Shown: piece by piece, positions 1 through 64,000 of the stretch
Layout: each line of letters starts with the position of its first letter
How positions within the stretch are numbered: position 1 is the first letter of the stretch
NCBI GenBank assembly: GCA_003971905.1
Contig: RSEE01000084.1
Span: 244,291-308,290, forward strand
Length of the DNA stretch: 64,000 nt
Reading direction: 5' to 3'
Source: Moniliella sp. 'wahieum'
Lineage: Eukaryota > Basidiomycota > Moniliellomycetes > Moniliellales > Moniliellaceae
The notes under the pieces: model-generated
What the model was told of the DNA's origin: nothing
Database searches by the model: none
Seen by the model: the letters and a program-made list of their open reading frames with translations, nothing else
Program-made: the position numbers and the translations under genes

Positions 1-2603
1 GCAGAGTTGGTCCCCATTCCCGTCGCGGCCGCTAGTGTGGCAAGGGGATTGCGGATCCCGCTGCGTGCCGAGTCGGTACGTATCGTGTTGTCCGCTTCCT
101 CCTCCTCTTCTTGGTTCAACTCGGTGCCGGCCATGAGCATGTTGGGATGACGCCGACGCAGCTCAGTCGTGACTTCATCTTCAAACTCATCAGCCTGCTG
201 ACCTCGCAACAACATCATCTGCGCCTTGGCAAATAGCGTGTACGGCACAAACACAAACGGTGTCCCGTTTCCGCTGGCTCGGTCGGCACCATATTTGGGT
301 CAGGACGGCCGAAGTGTCACCGTACGGGTGAGCCGCGGCGTCCTCCGAAGGCCGCACGGCCTGGACCAAAATCATTGCGCCGGCGGGGACGAATCGTCCA
401 AACTGGACGGCACTTCTAGCAGCTCGGCTGACAGACGACTGCTCTGGGCGATGCGCGGGTAAAACGACATGGCGTTGGCCAGGGCATCAAGCGCGAGAAA
501 GAGCGCCATCTGGAATTGAATCAGTTCCTCTTCTGCGTGGGCAGGCAAGAGACCATCTTGGCTCAGGTACTGTCTCCGCTCCCCGGACCGGATCGACTCG
601 CGCTCGCATGTCCGCATCGCTTCGTCCAACGACAGTTGGTCTAGCACCCGCATAAACGAACGCATCTCTGGTGTCACTTTCGGTACATCGGGCACCCGGA
701 AGGCAGGGATCATGTGCTTGGCAAATCCATACGTCAACACGTCCAACCCGCCATAGATTGACGTTGTGGGCCGCACACCAAACATGCCCACGTACACGCC
801 TCCGGGCTGGACGACAGGGCGGGTGCCCCGCTTGGAATAGAGTTTGAGGGCGTTGAGCATTTCGGTCATTTCAGGCTTGGGCACCGACAGACGGTCCGAC
901 AAGACGCGAGTCAAAAAGCGCGTTTCGGTCATCCGGTACCCTTTTTCCTCGTACCGCGACACCTCGGCTTGGGCCGCGGCGTGGTCCCCGTTGCCCACCT
1001 CGCGGACGAGAAAGAGAAGCAAGCCCTCCTGGTCGCCGCCATGATCGTCATTGAACACACTTGATACCGGGCCCGAAGAAAGGGAGGAAACATCGTCCGC
1101 GGACACATCCGCCGTGTCCCCATCGCCGTCCTTTTGCTTCTCGGTAGACACCTTGCTAAGCCGGGCCGGCTTGCGATTGCGCCGTTCTCGCTTCTTTCCT
1201 GATCCTGCTCTTGGTGCAGCAACGTGCCGTTGGGGAATACACGGTCGTACAGCACACCCACGTTCTCCATTGGGATGGCGAGTTCGAGCGAAAGTTGATG
1301 AGCAGCAGAGATGTACCGGTCTTTGAATTCTCCCAGGTCAATGCTGCCGGGGCCCTTATCGTCGTCAGTGTGGGTCTTGGGTTTGTCTTTGGTGCGAATC
1401 AGGCCAAAGTAGCGAGCCAAGGGCGAGGCCTGCTCCAAGATCGAGTTGGCACCGGGCTGGGGTCCGACGGAAGCGCGCCTCGATGGAACGGACAAAGGGG
1501 AGAACCATGCCCCAGTCCCACGAGATGGCATAGAGCCACTGGAACAAAGGCTGCCGCCGGTCAAGGTAGTGCAGCATGTCCTTTGGCTGGATCTCCGACT
1601 CGATCACCACCATCGGCACCGTTCCGTCGGGCTTGACGAGCAGACGACCTTGCTTGTCAAACGTGGCGGAGCACACAACTTTACGCGCCTCTCGCGCGCC
1701 GCCTGCTCCCGCAACAGGTCCGACATGGTCAGCACAAACGACGTAATTACAATCGCACCGCACATGGCGCCAATGGCAATCGCCGTGCTTATGCTCTGGG
1801 AGTCGGTGGTGTGCAAGACAGCGAGCATACGGCTCCGTTCTTTGGGCACAAAGAACATTGTGCCGGCCTGGCCGAGGTAGTGCATGGACGACACCCCGGT
1901 GGCCAGCACCAAGGCGCACAACAATCGCTTCCACCATGAGTCGGCCCACTGGGCATGCAACCGGAAAAAAGTGAAGAGCGCCGTCGTCGCCGACAGACAA
2001 GCAAGCACGATGGAAAACACCACGTACACCGCCTTGTACCGCACCTCAAAGTTGGTCTTGAATGAGGCCGAGTAGTGCATCAGTGCCACAATCCCGCCTG
2101 CGGTCACGCCACTGAATAGGACACGCATATGGGAGAGGGTGTTGACTGTGACAAAGTAAAATGCGGCAGCCAGCGCGACGAGGGGCACAAAGAGGCTAAA
2201 TACGGTAAAGCCACTGTTGAAATGCATCCACCACGACACACCCGGTTGTGGGGCGTAAGGTCATGTGCATGCCAATGAAGTGCATGCCCCAGATACCGAC
2301 GGCCATTTGAGTCACGGCGGCGCCCAGGAGCCAGGCAAAGTTGCGCAAGCCATGGTTCGAGGTGCGCTTGGAGAGCAGGAGGAGGGTGGAGTAAGAGCCA
2401 AGAGCCGAGACGATGATGGAGGCGACGACAATGCCAGGGTTGAAGCGCTGGGGAACGGGATGGCGGGTGTAGTAGAGGGCGAGTTGGGTGAGGTTGCTGG
2501 TTGCAGGCGAGGAAGGAAAGTCGGGAGGGATAGCGTCGAGCGCGTGGCTGACGGCGGCACGCACGACAAGGGAGGGGACGGAAGCGGGAAGGGGGGCGGC
2601 CAT
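1..2603 (-). CDS. MHYT-domain integral membrane signalling protein, C-terminus off the left edge
   Basis: The ATG is at 2603. The first 300 or so residues hold about seven hydrophobic helices with three MHYT-type motifs: MHFIG (about 2275), MHYSA (about 2075) and MHYLG (about 1885). After the membrane part comes a long hydrophilic region with a basic stretch (KKRERRNRK, about 1185), a segment repeatedly mentioning alpha-helical sequence (500-1000), and an acidic EEEEE run near 110. MHYT modules were proposed in bacteria to sense a gas or metal ion; fungal relatives are known but their role is not established. The frame changes at about 2248 (in CCCC), 1695, 1500, 1199 (in AAA), 375 and 300, yet protein-like sequence continues through each, so these are probably consensus indels. 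The gene runs beyond base 1. Family call is firm; function is not. Confidence 0.8.
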
Positions 2604-2979
2604 TGTGGCAGCGGGCCCACGAAGCGTGTGTGGTAAGGGCAACGGCGGTGGCGGTAGCGGTGGCGGTGAGAGAGGAGGAGGAGGAGGAGAGGACCAGGGG
2701 CGAGCAGCTGTCGAAGGAACCTCAGTACCGACGGGACCAGACGGGGCCCTGGGCATTGGGTATGCATGTGTGCTGGGCCCAGTGCCTGCCGGGCCCTATG
2801 CGGGCGGGACAGGGCGGTGGCGGCACGGGGGGGCAGCAACCCACGACTGGGCATGAGCCTGGGCGGCGCAACGCACACGGCATCCGTGTCCACCGCACGG
2901 CGCCGCACTGCCCCCATGATCGGTGCGACAGGCATGAGACAGATGCACCTGACGCATCGCTCTGTCCCCTAGGCCCTAC
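2604..2979. other. 5' flank of the MHYT gene
   Basis: GC-rich, G/C-skewed sequence with GGT/GGC runs. Long frames here are low-complexity proline or glycine strings and I do not accept them as genes. It presumably carries the promoter and 5' leader of the leftward MHYT gene; no TATA box is obvious. Confidence 0.4.
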
Positions 2980-3047
2980 GCTTGAAGCTTGAAGCTTGAC
3001 GCTCGAAGCTTGACGCTCGAAGCTTGACGCTCGAAGCTTCAGCTTCT
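2980..3047. repeat. HindIII-containing short tandem repeat
   Basis: Three near-perfect copies of a 14-mer, GCTCGAAGCTTGAC, stand at 3001-3042, preceded by related CTTGAAGCTTGAAGCTT sequence. The same AAGCTT-centred palindromic unit recurs at 3228-3247 and 4105-4132. It is intergenic and non-coding. Confidence 0.85.
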
Positions 3048-5091
3048 ACCACCCACGCGGAAGATACTCACTACGAGCCGGGTGCGCCCCACACCTGAAA
3101 TTTCGGAGGCGAACGGACCCAACAGCGTGCGCGCTCCCTCGCTCAACATGAGCGCCCACACCAATCCATCTTCAGCATCACACCAACCACCTTCAGCACA
3201 TCAGCCTGATGCGTCTCAGATCGACTTTTCAAGCTTCAAGCTTCAGAGCTGGGACTTACAAGGCACGCAGTTTTCGCGCGCGCATCGCCCCTACACGCGT
3301 TTTCTGTTGTCCGTAGCCACCCCATGTACCATGTCCAACTACCCTCGGCCTCTCCAGCACCTCACCGGCTTCACCCCAGGACGCACACACGCCCCACTAT
3401 GCCTCATCGCTCTGGTGGCGGATCGGGTCTTCCTTTCACAGTATAAGATCTAAGAAGTTGTCACAGTCACATATGTGACCATAGCAGATCACAGAGAGCT
3501 ACTTCATCGATTCATCGAGATCTCATGCATAATGGATCATTGACCCGCCAAACTCACCCACCTCTTCCGTCCGTGAGCCACTAGTTTGGTAGCGGGTTTT
3601 CATCTCTGGAGTTGCTGGTTTCGTCGCTGTGCTTACTCCCCTCCAAAAGCTCCAGTGGCAATCGGCCGTGGAGACCATCTTTTTTGTGACATGTGATATG
3701 ATAACTCGCTAGGAATATAGTAATCGATAACCGAGGATCCATGCACCATGCACGTTGTTGCACGAAGCAGCTTGCATCACCGTCACCATCAGCATCATCA
3801 AATTGACCACTGCAGTGCTGGCCATTCATCATTCGATGAGGCATATCCTGCGGATGACTCTGGGTTTAATGCTACTAGCTGAGCTCGTGCCAACCAAATT
3901 AGGAAGTCAAGGGTTTGTCGCCAGTCGGTCAGACCGTCCTCAGGCATCAGGCTAAGGCCTAAGAACCCTTTCGCCCCTTCCATTACTTGTTCCCAAACCG
4001 GATGTAATATGTAACGCGAGTGCTGGATACGAAAAGGAGTCTAAGGTAGGCATGTGAGCAATATCGAGGAACCCCGTCAGTCTCTCCAATGGTGCTCGCA
4101 GACTTGAAGCTTGAAGCTTCAACTTGAAGTCTATTTGGAATAGTCGATAGTCCAACGTCCATTAGTATATATGGACCGAAAATCGACGACCACTACTCGG
4201 CCCACTTGCTAAGATGACCATGTGACATGTGATTCGTGTGGTGTGTTGTGTGTGACACGGAAGTGATGCATGTGATGTGTGGCAACCGAAGGAGTGATAT
4301 GTGACAGTGGCTGGTCTGCTAAACGTTACGCGTTACCGCGCGTTAACGTTAAACGCGGTAAACGTTAAAACGAATGATTAATGAATTACTACACTCAATA
4401 CTCAGTACTCAGTCTGAGTACTCACGTAGTCACTAGTCACCACCATAGTCACTACTGTGCTCTGTCGCGTGTGTGCCACACCTCGTACCTGCCACTACAG
4501 TTGGCTTCCTTCCTCTTTCAGCAGTCTGGACCAAAGCCGACAACGCAGCGGCGCCACCAGCCGTACCAGGTTCGTACACGCGATCCACAGTACCCCCTGT
4601 GCGCGCTTGGTTGCCCTGTAGTCACTAGGACCACTACTATAGCTCGTCATTAAAATTTAAAGGCGATATAGTCCCTTACAGTATAGCTACTAGAGTTACT
4701 CAAGTCTCGCAGGGAGGCTAAAAAATTACCGTTTCCCAGTACTAGTAGTAGATGTGGGCGTACAGTGCGTTGAGCCCTGTTGAGCCTCCCGGTTGAGCGT
4801 TTTCACATGTAAGGTTAAGCGCGCAGGCATCGAAAACTGTACACATGCATCTCGATAATGCTATAGATATTGGTTACTCGAACCAATCAACAAACGATAA
4901 GGGCGCGAGCGCCCCCAAAGGCCAAGAGGATTGGCCCTTAGTTGAAGGGCTTTAAACTGAAATCCTGTACGCCTTCTTTTTGAAGCGTTAAAACGACTTG
5001 GAAGCCTTACGCTGTGGCAGCAGCTTATTGAATGATAGTATGACGTGAGTAATGACGTTGCTATATATATATGATCAAGCTGATCAAGATC
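3048..5091. other. Gene-free, palindrome-rich intergenic DNA
   Basis: I find no supportable gene. The stretch holds AAGCTT repeats (4105-4132), TGTGACATGTGA-type inverted repeats (4220-4310) and a GTTAACG/CGTTAACG palindrome cluster (4320-4370). Base composition is more AT-rich than the gene blocks. Frames of 60-120 codons here have no recognisable content. Confidence 0.5.
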
Positions 5092-5407
5092 GCGTCCATT
5101 TCATTGACAGAGCTTAAGGCTGTGGGACAGGGGGAACGCTACGTCTAAACCTAACCGTTCACCTTGCGGGGGTTACTTGGAAGCGCCACTAATGTCAAGG
5201 AATCAGGGGGATCGCCAGGATATCAGGACCCTCCGGTTCTCGCCATCCGGTCCCGTACCCTAGGAAGCGCGTGTGGAGACACGGATGAACGTGGTTGACA
5301 TCCGAGCGAGGAACCATTTCCACTGAGACTTCACCAATGCGCAAACAACTTGCCCGCCGTCTCGGTGCCGCAGTATCCTCGCGTCGTCAAAACCAGGGGG
5401 AAAAACG
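5092..5407. repeat. Dispersed ~315-bp repeat, copy 1
   Basis: This sequence is clearly related, by eye at roughly three quarters identity or more, to 49836-50160. Shared blocks include TCATTGACAGAGCTTAAG at the left, CGCCAGGATATCAGGACC in the middle, ACACGGATGAACGTGGT further right, and GCGTCGTCAAAACCAGGG at the right end. It has no open frame conserved between the copies. It may be a degenerate transposable-element end, a solo LTR or a non-coding RNA gene. A 25-bp echo (ATCAGGACCCTCCG...) sits at 6553-6577. Confidence 0.8.
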
Positions 5408-8400
5408 ACTCTTGAGTGCGTCCCTGGTACTTGGATCAAGGTTATATTATTAGTTGACGGTGACGTTGACGTTGAACCTACTTTTAAAGCTCTGTTTTGA
5501 AGGGCATCGAGAGAGTCTTTTATATAAAAGAGAGATACTTGAGATGTGTTCGAGCTCCTATCCCGCGTAAAATGAATGTATGGAAAGTGAATCGACATCA
5601 CAATACGATGTCATGCCATGCCTGCGCCTTCGCTCATCGAGCTCATCTTTGTCTGAATTAATATGCATTTTCAGTCAAGACCTCGTCTATCCTCGTCTCT
5701 ATGCTCTGCTTCCTCTTCTGCACCCCGTCGTCTGTTGCTTTTCTCGGTCTTCAACGACGCCGTTTGTTTGGTCAGGGTTCTGTACTTTCTCATAGTTATA
5801 AGAGCGGGAGAGTGTAAATCTCAACAATTAGTGAAACCTCTCGCTTTGTGCCACCGTCGGGGCTAAGGTCGCTAAGACGAGGGAGAGACCAATGAGATGA
5901 GAGGAAGACAAATGGAAGAATCCCGTCCTGGTTGCGCTTCCTTTCTCTTCTATACAATTAATATGTTCTCTTCTCTTTTCCCGTTCCCTTGTTCCCCCAC
6001 ACAAGAGTTTTCAGACGCTATACCTCTCTGAGAGGGCCGATCATTAGTGCACAACGTCCCTTCCCATCTATCCGACCAAGTAAGCCTCTCTTCTGATTCC
6101 AGCCAAACCTCCTTCTCCAGTCAGTGTAGTGCTCTTTTTTCTCCCTTGGTTTTGTTTTCAACAATCCTCTACGCCGCTCCCTGGCCCAAAATCCGTTCTC
6201 TGTCATTCACAGTGCAGTTATGTCACATATTAGAAAAACACACATATCTCTGATAATGATCCCCCGTCTGAAGCCGACGTGAATCACAGTGGTCAGAGTC
6301 ACGACCCCAATTGATCGAGGTTGGAGAATACAGCTCATCTCGGATCAATCATACGTGGGTGGGAAAAAAACTTCGTATGTGGATGATATGCATTGGGGCA
6401 TACATGGCATATGACTATTATCGCCGATGGGCCTATAGAGGATTGAGGGAGACGGGTGGGAGGCAAAATACAGGCTCCAGAACCCAACATCATACCCAAT
6501 TTCAATAGATGAAACCAGCCGGAGATGCCAAAGCAGTGGGTATCAGAGAAAATAATCAGGACCCTCCGTTCTCATCATGACGGCCATACATCGCTTAACA
6601 AACAGTGATCAAGTGGGTCTGATCCTGACAATCGAAAACCACCATAGAAGTCCATCGCGGGCGTCCTCTGGTACTCGACGCGCAGCCCGCGCCTTCCTTT
6701 TAATTAGACCTGTGCCTCAGGCTATTCCCATGCCCGATCCAGTCGGCGCACCCACTGCCGCTCCCTCCGTCCTACTTTGTATGTTCTACTCCCTCTAGGG
6801 CATAATGTCTCGATTAGCTGCAGGATGATCACTGACGACCCCCACTACAGCTATTTAAGAACTTTCAACGCAAGAGGGATGATGGGATTGCGTTGCCATT
6901 CGTTTTACTCTGGTTGGAGTGCAATCTTTTTCTGAATGAAGTGCCCCCTTTTTCTGCACGATCCATCGGTCTTTTGCGCCGCACCATAGCAAACATCTGA
7001 TCCGATTGTTTTCTTCCCCCCGTAGGGGTCGGAATCTTGATGCAGTGCTGCTTGCGCCCAACCGCATCCTCAAAAGTATACGTTGGTCTTGCTGGGCCAC
7101 CACAGAGAGCTACTATGCTATACTAACGGTAGATATATGTACCCCCAAGTAAATGATGCAAGCGTCCCACCCTCAAGTTCTTGACGCGTCCCGTCCATCG
7201 TTACTTCTACACCCTCCGCGGGAAGCAGCTCGAGCTCTACGGTGCATAGCCAACTATGGTGCATCCATCATGTATCCCTCTCTCCTATCCGTCTTTTTCT
7301 CGGCAGAAACTAACATGCCAAAAGTATGTAGGAAAAGACTGTGCGGGTGGACTACTGTTGGGGCTGACAGACGGTACTAACAGAGTATTCGCCTATTTTT
7401 CATTGTGTTAGCAGTGAGTGCAGGATGTGTGGAAGGTGGTTCATGTTTGGGAGCCAGGGCTAGGACAGGCACCGTTTGTGGCTGGTGCAGTTGCACGCAG
7501 CTGTGGACTTATATCGGCTATTATGATGCCTTGTTTCTACATTTCCTTTTCGCCCCAGAGCCTCACCTGGCCAAGAACGGCTAACAGGAGATGGAGATGG
7601 GGAGGAAAAGGATGTGGATCATATTTATCGAGTGGAAAGAGGGCGGGGTATATATGCCTCGGAGAAGAAGAGATCATGCGAGCTAAATTACGCAGAGAAA
7701 GAAAGGGGAGCATAGGCAAAGGGGGGAAACAGGGTTTAGATTAACAATCAGAGACCAACAGTCAACCCGGTGACTAGAAGGGCGACCATGTGGGTCTGAT
7801 CCCGACAACCGCAGGAATCCATATAGAAGTGCGTCAGGTTGGGGGCAGGCTGGGCGCGGTGCTATTTGCTTTTGTCGCGCATCGCATCTTGACCTAAGCG
7901 GGTTTTCGATTGGGGGGCCTATATGCCCCCATGGACTCGGCGTTACCAAAACGGTCCGGGATCGCAGGCAGTGCGGCATCAGTCCGTTTTGACCTCGTCA
8001 CCTTCATAATTGGGCCCAAGTATGTTGGGCCCAATGCCCCCCACACATGCTGCGCCATATGCAAACGGCAGGCTCACTGGCGAATGTAGCGCTGCCGCCG
8101 CTCCATCGATTTTGATTCGACGTGATGCGTATCCGTCTCTCTCTCACATGCACGTCCTTGGCTACAGTGGCGCCAAAAGGCCATCGTGCTTGAACAGCCC
8201 GGCTTGTCCACGGAGTGTTTGATGGTGCAGTGGGCGGCTCTCTCTGCTGTCGTTGCCATTGCCACTGCCATGCCTGTGTATTGGGCCTGGTTCTGGTGTC
8301 TGCGTTCAGGGTCTCAGGCACCAAGCCTGGCCTCAGCCTCAGGCTGAGGCTGGCGCTGAGGCGCTGGGGGTGATTAATGCTTAATGATTGCAACAGCGCT

Positions 8401-8635
8401 GGTGCCAGCTGGACGAGGCGCTGTTGGGCCGTGCTTGGCGTTCTGAAATGTTGGATAGGATGCTGTGTCGGCGTGTTCTGCGAGCAACTTCGGTTAACGT
8501 TCAGTTGAACCCACACGCGACCTGATCAATTCCTGATCCCTGATTCCTGATCCTGGCTGCTACCACTTACAACACCCCTTTCGTCCCGCTCACACCGAGC
8601 CCCTGCCGCTCCCCCCCTCCCCCCTCCCCGCGCCG
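5408..8635. other. Gene-free intergenic DNA with degenerate repeats
   Basis: No gene supported. The stretch has AT-rich parts (5440-6250), two related tracts of about 55 bp containing GTGGGTCTGATCC (6616-6670 and 7791-7845), and a GAGGCTGAGGCGCTGAGG-type palindromic tract at 8310-8370. The leftward 170-codon frame at 8004-8516 is compositionally biased and unsupported. The last 100 bases are C-rich, with runs of pyrimidines, as expected for a leader upstream of the ATG at 8636. Confidence 0.5.
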
Positions 8636-11091
8636 ATGGCTCTGCCGCCGCCCGCGCTGCTCGCCAGCCTAGCGGTCGTGGGCCAGCTCTTCATCTCTCT
8701 CTCCCTCGTCAGCAGCACCTTTCTGGCCCCCGCCCTCGCCGCCCTCGCCGACGCATTGGCCCTGGATGAACCCACGGCAGGGGTCACTCTACTGGCCTGG
8801 GAAACGCCGCCCCCGATGCCGCGGGTGCGCTGGCTGCCGTCCGCCGTGGTGCCGCTCAGCTGGCGCTCGGCGAGCTCTTGGGTGCCGCCGCCCTCGTATC
8901 CACCCTTGTTGCGGGCGTCGTCATCCTAGCCGCTGCCCTGCTTCCACCACTTCCTACCCGCCTCGCAGGTCCCATTTGGGCTTGCCCCGCCGTGCATTTG
9001 CCCGCGATATTGCAGCTCTCATTGTGGGCGTGTCGGGCGCCTTGGTGGGGATTATCTGCTTTGCTGGATTTACCCTACGCTCATGCATTGCCTTCTTGGC
9101 CCTCTACGCTCTCTACGCCGCCGATGTGCTGGCCCCTCCCGCGGGACTTCGTTTCTTCCGTCACCTGCTCCGCCCTGGTGGCGCTGGACCGATCCGCCTC
9201 CCGCCTGATCGCGACGATTCTGCGCTGCCCCTGACGCGCTCCCCCGTCCCGTACTGAGCCCGAGCGCTTCTCCCTTTGAGTCCGAGTCAGAGGACAATGG
9301 AGCCGATGCGCGTCACCATGCCTTGGCTCTGGGTGCTCCCCACTCCCTGCTGGCCGCCCTCGAGTTTCGCGACGTGGTGGCTCATCTTGACGCAGAAGCA
9401 TCCATATCCCGGAGCGAAACTCAGAGCCTTGATGGGGACTCTACACCGCACGACGAGCTCTCTGATGGGTTATCCCGTCCTTCTCTCCATCGCTTTCCCA
9501 CCGATAGCGTTGTGCATCAAAAGCACCCTGGCTGGTCGGATCAGGCATGGAGACACCCGACCCCGCTGATTTCCTCTCTCCCCTCTCCCTCCTCCTTTTC
9601 TTCCCTCCAACAACCACCTGCTGAGAACCCCGGCTCACCCTTGTCCTCGTCCCCTACCTCCATGCAGGCAGCATCCGACGGAGATAACGCCCCACCAATC
9701 TCTGAGCAAGACTATGCCCCCCATTCCCGCTGGCGTACATTCCGCCTTGCCCTGTTACCCGCCTTGCCTGTCATCCGCGGCAAGGCAGGCGAGAGCATCA
9801 GCACCCGTATTCTGGCCCCTTGAGCACCCCTCCTCTCTTCTTTTCTCCTCACCATTCCCATCCCTTCCGCGGCGGCGGAACATGCTCAAGCTCAGGCCGA
9901 ATCAACATCCACTACGGCCGCCACAGAACCAACGAGCGCACGCACCCACAAGCGCCGGGACATTGCTGCTCAGGCGCGTTCCCGCGCCGCCGCTCGTCAG
10001 GCAGCGAGGGCGATTGTACTTCCCCCCCTCCACGCTGGATTTGTGCCCGGGTTTGTGGTTTGGTCCACCTGGCCAGAACATAGCCCGTCGGACACGGCCT
10101 ATGTGCCTAGGTGGGCAGGTGCCTACACATCCTCGCTCCGTGCCATGGGCTTGTGGAGTAAATGGGAGGCGGTGACGCAGCGCCTTTCTCCAGTCCAGGC
10201 AGCCTTGGTGGCGGCCATGTTGGGCTGGACCATTTTTGCGGTCCGGTTGGTCCGGAGAAAATGGCTGGCCGCACGAAGCGCTGTCCCTCCCCACCCGCGC
10301 CCTGGTAGATACGATCCTCAGCGCACCGCCACTGGCTTGAGCACGCACTCGCTCCAGACCCTCTGGACCGATCGCGACGAGTCTTGGGATTCGGAGCGGA
10401 CCACCCCGTCTGGGCAGTTCCCCCCTCCCTCTGAACAGCTCATCCCGCCCCTTGGCGCGATGGAAGAGGGCTATCTTGCTGCTCTCGCGCCTACTGTCAG
10501 TCGGTGGCATCAGCTTGCCCCCTTAACGCTGGCGTTGTCACAAGTGTCTTGTGGATCACGACGACCGTTGGCTGGCTGGTGGACTTGCTGGAAGATGGGG
10601 GGAAGCAATGGGAGTCTCTCAAGCTGGTACGTCCCTTTTCTCCGTTCCTCCCGCTTGCCCACTGCATGTGCTTGTACTTGGACTCTAACCTTTCTCGTTA
10701 GTTCTCGGTGCGACTGTGTTTGCGCTGGGCAACTCCCTCGGCGACCTGGTGGCCAACCTGGCGCTGGCGCGCATCCACCCGCACATGGCTCTTGCCGCCT
10801 GCTTTGCCACCCCGTTGCTCAACTTGACGCTGGGGTGGGGCTGGCGGGCAGCTTGACCATCTTCTTCCGCTGCCGGATGGGCCGCACGGCAAGGTGACAG
10901 TGCACGCCACGCCTCCGCTGCTGATTGCCGGGGGCGGGTGCGTGGTGAGTCTGGTGGTTCTGCTGGGGTATCTGGTGCGGTCCAAGTGGATGCTGGAGCG
11001 GCAGACGGGCACTGCGCTCCTTGCCTATGTGTTGATGTTTGCCGCGGGCTTGGTGGTGGAGCTGACGGGGCGCTACACGTCGGGGGCGTAG
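8636..11091 (+). CDS. Cation/calcium exchanger (Na+/Ca2+-exchanger superfamily, CCX type)
   Basis: The product should exchange Ca2+ for a monovalent cation across an internal or plasma membrane. The first alpha-repeat reads GVTLLA followed by a GN-A-PD core (8785-8830) and LALGELLGA (about 8860). The second alpha-repeat reads FALGNSLGDLVANLALA (10710-10770) followed by ACFATPLLNLTLG (about 10800-10835). Hydrophobic helices flank both, and a long hydrophilic Ser/Pro/acidic loop (9250-10480) separates them, as in fungal CCX proteins. ATG at 8636 begins a first helix directly. An intron lies at 10638-10701 (GTACGT...TTAG; boundaries to within a base or two). The frame changes at about 8805, 8945, 9250 and 10850. 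The C-terminal helix pair ends at 11091. Confidence 0.85.
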
Positions 11092-11320
11092 CGAAGGACC
11101 GAGTGCTGCATGGGGGGGAGAGGAGGGTTGTGGGCCACCACGCAAGGTTGGGGCGGGTGGTGGTGATGTTGGAACTGTAAATGTAAGCTACATTGCGTGC
11201 GTTGCAATGCTCTGCCCGTGTTTGTCCATCGTACAGCGATAGTATTACTCACAGAGATCGGGGAGACGCGATGAGATGATAGAAGAGAGAACTCATGCAT
11301 TGTTTTCGCCCGACGTATAT

Positions 11321-11418
11321 GTCGGGTTAGCTCAGATGGGAGAGCGTGAGATTGAAGTGTGCTTCAATAAAAATCCTCAGGATTCCTCAAGGTCCCCGGT
11401 TCGATCCGGGACACGACA
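11321..11418 (+). tRNA. tRNA-Phe (GAA), intron-containing
   Basis: The 7-bp acceptor arms are GTCGGGT and ACACGAC with one mismatch and a discriminator A at 11418. The D arm is GCTC...GAGC. The anticodon loop TTGAAG gives GAA. An intron of about 25 bases follows the base 3' to the anticodon, and the T arm is CCCGG...CCGGG around TTCGAT. A Pol III terminator, TTTTCTTTTT, follows at 11419. The T loop is one base short and the anticodon stem has a mismatch. Both would be cured by single-base consensus corrections. Confidence 0.8.
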
Positions 11419-11725
11419 TTTTCTTTTTCTGGCGGCCCCGCCCGTTAGGCTTGATTTCTGACTGTGCGCCCTGGAGAGCACCGCCGTTGTATGGATCAGT
11501 TCCTCTTCCAAAGCGGCTGCCCCACCCAGTTCTGTGTCAGAGACATCGCGCGCTCTGATCCCAACCCACCAGCATGGCGCCTACAGCTCATGTCGCTCTC
11601 ATCATCTTACCACCTCCATCGCATCGGCGCCTATCGACCTCTGGTTGCATCTGCATGCAGTCATGGCAGACCAAGTAACGTGTGTGTGTACAACTGATGC
11701 CGATAGCAGGGGGGTAACAACCAGC
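11419..11725. other. Intergenic spacer between tRNA-Phe and the WD40 gene
   Basis: Apart from the tRNA terminator I see no feature. It contains the 3' flank of the leftward WD40 gene ending at 11726. Confidence 0.4.
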
Positions 11726-13402
11726 CTAGTCGTCCGCCATCAGTGCTTCCAGCTCAGCTTCCTCATCAGCTGTCATGCCAAAGGCTCCCGGCTGATCTCC
11801 TTGGGGGGCGGGGATCGGATCGGCCGGAGCTGGGGCCGGAGTCGGGGCCGGGGCAGGAGGTCGTCCACCTTCCAGCGCCGCACCACGCCATCCAGGCCCG
11901 AAGAAACAATGTAAGGCACTTCGCTCCACGTCCAATACACGAGTCCCGTGACCTCGTGCCAGTGGGCAGGTACGACCCGACGCAGCCACTGGTCGCTGGG
12001 CGTAGTGTCCAGCTGGTCTGGGCCCGGCGCTGGCACTGACCACACCCTCAGGTCCTCATCCGCCCCAGCCGTTACCACCGCCAACCGATCTCCGTCGCCC
12101 ACCATTATGGGCAGCATCAGCGCCGCCCGACCAGCGTCCGGTAGGGGCAGCACATACGACGCATACAGCGGCGCATCCTTGCCCGGCAGCGGCGTCGCCT
12201 TTGACGACCGTTCCGTCCAGCACCATGGCCGCCCCAAGGCCCAGGCCGCACCCCGGCCGGAAGAGGATCCAAAATCCACCCACGGACAGTCTTGTCACCG
12301 CTGGCAGACCAAAGGATGCGGATCGGCACTTCCTCTTCCTCCTCCTCTGCCTCCTCATTGGATTGTCCCACCGCTCTCGGTTTCCACCGCCACCACGCCG
12401 ATAGACAAGGCATTGACCGCCGTCTCGTGGCCTCGCAGCTCACGACGCAGGTTCAATTGCAACGCGCCATTTGTGTCCCGGGCCAAGGTGTACCCCGATC
12501 CGGCCCATCGAGTCGGCGGCAAAGAAAGTGGCACGCTGGGTCCGACTGCCCCGCACCTTGGGGGGTGCAACCAAGAGGGCAAGGATGGGGCGGGAGTGAA
12601 GACGCAACGCGGCGACCGGAACGGGGAGAGGAAGCGCTGCGGTGCCTGGGCATGCTGGGCGGGGGAACAGACGGCCCACCCCATGGTTGCGCCAGAACAC
12701 GCCATGTACTCGGGGCCATCTTTTGCAGTGCGTCGACCAGAGGAGCAGCATCGTAGACCCGGATTGTAGCGTCGCTGCCTGACACGATGACGGCCTTGGT
12801 GTGGGTCCCAGGCCAACGCCTTGACCAGGTCCGCCGACACGTCGGGAAGGACAATGATCGGCCTGGCAAGAGCCACCTTGGCTGGCGGTTGAGGCGCGGC
12901 GTTGGGGCAGGGACCAACGTGTCGGAGCGTGGGGGAGGGGCAAACGCCTCGTCCACAGGTGGGTCCAGTGCGAAGAACCGCAGCGACTTGTCCCACCCTG
13001 ATGTGATCATCAGTGCACGTCCCGATGTAAGGGGCAACACTGCCGCGACAGGCCCTGCTGGCCGGATAGGTGGCCAAGCTGGCCCCCGAGATGGCGTGCA
13101 CAGCGCGGACGATGCCTGAGGCCTCGGTTACGGCCATCACATCACGTGGGGCTGCGGCAAGGAGAGGGCTTTGAAGCGTCCGCCGTCCAGCGCGGCACCG
13201 CGGGTGGGGTCCAGGGTGTGTTGGGAGGAAAACTTGACCCGAGGATTGTGGCCGGCGGGCACGCCAATGCCGGCCAAACTGATGGGCCAGCCAGATGGGC
13301 AGTGAAGCTGGCAAGCTGTTGGGCACGCTGTGCTCGCCGCTCGCCCGTCGCCTGTGCTGCGCCCGACTGAAAGAGTGTGCGCGGATCGGATGAGTACGAC
13401 AT
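11726..13402 (-). CDS. WD40-repeat protein with acidic C-terminal tail
   Basis: ATG at 13402 (MSYSSDPRTLF). Blades recognised include LMITSGWDKSLRFFAL (about 12990), AVIVSGSDATIRVYD (about 12770), LRGHETAVNALSI (about 12410), WSASGDKTVRGWIL (about 12290) and YIVSSGLDGVVRRWK (about 11890). The protein ends with the acidic helix MTADEEAELEALMADD. Several WD units plus an acidic tail suggest a scaffold in a nuclear or cytosolic complex, but I do not recognise the family. The frame changes repeatedly (for example about 13150, 12880, 12600, 12450, 12200, 11800) while WD-like sequence continues. About 500 residues if joined. Confidence 0.75.
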
Positions 13403-13566
13403 GTTCGATCGGCAGATGGTGGTGAACAAGGGCCAAGAAGAATGGGAAAGAACGCGGTCGATGTTCCACGCGTGCCCCTGGTTGGAGCCATCGCGCAGTC
13501 TCCGGCAATCTGACCGGTGCACTACATTGATCGGTGATTCTGCCTAACTCTTGCCAGCCAAAAAAA
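13403..13566. other. Promoter side of the WD40 gene and tRNA 3' flank
   Basis: This holds the leftward WD40 promoter region. At its right edge the run of A at 13560-13566 reads, on the minus strand, as the T-run terminator of the neighbouring tRNA. Confidence 0.4.
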
Positions 13567-13642
13567 GGTCCCACTGGGATTCGAACCCAGGTTTCAGGAA
13601 ATTGATCAAATCCTACTTGCTAACCAACTACAATATGGAACC
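13567..13642 (-). tRNA. tRNA, Gln-like body, anticodon uncertain
   Basis: On the minus strand the acceptor GGTTCCA pairs with TGGGACC (one G-T pair). The D arm contains GTTGGTTAGCA and the T arm is CTGGG-TTCGAAT-CCCAG. A run of seven T follows. The body resembles eukaryotic tRNA-Gln. The anticodon stem TAGGA/TCCTG encloses 11 bases rather than 7, so either a very short intron or an indel is present. With one T restored the anticodon would be TTG (Gln); as written it would read TGA. Confidence 0.7.
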
Positions 13643-14307
13643 GATATACTCAGAAGCTCCTAGCTCGGGTCTTAACATCATTTTATGCTTCACTCACCCC
13701 TTGGCGCCTTCAATATGCACTGCCTGGGAGTAATGGCTGGGCAGACTCGAGTTGACGTGAAGGCGGTGAAGTGTCTGGAAACCCCGTACGAGAGTGTCCA
13801 ATGCCTGAGAGGCGGATGAGGCAAAGTGCGACAAGAGTCTTTTCTTCACTTTCACATCTCGTCGCGGCTATACTCTTCTCTTCTCAAAGGGCTCGGGTGC
13901 TTCTTAGTTGCTCTTGAGAAACCTCCCCTGTAGAGAAACTCCTAAAGACGAACGACGTACGGGCCACGCAGCCTAAGACCTATTTGGAGAAGTACTCCAC
14001 TTTGCCTTGAGAGCAAGAGCGGTCAGATGCTATAAGATGAGCTGGTATACGAGCCCCCGTTTGCGAAAATCTGAATGAGAACTGGTGTTGGGACCCACCT
14101 GTACGTAGGCCGAGGCGCCATATCTAGGCCCGGTGATCACCCTTGGCCCCTTATTTTGACCTCCGAAGCCTCCACGTGTATACTCCGGCTTGTTCGAACC
14201 CCTGTCTCCTTCACGGGTGTGACAGCAAGCTTTAGACTCATCCCGACCACCACCACCATCGACATCGCATTGTTCTAATCCTCCAGAGGTTCATTACCCA
14301 CAACCCC
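13643..14307. other. Intergenic DNA between tRNA and gag-like relic
   Basis: I see no gene here. Frames are short and carry no recognisable motif. Confidence 0.4.
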
Positions 14308-15251
14308 ATGGGTTCCTTCGGTCTTACAGAGTCCAATCCTCTTGACGCCAATCCCTGAACTTTGACGATCAATTGATGATGTCCTGGATCAATACCTATC
14401 TCCCCCCGGCGGGCGCAGCGCCACCACTGTTAACGTTGCCGCACAGACTTTTTCTGACTACCAGTATACCTACCAATTCTTTGGGACAATGCGCCCCCCA
14501 TGCACGCCGAACAGCATGGCACGTACATGGCACAGCTGACCGCGTGTACCACCCACATGGATGTTCTCACCACATTGCTACCCCTTTATCGCAATGATGT
14601 TTCGGCTGCAGGCTCCGTTCACAAGTGCCTCATTAAACTGCATAAGCAGATATCGCACCTTATGAGGTTCCATGCGCAAGAGTCTTGGTTCAACTCCTCG
14701 ACCTCACTTCTTACCACTCCCATTGCAGAGAACGCTCTCACCCTCGATGAAGGTGCACGCGTTTATTCAGACTCTGAGATTTGTGATCTACTGAGAAAGG
14801 CCATCACTACCAAAATGGGTACCAACTCGGGCCGCCAATACCTGAATGAGTTCACCATGGCAGTACGCCAGTACGAGATGGCATCACGGCCAAGCTGTGC
14901 GATACTGCGCTGGCCCAAATGTTACGGGCGGGTGTCACTACTGATCGGGGGTGGCTGTACCTCCATCGCAACAGCAGCTACGCCGAGGTGCGCCAGGCGG
15001 TGACTCTACTCGAAGCTTCCAGCACGGAAGTGCCCCAAGTGCAACCTCGGCCCCCTCAATCCCGGCGCCCTCGGAAGCCGCGACGCACAGCCAGACGAGC
15101 ATGACCGGGAGAGCGCGGACGAGGCCGCGGTGGCGCCGGCGGCTACCGAGGTCGTAGTTCCGAGGCAGTTACCGTGGTGGCCATCGAGGTGGCTATTTGG
15201 GTCGCCGGCTCACAGCGGTGGGCCAGACCGCTGCATCTGCTCATGCAGTAG
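14308..15251 (+). pseudogene. Gag-like nucleic-acid-binding relic with RG-rich tail
   Basis: From the ATG at 14308 a protein-like reading can be followed across at least four frame changes (about 14350, 14500, 14885, 15060). It has a helical central part (LIKLHKQISHLM, GRQYLNEFTMAVRQYEM, AQMLRAGVTTDRGWLYL) and then an Arg/Gly-rich tail (GRGRGRGGAGGYRGR, SYRGGHRGGY) of RGG-box type ending about 15220. The layout (helical capsid-like part, then basic RG tail) resembles retrotransposon Gag, and no pol follows. It differs from the Gag of the intact element at 24348-25592. It could instead be an RGG-box RNA-binding protein. Fragments of CxxC type beyond 15251 may belong to it. Confidence 0.4.
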
Positions 15252-16076
15252 CTCTTGCTTGCCATCACACCACCACCGAGTCGGTTACAGTGCCTGAACC
15301 GGACTGCGCCGGATGCAAGATGAGGTGTAGGAGGATAGTGCGGAAGGTACCACACCAGCCAACCTGCCCGTGCCACACGATTCAAGTGAGGGCCATCGGC
15401 ATTCAAGACCGAAGCGCATTTGTCAATCCGTCCACACCGCGGAGACCTCATAATAGCACAGTGGCAAGGGCGTAGTAGGTCGCATATACACTCGAGTCAT
15501 CGACACTATTGGCATGTACATCCAAACACAGAACCCCTATTCGCATCCATCTTCCGGTAGTTTCTACTGCCCTCAGCCTCATGCACATGCCCAAGCAAAC
15601 CCCTTAGCGCTTACCATCGCGCTTAACCACCATCGGCTCCCACATGCACACGCCCCCCACCGGCGTGCAGTCCTTAGCGATTGCTCCCCGATCATCGATT
15701 ATCGATTAGCGCTGGGGCGAGAGGCGCCGAGTTAAGCTTTAAGCTGCTACAGGGCCCGTTGCCGCCGTGCCGCGGAGTGTGTCTGAGTCGGTGCCTGAGT
15801 GAGCGCTCAGGCTGAGCGCTGATCGACTGAGTACTGATCGATGATCGCTGATTTCTGGCAACCCTGTCGATCTTAAAGCACAGAAGGGTCTGGCTAGTTT
15901 TGGCTACATACGCCGTTCCCAGCAGGCGCCCCTTCTTGCGCCTCGGCCTTACCCCTTGCCTGGCAGTTACAGCTGGCGCTGCCCCCACGTGCTGCGCTGC
16001 TGCTGCTGCCCTCGCCCAGCCGCTTGTCCGCGCCACTGCCACCACCGCTGCCCTGGCCGCCGCCACGCCCAGCCCC
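15252..16076. other. Intergenic DNA with palindromic microrepeats
   Basis: I see no clear gene. GATCATCGATTATCGATT at 15690 and a GAGCGCTCAGGCTGAGCGCTGATCG tract at 15800-15850 are inverted-repeat clusters like those elsewhere in the window. The last 180 bases are open upstream of the hydrolase ATG but lack an ATG in that frame. Confidence 0.45.
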
Positions 16077-17473
16077 ATGCCCACCTTCACCGTGCTCGAC
16101 GCGCCCTCCGTCGCGCCCCCGGCCTACGCCACCAGCCCCCCCGCCCCACACCCGCACCCGCAATGGCTCCTTCAAATCGCCCTGGGCCTCGGCTGGCGCT
16201 CCCCCGGTCTCGTCGGCCCGCGCGGCCTGCCCACCGTCGCTGCCGCCTCCTCGCCCGATCCCCAGACGCGGCGGACCCAACCCCCTTCCCCGGCGGCGAT
16301 GCCCTCCCGCCAGTCGAGGATGCACCTTCCAGCCTCCGCCGTCGGCCACAGTAGCAGCCACCGATCATCTATACCTGGCTCGGCCACGCTGCCAGCCACA
16401 TCCAGCTTCCTACCGGCAAGGGCAAGCGCCTCGTTGTTCTCACCGACCCGGTGTTTTCCCACCGCTGGTACGTCCCCAGCATCCAGCCCCCCTCCCCTCC
16501 CCCCCTCCACACGCTCAGATGAACTGACCTCGTTTTCTTTTTATCCCCCCCTGCCTCCTAGCTCACCTTTTACTTTCTCGGCCCCGCCCGCTTTACCCGT
16601 TGCCCACTAGTGTTGAGCAGCTTGCTCAGCTTCCCGGTGCCTGGCCTGACGTTCTCGTTATTTCCCACAATCACTATGATCATACCGACGTTGCCACCCT
16701 CTCCGCCATCTTAGCCCAAGCTAACTCGGAACAAGGCCGATCTGTTCCCCACGTCTTTTGTACTCTGGGTACAAAGCGCTGGTTTGCTTCGCTTGGGTTC
16801 CCTTCTGATGGGATTACGGAGCTGGACTGGTGGCAGGCCCGTATTCTCGAACGCGATGATGGTGCTCGTGTCCGTGTGACGGCTGTGCCCGCCCAACACT
16901 TTAGCTCTCGAGGACTCCTGGACCGCAACAAGACCCTATGGGCTGGGTTTACGGTGGAGGTACTGCAGGACGACAAGCCCACGCCAAGGTCTACTTTGCT
17001 GGAGATGTACGCAGAATCCTCCTTGCTTTACGTTGGTACTGACCCATCCCCCCTTTCCTTCCGACATTTCCTCTTCAGACGGGTTATCGCTCGATTCCCC
17101 AAGGATCGACCGAGAAGAAGAGATTGCTACACTCCCCACCTGCCCTGCCTTCCGCGAGGTAGGCGAAACTTTGGGTCCGTTCGACTTGAGCATGATCCCA
17201 ATCGGTGCCTATGGCCCGCGTGGCTTTTCTCCCCATCCATATCGGGCCTGGGAGGCAGTCCAGATGCACCAAGAGGTGCGGTCGCGCAGACGATTGGCAT
17301 CCATTGGGGGCGTGTGGAAGTTGACCTCTGAGCCCGCGAGCGAACCCAAATTGGTCCTGGCTCAGAGGCCGATAAGGCCGGCCTCGACCCCGACGAGTTT
17401 TACCACGTCTGGCATTGGCCAGACCATTGTCGTTCCCACCGCGTTTGAGCCAACCTGGCGTTCAGGCGTCTGA
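16077..17473 (+). CDS. Metallo-beta-lactamase-fold hydrolase, NAPE-PLD-like
   Basis: The family cleaves phospholipid or related ester substrates with a binuclear zinc site. Seen in order: TWLGHA (about 16375), LTDPVFS (about 16445), the zinc signature SHNHYDHTD (16665-16690), a second metal segment with FAGD before an intron and TGYRSIP after it, PIGAYGPRGF (about 17200) and IGIHWG (about 17300). That series matches the NAPE-PLD/UlaG-like group. ATG at 16077 is the first in its frame. Introns are at about 16467-16560 (GTACGT...CTAG) and 17007-17078 (GTACGC...TCAG). The N-terminal 100 residues are Pro/Ala-rich. Frame changes occur at about 16140, 16580, 16610, 17110 and 17290, around clear motifs. 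Confidence 0.8.
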
Positions 17474-17618
17474 AGTTCCCTGCTCATTATTATTTTCGGC
17501 TGCTGAACTAGCGCTGACCTGTTTTTATCCCCACTCTTTTGCTGCACCGCCCCTTGCAATGAGGAGACGTCTAGCTTACGCTGCATTTCTTGTACACAAG
17601 CAAGGACGAGGCAATGAA

Positions 17619-18391
17619 TCATTGCTTGGGCAGCACTTTTTCAAGCCAAGTTGCGATGTGCTCCACCTCCTCCATACAAACACTGTGGCCCATATTCTTG
17701 TAGGTGTGGAACTCCAAACCGGCATACTGACCCTTGTGCGGGCCATCGCCAATTTGGCGGAAGGGTCCGAAATGGAGGTCATCCCTGATAAACTTGACGG
17801 CACTCGGGGCAAACGAGTATTGCACTACCGGATCTGCCTCCCCATGGCCATGGAACGCAGGCACCAGGGTGGCGACTCGACATTTTCAAACCATGCCTGG
17901 ATCTTGCTCCGCAACAGCAGCCGGCCGATAAGGCAATGAACCCGCCGACCGGCCGTTTCTCCTCTGACACTGAGGAAAGACCGGCGAGATAAGCAGAGCC
18001 GCACCCTGACTAAATCCCATACACGATCCTTTCCCGCGCGATCTGGGTGCCGGCCAATTCGGGACCAGTCCCTGCTCTTCCGCCCGAGCAAGAGCCTTGA
18101 TCGCCTCGAGTGACTTGAGCAGCCCGGCCTCGTCCTCGTTACCGTCGGAGACGTTGAGCTGGCGAATGTCGAACCAGGCCGTCATCTTGCTGCCCCCATT
18201 GAGCGTGCGTGATGGCTGCACTGGAGCTGTGGGCAGGACAAACCGCACGTGGCTCAACGATGGACGACGAGACAGCATCTCACACACATCCACCCACCCG
18301 GCCCCCGTGTCTCCGAGACATGGGCAAAGATGACACTGGCCGTCGGGGCTCCCGATGCTGGGTTGATCACAAGGGTCTTCAAGACGCTCAT
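17619..18391 (-). CDS. Acyl-protein thioesterase / phospholipase-carboxylesterase, copy A (frame-broken)
   Basis: An alpha/beta-hydrolase that would remove palmitoyl groups from proteins or hydrolyse lysophospholipids. ATG at 18391 gives MSVLKTLVINPASG. The nucleophile motif GFSQGA (about 17995), the Asp segment ADPVVQY (about 17820) and the catalytic His in YKNMGHSVCMEE (about 17680) are all visible. It is strongly similar to the intact copy B just upstream (19230-20003), so this is a tandem duplication in the same orientation. At least five frame changes (for example about 18320, where one G is missing, and 18060, 17990, 17950, 17870) break it. All three catalytic residues survive, so consensus error is as likely as decay. 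The stop is at 17619. Confidence 0.8.
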
Positions 18392-19229
18392 GCGGCCAGA
18401 GGTGGGGTCCACGATTGGGGGTACCAGAGACAGAGGTGGTGGTTGTACTCGGTGTGCCGAGGGGATTGGGGCCGTCCATTTGTACCACCACGCGCCGCAA
18501 TGCCACAGCAGCGCCGCCTTCCATTCCGTTCCGAGACCCCAGACCCCCAGGGAACGCAGCACGCTAAGCGTGTTTATTACGTGCCCCGACCCGCCGGCCA
18601 TAAGGCCCACGCCCGTTATAAGGCCCAAGGGTAACCGGTAAGCTCTGCAACCCAAGGACAACCGTACTGTGCACTGACATGTACTGACATGCGACACGTG
18701 TTGTTGCACCGATGCACCTATGGCTCTGGCATTCCTGTTGTGCCCCCACATAGTAGAGGGTGCGGCCATCACCATCGGTGACTTATTCGTTGGCGGTACC
18801 ATGATGCATGGCGTGGTGTCAATGAAGCCACTGAATTCTGCGCCTTAATCCACTGGGCCATACCCTCGTACAAGCACTGATGATGACAGAACGCTCTTTG
18901 GCCCTAGTGCGCCCACGAGGTGTCAATATTCACCTGGCTCATCCTTGTGATCGCCCATTCGATAGATTCCGATGCATTCCACTGTAATGATCCGGCGCCA
19001 CTCATCTCGCGGCCACTTGCAGACAATGAGGATCGCCTAAACAGTAGCAGAGAAGCATGGGGATGGCGGTACCATCTACGTAGGCTAGGATGATGGGTTG
19101 GTTAGCGCCGGAACGTTGTGGCGAAGCACACGGCTTTAGATCTCGGCGACACTTATCTCGCCAAGAGAAGAAACATCTACTACTCCGCCTCCTCCCCCCT
19201 ATGCACAAAAGCAAGGGAAACATAGTGAA
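18392..19229. other. Spacer between the two thioesterase genes
   Basis: About 840 bases that must hold the copy A promoter and the copy B 3' end. A short TGTACTGACATG/GACATGTACTGA repeat is present at about 18675-18700. I see no gene. Confidence 0.4.
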
Positions 19230-20003
19230 TTACTCATTGGGCACCATCTTTTCGAGCCAAGCTGCGATCGCATCCACCTCCTCCATGCAAGCGCTGTGGG
19301 CCATGTGCTTGTACGTGTGGAAATCGACGCCGGTGTACCGGCCCTTGCGCGGGCCATCGCCAATTTGACGGAACGACCCGAGGCAGAGACCTTCCTTGAG
19401 GAACTCGACGGAGCGCTGGCCAAACGTGTATTGCACCACCGGGTCTGCATCACCATGGCCATGGAACACAGGCAACTGGGGGGGAGCCTCCGCATCCTTA
19501 AACCAGCCTTGGACCTTGGCTCGGAGCGGGAGCCAGCCAGACAAAGCAATGAACCCAGCCACTGGGCGCTTTTCCAACGAAATGGAGGAAAGGCCTGCGA
19601 GGTACGACAAGGCGGCCCCCTGACTAAACCCACCATATACGATTCTCTCCCGGGCAATCTTGCCAGCTGCATCTGTGCCGGTGCCTTGCTCCTCGGCCTG
19701 CGCAAGGGCCTTGATGGCTTCGAGCGACTTGAGAAGACCCGCCTCGTCCTCTTTGCCCTGGATATCGTCGAGAGTATGGATGTCGAACCAGGAGGTCATC
19801 TTCATGCCAAAGTTGAGCGTGACCGGCTGCACAGGGGCGGTGGGCAGAACGAAGCGCACGTGGCTCAGGGACGGGCGACGAGACAGCAATTGACACACAT
19901 CAATCCACCCGGCACTCGTGTCCCCGAGGCCGTGTGCGAAGATGACACTGGCCGTCGGCACGCCTGAGGCGGGATTGATCACGATGGTCTTCAGGGCACT
20001 CAT
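19230..20003 (-). CDS. Acyl-protein thioesterase / phospholipase-carboxylesterase, copy B (intact)
   Basis: A single uninterrupted 257-codon frame starting at ATG 20003 (MSALKTIVINPASG), about the usual length for the family. It shows the oxyanion segment HGLGDTSAGW, the nucleophile elbow GFSQGAAL, the Asp in GDADPVVQY and the catalytic His in MAHSACMEE. The residue before the His-Ser pair is Ala where copy A and most family members have Gly. No signal peptide or membrane segment, so cytosolic. Its promoter is shared, head to head over 451 bases, with the aminotransferase gene starting at 20455. Confidence 0.9.
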   Translation of the reverse strand: MSALKTIVINPASGVPTASVIFAHGLGDTSAGWIDVCQLLSRRPSLSHVRFVLPTAPVQPVTLNFGMKMTSWFDIHTLDDIQGKEDEAGLLKSLEAIKALAQAEEQGTGTDAAGKIARERIVYGGFSQGAALSYLAGLSSISLEKRPVAGFIALSGWLPLRAKVQGWFKDAEAPPQLPVFHGHGDADPVVQYTFGQRSVEFLKEGLCLGSFRQIGDGPRKGRYTGVDFHTYKHMAHSACMEEVDAIAAWLEKMVPNE

Positions 20004-20454
20004 GGCACAACCGTTGATGGAGGTAGTGAGCGGCAACAGCAATCCGCACGTCCCCACCTGGCCCGGCTGCGGATTGCGGGATAGCGTGTTGCACCGAAGG
20101 GAGTGGGCAAGCGGTCCCAGATTTTAGATCACCGATCTCAGATCTCAACGAAAATGCTAACTTGACGCGTGGCATTGAATATTGAACGTTTAACTTTCCC
20201 ATTGATGGAACCTGCCGACGGCTCTTGCGTCCGCCGTTCGAATTCCGCCTCCTCGGGGGCGAGTGGAGAAAGACGGGGTGACGCGTGACGGGTTACCGGT
20301 TATGCAGAGGCCGCACTTGTGTTGTCCACTTATCAATGTCCGCTGCCAGTCAGCATCTCCCCGTGTGACTCGGGTTGCTGCCATATTATTGGCCGAGAGC
20401 CGCTCCCCCGCTCAGGCCCTCAGGCCCCACCGCCAGTCCATCCACTCCGTTACT
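20004..20454. promoter_or_regulatory. Divergent promoter region, thioesterase copy B / aminotransferase
   Basis: A 451-base gap between two head-to-head start codons must contain both promoters. It includes GTGACGCGTGACGGGTTACCGGTTA-like inverted sequence near 20278-20302, and AGATTTTAGATCACCGATC at 20122. No confident TATA box is present. Confidence 0.5.
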
Positions 20455-20747
20455 ATGCCCGTCGCACACAGTGCTCCTCCCCACACCACCCCTCCCCCCA
20501 TGTCGACTACGCCAGCACGTGGATGAGTGCGGCGCTCAACACATGGCCCTCGCCTGCGATCCGCGGTCTGTTCCCCTACGAGCAGGTGCCCGGCATGGTT
20601 TCCTTCTTGGCCGGCAAGCCCAACCCGGGTGCCTTTCCCGTGCGCGGCATGTGCGTCGACGTCACCAACCCACACACCGGCGTCCCGGACAAGTTGCGCG
20701 TTTCCCCCGAGGACCTAGAAAGCAGCTTGCAGTACGGCATGTCGGCC

Positions 20748-20752
20748 GGCTT
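20748..20752. repeat. Target-site duplication, left copy (GGCTT)
   Basis: The five bases GGCTT directly abut the left LTR and are repeated exactly at 25807-25811 after the right LTR. Within the aminotransferase they occur once in the restored coding sequence. Confidence 0.95.
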
Positions 20753-20912
20753 TGTCGGCCTCGCTACTACCACAGAATGTGAGCACTGAACGTCGTATTT
20801 GACTAAGAAGCTTCTGCGACTGACTCGTCCAGAAGACTGGTGCGAGCTCGGAAGGAATGAAAGCTGACTCACGTGACTCAGGGTCCGCGCGGTCCTAGGA
20901 CGGATGTCAACA
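20753..20912 (-). repeat. 3' LTR of copia element
   Basis: 160 bp, beginning TGTCGGCC and ending TGTCAACA on the plus strand, so TG...CA ends. It matches 25647-25806 with a single difference (T versus G at about 20799/25693). It contains the palindromic composite site at 20865-20880, and the last six bases encode the end of pol, including its stop. Confidence 0.97.
20865..20880. promoter_or_regulatory. Palindromic composite TGACTCA/CACGTG site in LTR
   Basis: The 16 bases TGACTCACGTGACTCA contain two bZIP (Gcn4/AP-1-type) TGACTCA elements sharing a central CACGTG E-box; the same site is at 25759-25774 in the upstream LTR. In the 5' LTR it would lie in the U3 promoter portion. Binding by a particular factor is inferred from consensus only. 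Confidence 0.6.
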
Positions 20913-23900
20913 CCCCCGCTGACCGGAGGGCCCAGTCATGTGGACTGGATCCATCTCCTCGACGCGGAGTTGAGCAAGATGGCTTGTCAGGGCGGGACGG
21001 CCGAGAGGCTTGGTGAGGACGTCCGCTGGGTTCCTTTCGCCGGGGATGTGTACAAGTATGGCCTCGCCCGAGTCCACGTGTTGCCGTACATTGTGGTACC
21101 GGATCTTCAGCTCTCGGAGCTTGCCGGTGCTGCCAAATTTGTGGGCGAGATCGACGACAGACTTATTGTCGCAATACCAATGAATGGGTGTACCCTCGCC
21201 GATGGCCCCAAGCTCGATCATGATGTTCTTGACATAGTTGGCGTCAACCAGTCCATCATATCCTGCCGTATATTCGGCGGCGGCGGTACTGGTAACGCTC
21301 TTCGGCTGAAGAATGGATCGCCACGACACCGGCACACCGTACACCATCAGTAGGCATCCAGATGTGGAGCGTGCCTGGATGGGATCTCCCGCCAAGTCGG
21401 AATCTGTATACAGCGCAATGGCCGGTGCATCTGATGTTGGGGTCAACCTCAGGCCCTTTCCTCGAGTATGGTACAGGTAGCGAAGGAAGTCATCGACTGC
21501 TTGATGATGCTGCTGCGATGGGTCGGCAGCGGCTCTGCTGAGGGCCGTGATAGCGAAGAGGGAGTCAGGCCGGCCCATTCGTGCAGCCCACAGTCCCGAT
21601 CCGATCTTCCCCTGATATGCCTTGCGCAAGGCTGGGAGGGATGGGGGTTCAGGGTCGGCACGGGGCGGTATCATCCGTACGGGATGTGGGAGAGTCCGGA
21701 TCCACGGGGCTTTGATGTGGTGCTTTGCCACCACTTCCTCGATGAACTTTGGTTGGCTCAGGTACAGCTCCCCACCGATCCGATCGTATTGGCATCCCAG
21801 GTGGTAGTGAAGGGGACCGTTACCACGAACATCAATGTGTGTGTTTATCTCGGCCATAAACTCCTCGTACTTTTGGTGTGACTTGCATGCGAGGAGCAGA
21901 TCGTCGGTGTGGACCGCCAGGAGGATCTGCTCACCCGGTGGTGCAGCGCGCACGAACAAGCAGGGCTCGGTCAAGCTTTGCGTGAAGCCGAGCTTGTCAC
22001 GCAGCAGGTTCCGGATGTATCGTGCCCAGTTTGCTCCGCTCTGATGTAGCCCGTATAGACTCTTCTTGAGACGCCACACGCGACCACCCGCTTCGGGGAA
22101 GTAGGGGGGTGGGCGGATGTAGACTGCTTCTTCGAGGGGGGCGTTCAGGTACGCTGCATTGACGTCCGCCGAGAAGAGGCCAAACTTATACTTCTCGGCC
22201 AGCACGACGAGGGTCAGGATGGCAGGTGTGCGCACCGATGGTGCGAACGTCTGGCCCCAAGTCTCGGCCGATTGTTGGTGTCCGCCCGCGACAAAGCGCG
22301 CGCGGTGGCGCAGGAACCGGCCCTCGGCGTCCGTCTTTGTGGTGATGCGCCATAGTCCTATGAGGATTTGTGCACCCGGTGGTGGGTACGTAGCCTCGTA
22401 GGTGCCGTATCGCGCGAGTGTGGCCACCTCGTCGGCCATAGCCTGCTTGACCATGGCAAAGGAGGGGTGAGTCTCGAGACCCTTGAGCGTCTTGGGAGCG
22501 AGGGGTACGCCATCCTTGGTGAGCTGAACCGTGTCCGGGTGGATGGGTGCGCTGAGAGCAGTCATGGGGCGTATTGGAGGTTGAACTGTGTCGGCAAACG
22601 GGGGGGCGGATGTGTCAGGTAGGGGGCGGGCGATGCCGATCTCTGGTGCGGCGCAGTGGGGCGTGGCGGCTGCAGCACGAGCATGGTAGGTCGTGTCGGT
22701 GGGGTCGTCAGCGATTGGGAGTGTGTGCAGGTCGAGGGAGGTGCGGGTGGTGCGCTGGCGGAGGGGGTAGCGGCGCGGAGGGGGGGTGGTGGTGGGAGCG
22801 GGTGTCTGGGGTGTGGCGGCGGTTCGGGGCATGGGTGCTGCCGCGGCTGGCGGAGTAGGGTTAGCGTCTTTTTCACTGTCGATTTTAATTTGAGGTGATT
22901 TGGAGATGTCGGGTGGGAAGTGGTCGGGGTGGAGATGGGGGTAGATGGCGTTGCCCCATTTGTACGGTTTCGACCAGCGGTAGGTGAAGGTACCCAGGGA
23001 TGGTTGGTATGTGGCGAAGAGCCATCCCTTTGATCCGCGCTGATGGTGGTATCCTACCAGCATACCTTCCTCTGCCCGCGCGCTGAGCTTGTGCTCGCGG
23101 CGTGACTCGGGCAGATGGAGGTATGCAACGCGGCCAAAGGGTTGCATCGGTAACGAGTATGCGTGGCCTTTGTATCGCTCAAATCGCGATTTGTTGTCTT
23201 CCCCGGATGTTTTGAGTGGCATTTGGTTTTGGGTGAAGCACGCAGCGTGGAGGCTGTGTTCCCACCAGTCCGACGTCGGAAGACCTGTACCCAAGAGCAA
23301 CTGCCTTGCACGAGTCGTTATGGTTCGGATGGCACGCTCAGCCACACCGTTGCTAGCACTCTGCCCCGGGATTGTCCGTTCTGACGTGATGCCTTGCTCG
23401 TCCAGAAAAGGTTGCAGTGCGCTTGTCAATTCGGGGGCGTTGTCCGTGCGCAAAGTCCGCAGCAGTCTGTCCGGGCCGTAGCGTTGCTCCCGCAATATGA
23501 GGTTCCGCAGTTCCTTCGTTGCAGCGCCCTTTGTCGGGATCGCTGTGGTGAAGACGTACCGCGTGAAGTCATCAACGGCGACGAGGGCGTATCCGTGCCC
23601 CATGCCGGTTACCCGGGGGAGGTCTACTACGTCGACGTGGAGGACCTCGAAAGGTCTTTTGGATCGGAGGCGGTCCCGGCTCGGATGGGGCGATGCTGTC
23701 GCTAGTGCCACCGCGCATGTTGGGCAATCCCACTCTGAACGACAGAGGGAGATATGCTTGGCTGTGACGCGGAGGCCTGCGGTTTCCGATCGTGTAAGCC
23801 AGGGGAGGAGGTCGATGGCTGCGTGGTTCCAGCGTTTGTGGGCTTTAGAGACGTGGTCCAGGGCCAGGGATGCTGCGAGGGAGTTTGGGGTTGAGGGTGG

Positions 23901-24347
23901 GTCGGCCGGTTTGATCGGTTTGGTCGCCATGGCCCGCAGGGGTGTGGGTGGCGTTCGCGGGTTGTGTAAGATCGTGAATTGATAGTCACTGCCGGTTACT
24001 TTTCGTAGGGTGGATCCTGGGTTACCAAGCCAGATACCCTTCTGGTGTGGGGCGAAGTATGATGCGATTCCGGTGTTCGACAGGTGTGCTACACTGACGA
24101 GATTTCGGCTGAAACGGGGCATGTATAGGCTGTTGGGGAGTTTTATCTCCATTTGGTGTCCTCCTAAGCATCGGATACGGATTGTGGCCGTGCCTCGTCC
24201 TTCCGCCTTTACATGTGTCCCGTTAGCAACCTCTATCTCGTCGTCGCAAGGGGTCATGGATGTGAAGACGGATTTGTCTTTCCAAATGGATGGGAATGCC
24301 CCACTGTCATATAATGCCCGGATGATTCGCATTTCGCCCCCGAGTTC
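20907..24347 (-). CDS. pol: Copia Pol: protease, integrase, reverse transcriptase, RNase H
   Basis: Open without interruption from the codon after the Gag TAG (24347) to the stop at 20907; first internal ATG at 24332, 1,141 codons from there. Order: protease LYDSGAF; integrase HHCC finger (HKRWNH ... CPTC) and core acids in HVDVVDL, LRTDNAPEL and GVAERAIRT (the last two one residue closer than the usual D35E spacing); reverse transcriptase FSADVNAAYLNAPLEE, SLYGLHQSGANW and the catalytic box HTDDLL where YVDD is typical; RNase H with YTDSDLAGD and YCDNKSVVDLA. The last codons overlap the polypurine tract and 3' LTR. Expression presumably needs readthrough of the Gag stop. Confidence 0.96.
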   Translation of the reverse strand, partial: ELGGEMRIIRALYDSGAFPSIWKDKSVFTSMTPCDDEIEVANGTHVKAEGRGTATIRIRCLGGHQMEIKLPNSLYMPRFSRNLVSVAHLSNTGIASYFAPHQKGIWLGNPGSTLRKVTGSDYQFTILHNPRTPPTPLRAMATKPIKPADPPSTPNSLAASLALDHVSKAHKRWNHAAIDLLPWLTRSETAGLRVTAKHISLCRSEWDCPTCAVALATASPHPSRDRLRSKRPFEVLHVDVVDLPRVTGMGHGYALVAVDDFTRYVFTTAIPTKGAATKELRNLILREQRYGPDRLLRTLRTDNAPELTSALQPFLDEQGITSERTIPGQSASNGVAERAIRTITTRARQLLLGTGLPTSDWWEHSLHAACFTQNQMPLKTSGEDNKSRFERYKGHAYSLPMQPFGRVAYLHLPESRREHKLSARAEEGMLVGYHHQRGSKGWLFATYQPSLGTFTYRWSKPYKWGNAIYPHLHPDHFPPDISKSPQIKIDSEKDANPTPPAAAAPMPRTAATPQTPAPTTTPPPRRYPLRQRTTRTSLDLHTLPIADDPTDTTYHARAAAATPHCAAPEIGIARPLPDTSAPPFADTVQPPIRPMTALSAPIHPDTVQLTKDGVPLAPKTLKGLETHPSFAMVKQAMADEVATLARYGTYEATYPPPGAQILIGLWRITTKTDAEGRFLRHRARFVAGGHQQSAETWGQTFAPSVRTPAILTLVVLAEKYKFGLFSADVNAAYLNAPLEEAVYIRPPPYFPEAGGRVWRLKKSLYGLHQSGANWARYIRNLLRDKLGFTQSLTEPCLFVRAAPPGEQILLAVHTDDLLLACKSHQKYEEFMAEINTHIDVRGNGPLHYHLGCQYDRIGGELYLSQPKFIEEVVAKHHIKAPWIRTLPHPVRMIPPRADPEPPSLPALRKAYQGKIGSGLWAARMGRPDSLFAITALSRAAADPSQQHHQAVDDFLRYLYHTRGKGLRLTPTSDAPAIALYTDSDLAGDPIQARSTSGCLLMVYGVPVSWRSILQPKSVTSTAAAEYTAGYDGLVDANYVKNIMIELGAIGEGTPIHWYCDNKSVVDLAHKFGSTGKLRELKIRYHNVRQHVDSGEAILVHIPGERNPADVLTKPLGRPALTSHLAQLRVEEMDPVHMTGPSGQRGC
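20913..20920 (-). other. Polypurine tract
   Basis: On the minus strand AGCGGGGG lies directly next to the 3' LTR start (TGTTGACATCC), the expected place for plus-strand priming. It doubles as coding sequence for the final residues of Pol. Confidence 0.8.
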
Positions 24348-25592
24348 CTAGTAGTCAGCTGTGCCCGCATCAACGTCAATCACTTCAGACTCGGGAGAGC
24401 TCGCTCTCTGAGCGACGTGAGCGTTGGCTCGGGGGTTGCGCGGAGGGACAACAGGTTTATTAGACGTCGCGCTGCGCCAGGGTTGGTTGGTGCGGTCTTG
24501 CCCCTTGGTCTTTGTGTCCGCGAGGTTGTCGTCGCCGGCTTTGCCCCCGCTGGAGTTTTTTCCCCCGCTGGTGGGTCGTCCCCCGCTGTCGGGTCGAGTC
24601 CAAGGCGTTCCTCCGTTGACCGGCTTGCCTCCGTTTCTCTTCCTTTCTCCACCGGGATACGTGGCGGCTGGTATGTCCATCACGGCCTGCCGTAACTTGT
24701 CTAGACTCGAGCGCTCTTCACGCTGGCGAATGCTCATGTCGCGTAAGCCGAGTAGGATCCCAGTGCGTTCCTGCTCTTCCGTAAGTGGGATGCCCGCTCG
24801 CGTCAGGCTTGCACTGATCTCTTCCATGTAGTCGAGGTAGTCTCGACCCGATCGGTTTCCTTGGTCGGCCGAAAAGTAGCGAATGAGTAGAGGCCCTCTG
24901 TTTGCGGTAGGCGTATATCCATACCGCTGACGCAGCATGTTCAGCGTGTCCTGGGTGCATGATATTTCGTGGTGGGTGCGGATCGTCCGGAAGAGGGTTG
25001 ACGGCATGGCTTCCCTAAGAAGGTTGTGCAAGCGTCTGTCGAGGTCCTCGGTGAAGTAGCGGGAGCTGCGACCATTCTGGACGACGTCGCTTGCGTGGGG
25101 GTGGGCATCTGTTATCGCGAAGAGAAATTCGTCTTCCCAAGCGCTGTAGGCGGACGGGTCTTTGTTCAGATCAGGCCACTTGATATTCTTGGTGGGAGAC
25201 TCGCGTAGTGATCTGTAAAGGTCGTACTCGGGTCGCGAGGCTGCGCCTGTAGGTGCCCCCAAAGTTGCGTTGGGTTGAGTTTCCATTTGGTGGATGTTTT
25301 GCACCACAAAATTCGTAGCCCGTCGAACCCAGTTTGTCGTGATAGACGTAGGTTCGTCCTTCCATCCAAGCCACTCGGCTCTGTCGTGTATAGCTCTGTT
25401 GATCTTCTCTTTAACGACATCGATGTCGTTCGTCTTCTTGAACCACAGGTGCGCTTCGGCGCAAAGCATCATGAGTTCCTCGTTGTCGGTGCCAATCGGT
25501 GGCGGATCGCGACCGGTTGGTGTCCAGTAATCGCGCTTGTTCACCATTGTGGTGTCGCTGACCGAGAGATCGGTGTTAGCGTTGGCGCCCAT
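24348..25592 (-). CDS. gag: Copia Gag
   Basis: 414 codons from ATG 25592 (MGANANTDLSV) to TAG at 24348-24350. The middle is helical with NIKWPDLNKDPSAYSAWEDE and YLDYMEEISASLTRAGIPL, typical of copia Gag (UBN2-like) capsid segments. The C-terminal 110 residues are Gly/Ser/Lys-rich and basic (GGRPTSGGKNSSGGK). No CxxCxxxxHxxxxC zinc knuckle is present, so RNA binding presumably uses the basic tail. The frame continues into Pol after the single TAG. A leader of about 54 bases separates the 5' LTR from the ATG. Confidence 0.93.
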   Translation of the reverse strand: MGANANTDLSVSDTTMVNKRDYWTPTGRDPPPIGTDNEELMMLCAEAHLWFKKTNDIDVVKEKINRAIHDRAEWLGWKDEPTSITTNWVRRATNFVVQNIHQMETQPNATLGAPTGAASRPEYDLYRSLRESPTKNIKWPDLNKDPSAYSAWEDEFLFAITDAHPHASDVVQNGRSSRYFTEDLDRRLHNLLREAMPSTLFRTIRTHHEISCTQDTLNMLRQRYGYTPTANRGPLLIRYFSADQGNRSGRDYLDYMEEISASLTRAGIPLTEEQERTGILLGLRDMSIRQREERSSLDKLRQAVMDIPAATYPGGERKRNGGKPVNGGTPWTRPDSGGRPTSGGKNSSGGKAGDDNLADTKTKGQDRTNQPWRSATSNKPVVPPRNPRANAHVAQRASSPESEVIDVDAGTADY

Positions 25593-25646
25593 GGTTGTGG
25601 GTGTAGTTTTGGCCAGCTCAGGGATGAGCAGATAAGGATGTAACTC

Positions 25647-25806
25647 TGTCGGCCTCGCTACTACCACAGAATGTGAGCACTGAACGTCGTATTGGACTAA
25701 GAAGCTTCTGCGACTGACTCGTCCAGAAGACTGGTGCGAGCTCGGAAGGAATGAAAGCTGACTCACGTGACTCAGGGTCCGCGCGGTCCTAGGACGGATG
25801 TCAACA
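25647..25806 (-). repeat. 5' LTR of copia element
   Basis: 160 bp, same ends as the left LTR. It carries the promoter of the leftward element. It includes the composite site at 25759-25774 and a CCTAGG palindrome at about 25789. There is no clear TATA box. Confidence 0.97.
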
Positions 25807-25811
25807 GGCTT
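25807..25811. repeat. Target-site duplication, right copy (GGCTT)
   Basis: Exact copy of 20748-20752. It continues directly into aminotransferase codons for LPSLVKTL. Confidence 0.95.
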
Positions 25812-27018
25812 GCCTTCGCTCGTCAAAACCCTGCATGGATACCAGAAGAAACTCCATGCCAAGCCCGACTTTGACCCGCACAACCCTGGCGTCCACACAC
25901 CTTGGGCCACCATGACAGGCAATGGTTCCCAAGACTTGATTTGCAAGGCGATGACTGTCCTCACGATCCGGGCGATACGCTGCTCGTGGAAGGCCCTACG
26001 TTCCCGTATGTGCTTTCCCTGTATCAGTGTACCCGCAGCTAATGTGTCTATCTTCAGTGAGGCTACAGGCGCCGCTGCACTGTTGGGTAACCAGTTGTAT
26101 AGCGTCCCTACTGATGCCCGAGGTCTGGAGCCCCGCGCGCTGCGCACCACGTTGGAGCAGTGGAACAGTCACCCCAAGTCGAAAGAGATGCGCTACCCCA
26201 AGGTGCTCTACACCATTCCTACTGGCGGCAATCCCAGTGGTGCCACGGCGGACGAGGAGCGTAGGCGGGAGATCTTGTCCATTACCCGCGAGTTTGGACT
26301 GCTCCTTTTGGAGGACGATCCGTACTATTTCCTCTCCTTTGACGGCTTGGGGCAAGACCCGTCCAGCCGCCCGCGCCCGAAGAGTTACCTTGCCCTTGAA
26401 CAAGAACAGGTCACGACCTGGGGGGATGGGCGCGTGCTGCGCTTTGACTCCTTTAGTAAGATCATGGCTGCAGGCATGCGCATCGGCGTCGCTACCGGCC
26501 CTGCACCTTTGATCAAGGCGATGGAGCTCGTTACAGGCACCTACCAACTCCAGCCGTCGTACACGGCGCAGGCCGTTGTCCAAACCGTCCTCCGGCACTG
26601 GGGATTCGACACCTTCCTTGTTCATTGCGACAAGGTTGCCCACTTTTATCTCGAGCGGCGCAACTTTGTCGAGGCGGCGTTGGAGAAGGTGCTGGGCAGT
26701 GGTGGCGATGGAAAGCAAGTGTCTGTGGCCACTTGGGTTGTACCCTCGGCTGGTATGTTCTACTTCCTTAAACTGCGTCTGCCCCCTACCCCTGCCAGCA
26801 AGGTTGGCGACTCCAAAACTTTGATTGAAAAAGTGGCTCGCGATAAGGGTGTCTTGGCCGTCCCAGGCTACGCATTCACCCCGGGCGTGGAGGAGCCGAG
26901 CGCACATGTGCGCATCTCCTTTTCCATTGTGCCCCTCGACCTGGTGGAGAAGGGCTTGCAACGGCTGCGCGAGTCGGTGCTCGAGACCTGGGCCGCAGCC
27001 GGCCTGGAGCTGGCATGA

Positions 27019-28023
27019 ATCCACACACTCTACGAGCTACACATGCGAACCTGTTCACCTGGAGCGGACCAGGCCGTATCGGCCGCTTCGCTAGCGCGGT
27101 TAATATATAACCGTGACACCATCCAGTGTCTGTTCCGCTATGCACCTGCGCCTGAGCGAAGGCGGCACTGACATGGGCACGTGCATACTATAATTCCTTT
27201 TCATTCTACAATTTGTCGTCTGTACGATCGGACGCAGCTGGATGGGCACCGAAGAGCAAAGCACGTATTCTTCTGGACTAATACAGCGGGCGCTGTCAAC
27301 TTGCACTGGCATTGGTACGGATAGTGGGTTTGGTTGGGGTTCAAAAGCAGGCAGCCCTCCTCCAGTCCGGTCAGGACAGTCCTATATCCTTTTCCGTGAT
27401 GCTTCGCTGACATCTGCATCACTGGTTAATCTATAGTCTTAAGTTTGGGTGAATGGCAGAGTTGGCGAAGTCGTCGGAGGCGTCTCTGCATGGTCAAATC
27501 CCCTTCTTACGTAGTACTGACCTACCTCGAGAGTGTTGCCATCGCACGACTAGTGGGCGACGACACCATCAAAGCACTTATGCCTTCTCTCTTCGGCGAT
27601 CAGGCAGCTGTGGGCTGTCAATGTTCAACGTTCAACGTTCAATATTCAATGCCGTCGGTGGTGCTGAACCGGCGGATGCTTGTGACCGGCGCCGCACATA
27701 CGCCGGCCGGAACGGAGCAACCGCAACGGCGGCTATCGCAGGCGGTGGCAGTCGCGGCCGGTGGATACACTCGACGGTTTCCACTGGCTTCTTGCAATTT
27801 CAATCGAACGCCGGTCTCCAAGCAACAAGCAGCACGGAGGAAGTGATCGGTGACCGGTGACTAGGCGACCGTCTGCCATCTGTCACATCACAGCTGCTCT
27901 CCTGGCCCGAATACGCTACGTCCGAGCCACCATCTGCCATGGATCCGCTCCGGTTACGAGGAGCGCTAGGCTCGACAGTTCTTGCCTTGGTTCGGTAGTC
28001 GCCGACACGCAACGCAGACTGCG
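27019..28023. other. Intergenic DNA with GTTCAAC repeats
   Basis: No gene supported. GTTCAACGTTCAACGTTCAAT at 27624-27644 is one of the window's direct/inverted microrepeat tracts. A Pol III A-box-like TGGCAGAGTTGG occurs at 27454 and a B-box-like GGTCAAATCC at 27492, but no cloverleaf can be drawn. Confidence 0.5.
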
Positions 28024-28030
28024 TATAAAT
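28024..28030 (+). promoter_or_regulatory. TATA box of the pirin gene
   Basis: TATAAAT stands 119 bases before the pirin ATG, followed by a CT/CA-rich leader, a plausible core promoter arrangement. Confidence 0.55.
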
Positions 28031-28148
28031 ACCCCCGCGTATTCATTCGCCACCCCACTCATCTCTCATCTCCATCATCCAATCCTCTTCCACTACAACC
28101 CATCCCTACCCAGCAGACTCGGTGACCACCTTGCACTACACATCCGCC

Positions 28149-29185
28149 ATGTCGACTTCTATGGAAACCTCTGCTCCCGCCCCCGTTACGGCTGCCACTG
28201 TGCCCGCCACGACTAAGCCGGCCACCCTACCCCTGGCTCAGAATGCCAAAGTTGTGGCTCGTAGGTGGAATGAGCGTGGTCACGCTGACCACGACTGGCT
28301 CAAGACATTCCACACCTTCAGCTTTGCATTCTACTTTGACCCTAGGTACGCCCTCGCTTTCAGCCTCCTATTTCTCTTGCAATGCCCATTTTCATTCCAC
28401 TGACCCTCTTTCTTCTTCAGCTTTATGGGATTTTCCAACCTGCGCGTGATCAACGAGGATCGCGTTGCGCCCACCCAGGGCTTTGGCACCCACCCGCACC
28501 GTGAAGCGGAGATTTTTCCTACGTCGTCTCGGGTGAGCTGACCCACAAGGATTCGATGGGAAATGTCGAGGTGCTCACGCCAGGAAGCTTGCAGTTCACC
28601 TCGGCTGGGACCGGCATCCGACACAGTGAATACAACCGCCATCCTTCGAAGGAGTGCCACTTCCTCCAAATCTGGTACACCCCAGACGAGTCGCGCCTTG
28701 CGCCCAAGTACTACACCAAGTACACGTGCTGAGGAGAAGCGTGACCGGCTCGTGACCCTGATCCGTCCCTACTCAACGTTTACTGCCGAAGAACAGGGTG
28801 TGACTGGCTTGCTGCCTCAAGGCCGAGCTATCCCAGCCCACTCTTCGCTTGTCACACGTGCTGCCATCATCACACCGGGGCTAAGGTGGAACATGCCATT
28901 GGGCTCGACACGGACCAAGCAGCAAAGGCAGGGGCCGAGCGTTGGCTCTATGTGCATGTGGCTCAGACGTCTGGATACCAGGACCCGGATCTACCTGCGT
29001 CGCAGGTGCAAGTACCAAAGCAAGCAGGTCTGGTGATCAAGACAGCCACCGGTACTACGACCCTGCGGGAAGGTGATGGCGCGTTCATCAAGGGTACTCG
29101 GATTGGCGAGTCGATTGAGTTGGAGAGCACGGGTGAAAACGATGCGGAGGTGATCCTCTTTGACCTGGCTGCACGTGACGAGTAA
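28149..29185 (+). CDS. Pirin family cupin protein
   Basis: Two-domain cupin with a metal site in the N-terminal barrel. Pirins are nuclear iron proteins, and some members have quercetin dioxygenase activity. ATG at 28149. Motifs: [22 protein letters not shown], then FDP before an intron at 28346-28420 (GTACGC...TCAG), then [11 protein letters not shown], the metal ligands in [33 protein letters not shown] and LQIWYTPD. The C-terminal cupin runs to LFDLAARDE at 29185. Frame changes at 28513-28517 (T-run), about 28725 and about 28870. With one T restored the frame across EIFSYVVSG is exact. About 310 residues, normal for pirins. Confidence 0.92.
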
Positions 29186-30120
29186 GTGAGAGTCTCCCCG
29201 TCCCCGCCTCCCGCTCCCACGCGCCACGCGTTGGGCGCCGAATCCCTCTCCCGCATAGCGTAGCACAGAGACTGACGTTGTCTTTTTTTACCCGGTGTAG
29301 CTCACGCCTGTGATCGTTTTCCAGCTGCAAGCTTTTGCACGCGCCAGCCCTGGCCAGCGGACTAAGAGTCGTGTTTTTTTATTCTGTCCCCCTTTGCCTT
29401 TTTTGCCGCAGTTGTAACACTTTCTGTGCACTGTACAACACATTCCACACTACACTACACACTGTTGTGTCTGACATCTCTTTCTGCTCCACATCCACCG
29501 ACGTTATAGACATAGTTTCGTTCCATACCCATTAAACGTTTTAAACGATGAAGGTACGATGACCGTTGAGCGTTGAACGTTGAACCCAACGTTTATAGGT
29601 TGAGCGCCTCGATACTAGAACTACTGCCCAGCTGGCGCTCTTGTCCAGAAATGGGCGGGACTGATCCCCGCTGGCGCACATCGGCATGAGAAAGGATATT
29701 GCCGCTGATCTGAGGACCCCATGGGCAGGGCCTACTGACGCACAAACCACCCTAATAACCGACCTTGCTACTTGCTTCGCTGAGAGGAAGTATAAGAATG
29801 TGCGGATTCTGGTCTGTGGTAAAACCTTCTCTTCCCCGCGTTCACGACCCGCTCTTCCGTGGCAGTTTTGCCATCGGGGGCAGGGGCAGTTCCCCCTGGC
29901 CTGGTTCGGGGTGATTTTGACGTCCCCCTAGCAAGTGGCGCTGTCTGCAACCCACAAGGTATACTTTTCGACTCCTTTTGACACTGCCACTGGACTATTA
30001 CGTGGTGGTTACACTCACATCCACATCGACACCACTACCTCAGCCTGGTGTTCTTGCTAGGCATCATCCTTCTCCGCCCGGACGCGTCCTCAGGCCTCAC
30101 AGCTCCCCGATACCCTCGGC
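29186..30120. other. Intergenic DNA with TTGAACG microrepeats
   Basis: No gene supported. GTTGAGCGTTGAACGTTGAAC at 29565-29585 is another palindromic repeat tract, preceded by AAACGTTTTAAACG at 29534. The 81-codon frame at 29686 has no recognisable content. Confidence 0.45.
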
Positions 30121-30128
30121 TATATAAG
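30121..30128 (+). promoter_or_regulatory. Probable TATA box upstream of the Zn2Cys6 gene
   Basis: TATATAAG about 290 bases before the first usable ATG (30415) would give a leader of roughly 250 bases. The spacing is longer than for the pirin gene, so this is tentative. Confidence 0.35.
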
Positions 30129-30414
30129 GCCCTGCCCTTCTCATAGCCTCCTGTATACCTCTCAGAACCACATCCTCCATTCTCCTCCTTCACAGCTAAA
30201 TCTCTCTTGTAGCCTGCAGTCTCTCCCACTTGAGCCGAGGCCGAGTTTTGAAGCAGTCACCTAGTCACCCTCTCCATGGTGCGAAGAGTGGCGCAGTGCT
30301 CCATCGCCCTACGGGTGACCAGTGCTAGTGACTAGTGACTGGCAGCCGGTGGCGTTTATATCATCGCCGGCTTACCTCCAGCATTCGGGCGTAAGCGCTT
30401 TTGCGCTCTAGCCT

Positions 30415-33400
30415 ATGCACGCTGCCTTGCCGAGTGGCCGAGGGTCCACAGCCACCTCCCCGCTCGCCCCCATCTCCATGCACCACGACCAGGCCGTCGA
30501 GGGCATCTTGGCGCTTGGGCGCCCCCTCTTCCAGCGCCGCCGCCGCAAGAAGCCTCTGAGCAGAGCGAACACAGCCAGAGCAAATCCCAATCTCCGTCCC
30601 AGTCCCAGTCCCAGTCCCAGCCGCCGCGCAAGCGCAACCGTCTGGCCTTGAACTGCACCCACTGTCGGTATGTATTGCCCTGTTTCCATCCGGACCACGC
30701 CGCTCCAGCTGATTCTCTTCATAGCCTCCGCAAGATCCGGTGCAGCCGCGAGTCTCCCTGCCAACAGTGCATCAAGCGCGGGAGGAGGACACATGCCGCA
30801 TCGAGCCTTTCAAGTACCGTGCCGCAGAAGCGCGCGACGCACTCGCCCACGCTGCCGCCGAGGCTGTAGTCGACACCGAGAGAGAGGCGCCACGTGCGCC
30901 AGCTGGAGGATCGTGTGCGTCAACTCGAGCAGAGAGGGAGGTAGAGAAGACGCGCTCTCTCGCCAGCTTTCCCCCAACATCCAACTCCCTTCCTCTGCTG
31001 CGAGTGTATCTCCCGATTCTATGCATCCAAGGGAGCGCCGATCCAGCAATGACGACGAATTGAAGGGGATCAAAGATCGCGTGCAACAGCTGGAGGCCTT
31101 ACTTCGCATGTCCCAATCACAGGGAAATGTGCCTTCTGCTTCCAACAATCCAGCTCTTTCGCATTCACATCACCCAACGAATCAAACGTCCCAGCCGTCT
31201 GTCCGCGGATGTGAGGATCCCGTCGCGATGCTAGAAACGCTTGTGCATTCCAGCCAAGTCGCCGCCTCGCGCGAAGCGGTCAGCTGTAGTGAACGTATCG
31301 CCGATCGAATGACCATGTCCAAGTTGGTTCATCAGCACAACTCAAGTCAGCCTCGCAAGGACCGCGCTTCGTCTCCTGCCCGACACAAGCGCAACTATAC
31401 CGAATTCTCTTCTGTGAACCAGGGACAGGAGACCACCTGCAGTCTTGGAGCGAAACACGATGGCTTGCTCAAGGTCTACAACGGATGCGAAACACGGCTC
31501 GGGTTCGGGATTGGGTGGGTGGGCATATGCGGCTGCGGCGGAGGAGGGCCAGTTTCGTGCGATGCGTCAGACTACCTCCGGTGGAGAAGGGTTGGAAAAT
31601 GGAGATGCTGAGCGGAGGCCGTGCTGCGTTCCATTATAAGGACGCTCCTTCCAGGGAACTGATTGACGTTGTGCCGGCAACTACTTCACTCGGGCCAATT
31701 TTCTCACCACCCACGCCGTTCACCCTGGCCAGTTTAAACGCCAGCTCGATACGCTCATGGCCGGCACTGATGAGGCATCCCGTGCCCACGTCCTTAACAC
31801 TCTCGATCCTGGTTGGTTGGCTCTCTTGCTCATGGTGCTAGTTCTAGGTGTCAAGTTCTCCCCTTGTCCGGACGGTACAAATGGCATCGGAGAGGTGGAT
31901 GGGCTGCTCAATGCGTCATGCACAGTCAACTGTTGGTACTCAAGTGCCAAAGCGGTTGTGTCTCTTTGCCGCTTTGGTGTCGCTCGGCCGACACTGCCGT
32001 TTATCCAGGCTCTGATTCTAATGGACACCCATGGTGCCGAAGATGAGTCGACACAATTTGGCTTCAACTTACTGCGGCTCATTGTGCACGCACCCTCGGG
32101 ATCGATCGATTGGGCGAAGTACCAGCCCCGGCGTCAGAGGGGGAGACGGAGCAGGAGGCAATCTTGCGATATGAGATGCAGAAGCGTGTCTGGTGGTCGT
32201 TGGTTGTGCGCGAGTGGTTCCGCGCTGGTGAAACAAAAGGCATCTGCACCATCATGCCCAACCAGTTCACCACCCCCTCCCCAAGAACTATAATGATACT
32301 GATTTGCTTCAAGATCCTGTTCTCCCTCCTCGGCCCATGGACGAACCTACCGACGCGTCTTACTGCTATGGTAAGGCCGCCCTCGGCGAGACGATCCGCC
32401 AGGAAATGGACCTGATGTCCTCCGAACGCAGGCGCTGGGATGGAAGTCACAGGTCAACATGAGGTGGCGGATGTCGAAAAAATTGACGCCAACTACCGTG
32501 GACTGCTAGACTCCCGCCTCCCAGAGTTCTACCGTCTTCGGGGCCTACGCCCAAACCCTCGGTCATCCTCGAACGCGCTCTCCTGCATAGCATCATTTTC
32601 TCCCAACTGCTCCGCCTTCCCGCTTCTCCCTTCCTCATGGCCTGAGGCCAGGGACGGAGCTCTGGGGGGTAGAGATACCTGCGTCATGCTTGCGCGCAGC
32701 ATGCTCACTTCCCTCAGCACGTTGCAGCAGAACGTGCCGGTGATTGGCCATTTGGCTTGTCTCCGCGGTCATGTGTTCCAGGCCAGTGCAGTGCTTATGC
32801 TCGATCTTTGTCGACAAAAGAAGAACGCCAGCGAACGTAGTAGCATCCGGCAACAAGTCATGCATGCTGTCGTGGCGTTGCATGACACGCTCTACCTCAA
32901 CCCCCTCGTCAAGCGCTCCTTGCGCATTCTTCTGGCTCTTCTCGCAGAAGAGCAGGCACAGTGGGAATCTCGCTTATCAGGTATGGCTTCCGCCCCGTCC
33001 GCCGGCACTGTTGTTGGCCCGACTGCAGGAGCAGAGACGATGCTTTCGCTCGCGTCGCGGATCAAGACGGTGATGGACACGGCACAGTCGGACGACCTGA
33101 CTCCTGATGAAGTGGCTGTCGTTCAGTCAGCTGTCGTGTCCTATGGAAAGAGTGAAAAACAGAGAGGCGGACCACGGACACCACAGGTGTTGCGTGCACA
33201 GCCTCTTCCGTCCACGTCGGATCCCTCTCAGGTCTTGCGCGACTTTGCCCTGCCCACCCACCCCCTGATCCAATTGCCTTACAATCAACTCGCACAGGCC
33301 AATATCTCCACTAGCCAACAGTTATTCCTCCCTACCGCCGCTACCCACACGTTTTATTTTGACAATGTTCTTCCTACCCCAACTTTGGGGGGGCAGGAGA

Positions 33401-33780
33401 ATCGGCATTTGATCTGTCTGCCTTCTTGACCCAACATCAGCCAGCTTCGGATCCATCTCTTCGATCTGACTCGGCTGCTACTATATCGCCTCTTCCCGCG
33501 CTTACCACCTCAGCTTCCACTCTTCCGCGTCCCTGCTGATCTTCACCCCCAGAGTGATTCGCCTCCTTCCCCACAAATCTCACGAGCGTTTCGTCGACGT
33601 CGCCCAGCATCGAAACGTCGCAGGTGGAGGATGCCGCCGCTCCCCTCGCTGTGCCTGCCCTGGACTACCCCTCTACCACGTCTTCGGCAAACCAGGAGCC
33701 CTACTATCGACTCGTTTTGGAAATGGATCCTTGAGCAAGGCGGCATCTTCTCTTCCGACTCTACGGCCGCTCCTGTCTGA
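30415..33780 (+). CDS. Zn(II)2Cys6 fungal transcription factor
   Basis: Start at ATG 30415 or 30478. A Ser/Gln-rich N-terminus leads to RKRNRLALNCTHC, an intron (30668-30724, GTATGT...ATAG) and RLRKIRCSRESPCQQCIKRG plus EDTCR, giving the six cysteines of the binuclear zinc cluster. A linker with two leucine-rich coiled-coil stretches (RQLEDRVRQLE; IKDRVQQLEALL) would dimerise it. The fungal-specific middle homology domain follows (IHHPVHPGQFKRQLDTL about 31710, then QKRVWWSLVVREWF about 32185). Residues from 32440 to 33429 are in one frame. After a G-run at 33391 the frame changes, and coding-like sequence continues to SFWKWILEQGG and a stop at 33778-33780. Target genes are unknown. Confidence 0.88.
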
Positions 33781-33952
33781 ATATGAATGTTGCTCATGTT
33801 ACCGCCTAATGCGTCGCCCCCCCTTCATTTACCAAAGAATCGGCTGATAGTTGACGTATTTGCTCACCTTATGTGCATGAGTAGCAGTCTGTAGGATGGA
33901 GCGCGCATAGCGTTCATAACACTTCGGTAGAAAAAATTTGTGGCGGAAGCCA

Positions 33953-34845
33953 TCATATCCGTTTCGCCACCTGGATCGCTGCTTTGCACCCGTACCCTAC
34001 GATTGCAGAGAGGAGCGCATGATGCGGTGCCTGCTGTGCATCATTCTCCACCGCCGTATCGAGGTGGCCTAGCTCGTCATCCGGAATTCAGTGATGACAT
34101 CCGACAAGAGCAGAAGCAGGATGTTCCTCTTTTCTTGGGACTCCGGTGTCCTCCCCAACTGCGGTGGAAGCGTCGGAGGCAGGTGGACGAGCCTCGACGA
34201 CGCGCTCGGCAATCGGGTCGGTTTTGACCCCGGTGATATGCCGCAGATGAACAAGTTGGCTGGGCGAAGCGGCGCCAGGTCAATTACGGGACACAACACG
34301 CTGGAGCTAACGCAGGACAGGCACATACTCATCGTAATGTTCCCCAATCACAGTCTCCACTGCCTCGGTACAGGCCATCGCCGCTTTCTTCCCCAGCACC
34401 GCCGTAACGGCGCCGAGGACACTGCCTGCCACACCCCAAATGGGCAAAAGAACAGAAGGGGAGGCGCCATGTTGGTCGAGCAGCTTTTGAGCCACATACA
34501 AATGCTTCTTCTCCCTCCCACATGTCGAGCATCAACGCTTTGGTCCGATTGTCCCCCAACAGAGCAAACACATTCGCTTGCGCTTCGTAGATCGTGTTGG
34601 CTGCCAACTCGCCGGCATGGTCCACACGCAGCATCCCCTCGAGCCTTGCACGGTCAGCGGGCGAGAGGCTGGTGGGTGTCCCCTGGGTCCCGGCCGCTTG
34701 CTGCTGCGGAGAGACGTAGAAGGGAAGCAAGTGGGGGGGCATGGGCGCTGGTGCTGGTGCTGGTGCTATGGCATCGCACCGCCTGCATGCGCAGGATGCG
34801 CATCGGCGTGCGCAGCCTCCCAAACGCCAGCATGGTGGGCGTCAT
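33953..34845 (-). CDS. COQ7: 5-demethoxyubiquinone hydroxylase (COQ7), mitochondrial
   Basis: Di-iron monooxygenase of ubiquinone synthesis, peripheral on the inner mitochondrial membrane. ATG at 34845 begins an Arg-rich, acid-poor presequence ([20 protein letters not shown]). Iron ligands appear in [32 protein letters not shown] and [12 protein letters not shown]; the C-terminus IQVAKRI is typical. An intron at 34260-34328 (GTATGT...CCCAG) joins GEHYD to QLVHLRH in frame. Between that and FRDDEL lies an extra low-complexity stretch of some 40 residues not usual in the family. Frame changes are at about 34770, 34505 and 34105. Convergent with the Zn2Cys6 gene (172-base gap). Confidence 0.92.
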
Positions 34846-35166
34846 GTCCAATGGCGGCCTGGGTCGATGTGGTTGGAAGCACGCCTGGCTCCCAGCAACT
34901 GGCTCAGCTGCACCAATCTGACCTGATCGATCGACTCGGTGAGGAACAGGCGGCGGCGGTCACCGGCCATGTCCAGGCATCATGCATCATGGGAGCCGGG
35001 TGGGATCGATGGGACGGAACTGAAGGTCACGTGAGCGTGCCACGTAACATGCTCACATCGGCGGTGAGCGGCTCAGCTGAGTCGAGGCTTACTCTTCGAT
35101 TCGGCAAGCTGGAAGCCCGCCCGTCTGTCTCCCTTTTGCTTCCACCCTGTCGCACGAGCCAAGAGG
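34846..35166. promoter_or_regulatory. Divergent promoter region, COQ7 / GH5
   Basis: 321 bases between head-to-head start codons. It contains GGTCACGTGAGC at 35025 (a CACGTG E-box) and GCGGTGAGCGGCTCAGCTGAG near 35060-35080. Confidence 0.45.
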
Positions 35167-37593
35167 ATGACCAGTACCACCCAGCTTTCGGGCCCGCCCT
35201 TGGCTTCGGGCGCCGCAATCGACTTGTCGTCTGCTGCGGTGGGGGGCAGAATCCAAATCGACGGCCGCAGTTTCCTCGATGCCGCTGGCCGAGTCTTGCT
35301 CCTCCATGGCATGAATGTGAGTGGAGCAAGCAAGTTGTATGTCTTCCTGCTCCGTTCCCCTACATGGTCGCCACTGACCATAAACCGTGCAAAGGCCGAC
35401 GAACCCCAACGGCCTCACACATCTTACAGATGCATGGGAGACTGACGACCGGAAGGTTACCTTTTATGGCCGTCCATTTCCTCTAGAAGAGGCTCCACGG
35501 CGCCTGGGCCAGCTCAAGGCATGGGGTTACCCGCTCGTCGTCTCATGGTAACATGGGAGAGCATTTCTCATGCTGGCCCGCGGATTGAGGACCTGGACAT
35601 GGAGTACATTGCCTATCTGAAGGAGCTCATAACCCTCATTGGCTCCATGGGCATGAAGGCTTTCATCTGTGTCATCAAGATGTGTGGAGCCGATTCACAG
35701 GAGGCAGCGGTGCGCCAGGGTGGACCTCGAGGCGGCAGGAATGGATCGAGCGCTTTCAAGGCCACCGGTGCAGCCTACATCCACTGCCTTGACGATGCTG
35801 ACCCCCAAGGAGCCAAGCGGTCCGTTCCTCTGGCCCTGGGGTACCAGAAACTGGGGGCGGCGACGATGGCCACCCTGTTTTGGGGGGCGAAGTGTTTGCA
35901 CCCAACTTGCATTCTCGCCTTCTTCCCAAGGAGATGGAAGGATCCCAGTTTAGGACCAAGGACTCGCAGCAGATCCAGCGCTTTCTGCAGACGGCGTTTA
36001 TCGATGCGTATGGGTACCTGGCCGACCAGCTTGCTGGACTGGATGGTTTCTTGGGGTTCGATCTGTTCAATGAACCCCATCGCGGTCTGATTGGTCTGGG
36101 GAGCTTCCACAAGTGGAACTACGATACGGACCTACACATTGGTCATTTCCCCAATTTGCTCCAGAGCTTGGCTTGGCTGATGGCAAGGCGCAAAAAGTCC
36201 CGTTCTATGTCAAGACCTGGCCTTTCCCCACGCGCAAGACGCACGACAGTCTCCTCGACCCAGATGGCAAGTCCATTTGGAAGGACGGAGTTTGTCCGTG
36301 GAAGTCGCATGGTGTGTGGAAGTGGGACGAGGAGAGCCAGCAGGCGCAAGTTGCATCGGAACATTACTTTTCCCAGGACCACGCGGCAAGGAGCCCAAGC
36401 CTGTGGAGTGGTACAAGGACTTTTATCTACCCTTTATCCAGCGTTTCTCGGCCCGACTCCAAAAACAGAATAAGGATCTGTTCATCATGCTCGAGCCCAT
36501 CCCAAACGAGTTTTTCCCGCCCTGGCCCCCGAAGTATGTGGCCGAATCCAAGCTGGTCAAGCCCAAGAGGAGAGCAGCGCCACCGCCTGATCCTACCAAG
36601 CAAACGTATGCTGTTCCCCGTCTTGGAGGGAGAACATCCTCCCAATTTGGTCTATGCCCCACATTTCTACGATCTTAATGTCCTGTTTGGCAAGGTTTGG
36701 TCTTTCATGTCGTCAACGTGCAAGGCCTCGCGAGAGGCATGTTTATCCTCAATGCGCTCTACTTTGGCGAAGGAGGGCTGCGGAGAAACTACATTAAGCA
36801 ATTGACAGCGCAGGTTTCGTTCGGGCGCCAGTCGGGGAATGTGCCAGTCCTGATTGGGGAGATTGGCCTGCCGTACGACATTAACGGCGCTCACGCGTAT
36901 CGCGCTGGAGATTACCGCAAACATGTCGAGCTTGCGGATGCGATGCTTAATGCGCTCGAAAGAACTGGGCCTCGTTCACCTGGTGGAACTTTAACCCGGA
37001 TGCTGTTTCTGCCCATGGCGATGGATGGAACAAGGAGGACTTTAGCGTGATCACTGCTGATGAGCCTCTCGCGACCGGCCAACACCAAAGGTGCGACCAA
37101 TGACCGGTACCGTGGTGGAAGAATCTTGAAGCCCTCATCCGTCCCTATGCCGCTAAAGTTGCAGGCGTTCCGCTTTCGACCAACTGGGATCGGCATCATG
37201 GCGAGTTCCATCTGAGTTGGATGAACCGTCGTTCCAGCTCGCTTGTCACAGAGATCTTCTTTCCCAAGTATCTGTTTGAAGGGAAGAATGTGCTGATCGA
37301 GCTGAGCGACGGCAGTTGGCGCCTTGACACTGAGAAGGAGACTTGTATGACCCACGCCCAGAAGGCGCTGGGATACGAACACGATCTTCACATTACCCTT
37401 TTGGAACGGTCGATGCCCTGCGCCGGTGTTGGTTGCGCCACATTTGGCCTATCGTGGCCAACCCTCGCACGTGGCTCGTCCTCTTTTCCCTCGCATTTAT
37501 CAACGCTGTTTTCTTCTTCCTCTTGAACAAGAGGAGCAAAAGTGGTTCATGGACGCGTTGACATTCCAGTTCAGGGAGCATGAAGACCTCTAA
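35167..37593 (+). CDS. GH5 glycosidase, subfamily-12-like (steryl-beta-glucosidase / glucocerebrosidase type)
   Basis: Retaining beta-glucosidase of lipid glucosides. ATG at 35167. Intron at 35337-35394 (GTATGT...AAAG). Seen: TDAWETDDRKVTFYGRPFPLE, VTWESISHAGP, HQDVWSRFTGGSGAPGW, GYQKLGAATMATLFWGGEVFAP, the acid/base FNEPHRG (Glu at about 36072), FHKWNYDTDLHIGHFP, KVPFYVKTWPFPTR, the nucleophile in GEIGLPYD (36856-36870) and FTWWNFNPD. This series matches fungal GH5_12 enzymes. A hydrophobic helix (TWLVLFSLAFINAVFFFLL, about 37475-37530) near the C-terminus suggests a tail anchor. The last frame ends at TAA 37591. Frame changes near 35560, 35685, 35750, 36180, 36390, 36620, 36965, 37090, 37395 and 37525. 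Confidence 0.9.
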
Positions 37594-38594
37594 GTATGCT
37601 CACAAAGCGTCAGAATTGTTATGCTTGCACCTCTATCTTCACTTTGGGCTCCCGGTCGCTATTGAGTGTGAAGCGCGTCGGAGGATCTACTGCGCTGGCC
37701 GGAAGCTGGTAGCTTTACTGTCTCAGTCTCTCTTTAGTGTTCTATTCTCCCCCATGAACGTCTGCATTGCTCTCAGGAATTCGCCCGGATAGCGAAAGAA
37801 TAATGCCGGTGCTCATTTTTCGCGGGTAAGAGGCGGGACCACCAAGTGCCAGATGGGGGCGCCGCGACCCGACTCTCCGTAGTACGAGGGGGAGTGAAGG
37901 CAGCGTGCCGTTGGGTCCAAGTGGGTACCTGTGAGCGCATCTGTTCGGTGTGTGGACCTGGTGCTGTTCCTGCAATGATGCTCAGCGGCGGCCTGCTTCC
38001 TGCTCAGTACTAACATAACCTAGGGATCAACCTGAGTCCTTGAGCCGCTGCAGTCCCCAAATCTGGTTGGCCTGGTTAGTGGTCGCTGTTCCTTCAAGCG
38101 AGCCCAAGACGGCACGCAGCAATGAGATCACAAAGCTGGGGGGAATGGTGCGGCTTGGCTGGGATGCAGGTAAGAGCATGTGATCGTGATCGCACCATCG
38201 GAGCAAGCAGCGGGGGGTGGGGTGGGATGGGATGTTCGATGTGGGCGCCCCAGGCAGACAGACGGCCATGCGTCCTGCTGCCGCGAGAGACTGGTGGGAG
38301 CAGTCCTTGCCCTGGGCGAGGCGAGATGAGCTGGATGGGCATTGCTATGCGTCTGCTGCTGCGAGCTGCGCATGACAGCGGCGCGCGAGTGAGCGATTTA
38401 TGTGGAGCTGAGCGGCGCCGGCCAGCTGAAAACCAGCGCCTTGCTGGTTAATGATGCAAAGCGCAATATGAACGGGCGAATGCCCCGTGACGCGTGACGT
38501 GCGTAAAGAGCATGGCGAGTGGCTGCGCCACCACCCGCTCTCAGATCTCACGCCCCTCCAGCATCTCTCCGCCGCCCTGTCCTGCACCACCAGC
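37594..38594. other. Intergenic DNA
   Basis: About 1 kb without a supportable gene. GCGCCGGCCAGCTGAAAACCAGCGCC near 38410 is inverted-repeat-like. The final 100 bases are C-rich leader for the VTT gene. Confidence 0.4.
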
Positions 38595-40241
38595 ATGGTG
38601 TCCCCAGTGCCCGCCGCGCGGATGCTTGGCAGGACGACCTCCTACCATCATCCGCCGCCCCCGAACCCCCCCGCGCTGGCCCTGTGCTCTTTGTCCCCGC
38701 CGCCTCGGCTGGAGCACCATTGACATTGCCACCCCACCACTCCCGAGGCTGCGACGGCGGCGAAGACGAGTTCCTCGGACGAGATGATTGGGGAACCCTA
38801 TCCGCCTTCCATCCTTCGGTTCGCCACCGGGACGCTGAACTCGGCCCTTATGACGTACCTTTGCCCCTTCATCGATACTGTCTCCTGCCCGCGCCTCAGG
38901 GGCCGTGTGCTTCACTCTCCTATGGTTTGTCGCCTTGCTCGCCTTAACGCTGGGCACGCTCCTCGAGCTTGGCCGCTACTTGATGCCACCAGTACAGGAG
39001 TACGTTTTCAACCCAGCCCCCCTCAGGCCTTCTTTTCGTGTATGCTTATGAACAGGGCTGACTTGACCAGGCCCGACCGCTCCTCGCTGAGGTGGCCCAC
39101 TTCTCGCGCAGATCTACTAGCTCTCATCATGCTCTGGTTCACTATGCTGCACGTGGCCTTGGCATAGCCGCATTGTGCACCTGGTACTCTTTTGCTTGTA
39201 TGGTTGCTCTAACCCCCCTCCTCCTCCTCCTCGCATGCTAACCCGCTTGGCTTCGGCAGCGTTCAGGCATTCTCCCTTCCTGGTACTCTGATCCTCAGTG
39301 TGCTTGCTGGAATCATCTGGGGCCCACTGAAAGGCACCCTCTTCATCCTCTTGGTACGCCCTTAATCCAGCGCCCTGTCCTACTCATACACTTACTTGAT
39401 ATCCTATTTCTACAGGCGACCGTGCCCAGCACCGCTCTTGCATGCGGTATGGCCAGGCTCCTCCGCTCCTCTCTGGCTGGCGTGGGGCCAGTTGAGCATA
39501 GCATTCACGCTTGGCGAAAAGAAATGATGCGGCCTCATCATCATGCCCAATTGCTGCTGGCCCGGCTCAGCCCTTTGACTTGGGGCGCAAAATCACCTTT
39601 GTGTGCCTCGACGGGCTTTACCTCTGATCGTCATCCTTTTTACCGTCGTTGGCCGTGTTCCTTATGCTGGGTGCTACGTCCTCCTTGGATCTGCCCTGGC
39701 CGCGTACGTCGAGAGTGGGCCCATTCTTTCCCCCTTGCTGGGCGCCACCATCTTCCTCCTGCCCATTATCCTCGCCTCCCACTACCCGCGCCACGCCAAC
39801 ATTTCTCTCCCGTCGGCACCGACGAGAGGTTACTATGGAACGATGACACCCCCCTCGCCATCAGCTGTGCTTCCGTCAACGAACCGCGGATCGTTCGTCA
39901 GCGCCCCCTCGCCTACCCCTTGGGCCGAGTCGACTCAGGGCAGCCTAGCGGGGCTGGGGGTCGGAATAGAGGCCGGGGTCGGGATTGGGGGTACGCTCAG
40001 CCCGCCTCCCGAGGTGGACAGTGCGACAGCATGGGGTCCCAGTCCTAACAACACTTCTCGCCTTATGCGACCGAGGAGTGTACGGGCACCCTCGTTGCCC
40101 GATGGCGAATGGGACGTACGTCCACCCCAATCCACCCGGTCCATGGCCACCCGCCTAGGCACAATCCTTTTTCCGACTCGGACGAGGAAGGTGAGGAGCG
40201 TACCACCCCCCGCGAGGAATTGGAACAACGTGCCGCGATAG
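38595..40241 (+). CDS. VTT-domain (SNARE-associated Golgi / DedA-TMEM41/64-like) membrane protein
   Basis: Family members are lipid scramblases or trafficking proteins of ER/Golgi membranes. ATG at 38595; Pro-rich cytosolic N-terminus, first helix CFTLLWFVALLALTLGTLL (about 38905). Three introns: 39000-39070, 39184-39259 and 39354-39415 (all GT-AG). After them come the VTT signature parts QAFSLPGTLILSVLAG-IIWGPLKGTLF (39262-39350), then two more helices (VILFTVVGRVPYAGCYVLLG; LLGATIFLLPIIL) and a Ser/Pro-rich tail to 40241. Frame changes at about 38620, 38770, 38860, 39560 and 39610. The PG and GP residues of the domain are present. Family confidence is good; the exact orthologue is not determined. 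Confidence 0.7.
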
Positions 40242-40775
40242 AGTGGGGGATATCCAGTCGCATCTCGCATTAACTCCCTTCCCCCCTTCTCGCGTAGGGA
40301 AGGTAGTTTTGTCTTGTTTCTCTGGTCCTTGTTCTTTTTCCTAGCCCACTTCATCCAATTACCTTCCACTTGGGTTTTGGACCGCTATCCGTCAAGGACG
40401 GAACGGCGAGGTTCTCGTAGAGGCTAACCCTACTGTGCATATGCACCTTCACAGTACCGAAGCCGGGGAGGCCTCAGACATCAGCCGACGATGGAGATGG
40501 TATGGGGTTCAGATGGTTAACGGGATATGGCCCTATACGATCCTGAGCTGAGGGCGATAAATACTACTAATATAGAAAACCCCAAACGGGCTGGTGGGAA
40601 AGCTCAATGTGTTAGTGTTGGTAGGATTGAGATCTACAATGGGAAAGCGCGCTACAGAGGAAAGTAAATTATTAAGGAAATGGTTTGGAAACCATCATTG
40701 TAGGATGTACCAAGAGGGATAGAACAGGAAGGTGAATGGTCGGAAAATAAACATAGGAAAGGAGAGCGAACGCAG
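40242..40775. other. Spacer between convergent genes
   Basis: Holds the 3' regions of the VTT and zinc-finger genes. Nothing else recognised; the region near 40600-40700 is A-rich. Confidence 0.4.
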
Positions 40776-42194
40776 TCACAACTGAGACTGGACAGGAAGC
40801 AAGCGCTGAACCGCGCCACGGAGACGGGGCGCTTCCTTCATGGCCTGGATAAAGAGCTCGAGAGCGCGAGCGATCGTGGGGTTCTGCTCGTCGACCCGGC
40901 ATGGTGAGGTGGGGGGTACCCGCCTCTTCCGCCGCAATCCGGTCCAAGGCGAGCTGGGCAAGCGTACTGTGCCCAGATTCTTGACTGGCGAGGTGGTAGG
41001 CCAGGCCTTTGGCTTCCTCAAAGGAGCGCTTGCAGGGAAGAGCATGAACGGCGATACTCATGTAGCTCGCATCCTCCTCCCTCTCCACCCCAACTTGGCG
41101 TGTGAGTGCCAAATGGAGCTGGCTGCGCACGTGGCCCAGTTGAGCACCCATACAGATCCATGGTTTGGGAGCAGGCAGATGCGCTCCCTGCTTCTCCATA
41201 AACTCCATCGCCTCTGTCATTGACATGCCCAGAGAGGAGGGGCCAGTGTGGTAGCCCACTTGCTCGCCGTCTTCCTTTCGGAGCGATCCGTGGCAAATGT
41301 GCTTAGCACCCTTGCCGGTGACTTGGATGTGATGCTGGAGGTTCTGCGGCTTGCCGTAGGCCAGGAGGCAGCGGGGAAGGGAGCACATGTACAACGTGTT
41401 TTTGACCGTCGCAACCACACCCGCCTCTTGAGAACAAGAATGCTTCCGTGGCATTGCTGGACATGTTCCTGAAGCTCTTTGGACGTGGCAAACGTGGCCA
41501 AAAGCCCGGATCGCTCCTCTTGATGAGCGGCCTGCAAGACTGCCTGGGTTTCAGGCGAAAGAAGAGGCAGGCACTGCTCCAGCACCACAATCTCAGGACA
41601 TTGCGGAGTAAAGACACGCATCCACTCTAGCTTGCACCACGGTGCGCCACATGCGTACGGACGCACTAATGGGTCCCCCGGGCGTGCCACCACGTCGCTT
41701 CGAATACTGCGGTCCCGGCCCTTTTTGCTCTTAGGTTCATCCTTCTTCTTTTTCTTGCTGGATTTGGTGGTCTGGGAACTAGGATTGCCAAGCACCAGGG
41801 CACGGGTCGTCGGCGATGAACGCTTGGGCTGACGGTTCAGGCGAGACTTGTCCAAACCTGCTCGGTTGCGGGCTTTGGGGCAGGGACGAGAAGGAATAGG
41901 GGGAGGGGAAGCCTCATCTGAAGAAACGGTGAGGCCATCCGAAGTGCTCATAGGATCTTGATTTTGAACGGAAGAAGGGCTGGGAAGTGTGGAACCAGTA
42001 ACAGCGGACAATGAAGCGGAGGAACTCGACTCCTGGCGCCCTTGCCATGCAGCGTAGGAGGCAGGTGGCATCGCGAATGGTTGAACCACAGGAGGGATGC
42101 TGCGAGAATGGACAGGTGGAAGGCGTTGCGTCGACAAGTTGACAAGGATACGGGCTGCTTCCACCACCTCAGAGGAATGGCCCTGGTGGCTCAT
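40776..42194 (-). CDS. C2H2-like zinc-finger protein
   Basis: ATG at 42194 (MSHQGHSSEVVEAARILVNLS). A Ser/Pro-rich N-terminal third is followed by a lysine-rich nuclear localisation stretch (SSKKKKKDEPKSKKGRDR, about 41735). Then come Cys/His units: YACGAPWCKLEW (about 41640) with a distant HVQQCH, and YMCSLPRCLLAYGKPQNLQHHI (about 41350-41410) of C-x4-C-x12-H type. The C-terminus is helical with NPTIARALELFIQAMKEAP and stops at 40776. Frame changes at about 41455 and 40895. A branch-site CTAAC and TTTTTACAG lie directly upstream of the ATG (42200-42225), so a 5' exon or leader intron is likely. Nuclear DNA- or RNA-binding role inferred. Confidence 0.65.
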
Positions 42195-44347
42195 CGGCTC
42201 GGCTGTAAAAATGGGAAGTGTTAGTCGTATCTACGCTCCAGGAATGAAGAGAGGGCATGACGAACCGAAGTGGTGCGGCATCGTTCAGTGGTGAAGGTGT
42301 TGGGGGGTGAAGGTGAAGATGGGAGGGAAGGTGAAGGTGGGGGGGAAGGTGAAGGGGAAGGCGATGGTCGGGGGTATTTATGGCCGGTGCTGCTGGCGGC
42401 TTTGGCTGTCGACGGGACGGACTGGTCTACTGTCAAGTCAAGCCTGGCATTAAGATCGAAGGCAAATAAGAGTGGGAAGGGGGACGGGGCAATGTCTCCC
42501 GCCTGGTCTACTCTGTGAAACATTCTGAGACCTGCCTTAGGTCTCAGGCAGAGAGGGGGTGGGGGGACGGGGGCAGTGGCTCCCGTGGTGGTCCTCCCTA
42601 CCGTCAGTTTGCCGACGCATATACAGGGCTGGTGCGGATCTGTAACTTCAGCGTCTGTACTAATACCATTATTAGTTGCCCGCACAAGGGAGAGGATGCT
42701 TGAGTTGCGTGCATTTTTGTTGGTCACATAAAAATAGTGTGGCCGTCTGACATGGTGGTGGGGGGCGGAATAGACAGGTCGAATGAGTCTACAGTGAGGC
42801 CTGAGGACGGAGGACGCAGTGGGGGAGGCCGATTCGCCTGTGTGGGAGACCAACCACCGACCACGGATCATCGATCATCGATCATCGATCTTTTTTGATC
42901 GTCTAACCCCCTGCGCCTCGCTTGTGTCCGGCCGACTCGTTTCCCCCGCATGTCTCAGATGCACGCCACTCCCCCCGCGGCCTGGCGGCGGCAGTGAGCA
43001 AGTGCCCCCGTGCCTGCTTTTGTTATGCATGATGCATGACGTGGTGCAGCACATGCATAACCCCGGCAACCTCGTCCATCCTGTTGAGGCGTGTGTAAGC
43101 CATGCGAGCAATAGTCGAAATACTCGATCATCTTCAATGCCGGGCGAGGTTTGGAGTATATGCCAGGGTTAGCGTGGTTGCACATGTGAGCCTGTGAGCT
43201 TTCGGATGAACGCTGAACGTTCAGTTCAACCCTGAACGTACGCTGAACCATTTCTACTCCAATATGTTGAAGGGGGTAGTACTATTAGGGTTCCCTCATA
43301 CGGCCCTCGGTTGATCTCAACAACGGTGACGCGGTGACGCTCGCCTATTAGCCGGGCGGAAGCGCTCCGCTCGCAGGCTGCGCATCACCATATTATGTGC
43401 CGTCCTTATCTCCAACAGTAGCTGCGTCTCGCAGCCTGGCACCTTAGTATATAATTATCCTCTCGACACTCGTCCCTCTCGACTTCTTTCAGATCTCACT
43501 CCGCTGCGTCGGTATCGTAGAATAGCGGTGTCGTACATGCTTTCTGGCATCCTTTTGTGGTCGTTATTACGCGTTGCGCGTTATACAAACCTATTTACAC
43601 CGTACCATGACATTGCAGCATGCCACACAGTCCAGCACAGCGAACCAAAAAAAGAAACCCCACAAGGATCCTCGATCCAACTGCCACGGTGAAATGATGG
43701 TGCAGATTCGCTGAGCGCTGAGGCCTGAGGGCGCGGATGCACGCCACACATGGCAACGTGTCTTCATGATACCAACATACCCAAAACGAGTCACAGAAGA
43801 AATCGCAAATAGCCACAGTGTAACCTTAGCTCGGTGTCAGACAAATGATACATGATGCCGTGCATGCCATGGAGGACACGCATGGACAAAAGTCACTGGT
43901 TGCCATGTGAGAGCTAATAAGTACTAAGTCCGCAAATGCACCTGCGTCCTTCACGCGTCAATCAATATATTCAATCCAATAATAAAACGTGCAAACAGAC
44001 CCCAATCTTCTCAAAAGCTAGAAGGAAGTGAGGCCTGAAGCAAAAGGGGCAGGGGAGTCGTTATGCCCGTAAAAGCAAAAAAAAACAGGTCGTCGGTCGA
44101 CTGTCATCATTCTCAAAAGGCGTTACTATACGCGTTATGCACGTAAAACGTTAAAGTGGCATGCACAGCAAAAAAGAGAAAAGGTCGTCGATCTCATCAG
44201 TAAAAAGAAAGGTAATCATTGGGTGCCTAGCAGACTCAAGTCAGCGACGGTCCGACGGTCCGGTACTGACTTGTTGGGCTCATGATCGCTAATGTTGTCG
44301 TCAATGATGGATGGTCATGAAGAGTTGTCGATCACGCGTTGGTGCAA
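42195..44347. other. 2.2-kb intergenic DNA
   Basis: No gene supported. It holds a purine-rich GGTGAAGGTGGGGGGGAAGG tract (42290-42370), repeated GATCATCGATCATCGATC (42865-42892), CGCTGAACGTTCAGTTCAAC inverted repeats (43208-43250) and CGTTATACGCGTTATGCACG-type sequence (44125-44155). The long leftward frame at 42221-42871 is low complexity. Confidence 0.5.
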
Positions 44348-44865
44348 GTTAGTGGGCCTCTTCTCCCCCCTGGCCGTCACGGCCATCAGGACCTTTGGAG
44401 CACGTATTGTCCTTCTCCTTGTCCTGTTCCACCGGACTTCCCGCACACACTTGGTCCAGAATCTGGTGCAACCGTACCCGATTGGCATATGCCCTTGTAA
44501 GCCTCTTGCGCATCTTTTGATCCAGCCCACTATGCCCAGTGATCAGGATCTGCATTATGAAGGCTTCGATCGTCATGGGTGGTGGAAGTTGCACAGCAGC
44601 TGACCCATCATGTTCCAGCGCATCCCCGAAGCACCACAGATCAACCCAAGGATCAAAGGGTCCGAACGGAGCTAGGGGCAGGACAGAGACGCGTCGGGTG
44701 GTCATCCGTCTTCCAAAATAAGCATTGCGGGCAGTTGGCAGCCTTGTGGCCAGGGCGACGGCAGAGGCGGCACAACTCTCGGCGTGGATTGAAGGGACAC
44801 CGTGTGCGAGTGTGGTTGTTGGTGCAGCAATGGGGGCAAAGCCAGTGAGCATGGGTAGGGAGCAT
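44348..44865 (-). CDS. Small CCHC/Cys-rich zinc-knuckle protein
   Basis: ATG at 44865 (MLPTHAHWLCPHC). Three Cys/His groups follow within 60 residues: WLCPHCCTNNHTRTRC, LCRLCRRPGHKAANC (a canonical C-x2-C-x4-H-x4-C knuckle) and CLFWKTDDHPTRLC. After a frame change at about 44690 the protein continues as an acidic/helical segment (FGPFDPWVDLWCFGDALEH; ILITGHSGLDQKMRKRL) to a stop at 44348. The zinc knuckle points to single-stranded RNA or DNA binding. It lacks any pol or capsid neighbour, so it may be a host gene. The start is uncertain; coding-like sequence may extend upstream to about 45134. Confidence 0.6.
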
Positions 44866-45281
44866 TATAAGGTAGTGGAGGGACGCGTCGACGCGACTCT
44901 GTCATATGCCCGCGATCGTTGGCGTAGCCAGCCCCACCCAGCCGTCACGTGCAGGCGGGCGAACAATACGGTTGTTGGCGGATTCTTGTGCACCTCCGAT
45001 ATAGAAATTAGAGACCCTCCTCTTTGTCCTGTCTCCTTCCCTTCAGACGTTGCTTGCTTGAAGACTTGCAGTGGCTCACCATTTTCCCTTGACACCTTGT
45101 CTGCACAGCGGATTACGACTGTGCTTTGCAGCTGATCCATACTAGGATCGCGAGAATGCTCTCCAAAAGTCACACTCTACCAGCACAAAAAACAAGAATG
45201 AGACTCTAGTACTACTAATATACAAGACTTTTCCACTGTGCTTCAACATTTTATTGTGGACGTCTTGGTGGCTTCTGCTTG
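44866..45281. other. Spacer, possible 5' extension of the zinc-knuckle gene
   Basis: A leftward 102-codon frame (44865-45173) looks moderately protein-like and could be an upstream exon of the zinc-knuckle gene. I found no splice pair that joins it cleanly. Confidence 0.3.
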
Positions 45282-45865
45282 ATGGATAACAGTGCAAGCC
45301 TTTTGGTACTATCGATCGCTATCCTCTTCATGAGGACAAACGAGACAAACTATGGATTTCCGCCCTAAAAGTTCCTCGCGCTAAACCTGCCATCCCGCCA
45401 TACCGCCCGAACGGGGTTGCCAAACAACAGAAGAAGGAACCTTCGCCTTTATTATAGTTGATGCCATCCATCATCATCGTCTCCCCTGTGCCGCTGGCGG
45501 GGCCAAAGTGGCTAACCCATCCGCCAAACAGTCCAACATATTCGCTGCCACGTTCCTTTTCCCCTTCACCTGGGCCCTGACTTCACTGTCAGTGACCGTC
45601 TCACAGAAGGCCCACACTCTGTGGCATCGGATCTGTCGCAGGAACTACAAACACTAATGGATTTCGGACCCCGCCGGACGAACTCCAGTTTTTTCCAAGT
45701 CTCTCTGCCCTTGCCTCTGACCCCACCCAGTGAGGGACGCCGGCAGATAGCAATGAGGCTCTCGAAGTATAGAAGGACGATGATGATCTTCTCTATAAGC
45801 GCCTCTCCTTTTCGTCAGTACTGCAGATGGGATGGGAACCGCAACTGCGAACGCTTCTGATGTGA
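45282..45865 (+). CDS. Possible small hypothetical gene, frame-broken
   Basis: Protein-like reading can be followed rightward across several frames: RYPLHEDKRDKLWISALK and VPRAKPAIPPYRPNGVAKQQ (45310-45455), then DFTVSDRLTEGPHSVASDLS and ELQTLMDFGPRRTNSSFF (45580-45700), then KDDDDLLYKRLSFSSVLQMG ending at TGA 45863-45865. The ATG at 45282 is a guess, and an intron near 45455-45520 may be needed. No family is recognised. It could equally be a decayed gene. Confidence 0.3.
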
Positions 45866-46033
45866 GCCGCATCGCTAGCAATAGCTATCAGACACATAAA
45901 GTAATACACATGGTACATTCTACTCTGTAAGTGTTCTGAACGAGGACGCCAAACTTGTATAGCGTCAACCGGCGAAAAGGATGGGGATTCCGCTCCATCG
46001 ACGCGACGCAAAGTGTGGGAAGTGCGGGCATGC

Positions 46034-48355
46034 TTATGCGCCATCGGGAGCACTGGGCGAGGAACGCATCGCTTCAGTTGCAGGAAGAGGGGAGAGAAGT
46101 TCCCCCTCCCGATCGGGCTGGAGGAACTGCTGAAACAACAGCATATCGTCTGCCGTAGGCTCGCCCAAAGGCGCCTCAGTTGGGGTTGCAGTATGCGCAG
46201 AGACAGAGGTAGGACCAGCAACGTGCGACGGGTCCTCTTTGTGCAGGCTCTGGGCAAGAGCAGCGATGGACTGTTGCAACGCTTGCGCATCGGCGTCTGT
46301 CGAGTTCAATGCTTCTTCCAAATGAGCTGGCGTGGGCATCGGGGACGACGGCGCTGTCCCGGCGGGCGAACCAGGCTGGTTTAACAATTGTTGAATCCAC
46401 GACGCGACCTGGCCTTTACTTAGCGACGCAGGCTTAGCTCCTCTGAGTGAAGGGCTCGCCTTGCGCACCTGGGTGCTGGAGGAGTTCGATCGTACTAGGC
46501 TCGGCCGTTCCTCCGATGGGCCTGTCGGGCTGGGCGAGCGCAACCGGGTAAACGGGGGCCAAGAGGGAGTTCAGGAGGGGACACCGCCGAATACAAAGGA
46601 TGCTCATCTCCTTTCCACCCACTTGGGCCTTCAATCATCACCCCCGTCGGGCGGGAGGAAAGACAGAGCCGCTCCCTGACGGGGTGGGGTGAGACTCAGC
46701 AGGCGGGCTTGGTGTTGGTGCTGCTGGCGTACCCATATCGGTAACTGAGTCCAGCAGTTCCTCAATATTTGCCTCTTGCGGGTAGGGGGCTCGGTCTGCG
46801 TCAAAGGAGGACGTGCGAGGGCGCTTGGACGCATGCCCGCTCTCGTTTTCTTCCCCTTGGCAGGCAAATCCGAATCCAAGTCGCTTTCAGGTGGCAAAAG
46901 AGCCGGCACGGCTCCAAACCCCCCTAAGAAGCGAAGAATACGTTGAAGTACATCCTGATGTTTCCGATACCGTTTCTTTTCTTCTTGACTGTCTTGCCAA
47001 AGTCGGTGTTGGCAGTGCGCAGATGAGCAATCTCGCGCACCAGGTCGCTCTGTGTGTTTGCAGTGTTTGCAATATCGCCCCCAGGTTCACATTCATATTC
47101 CAAGCCCCGCCGGGCGGAATGCGTTCGTGGCACCATCGGTGTGAAGGACATATTGGGCATAGCTTCCTGCGGAGTAATTCCGGTTGAAGCCCCTGCAGCT
47201 GCCTTCTTGGGCGACCCAGGCGGATTTATCGAGGAAGAAAAGGAGTTGGTTTGGGCACCAGGAGCGGATGGTTAGGGGGCATAGGAGTAGGATTTGGGCT
47301 AGGTACAGGTGGTGGTGATTGCGAAGTCGAAGGGGTGTGGGTGTGTGGGTGTGGGTGCGGCAGGGTTGATTGCTGCCATATGCGGGTTGTTCCCCGTTAA
47401 CGTTGCAGCGACCGCAGCGACCGCGGCGGGGGTGCTGTGGAGTCCGTTGGCAACTAAGATGGCTTCGACCAACGAAAGAGGGACGTCGGAAGGAGGACGC
47501 CCATAATACGGGAAACCGCATTCGGCATACCCGGGGGCGGTGGGGCTCCAATAAGACCTACTGGCTGCCACGGAACAGAGCCTGGTGGGACCGAAGTTCG
47601 TTCTCCCGGTTCTTCGATCGTGGGTACAGAAGAGTCTTCTTCATACACTTTACGGCGCCTTTTCAGATCAGCGCTGTTGTGAGGAGTGGACTTTTGCGGA
47701 CAACAAGGTTGAGCCATTCGGGATGGGCTCGCTGAAAATACTCATGCATAAATTCGCAGCAGCTCCAAGTCCTCCGATCCGACTTCTCCTGATGCGTGGA
47801 ACTCGTTGATGGCCTGATCGTCTTGCTGCTGTTCGATGGGGGTGCGAGTGCTGGGCAAGGACCCCAAGGAAGAGGCCAAGGGCTGGGTGGTGCTCGCCCT
47901 GCCCAGGTCGGGGCGAGGGCACCAGCCTGCAAGTGCGGTACCTTGTGGAAGCCATACATATTGAGCTGCCGCTCGAAGCTGCTGAGCTTGCGGTGGAGGA
48001 AGTAGCGTGGAAGCAGCTGCTCAGAAAAGCGGGCTGGGGTGCAGATAAAGATGGACTTGCCGGAGGGCTCCAGCGGATAAGGTCATGGTCGTGGGGTCAT
48101 CAACCATGCTGGCAACTTGTTGACAAATGGGTGGTTGCGGTTGGTGGCTGTTGGGGAGAGAGAGGGAGGTGGGGGGGTGGGCAGTGGAAGGTATGGTGGA
48201 AGGGGCGACAGTAGTTGCATTCGGGAGTACGGAGGGTGCAGCGGTGTTGGTGGCGGCGAGAGAGCTGCCAAGGCGACTGCGGCTGGATCGGAGGATGACG
48301 GCATGGCGCCCACGGGCGGCGGTGCCGAAGCTGTCATGGGCATCGATGGCATCAT
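46034..48355 (-). CDS. HSF-type DNA-binding transcription factor
   Basis: ATG at 48355 (MMPSMPMTASAPP). After a Pro-rich N-terminus the HSF domain begins: FVNKL (about 48120), MVDDPTTM, IRWSPSGKSIFI, FSEQLLPRYFLH and the recognition-helix region SSFERQLNMYGFHKVPHLQ (47935-47990), where most HSFs have SFVRQLN. The closing strands, CEFMHEYFQRAHPEWL (about 47710-47755), come only after an extra acidic/Pro-rich insert of about 60 residues in the wing. A hydrophobic heptad-like segment (LVREIAHLRTANTDFGKTV, about 46990-47060) may be the oligomerisation coil. A Ser/Ala-rich C-terminus with SKGQVASWIQQLL and DDMLLFQQFLQ (activation-like) ends at 46034. Many frame changes. Orthology (Hsf1, Sfl1, Mga1 or Skn7 type) is not resolved. 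Confidence 0.82.
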
Positions 48356-49835
48356 GGCTTGTTTTCGTGTAAGTGTGGGACTGAGAGGGTGGTGGTAGCA
48401 GCGGACACGCAGCGGCGCGTTGGCGGCGACGACGGAGGAGGATGGGCTGGCGATCGGCTGCCAAAAATTAAAAAGCAGCTGAGCGGCCCCAGACTGGCTC
48501 GTGGGCGATAAAACCGTACATTTCAGTAATTCGCTGTCCCGTCCGCTGACCGAAGCTTGATGCCGCTCGCCTCATCGTGCCCACGACCGCCCGCACCAAT
48601 CACTGACTGTCCATCACCTTACTAGACCTCCCCAGCCAGCACTCAGCCTCAGGCATCTGCAACATGCATCACCCTCGCCCGCTCATCGCGCGGGACACCG
48701 ACCCCCACCGCCAGATGCATGCGTGCCAAATATACACTTCTCTTGAGTTACTCATGGCGGAGGCCCAGTGTGAGAGCCCTCAGCCGCTGAGGGGCTGAGG
48801 GCGCTGAAGGCGCTGAGGGCCGGTGAGCTGTGAGCATATGTGAGCACATGTGAGGTCCCGCCTCTCTCAGAGATCTCAGCTGAGCCGCTCAGGCTGAGGC
48901 GCTGAGGCAAGCTTGAGCTTGAGGCTATGACAGCGACTAATAGTGAGGCACTGGGGCCCGAGGCCCACAGTTACACCGCTCACGCTGAGCATCCTGCGCT
49001 GCGGAGCGGTTGGGGAGTTGGGCGAGGTTGAATATTGAATGTTAGATAGTCCAGGCCCTATAGATCGCCTCTTGCGCCGCGACCCCTATAACCGCTTCTG
49101 TTTCTAGGTGGAGCGTGTGGGCAATGCGTTAACTTGACGGCGTTGAAGACACGCTCAGGCTGACAAGTTCAGTAAGCCTCATCCTCTGTTGCTGGGGCAC
49201 TGGCGGGCAATTGTGGGGAAGGCTAGGATACGATGAGAAGTGGCCTTAACATATCTCTTCTGGGCGAGGCCACGTCTGACGTCTGACGTCTCTGACCTCT
49301 GACCCGAGGGCGGCTGCGCCGAAGGGACCCAGATGCTATACATGCTGTTGGTAGCAGGCCGTAACGCGTAGCCACGCACTTCTATTTGCCAAGGTAAATC
49401 GAGCGATAGTGTTGCGCTGAACACGTTGAACGTTGACGTTGACATATGCATGACACATTGACATGCGACATGTGACAGTCACATGTGTGACAAGATAGAG
49501 ACACAAGTTGCTGCGGGCCGCTTGAGCGCACGGTCCATCAATTGCATCAATCCACAACCACGGGACCGATTCGATCCGTTTGCTCTCGCATGGTCACACA
49601 TGAAGTAGACAGAAGCACCAAAGTGATCTTATTGATCCTGTATGTATCATGGCACGGATTAGTACTAGACAAAACACACCTCAATGTCTTCCGCACACGT
49701 CAGTGTGTTCGCGTCATTTGGCCCGCCCCTCACGCTCAAGCTAGTATCAAGCCTGATCGATCATTGATCCCCAGCAGTAGAAACGCTGTACATGCCACAC
49801 ACTATCTTCATTTTTGGGAGGCTCCTCTCTTATCT
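48356..49835. other. Intergenic DNA rich in GCTGAGG and TGTGAC palindromes
   Basis: No gene supported. 48775-48930 is a dense array of GCTGAGG / CCTCAGC units interleaved with TGTGAGCACATGTGAG. 49420-49500 holds TTGAACGTTGACG and ATGTGACAGTCACATGTGTGAC inverted repeats. Confidence 0.5.
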
Positions 49836-50160
49836 GCATCCGTATCATTGACAGAGCTTAAGTTAAGACTGGGACAGGGAAACACTACGCCTAAACCGAC
49901 CCGCTCATCTTGCGTATGTTGCTTGGTAGCGCCACCCCTGTTAAGGAACCAGGGGAATCGCCAGGATATCAGGACCCTCTGGTGCCCGCCATCCGTTCCC
50001 ATAACCGAAGTAGCGCGTGTGGACACGGATGAACGTGGTAGACACCCGAGCGAGGAACTATTTCCATTGAAAGTCAGTAGTCCTTCCAGTGCGCAAGCAT
50101 CTTGCTCGTTATCTTAGTGCCGTAATAGTATCCCCGCGTCGTCAAAACCAGGGGAAAACG
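49836..50160. repeat. Dispersed ~325-bp repeat, copy 2
   Basis: Homologous along its whole length to 5092-5407 in the same orientation, with scattered substitutions and small indels. Shared blocks include TCATTGACAGAGCTTAAG, ATCGCCAGGATATCAGGACC, TGGACACGGATGAACGTGGT and GCGTCGTCAAAACCAGGGG. There is no conserved open frame, terminal inverted repeat or target duplication that I can see. Confidence 0.8.
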
Positions 50161-51389
50161 GAATTATAAACTACCGGTCTTTCCGTGGCCACCTCAGGCT
50201 AAGGCACAGAGTGTGAGGCTTGGGAGCACGCCGGGATCCCATGGGATCACAACGGCAATAAATTAAGCAGCCTTCAGACAAAAGGCGTGAATGTTAGCTG
50301 TTTGATCCTCCGGCTCCCAGTCGGTAGACCAGATTCACCTCGGTTCTCCATCGGCTTCCGCGCTGCAGGTATCGTCCCAACGTGTGGCACTGTCCCTGTG
50401 CCCTGCACCCTCTCCTATGTGCCTCACTAGTGAAGGCAAAGTGGTGAGCCACAACTGTATTCAACCAAAATGTTCGATGAAGGGAAGGAGACATGATACA
50501 GAGAAAAGGGATATAGGGCGAGCAGGGGTGCGTAGCTTGCGAGCGGAACGCTTCCACGCCACTAGGCGAGTGTGTCAGGGATCCACTTGAAGCTTGATGG
50601 CCGTGCGGGGGAACCCTGGCACTCCCTCCACACAACTAGACACCCCCACTCTATATATGATATCCATTTTGCCATTTTTATTAGCTGTCTTCTGTAGTGT
50701 GTATACATGTAGATGCCTTGTTCCTGCAGACTACTTCGCGCACCCCACGCAGCAAAATCCTGTAATCCACTCCCACGTCCGATGTCCATTCGAGGTTCCT
50801 TTTTACGCGTTGTTTCCTTTTGTGGCCGAGCCGCGGATTCATATGGGGAGATGTCTCTCATGGGGTCAATAGGGAAGAGACAGGGGGCAGCTCTGTTATC
50901 AACCTAGGGTGTTCGGTATAAGGGGACCTCTTCGCTTCGTTTTCCGCTTTCCATGTTCTCGATACCAACTCTTGGATCCGATAGGGCAAGCTGTTCAGGC
51001 CACCCGAAAGGAGGTTCGCCCCGTGTTGGGGTCTCCGGAGAGTGTCTATATTTTTACAGTGGTAATCAATGAAGGACGTGATACGAACGTGATATAGACG
51101 TGACTCCTATGTCCCATTGATCATCGATCAGATCTCAGAGGGCGTGCTGCTGGCCCACTGCTACATGGGACGTGCTAATCAGCGAGTTACCGGTGACGTG
51201 TGACGGGTGGCGGCTCCCTTTGTTACCCGTCAGGCCTCAGGCCGGCCTCAGGGTGCAGTGGCCGAGGGAGAGAGATTTACTCCACCCCACTCCCAACACA
51301 GGAGCCAGTCCTGCATCCGCCACTCCACCTTGTCTGTCCTGAGGCCACCACCTTCATCTTCATCTCCCCCCCGCTGCACACCCGCCTCC
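50161..51389. other. Intergenic DNA upstream of the TLC gene
   Basis: No gene supported. ATTGATCATCGATCAGATCTC at 51116 is palindromic. The last 120 bases are pyrimidine-rich and probably hold the TLC leader. Confidence 0.4.
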
Positions 51390-52410
51390 ATGTCGGTCGC
51401 CCAGGTTCAGGCAACCGTCGCTGCGGCCGTGGCGCCGTGGTGCACCGCTGCCGGCCTGCCCCGCATGCCCGAGCACGTCCTAACCATTATCGTCAGTGCC
51501 CTATCTTGGTTTTCCCTCCAGTTACTCTCCAGTCTCGTTCCCCCCTCCTCTTCCCTCGCACCATCGAGACCTTCGATCGCCGTAGCCGTCGCAACTGGGA
51601 CGTGCATTTTGTTGCTCTAGCTCACGCCGCCTTAATCGCACCCCTTGCTGCACGCGTTTGGCTTGACGTGTACAACAACCCAATCGGTTCTCTGTTGATC
51701 CCCACCCTCTCGCCATTGACCGTCTGCGCGGGTACAGCTTCGATGCCGGTCAGTATTGCCATTTCGTTGGGATATTTTACGTGGGATATGTACATATCCC
51801 TTCGCGTACGTCCCCATCCCCCTGACTGCACCGATCACTGACAAAAGTCGGTTGCATGTCAACGTTCACAGTACGAAGGCGTTGCATTCATCGCCCATGG
51901 CCTGGTCAGTTTTGTTGCGTTTATACTCATTTACTCTCCCATTTTCATGTACGATGGCCTCGGGTTTCTTTTCTGGGAAGCATCTTCGCCGTTCCTCAAC
52001 ATTCATTGGTTTATGGACAAACTCGGCATGACCGGCTCCATCTGGCAGCTGATCAATGCCGTCTTCCTGCTAGGAACATACGTGGTTGTGCGTCTTGTTC
52101 TGGGTGTATACAACTCCATCTCCTGGTTTAACATGACCCTTTTTGTACCTCATACCCCACCTATCCCCATCGGCATTAAACTCTTCTACTGCACGGGCAA
52201 CGTCGTGCTCAATTCGCTCAATTTTATCTGGTTCCGTGCCATGGTCCGCGCTATCACCAAGCGGTTCCAGCACAAGACAGTGCCCAAGAAGGAGACGTGC
52301 CCACTGCGGAGCGCATCGTCACCGGCGAACAAAAGTTGTTCAACGTTGTCCCAGGGGAGGAGGACGATGTCTACCTGACCGAGGCGGGGTCATCCGCAAA
52401 CGCACAGTGA
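51390..52410 (+). CDS. TLC-domain membrane protein (TRAM/LAG1/CLN8 fold)
   Basis: A multi-pass membrane protein of the TLC superfamily, whose members handle sphingolipids or plasmalogens or sense membrane lipid. ATG at 51390. Hydrophobic helices: HVLTIIVSALSWFSLQLL, FVALAHAALIAPLAARVWL, AISLGYFTWDMYISL; intron at 51806-51871 (GTACGT...ACAG); then YEGVAFIAHGLVSFVAFILIY (conserved His), ASSPFLNIHWFM, QLINAVFLLGTYVVVRLVLG, and a last helix at LFYCTGNVVLNSLNFIWF. The C-terminal hydrophilic tail changes frame at about 52295 and ends with TGA 52408. A frame change occurs in the C-run 51540-51545. The conserved E/D..S..PFLN order is as in TMEM56-like proteins. Confidence 0.82.
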
Positions 52411-52983
52411 CTGAGGAGGCGGTCGACGTCAAGCAATCGAGAGAGGTGTGATCCTTTTCCTCCCCCCTTTACTTTGAGGGAGTTGATCGCTGTAAGTCCT
52501 AAGTGAGAGTGCGGACCCATGTCCCTAGAGCCGGCAATGGTGTGCTGGGAGCTGTACAAACGGGCCCATGCCGTTTCATGCTGTGTAATAGTTTTCTTAT
52601 ATTCCCTGTGTTTGTGAACCGCCCCGTTCCAGCGATGCGATGCATGATGGATTGTGTGCTTTATATGGTGCTCGCGATTCAGGACCATAACTATTTCCCC
52701 CCCTTCCCCTATACCATCTGCCCTGGGGCGCTCAAAGGAATGATCTGCGGAGCATGTTACCGGCAGAGCACTTAGTACTTGGATGCAGACGCGGGACAGC
52801 AACTGATTTCGCTTGATAGGAGGACGCGGCCTTGTCGATACCAGTCATTACCTAAGCGGCCGTCGCCACAGCCTAATCTGTGCGGTTGGCCGACGTCCCA
52901 CCAGTCCCAATCCTTTTGGCGGAATACAGTGTGGGGGGCTGCACCACACCACACCACCACCACCAACCGTCTTTGTCGCCGCC
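52411..52983. other. Intergenic DNA
   Basis: Between two rightward genes. A 90-codon frame at 52503 lacks recognisable content. CACACCACACCACCACCACCAACC at about 52942 is a leader-like CA-rich tract just before the next ATG. Confidence 0.4.
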
Positions 52984-55255
52984 ATGGCTGAGCGCCGAGC
53001 ACCTGCCGCTCCTCCTGGTTCCGGTGACGTTCCGACAGAGTCGCGTACGAGTGCGTATGTCCCCTCCTCTCCTCCAAGCAGCTGCTGACACCAGCTCTCC
53101 TTCACATCCCACAGTCACCTTTGACTGGGTATGGCTTGTCGTCGAACCGCCCCCTTCAGAAACCAGACGTGCACTGACCCGATATCTGACCTGCCATACT
53201 GACATGTTTCCAGCCGCTAACCGGTATCAAGTCCCTCATCAATGAGCCCAACGAGGCGGTCAAAAACAAAGCGGTGCAAAGCGCCCACTTTTATAATGGA
53301 TGCTGGACCATCCTCTTCTACACCCCCCCCTGGCGTGGAGCGCAACCGTCTCTCCATCTACCTCTGTGCTGAACCGCAAGAATACGAGTGGATAAATCCC
53401 TTGCTCATGCAGACAAGCGCAAAGCCCAGCCCCGCTCGTGTTCGCAACACTCCTACTTCCACCCCGACGAAGGATGCCACTGAACCCAGCGGTGCCGCCT
53501 CCCCTACTCAGCCTAAGCTCACCTGGATCCGCAGAGGCAGTGTGCAATTCACCATCAGTCTCCTTGCACCTGTTACAGGCAAGCTCCAACAGCTGGCGTC
53601 CAAGGAGGCGTCGGATCACACTTTCTCCAGCCAGTCACCCAATTGGGGGTGGAGCAAGTTCTGTTCCCATGACGTTGTCCTTTCCTCCCTGCCTGTCATG
53701 GAGCTGGATAAGATAATTGTGAGCGTATCCATAACAACTCAGTCTGTGCCAGCGCGCTCTATGGTGCCATCCACCGCCGTTGTGCCCCATCAACTTCTGA
53801 CCGCCCTGGGCAAGATGCTGGACAATCCCTTGTACAGGTGTGTGCTGCCCGCTGTCACATGATCGTCCCGATACTGATACATTGGCAGTGACATTGTCTT
53901 TTCTTTCCCTTCACAGACCAGTCGAAATGGTCCTCTGATTCAAAGACAAGAGGAAGAGACGATCTATGCCATCAAACAGTTGCTCGTCACCCGGTCTCAA
54001 TACTTTACCAACCTCCTCTCCGGTGACTTTCTAGAGGCCGGCGAGCGCCCTGCGCAACCGCCATCTACACTTTCGCCTCAACTTGGTGGTATGTTACTGG
54101 ACGAGGAGCGGGTTGAGAACCAGGCGTCACCGGACGCTCTGCTCGATTTGGAAGGAGAAGAGAGCGTTTCGCCCTACATGCACCGAGCCCCGTCCCCTGA
54201 ATACCTCACCGAGATATCTGTCCTACGCGTACCACCCCGAGATGGATGCGTTCCCCGATTCGGATGCGGAGTACGACTTTGATCCCGACTGGATTGACCC
54301 GGAAGTACGATCGGGCAGCTTTACTCCAACTACTATTCCCAATCCCGAACGCCTGGAAGAGGACCTTCCTTCTCCGGGTCTCCATGGCCAGTCCAAAAGG
54401 GCGTTGAACGGGCGTTCGACACCCGAGATGGATACGCATCATGACAGCGGCTCTCTCGATTGGAACCGGTCCACACCCCTCGGCACGACCTCCGAAAGGC
54501 CGCAAGCGCATCCAACCCCCCACCCCGAAGGTATCTCCTCGAGGAAAATCATCGTACGTCATCCCTCTTGATCCATGTTTTGCCTACCTTGCACGGAAGA
54601 TGTACTAACTGCCATTCCAAGACTATCCCTGGAGTCACGCCACGGACTTACCGCGCACTTCTTCATTTCCTCTACACGGGCCAAGTCGAATTTGCTCCGT
54701 TGACGTCGAGCTATATATCCAACTGGAATGAGGAAACACTGTATGCCCCCCTGCCAGGGGAGGGATCGCTGGGATCGTCGATGTTTGTTCCGAATGCAGT
54801 GCGAGCACGGGTGAATGGGCTACGGATGTTGTATGCGGCGCACATGGAGCGACGCCTACAAATTGACGCATATTGCGCCCAGAACAAGGGGAAGCTAGAA
54901 CCGTGCAGTGCCAAGTCTCTTTTCCGCTTGGCCGACCAACTCAACCTACCTGACCTACGGGAGCGCGCTATGACCCATATTCTCAACAACCTTACTGTCG
55001 ACAACATTGCCTGGGAGCTCTTTTCTCACTTCACCTCCTCCTTCCCAGCTGCCGATCTGAAAAAGGCAGAGATGGCCTTCTTTTGTCTGTCTGGAGCAAA
55101 GCCAAATCAACCGCCGTGATGAAAACCATTTTTTCGTCCTACCTCTTCCACCCGGGCTTGGGACAAACCTTCCCCTCGTCTTGGAGCACCTGGATTATCG
55201 CGGCACCGAACCCGATTCTGACCCACCTTCTAGCCTCCCTGACTTGCCTCTTTAA
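52984..55255 (+). CDS. MATH-like plus BTB/POZ-domain protein
   Basis: Probably an adaptor for a cullin-3 ubiquitin ligase. ATG at 52984. Introns: 53045-53114, 53129-53213, 53838-53916 and 54554-54621 (all GT-AG; a TACTAAC branch site in the last). A MATH-like part reads FDWPLTGIKSL, VQSAHFYNGCWTILFY, ERNRLSIYLCAEP, WIRRGSVQFTISLL, NWGWSKFC (53120-53670). A BTB core follows: IYAIKQLLVTRSQYFTNLLSGDF (about 53970-54030), a long acidic Ser/Pro insert (54040-54550), then VTPRTYRALLHFLYTGQVEF (54635-54690) and SLFRLADQLNLPDLRERAM (about 54925). The end at TAA 55253 follows frame changes near 55080 and 55150. Other frame changes are in the C-run 53323-53330 and at about 54230. Confidence 0.82.
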
Positions 55256-56661
55256 CTCCATCCGCCGCTCCCGTGCCAGCCCCCCTACAAGCAGTACATC
55301 CCGCTGGCTGCCCGCCATCCATCTCATCCATCCATCCCACCTATTATTCTCACCTGTACACTACACCGCAACTTGGCCGCCTGGCCCATCATAGACCTAT
55401 GGTATACTTATCAACCCACTCCTTGAGGCATCGTAGAGGGTTGTGCCACCTGACACTTCTGTGGTCGAAGACATGTAGGAAGGGGTACAGAAGGTATGGT
55501 CGTTGAGCCATGGCGGGCTGGCACATGGGAGGCAATAATGTGTGCGTCCAAGCGCATAGAAGAACGGGAAGATGTGGCCAACAAAACTGACGTCGTTGAC
55601 GAGTGGGGCCAGGGCTGAAAAAGGAGGAGAGTTGGGGGGGGGGGGGGGTGCAGGCTCGCCTGCGTTGGTGTGCGTGGGGGTGCGTGTGGCGGTAAAAAGT
55701 ACGAAAAGTGGCTGCTGGCTTGGGTGCCAGGGTGTGCCTCTCACAATGTCAAACAGCCGAGTCGATGACGGCAGTTCGGGGCACGCGCACGCCACCCTAT
55801 CGCAGCAGGAGATCAACGGTTCAGGTTCAGTACGTTCAAGTTCACTAGTTCAACTTGCGTTAATTAACGCGTAACGGTAATAAACTGCCGCCGTCCCTTG
55901 GCTCTGCCCGCCGCCCCAGCAGCAACCGCAGCCACAGCCCCCCGAACAGCTTCCTCTTTCCTCTGGGCTCGTCTTCTCGCCCGCGCACCGCGAGCGTCCG
56001 CCCCCCCCCCCCGCAAGCCCTGGACCCATGGCGTGCTCTGCACTCGGCCTTCAAGCTTCAGCTCGGCTGATCCGCTGATGATTGATGCGCTGATGTGCCG
56101 AAGCACTGCTCACACTCATGTGCTAACCCACGTGCAACAGAAAAGCCCCCTTTGCATTCGCAAAAGGCCGAGCGAGTGTGTGCCACGCCCCCGCGCCAAC
56201 CATTTGGCCGTCCTGACCGCAAAATTCCCTAGTCTGAGCACTTCTCCTCTATGCTGCCGCGCAGTGCTAAGCTTGAATTCCTCGTCCCCACTGAAGAGGT
56301 AGTGGTGCTGCGGGGCACAGGGGTACGGGGACTCTGATATCCTAGTGGAACCGGTCTGAGAATCTGAGGTCTGAGACCCTGAGGCCTAAGGCTCAGGCGC
56401 TCAGGACCCAACAGGAGCACCACACTGTCAGGAACATTGCGCCGACGTAGCCAGGGTGCGTAGCAGCAGCTAGCGGAGTGCGTGCTCCTCTACTTCTTGC
56501 GTTGTTTGCTGTTATGATGTTCATCAGAACCCGGAATGTGTGCGCGTCAGCGTTGAGGCTCGTCTATGGCATCCTTATTAAGACCTGCACCTCTTCTTCG
56601 CCCGTTGGACGCCGTTTTGCCACATCATTTTCCCTTCTCCAAAATTCCCCACCACTACACC
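55256..56661. other. Intergenic DNA with homopolymer runs
   Basis: No gene supported. A run of 15 G (55634-55648) and one of 12 C (56001-56012) stand out. GTTCAGGTTCAGTACGTTCAAG at 55818 and GTCTGAGAATCTGAGGTCTGAG at 56355 are repeat tracts. Short frames around 55900-56300 are low complexity. Confidence 0.5.
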
Positions 56662-58673
56662 ATGTCAAGATTCTTCCGTCGAGATCGCGCATCCGCTCCG
56701 TCCTCTGTCACTCCCACGTCTACCAGGCCTTCTTTGCCCTCCCATGACGAGTTCGTGCCGGACACTTTTTTATCCTCACAACCCATCCCTCCCTCTTGGT
56801 TCCACGACGAAAAAAAGGTTGATGGCAAAGACACAGACTACCCCCCAGAGAAGATCACGGGCGGAGAGACGGTGAATGTCAAACAAGGCAAGTTGGACCA
56901 GTTTGCTGGGAAGGTCAAGTCGTATGGCGATCTCTCCAATATCGATCCTCAAGTGGCCAAGGAACTCTTTGATCAAGATGAGGTACGAGAGGCATTCACC
57001 TCTCGACAACTGGCAATGATCTCGCTGGCGGGTATATTACATTCTATACAAGGAGAAGAGGGAGGTATTACCTTTATAATTGACCTACTTTTTCTCGTGA
57101 CTCGCAGGTTCTATTGGTACGGGTGTCTTCTCGGAGTGGGCAAAGCCTTGGCACATGCTGGTCCCTTGTCGCTTTTCCTTGGATACTTGGTCGTTGGCGT
57201 CTTTGCCTGCGCGATGCTTTTTTGCCAAGCGGAAGTACGTGTTGCTCCTGATCTAGGTGATGCTGTTGGGGCTAATATTCAGCAAACATACAAACACAAC
57301 TAACACCTCTTTTCCCCATTTAGCTTGCCACACTCCGCCCCCGTGAGTGGGTACTATGTCCGTCACAGTGGCATGTTTGTTTCCAAGTCGTTGGCCTTTG
57401 CAAGTGGCTGGTCCATGGTTTACAGCCAGATCGTCTCTATTCCCGGCGAGTTCAGCGGTGCCGCAATTCTGATCCAATTCTGGACAGAGAGCATCTCCCC
57501 CCGGTGTTCATTACCATCTTTGGTGTGGTCCTACTCGTCACGAATCTCGCGTTTACTCGTATTTTTAGCGAGACGGAATACGCGTTTTCCATCATCAAGC
57601 TCACCACTGCCATCGGCCTTGTGATTTTCTGCATCTGCATCGACCTTGGTGCAGGACCGCACGGCATATGACGGGCTTTCAGTACTGGCGGAATCCCGGA
57701 CCAATGGTCTCCTATCTTGCTAAAGGCGCGGCTGGGCGATGGTATGGCCTATGGTACACGCTAACGAACGCTGCCTACAGCTACCAGGGAATCGAGACGA
57801 TCTGTGCCGCGGCGGCCGAAACGCGCAATCCGCGTCAGGCGCTGCCGCGGGCAGCCAAGCGCGTCTTTGTCCGTGTCGGGTTGATTTACATTTTGCTCGT
57901 TTTCTGTGTCGGGCTCATCGTCCCGTCCAACGACGAGCGATTGGTCAGCTCGTCTGGAACTGCATCCGCATCGCCCTTTGTCGTCGCCGCTTCTAATGCT
58001 GGCGTTCGCGTCTTGCCGAGCATCATTAATGCCATCACGCTCACCTCGGCATACAGTTCTGCAGCCTCCGGCGTTCTATCAGGCTCTCGGTCCGCCATGG
58101 CTTTGGCCAACATGGGTTTTGCCCCCAAAGCATTCCTCAAGACCCATCGCTGGGGCGTGCCGTACATTGCTATCCTTGTCGTAACCGCCGGCTGGCCGTT
58201 GGGGTATACGGTGGTCAGTTCCAGCGCAACCCAAGTATTTGGTTACTTCCAAAGCATCACTTCTTCTCTCTGGCTCTGTATCAGTGGTTTGTTACCTGCC
58301 TTATCTTTTTGCGGGTATACTATGCTATGCGGGTCCAGGGTATCCCACGCTCTGCCTTGCCTTGGCAAGCGTGGGGTCAGCCCTATCTCGGCTGGATTGG
58401 CCTGGTGGGCTCTTTCTTCTGCCTTTTCACTGGTGGCTTTGAGTTCTTTATCCCGGGCAACCAGGAACCTCAAACCTTCATCTCAGCCTACTGTGCCCCC
58501 ATCATCAACATCTCCCTTCTCCTCGGGTTAAGTTCTACAGTGGCACACCGTTTTGGATTCCTCTTGAGGACGTGCCAATCCAACCCTGGCTCACTCAGTA
58601 TCGGCAAAACCCGGAACCACAAGAAGTTCCACCCAAGGGCTTGATTCGCATCATTAGTTGGATTTGGTTCTAA
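56662..58673 (+). CDS. Amino-acid permease (fungal APC/AAT family)
   Basis: A 12-helix proton-coupled plasma-membrane amino-acid transporter. ATG at 56662; hydrophilic N-terminus of about 110 residues. Intron 57032-57107 splits the signature so that ISLAGG joins SIGTGVF; intron 57235-57323 (GTACGT...TTAG) follows CAMLFCQAE. Then SGYYVRHSGMFVSKSLAFASGW, GEFSGAAILIQFW, YSYQGIETICAAAAETRNPRQALPRAAK, ITLTSAYSSAASGVLSGSRS, MGFAPKAFLKTHRWGVP and, after a frame change at about 58300, MRVQGIPRSALPW and GWIGLVGSFFCLF. The last coding stretch (KFYSGTPFWIPLEDV) ends at TAA 58671. Other frame changes near 57150, 57490, 57540 and 57665. Confidence 0.93.
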
Positions 58674-59208
58674 CAAAAGCCACACCCTCAAAGGGTGAGA
58701 GGCACACCGGGTCCCACCCACTCCATGTTGTATGTGGCTGTCAAGTCCACAAGCAACGTCTTTCGCAAGGGGTTCTCTATCGAATCTTGTCTATTTATGA
58801 AGTCCCTCTGTCACGTCCCGTGTCTCTCATTCGAATATGTCCGTGATGATAGAAGGAGGTTCACAACCATAGGGCATGTCCCCATAGTGGCACGCTATAC
58901 TTCCCGCCGCTGGGACGTTAATCGATTATCTCGCCAATAGTTTTGGTATTTCATCTTTCGTTACTCAGACTTCCGCCTTGTCGCCATGGACCCGGATTCG
59001 CTCCACCAATAATCCACTGGGGGAAGGAAGGCGGAGGCGGAGGAGTCGTGTGGGATCCATCTCGGGCACAGGTAGGAATATGGTCCTTGGCTCTTGGGTG
59101 TGATGATGGCCATGGGCGACAGGCACAAATTGCCCCTCTAACAAAAGATCGACGTGCCACTCGCACCACCCAGCAAGGCTCAACGTGATTCCTCTCACAT
59201 GAATCGCA
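58674..59208. other. Spacer between convergent genes
   Basis: No gene supported; it contains the 3' flanks of the permease and of the leftward single-TM gene. Confidence 0.4.
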
Positions 59209-60346
59209 TCAGAGAGCACAACGCCCACCCTGCCCTGGGCAGGGGTAGACCCCCTCCGCTTGAAGGAGAAAGGCCGGGTCCACGCCCGGAGGTTGCGAGG
59301 GGGATGTCATGCTCCCGACGATGGAGTGAGCAAAGTCGCGCTCTCGCCTTGGTGGTAGCAGGGCAAAAAGTTGGGCGATACGGGTGCCGTGGAGTACACG
59401 TGGTGGGATGGAGGGTAGGTCGGAGCGCAGCCGGGCGCGAACGCGGGTAAGCAGTAGACAGGTCTGTCCCGCCCTGCGCGAGGTATGTTTCCGCGATCCA
59501 GGACCAAGCACCAGGCTCGGCCTGCAGCAGGCGGAGTAGGATCGGTTCCAGATAAGAGGTGAGTTGGTATGTATCGCTTGGAAGGGTGGTGCGGAGGTGC
59601 TCCATCGCCTCTTTGGTCAAAGAAGGGGAATCGGGGTCGAGTTGCGAACACCTCGGACCAGGTAGGAAGCGGGTCGGGCGGAGTAGGAGGCTGGGGTTCC
59701 TGCAAAGGTAGTTCCCCAGGACTAGGGGGGTCAACTGCGGGACCAATGCATCGTCTTGCAGAGTAAGTCGGCTGCTGGGTTCTCAAACGCCGGTGAGATG
59801 GGGATCTGCTCTTCTGAGGAGATGCCCAGCAGTTCACCGTCATCGTAGACATGTTCATCCAAGGGCAGAGAGGTGGGAGCTGAGGTAGCTGTCCTCGCAG
59901 CATATTGAATTTCTTCAACTCCAGTAGAGTTCCCTTGGGCAGCGGTATGAAAGGGCTTGGAGCGCGGCAAGAGCCAATATAGGCCCAGCCCCAACAGAAC
60001 GAGGGCCCAAACACAGATGCGCTCCCAGCGTCGACGCGCAGGGTGATGGTGGGATGGAGTCGAAGCTAACTCATGTGCAGTGCGCGTCCTGTCAAGCCGC
60101 TGCGGTATGGGTGATGCATAGGAGCCGGAATGGGGGTCGGTGCGGACGCGAAGCAATGGCGACGCGTCCACTTCGGAATCTGAGTCAGGTAGAGAGGAGG
60201 CTCGAGTTCGCGTACGCGTACTACGCGCGCGCGTCGTCGCCCGCCGCGTCGGTAAGGGCGTCGAATGGAGCGGCACACCTGGAGGGGGCGCGTTGGGGTG
60301 AAGACGTTGGGGCGTGCGGCGCGCGGTGGGGTGGTTGTGGTGGCAT
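59209..60346 (-). CDS. Single-pass membrane protein of unknown family
   Basis: ATG at 60346 (MPPQPPHRAP); the frame changes at about 60240 into an Arg/Ser-rich segment with an acidic patch (SLPDSDSEVDAS, about 60170). One clear membrane helix, ICVWALVLLGLGLYWLLP (59965-60020), follows a positive cluster (ARRRWER), suggesting a cytosolic N-terminus. The lumenal part contains PTWSEVFATRPRFPFFDQ (about 59630), LTKEAMEHLRTTLP, YLEPILLRLLQAEPGAWSWI and ETYLAQGG (about 59500), then TRIAQLFALLPPRRERDFAH, and stops at 59209. I do not recognise it. It could be an organellar membrane assembly or trafficking factor; this is a guess from topology. Confidence 0.55.
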
Positions 60347-60606
60347 AGAATGAGAGATGGTGGGGGGGTAGGAAAGCAAGACAAGCCGAGCAGCTACGCG
60401 GTGATCGACATTAATTAATGTTCACATTCAGCAGTGCACAACATGCGTGCAATATCCGATCATCGAGATCATCCTTCATCATACCCTGTCCGCTGGCGCT
60501 CCAGCAACCATCTGCCTCTGCATATTATTGATCGACATCACGCCCATCATCGACGCTCCGCGATAGCTCCCAGGGTGAAGGCCAAGGCCTAGTATGCTTT
60601 TAGTGT

Positions 60607-61957
60607 CTAGTGCTCCGCCGTGAGCTGCTCGTTCAAGCAGAGCCGCATGCCCCCCTGCTCTCGCCCACGGGCCATTCCTTCCCATCCCAAGCGGCCCTTT
60701 GGTCGAGAAGGGCAATCTGCAACGCCCGCTCGAACAGCCCCTCAATCGTCCCAACCAGCCGCTGGCCCGTCTGGGCAAAGTCGGGTTGGGCATTGACCTC
60801 GAGCAACTGGACGTGCAGCTGATCATCCACCAGTAGATCCACCCCGAAATTTCCCACGCATTCGGCCAAAGCTGGAGGTGTACGCTACCACCCCTTGCAG
60901 CGGCCGCAAACACCAGCCCGATCGTTTCAACAGCGCGGGTGCGGACGAGCTCGATAGCCTCCTCGGTCAGAGGGCCAGTCGGGGTCGCCGTCCCAGCCAG
61001 GTCGGACCAGAGATGCACATTTTCTTCCTTGGGCCGACCCTGATTGATGTGACGCTCCTCTTGACGACAGGTGTTGGTCAGGTGAGCATCGAGGCTGGCA
61101 TGCTCATCCGGTGGGGCGTAGGGTACCGGTGCAAACAGGGCCAGCATTTCGTCCCATAGGTAGACTTGAAAGGCGCCCAACACAGCACATACGCACGAAG
61201 ATGGAACTTGCGCCCACCTGCACTGGCATCGAGCGGGGACAGGAGTAACGGGTTGGCTAGGTAGTCCTGCATTGCGTCAGTCTTGCACTCTCACACGCGT
61301 AAAATGACATACTTGGATAACAAAGTGCCTCAGTTGACCCAACATCCCGCCCTCCTCATCTCCTTCGTCTCTGGCCTCTTCCTCCCCGTCCTCCTCCTCC
61401 TCCTCGGCCAGATCCTCTTCCTCGTACTGGTCGAAAATGGCACGCAGAGTTGACAACGAGTTGAACAACCGAATCCCGCGACCTCGATCAGCCATGCCTG
61501 GTTTGAGAATAAACCATGATCCACTTCTAGGTCGTCGTTGAGGTCATACAGGTCGTCCATTAACAACTCGTCCAGCTCGTCGGCAAATTGCAGTTCGAAG
61601 TCCCATGTCCGTGGGGTGGCTTTGCGGATTAAGTCGGAGCGCTCCGAGCGTTGGCGGCATCGAGTCGTAGGGCATGGGCAAGATGGTGTTTGCGAATGAG
61701 CGCCTTGCGGATGACATAGCTGCTACAGCGTGCTTTTGAACGCAAGTAGACGTTAATGGGATCCAGTCGTAGTCTCCCACATAGGCTTCGTACTCCTCCT
61801 CGGCCGAGCCAGAGTGGCCATCGACCACTCCCACCCTTGGGGGAGCAGCACGGAACGTGCAGCCTTGAGCACAACAGTGTGTGTAGTTTTCGTAGGTAGC
61901 AGGTGCGTCGCTGCCGGGCGCAGTGGGAGTAGGGAAGTTGATCCAGGCGGTGGGCAT
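60607..61957 (-). CDS. Tubulin-tyrosine-ligase-like (TTL) ATP-grasp protein
   Basis: ATP-dependent amino-acid ligase fold; fungal members include the P-body-linked Pby1. ATG at 61957 (MPTAWINFPTPT). Seen: INVYLRSKARCSSYVIRKALIRKHHL (about 61700), then WLIKPGMADRGRGIRLF (about 61490, the ATP-binding K and GRG loop), an acidic run (61365-61440), and, after an intron at 61267-61312 (GTATGT...GCAG), DYLANPLLLSPLDASAGGRKFHLRAYVL (61180-61260), WPNAWEISGVDLLVDDQLHVQLLEVNAQPDFAQTG (60770-60880; the metal-binding ELN-type motif as LEVNAQP). The protein ends LCLNEQLTAEH at TAG 60607. Frame changes near 61600, 61500, 61180, 60860, 60660. Confidence 0.85.
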
Positions 61958-62186
61958 CGCTGGGGTTGTTGGTGTGGTGCTGGCGAAAGAGCAGTGGAAA
62001 ATGAAGAAAAGGAAAAAAAAGAGAAGAGCAAATAGATCGATCCGATGATCCAGAAGCGGTGATGCAGGTGATGACAGCGAGTGATTCCGAATCACCACAA
62101 GCTTGCAGCCGCACCAGAAGAAGCGGCCTTCACCCACTTGGCCGTTCCGGGCGCCTCTCCTCCAGTCACCTTCCCCACCACCAACC
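61958..62186. promoter_or_regulatory. Divergent promoter region, TTL-like / proteasome-chaperone-like
   Basis: 229 bases between head-to-head start codons. It includes an A-rich run (61993-62035). No TATA box is clear. Confidence 0.4.
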
Positions 62187-62955
62187 ATGTCCGAGCTGTT
62201 CAGCACATCGCAGCATGCGGTGCGTGTGCCAGCCACCCACTTACGCACGACCGCACCACCCTGCTTAGTGTCCAGGTTACCCGCATGGCGAACGCAGCCT
62301 GGGTCTGGGTGGGGCCAGCAAGCCAAGCTGCTCAGGAGGCGTTTGCACCGCCACCCGCTGCCTCCGCAGTGAAAGATGCGACGTCTGCAGTGGACCAAGA
62401 GTTGGAGAATGAGTTGCAAGAGGCACTTCGCGCGGCAGGAAGGGACACGCCCACGATGCATCGCACATTTGGTGTGCCCATCGCCCCCCTGGGGAGGGCG
62501 AGGCGAGTGCTAAGCCGGACAGCGATGCGGGACTGTGGGCGCCTCCTTCAGCGCCCACAGGTGCGCTGGGTACCGACATGGCGCTTGCTCTGGGGTCTGT
62601 GGGGAGCGAGGTGCTGCATGGTGGTGGGCCTAGGTTAGCGCGGGACATGGCACAGCGGATCGGTTCGTTTCCTTCCTGTATGCGTGCGTACAAGATTAAG
62701 GGACACTAACGCCTGGACAGCACGCAAGGCTTCTCTGGGACAGGTGTACCTCTCATCGACGTGCCGAGCCTGGCGCCGTCAACGATGGAGGTGCGACCAG
62801 ATTATACCCGCTTTGTGCTGGAGCGTGCTTTGGTCCAAATCCTTGCCCCGCCGGGAAGAATTGATCAACCATTGCTGCTTCTACCTTCCCTGCTGTTTGT
62901 TCTGGATACATGTATGAAGGGTAAGTTTACCGACTGTAGCTACGTCCGGATGTGA
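62187..62955 (+). CDS. Proteasome assembly chaperone 4 (PSMG4/Poc4)-like protein
   Basis: Would help assemble 20S proteasome alpha rings. ATG at 62187 (MSELFSTSQHA). After a frame change at about 62215 it reads TRMANAAWVWVGPASQAAQ, corresponding to the family's opening strand with W(V/I)G. Then LGTDMALALGS and LARDMAQRIG follow (62560-62660), an intron at 62678-62720 (GTATGC...ACAG, CACTAAC branch site), and RKASLGQVYLSIDVPSLAPS plus RFVLERALVQIL. The motif order (W-V-G strand, LGTD loop, A-R-IG-RK helix, QVYLS strand, E-R helix) fits PSMG4. The stop is uncertain: 62917 in one frame or 62955 in another. About 200 residues, longer than usual because of an Ala/Gln-rich insert (62330-62440). Confidence 0.55.
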
Positions 62956-63158
62956 TGCTACTAGGCGCATCTAGCTGAAGAGGGGGATGCTCTACGCAAT
63001 AGTTCGGTAGATCTGTTCGATCCTATCCAGCAGCAAGACCTTTCTTTGTGGCTCGTAGAATCCGTGTTCAGCAACGTGGTCCACAGCATCGCAGGCGCAG
63101 CCTGGTGGTGAATGCATGTAGCGCAAAGTACATGATTGTTGAAATTCGACGCTGAAGG
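62956..63158. other. Spacer between convergent genes
   Basis: Short 3' region; nothing recognised. Confidence 0.4.
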
Positions 63159-63983
63159 TCATCTGGCATAACCAGTGTGGGGTACTACGAGGGGTCGTAT
63201 GTTAGCGGGCCATGTAGACTGGAAGGAGAGGTTGGCAGGCAGAACTAGAGGTTTTAGAAGTGGCCCGTCATATGCTGTTTGGGGCTCAGATTGCTCCAGA
63301 AGGGGACTATCAGTCAAGAAGAGAAGATGGGTAGGTACTGCGTTACGAGCCCAACGCTTCTCACGCCGCATCACACTTGGGTCGACCTTGATCAAGATCG
63401 TGGTTCTCTGAGGAAAGTCAGGGGGGGGACCGAGTGGGCAGTGACGCGAGCTGCGAATCCGAGTCCGTCCAGGGCAGCTTCGACGATGCCGGCTGTGACG
63501 CCTCAATCGAGAGAGAAGAGGTCCTTGGGATGGAGATGCGTCGAGCAAAGATGGGTTCGTTCATCGAGATCATGTCTGGGTCAAAGAAGGGGTTAGATAC
63601 AAGGGAGCAACGACGAGGGATGGTCGTACACTCATCATCGCGCTCAGTGGAGCGTTCCAGGGAGTCGGCGGGCCGCCCGAAGGCTTGGCGGTAAATGTGA
63701 GTGTGGACAAAGAGGAGGCAGGCACCAGGCGTGTCTCCCGCTTGGGTAGCTTGGGGTTGTTGGCCATCTCAAGGCGGTGGTGGTGAGGAGCAAAAGACGT
63801 TGGCCGATACTGTACCCAATCAGGCTCAAGCGGCGCTCGAGCTGGGCCACACCACTGACGCGCGCCTGGTACGTCGACACCTCTCTGAAAACAAGAAGGA
63901 CAGCGATGCGAGACTCACTTCGCATGACGAGTTCGATCGCGAGGACGGTCGAGCGGTCTGGACCAGCGGCTGGGACGTGGCAT
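63159..63983 (-). CDS. TRS31: TRAPP complex subunit 5 (Trs31-like)
   Basis: Core subunit of the TRAPP vesicle-tethering complex and Rab exchange factor at the Golgi. ATG at 63983 (MPRPSRWSRPL). A 34-base intron (63885-63918, GTGAGT...TCAG) joins RTRHAK in frame to EVSTYQARVSGVAQLERRLS. Then LIGYSIGQRLLLL, after frame changes the segment QAFGRPADSLERSTERDDE (about 63640-63700), NEPIFARRISIP-like sequence (about 63540), and TTILIKVDPSVMRREKRW (about 63350-63400), matching the family's closing strand. The protein probably stops shortly after MRREK; the open frame shown runs to 63159. It is the rightmost gene, and its promoter lies at or beyond 63984-64000. Confidence 0.82.
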
Positions 63984-64000
63984 GGCCCGGCCAGCTGAAA

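Follow-up and report, generated by a model that had tools for sequence, protein, structure and literature searches.

The window, a 64,000-nucleotide stretch at the end of contig C84 in a 69.5-Mb assembly of 223 contigs, contains a complete LTR retrotransposon of the Ty1/copia type that lies within an aminotransferase gene and antisense to it. The element spans 5,054 bp on the minus strand (20753-25806). Its 5' LTR occupies 25647-25806 and its 3' LTR 20753-20912, both 160 bp long and both on the minus strand, and the ends of the element read TG...CA. A single mismatch separates the two LTRs, T at 20800 in the 3' LTR against G at 25694 in the 5' LTR. Either side of the element carries a copy of the target-site duplication GGCTT, the left one at 20748-20752 and the right one at 25807-25811. 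These coordinates and bases agree with the sequence-only reading, which had described a fresh copia insertion with two 160-bp LTRs, one difference between them and a perfect GGCTT duplication. Before the 3' LTR, where a polypurine tract would be expected, stands GCGGGGG. For GAGTTACATCC, which follows the 5' LTR, no recognised tRNA fits as primer source, a judgement made independently of the genome's own tRNAs.

Two open frames on the minus strand occupy the interior of the element. The gag-like frame (24351-25592, 414 aa) had no Pfam match. The pol frame (20910-24347, 1146 aa; searched as 20910-24344, 1145 aa) matched Pol_BBD, the integrase core rve, the SH3-like domain SH3_retrovirus and RVT_2 (8e-37), which is the copia order. 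Between the two frames and in frame with both is the gag stop UAG (24348-24350), which together with its 3' context TAGGAACTCGNGGGC takes up 24336-24350 on the minus strand. Within pol, the integrase core (residues 229-328) precedes the reverse transcriptase (RVT_2, residues 654-878). The only solved-structure match of pol is 7z0h_W, named Integrase (E 3.2e-9, residues 204-450), which we take to be the integrase of Ty1; pol contains a relative of the Ty1 integrase. With its near-identical LTRs ending in TG...CA, a 5-bp target duplication, an integrase placed before RVT_2 and the 7z0h_W match, the element resembles the Ty1/copia group. Neither an aspartic protease nor an RNase H was matched in the Pfam search of the element; a DSGA-like and an RNase-H-like motif spotted by eye may correspond to these two activities.

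The interrupted gene is on the plus strand. Its 5' part begins at the first clear ATG, a putative start at 20523, and extends to 20752, where the frame enters the LTR. The 3' part (25812-27018) consists of an exon, an intron with GT...AG borders placed by eye at about 26006-26057, and a second exon that ends in TGA. The left flank of the insertion ends with the residues Q-Y-G-M-S-A-G and the right flank resumes with L-P-S-L-V-K. The second exon (searched as 26062-27015) matched Pfam Aminotran_1_2 (PF00155) above the cut-off with E 6.5e-15, and its best solved relatives are the human kynurenine/alpha-aminoadipate aminotransferase (KAT II, E 1.3e-48) and a putative Aro8 (6s8w, E 1.9e-37). These matches place the gene in the class I/II aminotransferase family and bear out the earlier statement that the element sits inside an Aro8-type coding sequence. 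The 84-residue 5' part, searched alone, matched no Pfam family. Compared with other members of the Aro8/KAT II family, whose domain and closest solved relatives it shares, this gene differs in being split by the element; aromatic amino acids, kynurenine and aminoadipate are its candidate substrates. Read from the first clear ATG into the LTR, the frame stops after 88 residues, upstream of the region that matches aminotransferases, so that the interrupted copy should make no enzyme; we infer that no active product would come from it.

The whole window is collinear over 64 kb with C52:201330-268989, apart from gaps, indels and insertions. Among 55,938 aligned bases the two contigs differ by 1,555 substitutions (2.8%), and they are further set apart by 800 indels. 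They could represent two alleles, the two nuclei of a dikaryon or the homeologues of a hybrid. Gene and intron style suggest a fungal genome; eight matches to the bacterial-rhodopsin family have a fungal look, and a search for radial-spoke proteins gave no match, a result that carries no information here. At the homologous locus on C52 the 5' and 3' gene parts run on continuously across a target that contains one GGCTT, providing a natural empty site. Removal of the element with one GGCTT had been predicted to restore the reading A-G-L-P-S-L, and exactly this uninterrupted reading is present on C52. A DNA search with the 3' gene part (25812-27018) gave eight matches in the assembly, including the window itself and the C52 copy at 96% identity; of the other six, four match at 67-69% and two, both partial, at 72-73%, and together they form three pairs with 93-96% identity within each pair. 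The sequence-only reading had proposed a search of the assembly for an empty site and for a paralogue. The former was found on C52, and matches to the second exon lie on 14 contigs besides C84 and C52.

Two segments of C52 are absent from the window. One (216731-222004) is a related element with identical 211-bp LTRs and an AGTGA duplication. In the other (225800-231400), terminal repeats were sought and none were found.

The window element has many close relatives in the assembly. With 40 of 184 candidates scored, the 5' LTR end (167 bases) matched at least 41 places, one match being a 35-base fragment, and was identical over all 167 bases at 31 or more, the window's own included. Recurrence at so many places, 31 of them identical over the full length, excludes chance. 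A 30-base junction string of the element occurs 53 times genome-wide as an exact match. We fetched 20 copies with their flanks and, together with the window element, examined 21. A perfect 5-bp duplication flanks 14 of the 21, window included, and all 14 are different; at the remaining seven (L037, L039, L040, L044, L046, L047 and L048) the 5-bp flanks are one base off, shifted or unlike, some of which may be explained by end indels. Alignment of 18 full copies with the window element, each over more than 4,900 columns, gave 91,134 columns in total, in which there are 40 substitutions and 207 indels. Inclusion of L031 and L045, which had been dropped as partial, changes this to 43 substitutions and 225 indels in 96,247 columns. 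By substitutions, the element copies are about 60 times closer to the window element than C84 is to C52 (40 in 91,134 vs 1,555 in 55,938), which shows that the two genome copies had separated long before the burst.

Empty sites were also sought for other insertions, using those 11 of the 20 fetched copies that are full length, which excludes L031 and L045, and that have a perfect duplication; the query for each was 90 + 90 bases of joined flanks. With 40 of 257 candidates scored, every one of the 11 queries found a match that crosses the join without interruption. For L030, L034 and L036 the flanks are repetitive or element-like and the match may be another repeat copy. The other eight look like homologous empty sites, with identities of 79-96% and collinearity judged over 180 bases. 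Clean empty sites were found for 8 of 8 such insertions elsewhere and, counting the window, for 9 of 9. The window insertion is one member of a recent retrotransposon burst and is present on one genome copy only.

An element's LTRs are made alike during reverse transcription, and the single LTR difference had been taken as a sign of age. We consider this use of it unsafe. The same one-sided state, G in the 5' LTR and T in the 3' LTR, recurs in L041 and L042 (2 of the 20 other fetched copies), L045 has T at the site in both LTRs, and a base is missing there from 4 of 39 3' LTRs. In this comparison the 5' LTRs, but not the 3' LTRs, had been picked by their match to the query. Because the LTRs start out alike, a shared one-sided difference more likely reflects a repeated miscall or a conversion event than elapsed time. 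An age from the LTR pair was therefore rejected, and youth is better judged from the number of substitutions among copies.

Outside the element, the window gene copy carries two frame-breaking indels, one near 20,490, ahead of the first clear ATG, and one near 25,960; the C52 copy carries four relative to the window copy, at different places from the window's. One reading of these breaks is that, on both genome copies, the aminotransferase gene had begun to decay as a pseudogene before the insertion and that the element landed in dead DNA. Such decay would fit the different positions of the breaks, the paralogue matches elsewhere in the genome and the adjoining thioesterase frame, which has no indels between C84 and C52; the latter argues that noise is uneven and that real decay of the aminotransferase gene is possible. 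Against it, the near-identical element copies show indels five times more often than substitutions, actin matches on C24, C36 and C79 come as abutting or overlapping pieces in different frames, and one paralogue frame of the aminotransferase is split as well. Between C84 and C52 there is about one indel for every two substitutions, and single-base indels make up 477 of the 800. Moreover, dN/dS between the two aminotransferase copies is 0.156 over 389 codons (20523-20752 and 26062-27015, with the exon part 25812-26005 left out), indicating that the gene was under constraint. Together, the element-copy indels, the actin pieces, the split paralogue and the dN/dS value point to indel noise over a constrained gene, and we regard a locus already dead on both copies as unlikely. 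This indel noise is probably the mark of an unpolished long-read assembly, and the window gene's own two indels may be part of it. In an assembly this noisy, frame breaks in both homologues do not prove gene death, and we rejected them as such proof, given 207 indels among near-identical copies, while noting the uneven noise suggested by the thioesterase.

That the strain is effectively null for the aminotransferase activity, with an amino-acid phenotype, is much less probable still. In its favour, the interrupted copy encodes no more than 88 residues when read from the first clear ATG, and the gene on C52 may be broken too; yet the homologous site on C52 is empty and second-exon matches lie on 14 further contigs. 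The null allele of the sequence-only reading would hold for the disrupted copy; for the individual as a whole it is not supported as stated. Its proviso, unless a second copy or allele exists, applies here, as the collinear C52 homologue is such a copy, and the metabolic effect it had expected is not supported, given this homologue and the matches on 14 contigs. An assembly chimera that joined an element copy into an intact gene is scarcely credible, for although assemblers can be misled by repeats that are, like this family, high-copy and nearly identical, the duplication corresponds exactly to the target in the empty site and 14 of 21 copies have perfect duplications that are all different. 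The insertion is real and young, lies in one of two homologous gene copies and is not evidence of a null strain.

We are highly confident that a member of a recently amplified Ty1/copia family inserted here by integrase-mediated retrotransposition. Integration followed the ordinary route, with a 5-bp target duplication, and its target was one of the two homologous copies of the Aro8/KAT-II-type gene. The other gene copy and the paralogues would presumably cover for the interrupted one, and the insertion would persist as a neutral or mildly deleterious event in a heterozygous (or homeologue-specific) state. In itself, the window insertion is an ordinary copia event.

The junction between gag and pol is a separate feature of this element. 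The gag frame, the UAG and the pol frame follow one another in a single frame on the minus strand, and the UAG-bearing junction string is present in 21 of 21 examined copies, which carries little weight as the copies are near-identical. The related element on C52 is 66-67% identical to the window element in two pol stretches and has TAGGAACTCGCGGGC at the corresponding place, the end of its gag-like frame. A 15-base stretch shared there is identical at 14 of 15 positions. When the junction regions of the two elements are aligned over 700 bases, this stretch is the most conserved of 712 windows, whose mean is 7.0 of 15. The genome contains TAGGAACTCGNGGGC 75 times and its reversed control 0 times. 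In 73 of these cases CTGACNAN stands before it, with 53 loci of a first type and 20 of a second; among the 20 second-type loci, the C52 element is the one that was read. The common junction of the two copia families (53 and 20 loci) is CTGAC-NAN-TAG-GAACTCG-NGGGC. Coding constraint could account for part of this conservation, as seen between two elements. RNA folding of 124 nt from one codon before the stop revealed no structure better than that of shuffled sequences (z +1.36; pseudoknots outside the model). A branch-point-like CTGAC lies just 5' of the TAG, and a donor-like GTGAGT is found in the 5' LTR of both elements. Splicing as a route to pol expression was set aside on its own, as the donor-like motifs are differently placed in the two elements, with different frame consequences. 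Tentatively, and with chances we put somewhat short of even, the shared junction may serve Gag-Pol expression as a compact signal without RNA structure, acting either through UAG readthrough governed by the 3' context or through a gag stop that doubles as 3' splice site.

In-frame stops between gag and pol are known from other elements. Sections of PMC2194720 describe them for Tca2, SIRE1 and murine leukaemia virus, and sections of PMC10085805 for Ty3/gypsy elements of fission yeast. Tca2/pCal of Candida albicans shares the in-frame stop with the window element, but in Tca2 it is a UGA followed by a potential pseudoknot, in contrast to the UAG GAA CUC found here; the same sections leave the mechanism of the Tca2 bypass unexplained (PMC2194720). 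Ty1 itself produces gag-pol by a +1 frameshift, according to PMC2194720, whereas gag and pol of the window element share one frame with UAG between them. A copia element with a UAG between gag and pol was not found in a literature search that included sections of PMC2194720, PMC10085805 and PMC12810828, which is no proof of its absence from print.

In this assembly, neither a frame break nor a single LTR mismatch can be taken at face value as a mutation. The window captures a very recent retrotransposon burst, for which the empty site provides a natural control, and the two copies of the genome allow comparison at each locus. Should the UAG context shared by the two elements prove functional, it would offer a model of gag-pol expression in copia elements that is simple and open to testing.

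The gag-pol border of the Ty1/copia element that interrupts the aminotransferase gene (24336-24350, across the in-frame UAG) reads TAGGAACTCGNGGGC, a string that was found at 75 loci in a genome-wide search, while its reversed control returned none. The single mismatch between the LTRs of this element (20800 / 25694) is seen again, one-sided, in two other copies of its family (L041 and L042), and is more likely a recurrent miscall or conversion than a measure of age.

A second, young copia element lies on the homologous contig C52 (C52:216731-222004; handles L018 and L019) and is absent from the window. Its 211-bp LTRs are identical to each other, it is accompanied by an AGTGA duplication, and it shares the UAG junction context with the window element.

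Alignment of the window with C52 left 6595-7581 (about 1 kb) and 29518-30171 (about 0.65 kb) without a match. A dispersed repeat at 5092-5403 and 49836-50158, with copies 78% identical, is also present within a C52 segment (about 226025-231210) that the window lacks. Both contigs carry a tandem pair of acyl-protein-thioesterase-like genes (Abhydrolase_2; window 17591-18392 and 19202-20004), which in the window are 74% identical to each other, the distal gene giving only a partial Abhydrolase_2 match. At 57569-58528, an amino-acid permease frame covers only positions 169-364 of the 470-position profile, as would fit a frame interrupted by introns or by indels in the assembly.

The right LTR ends with an ATG (25798) in frame with the aminotransferase sequence downstream, and an N-truncated product could begin there.
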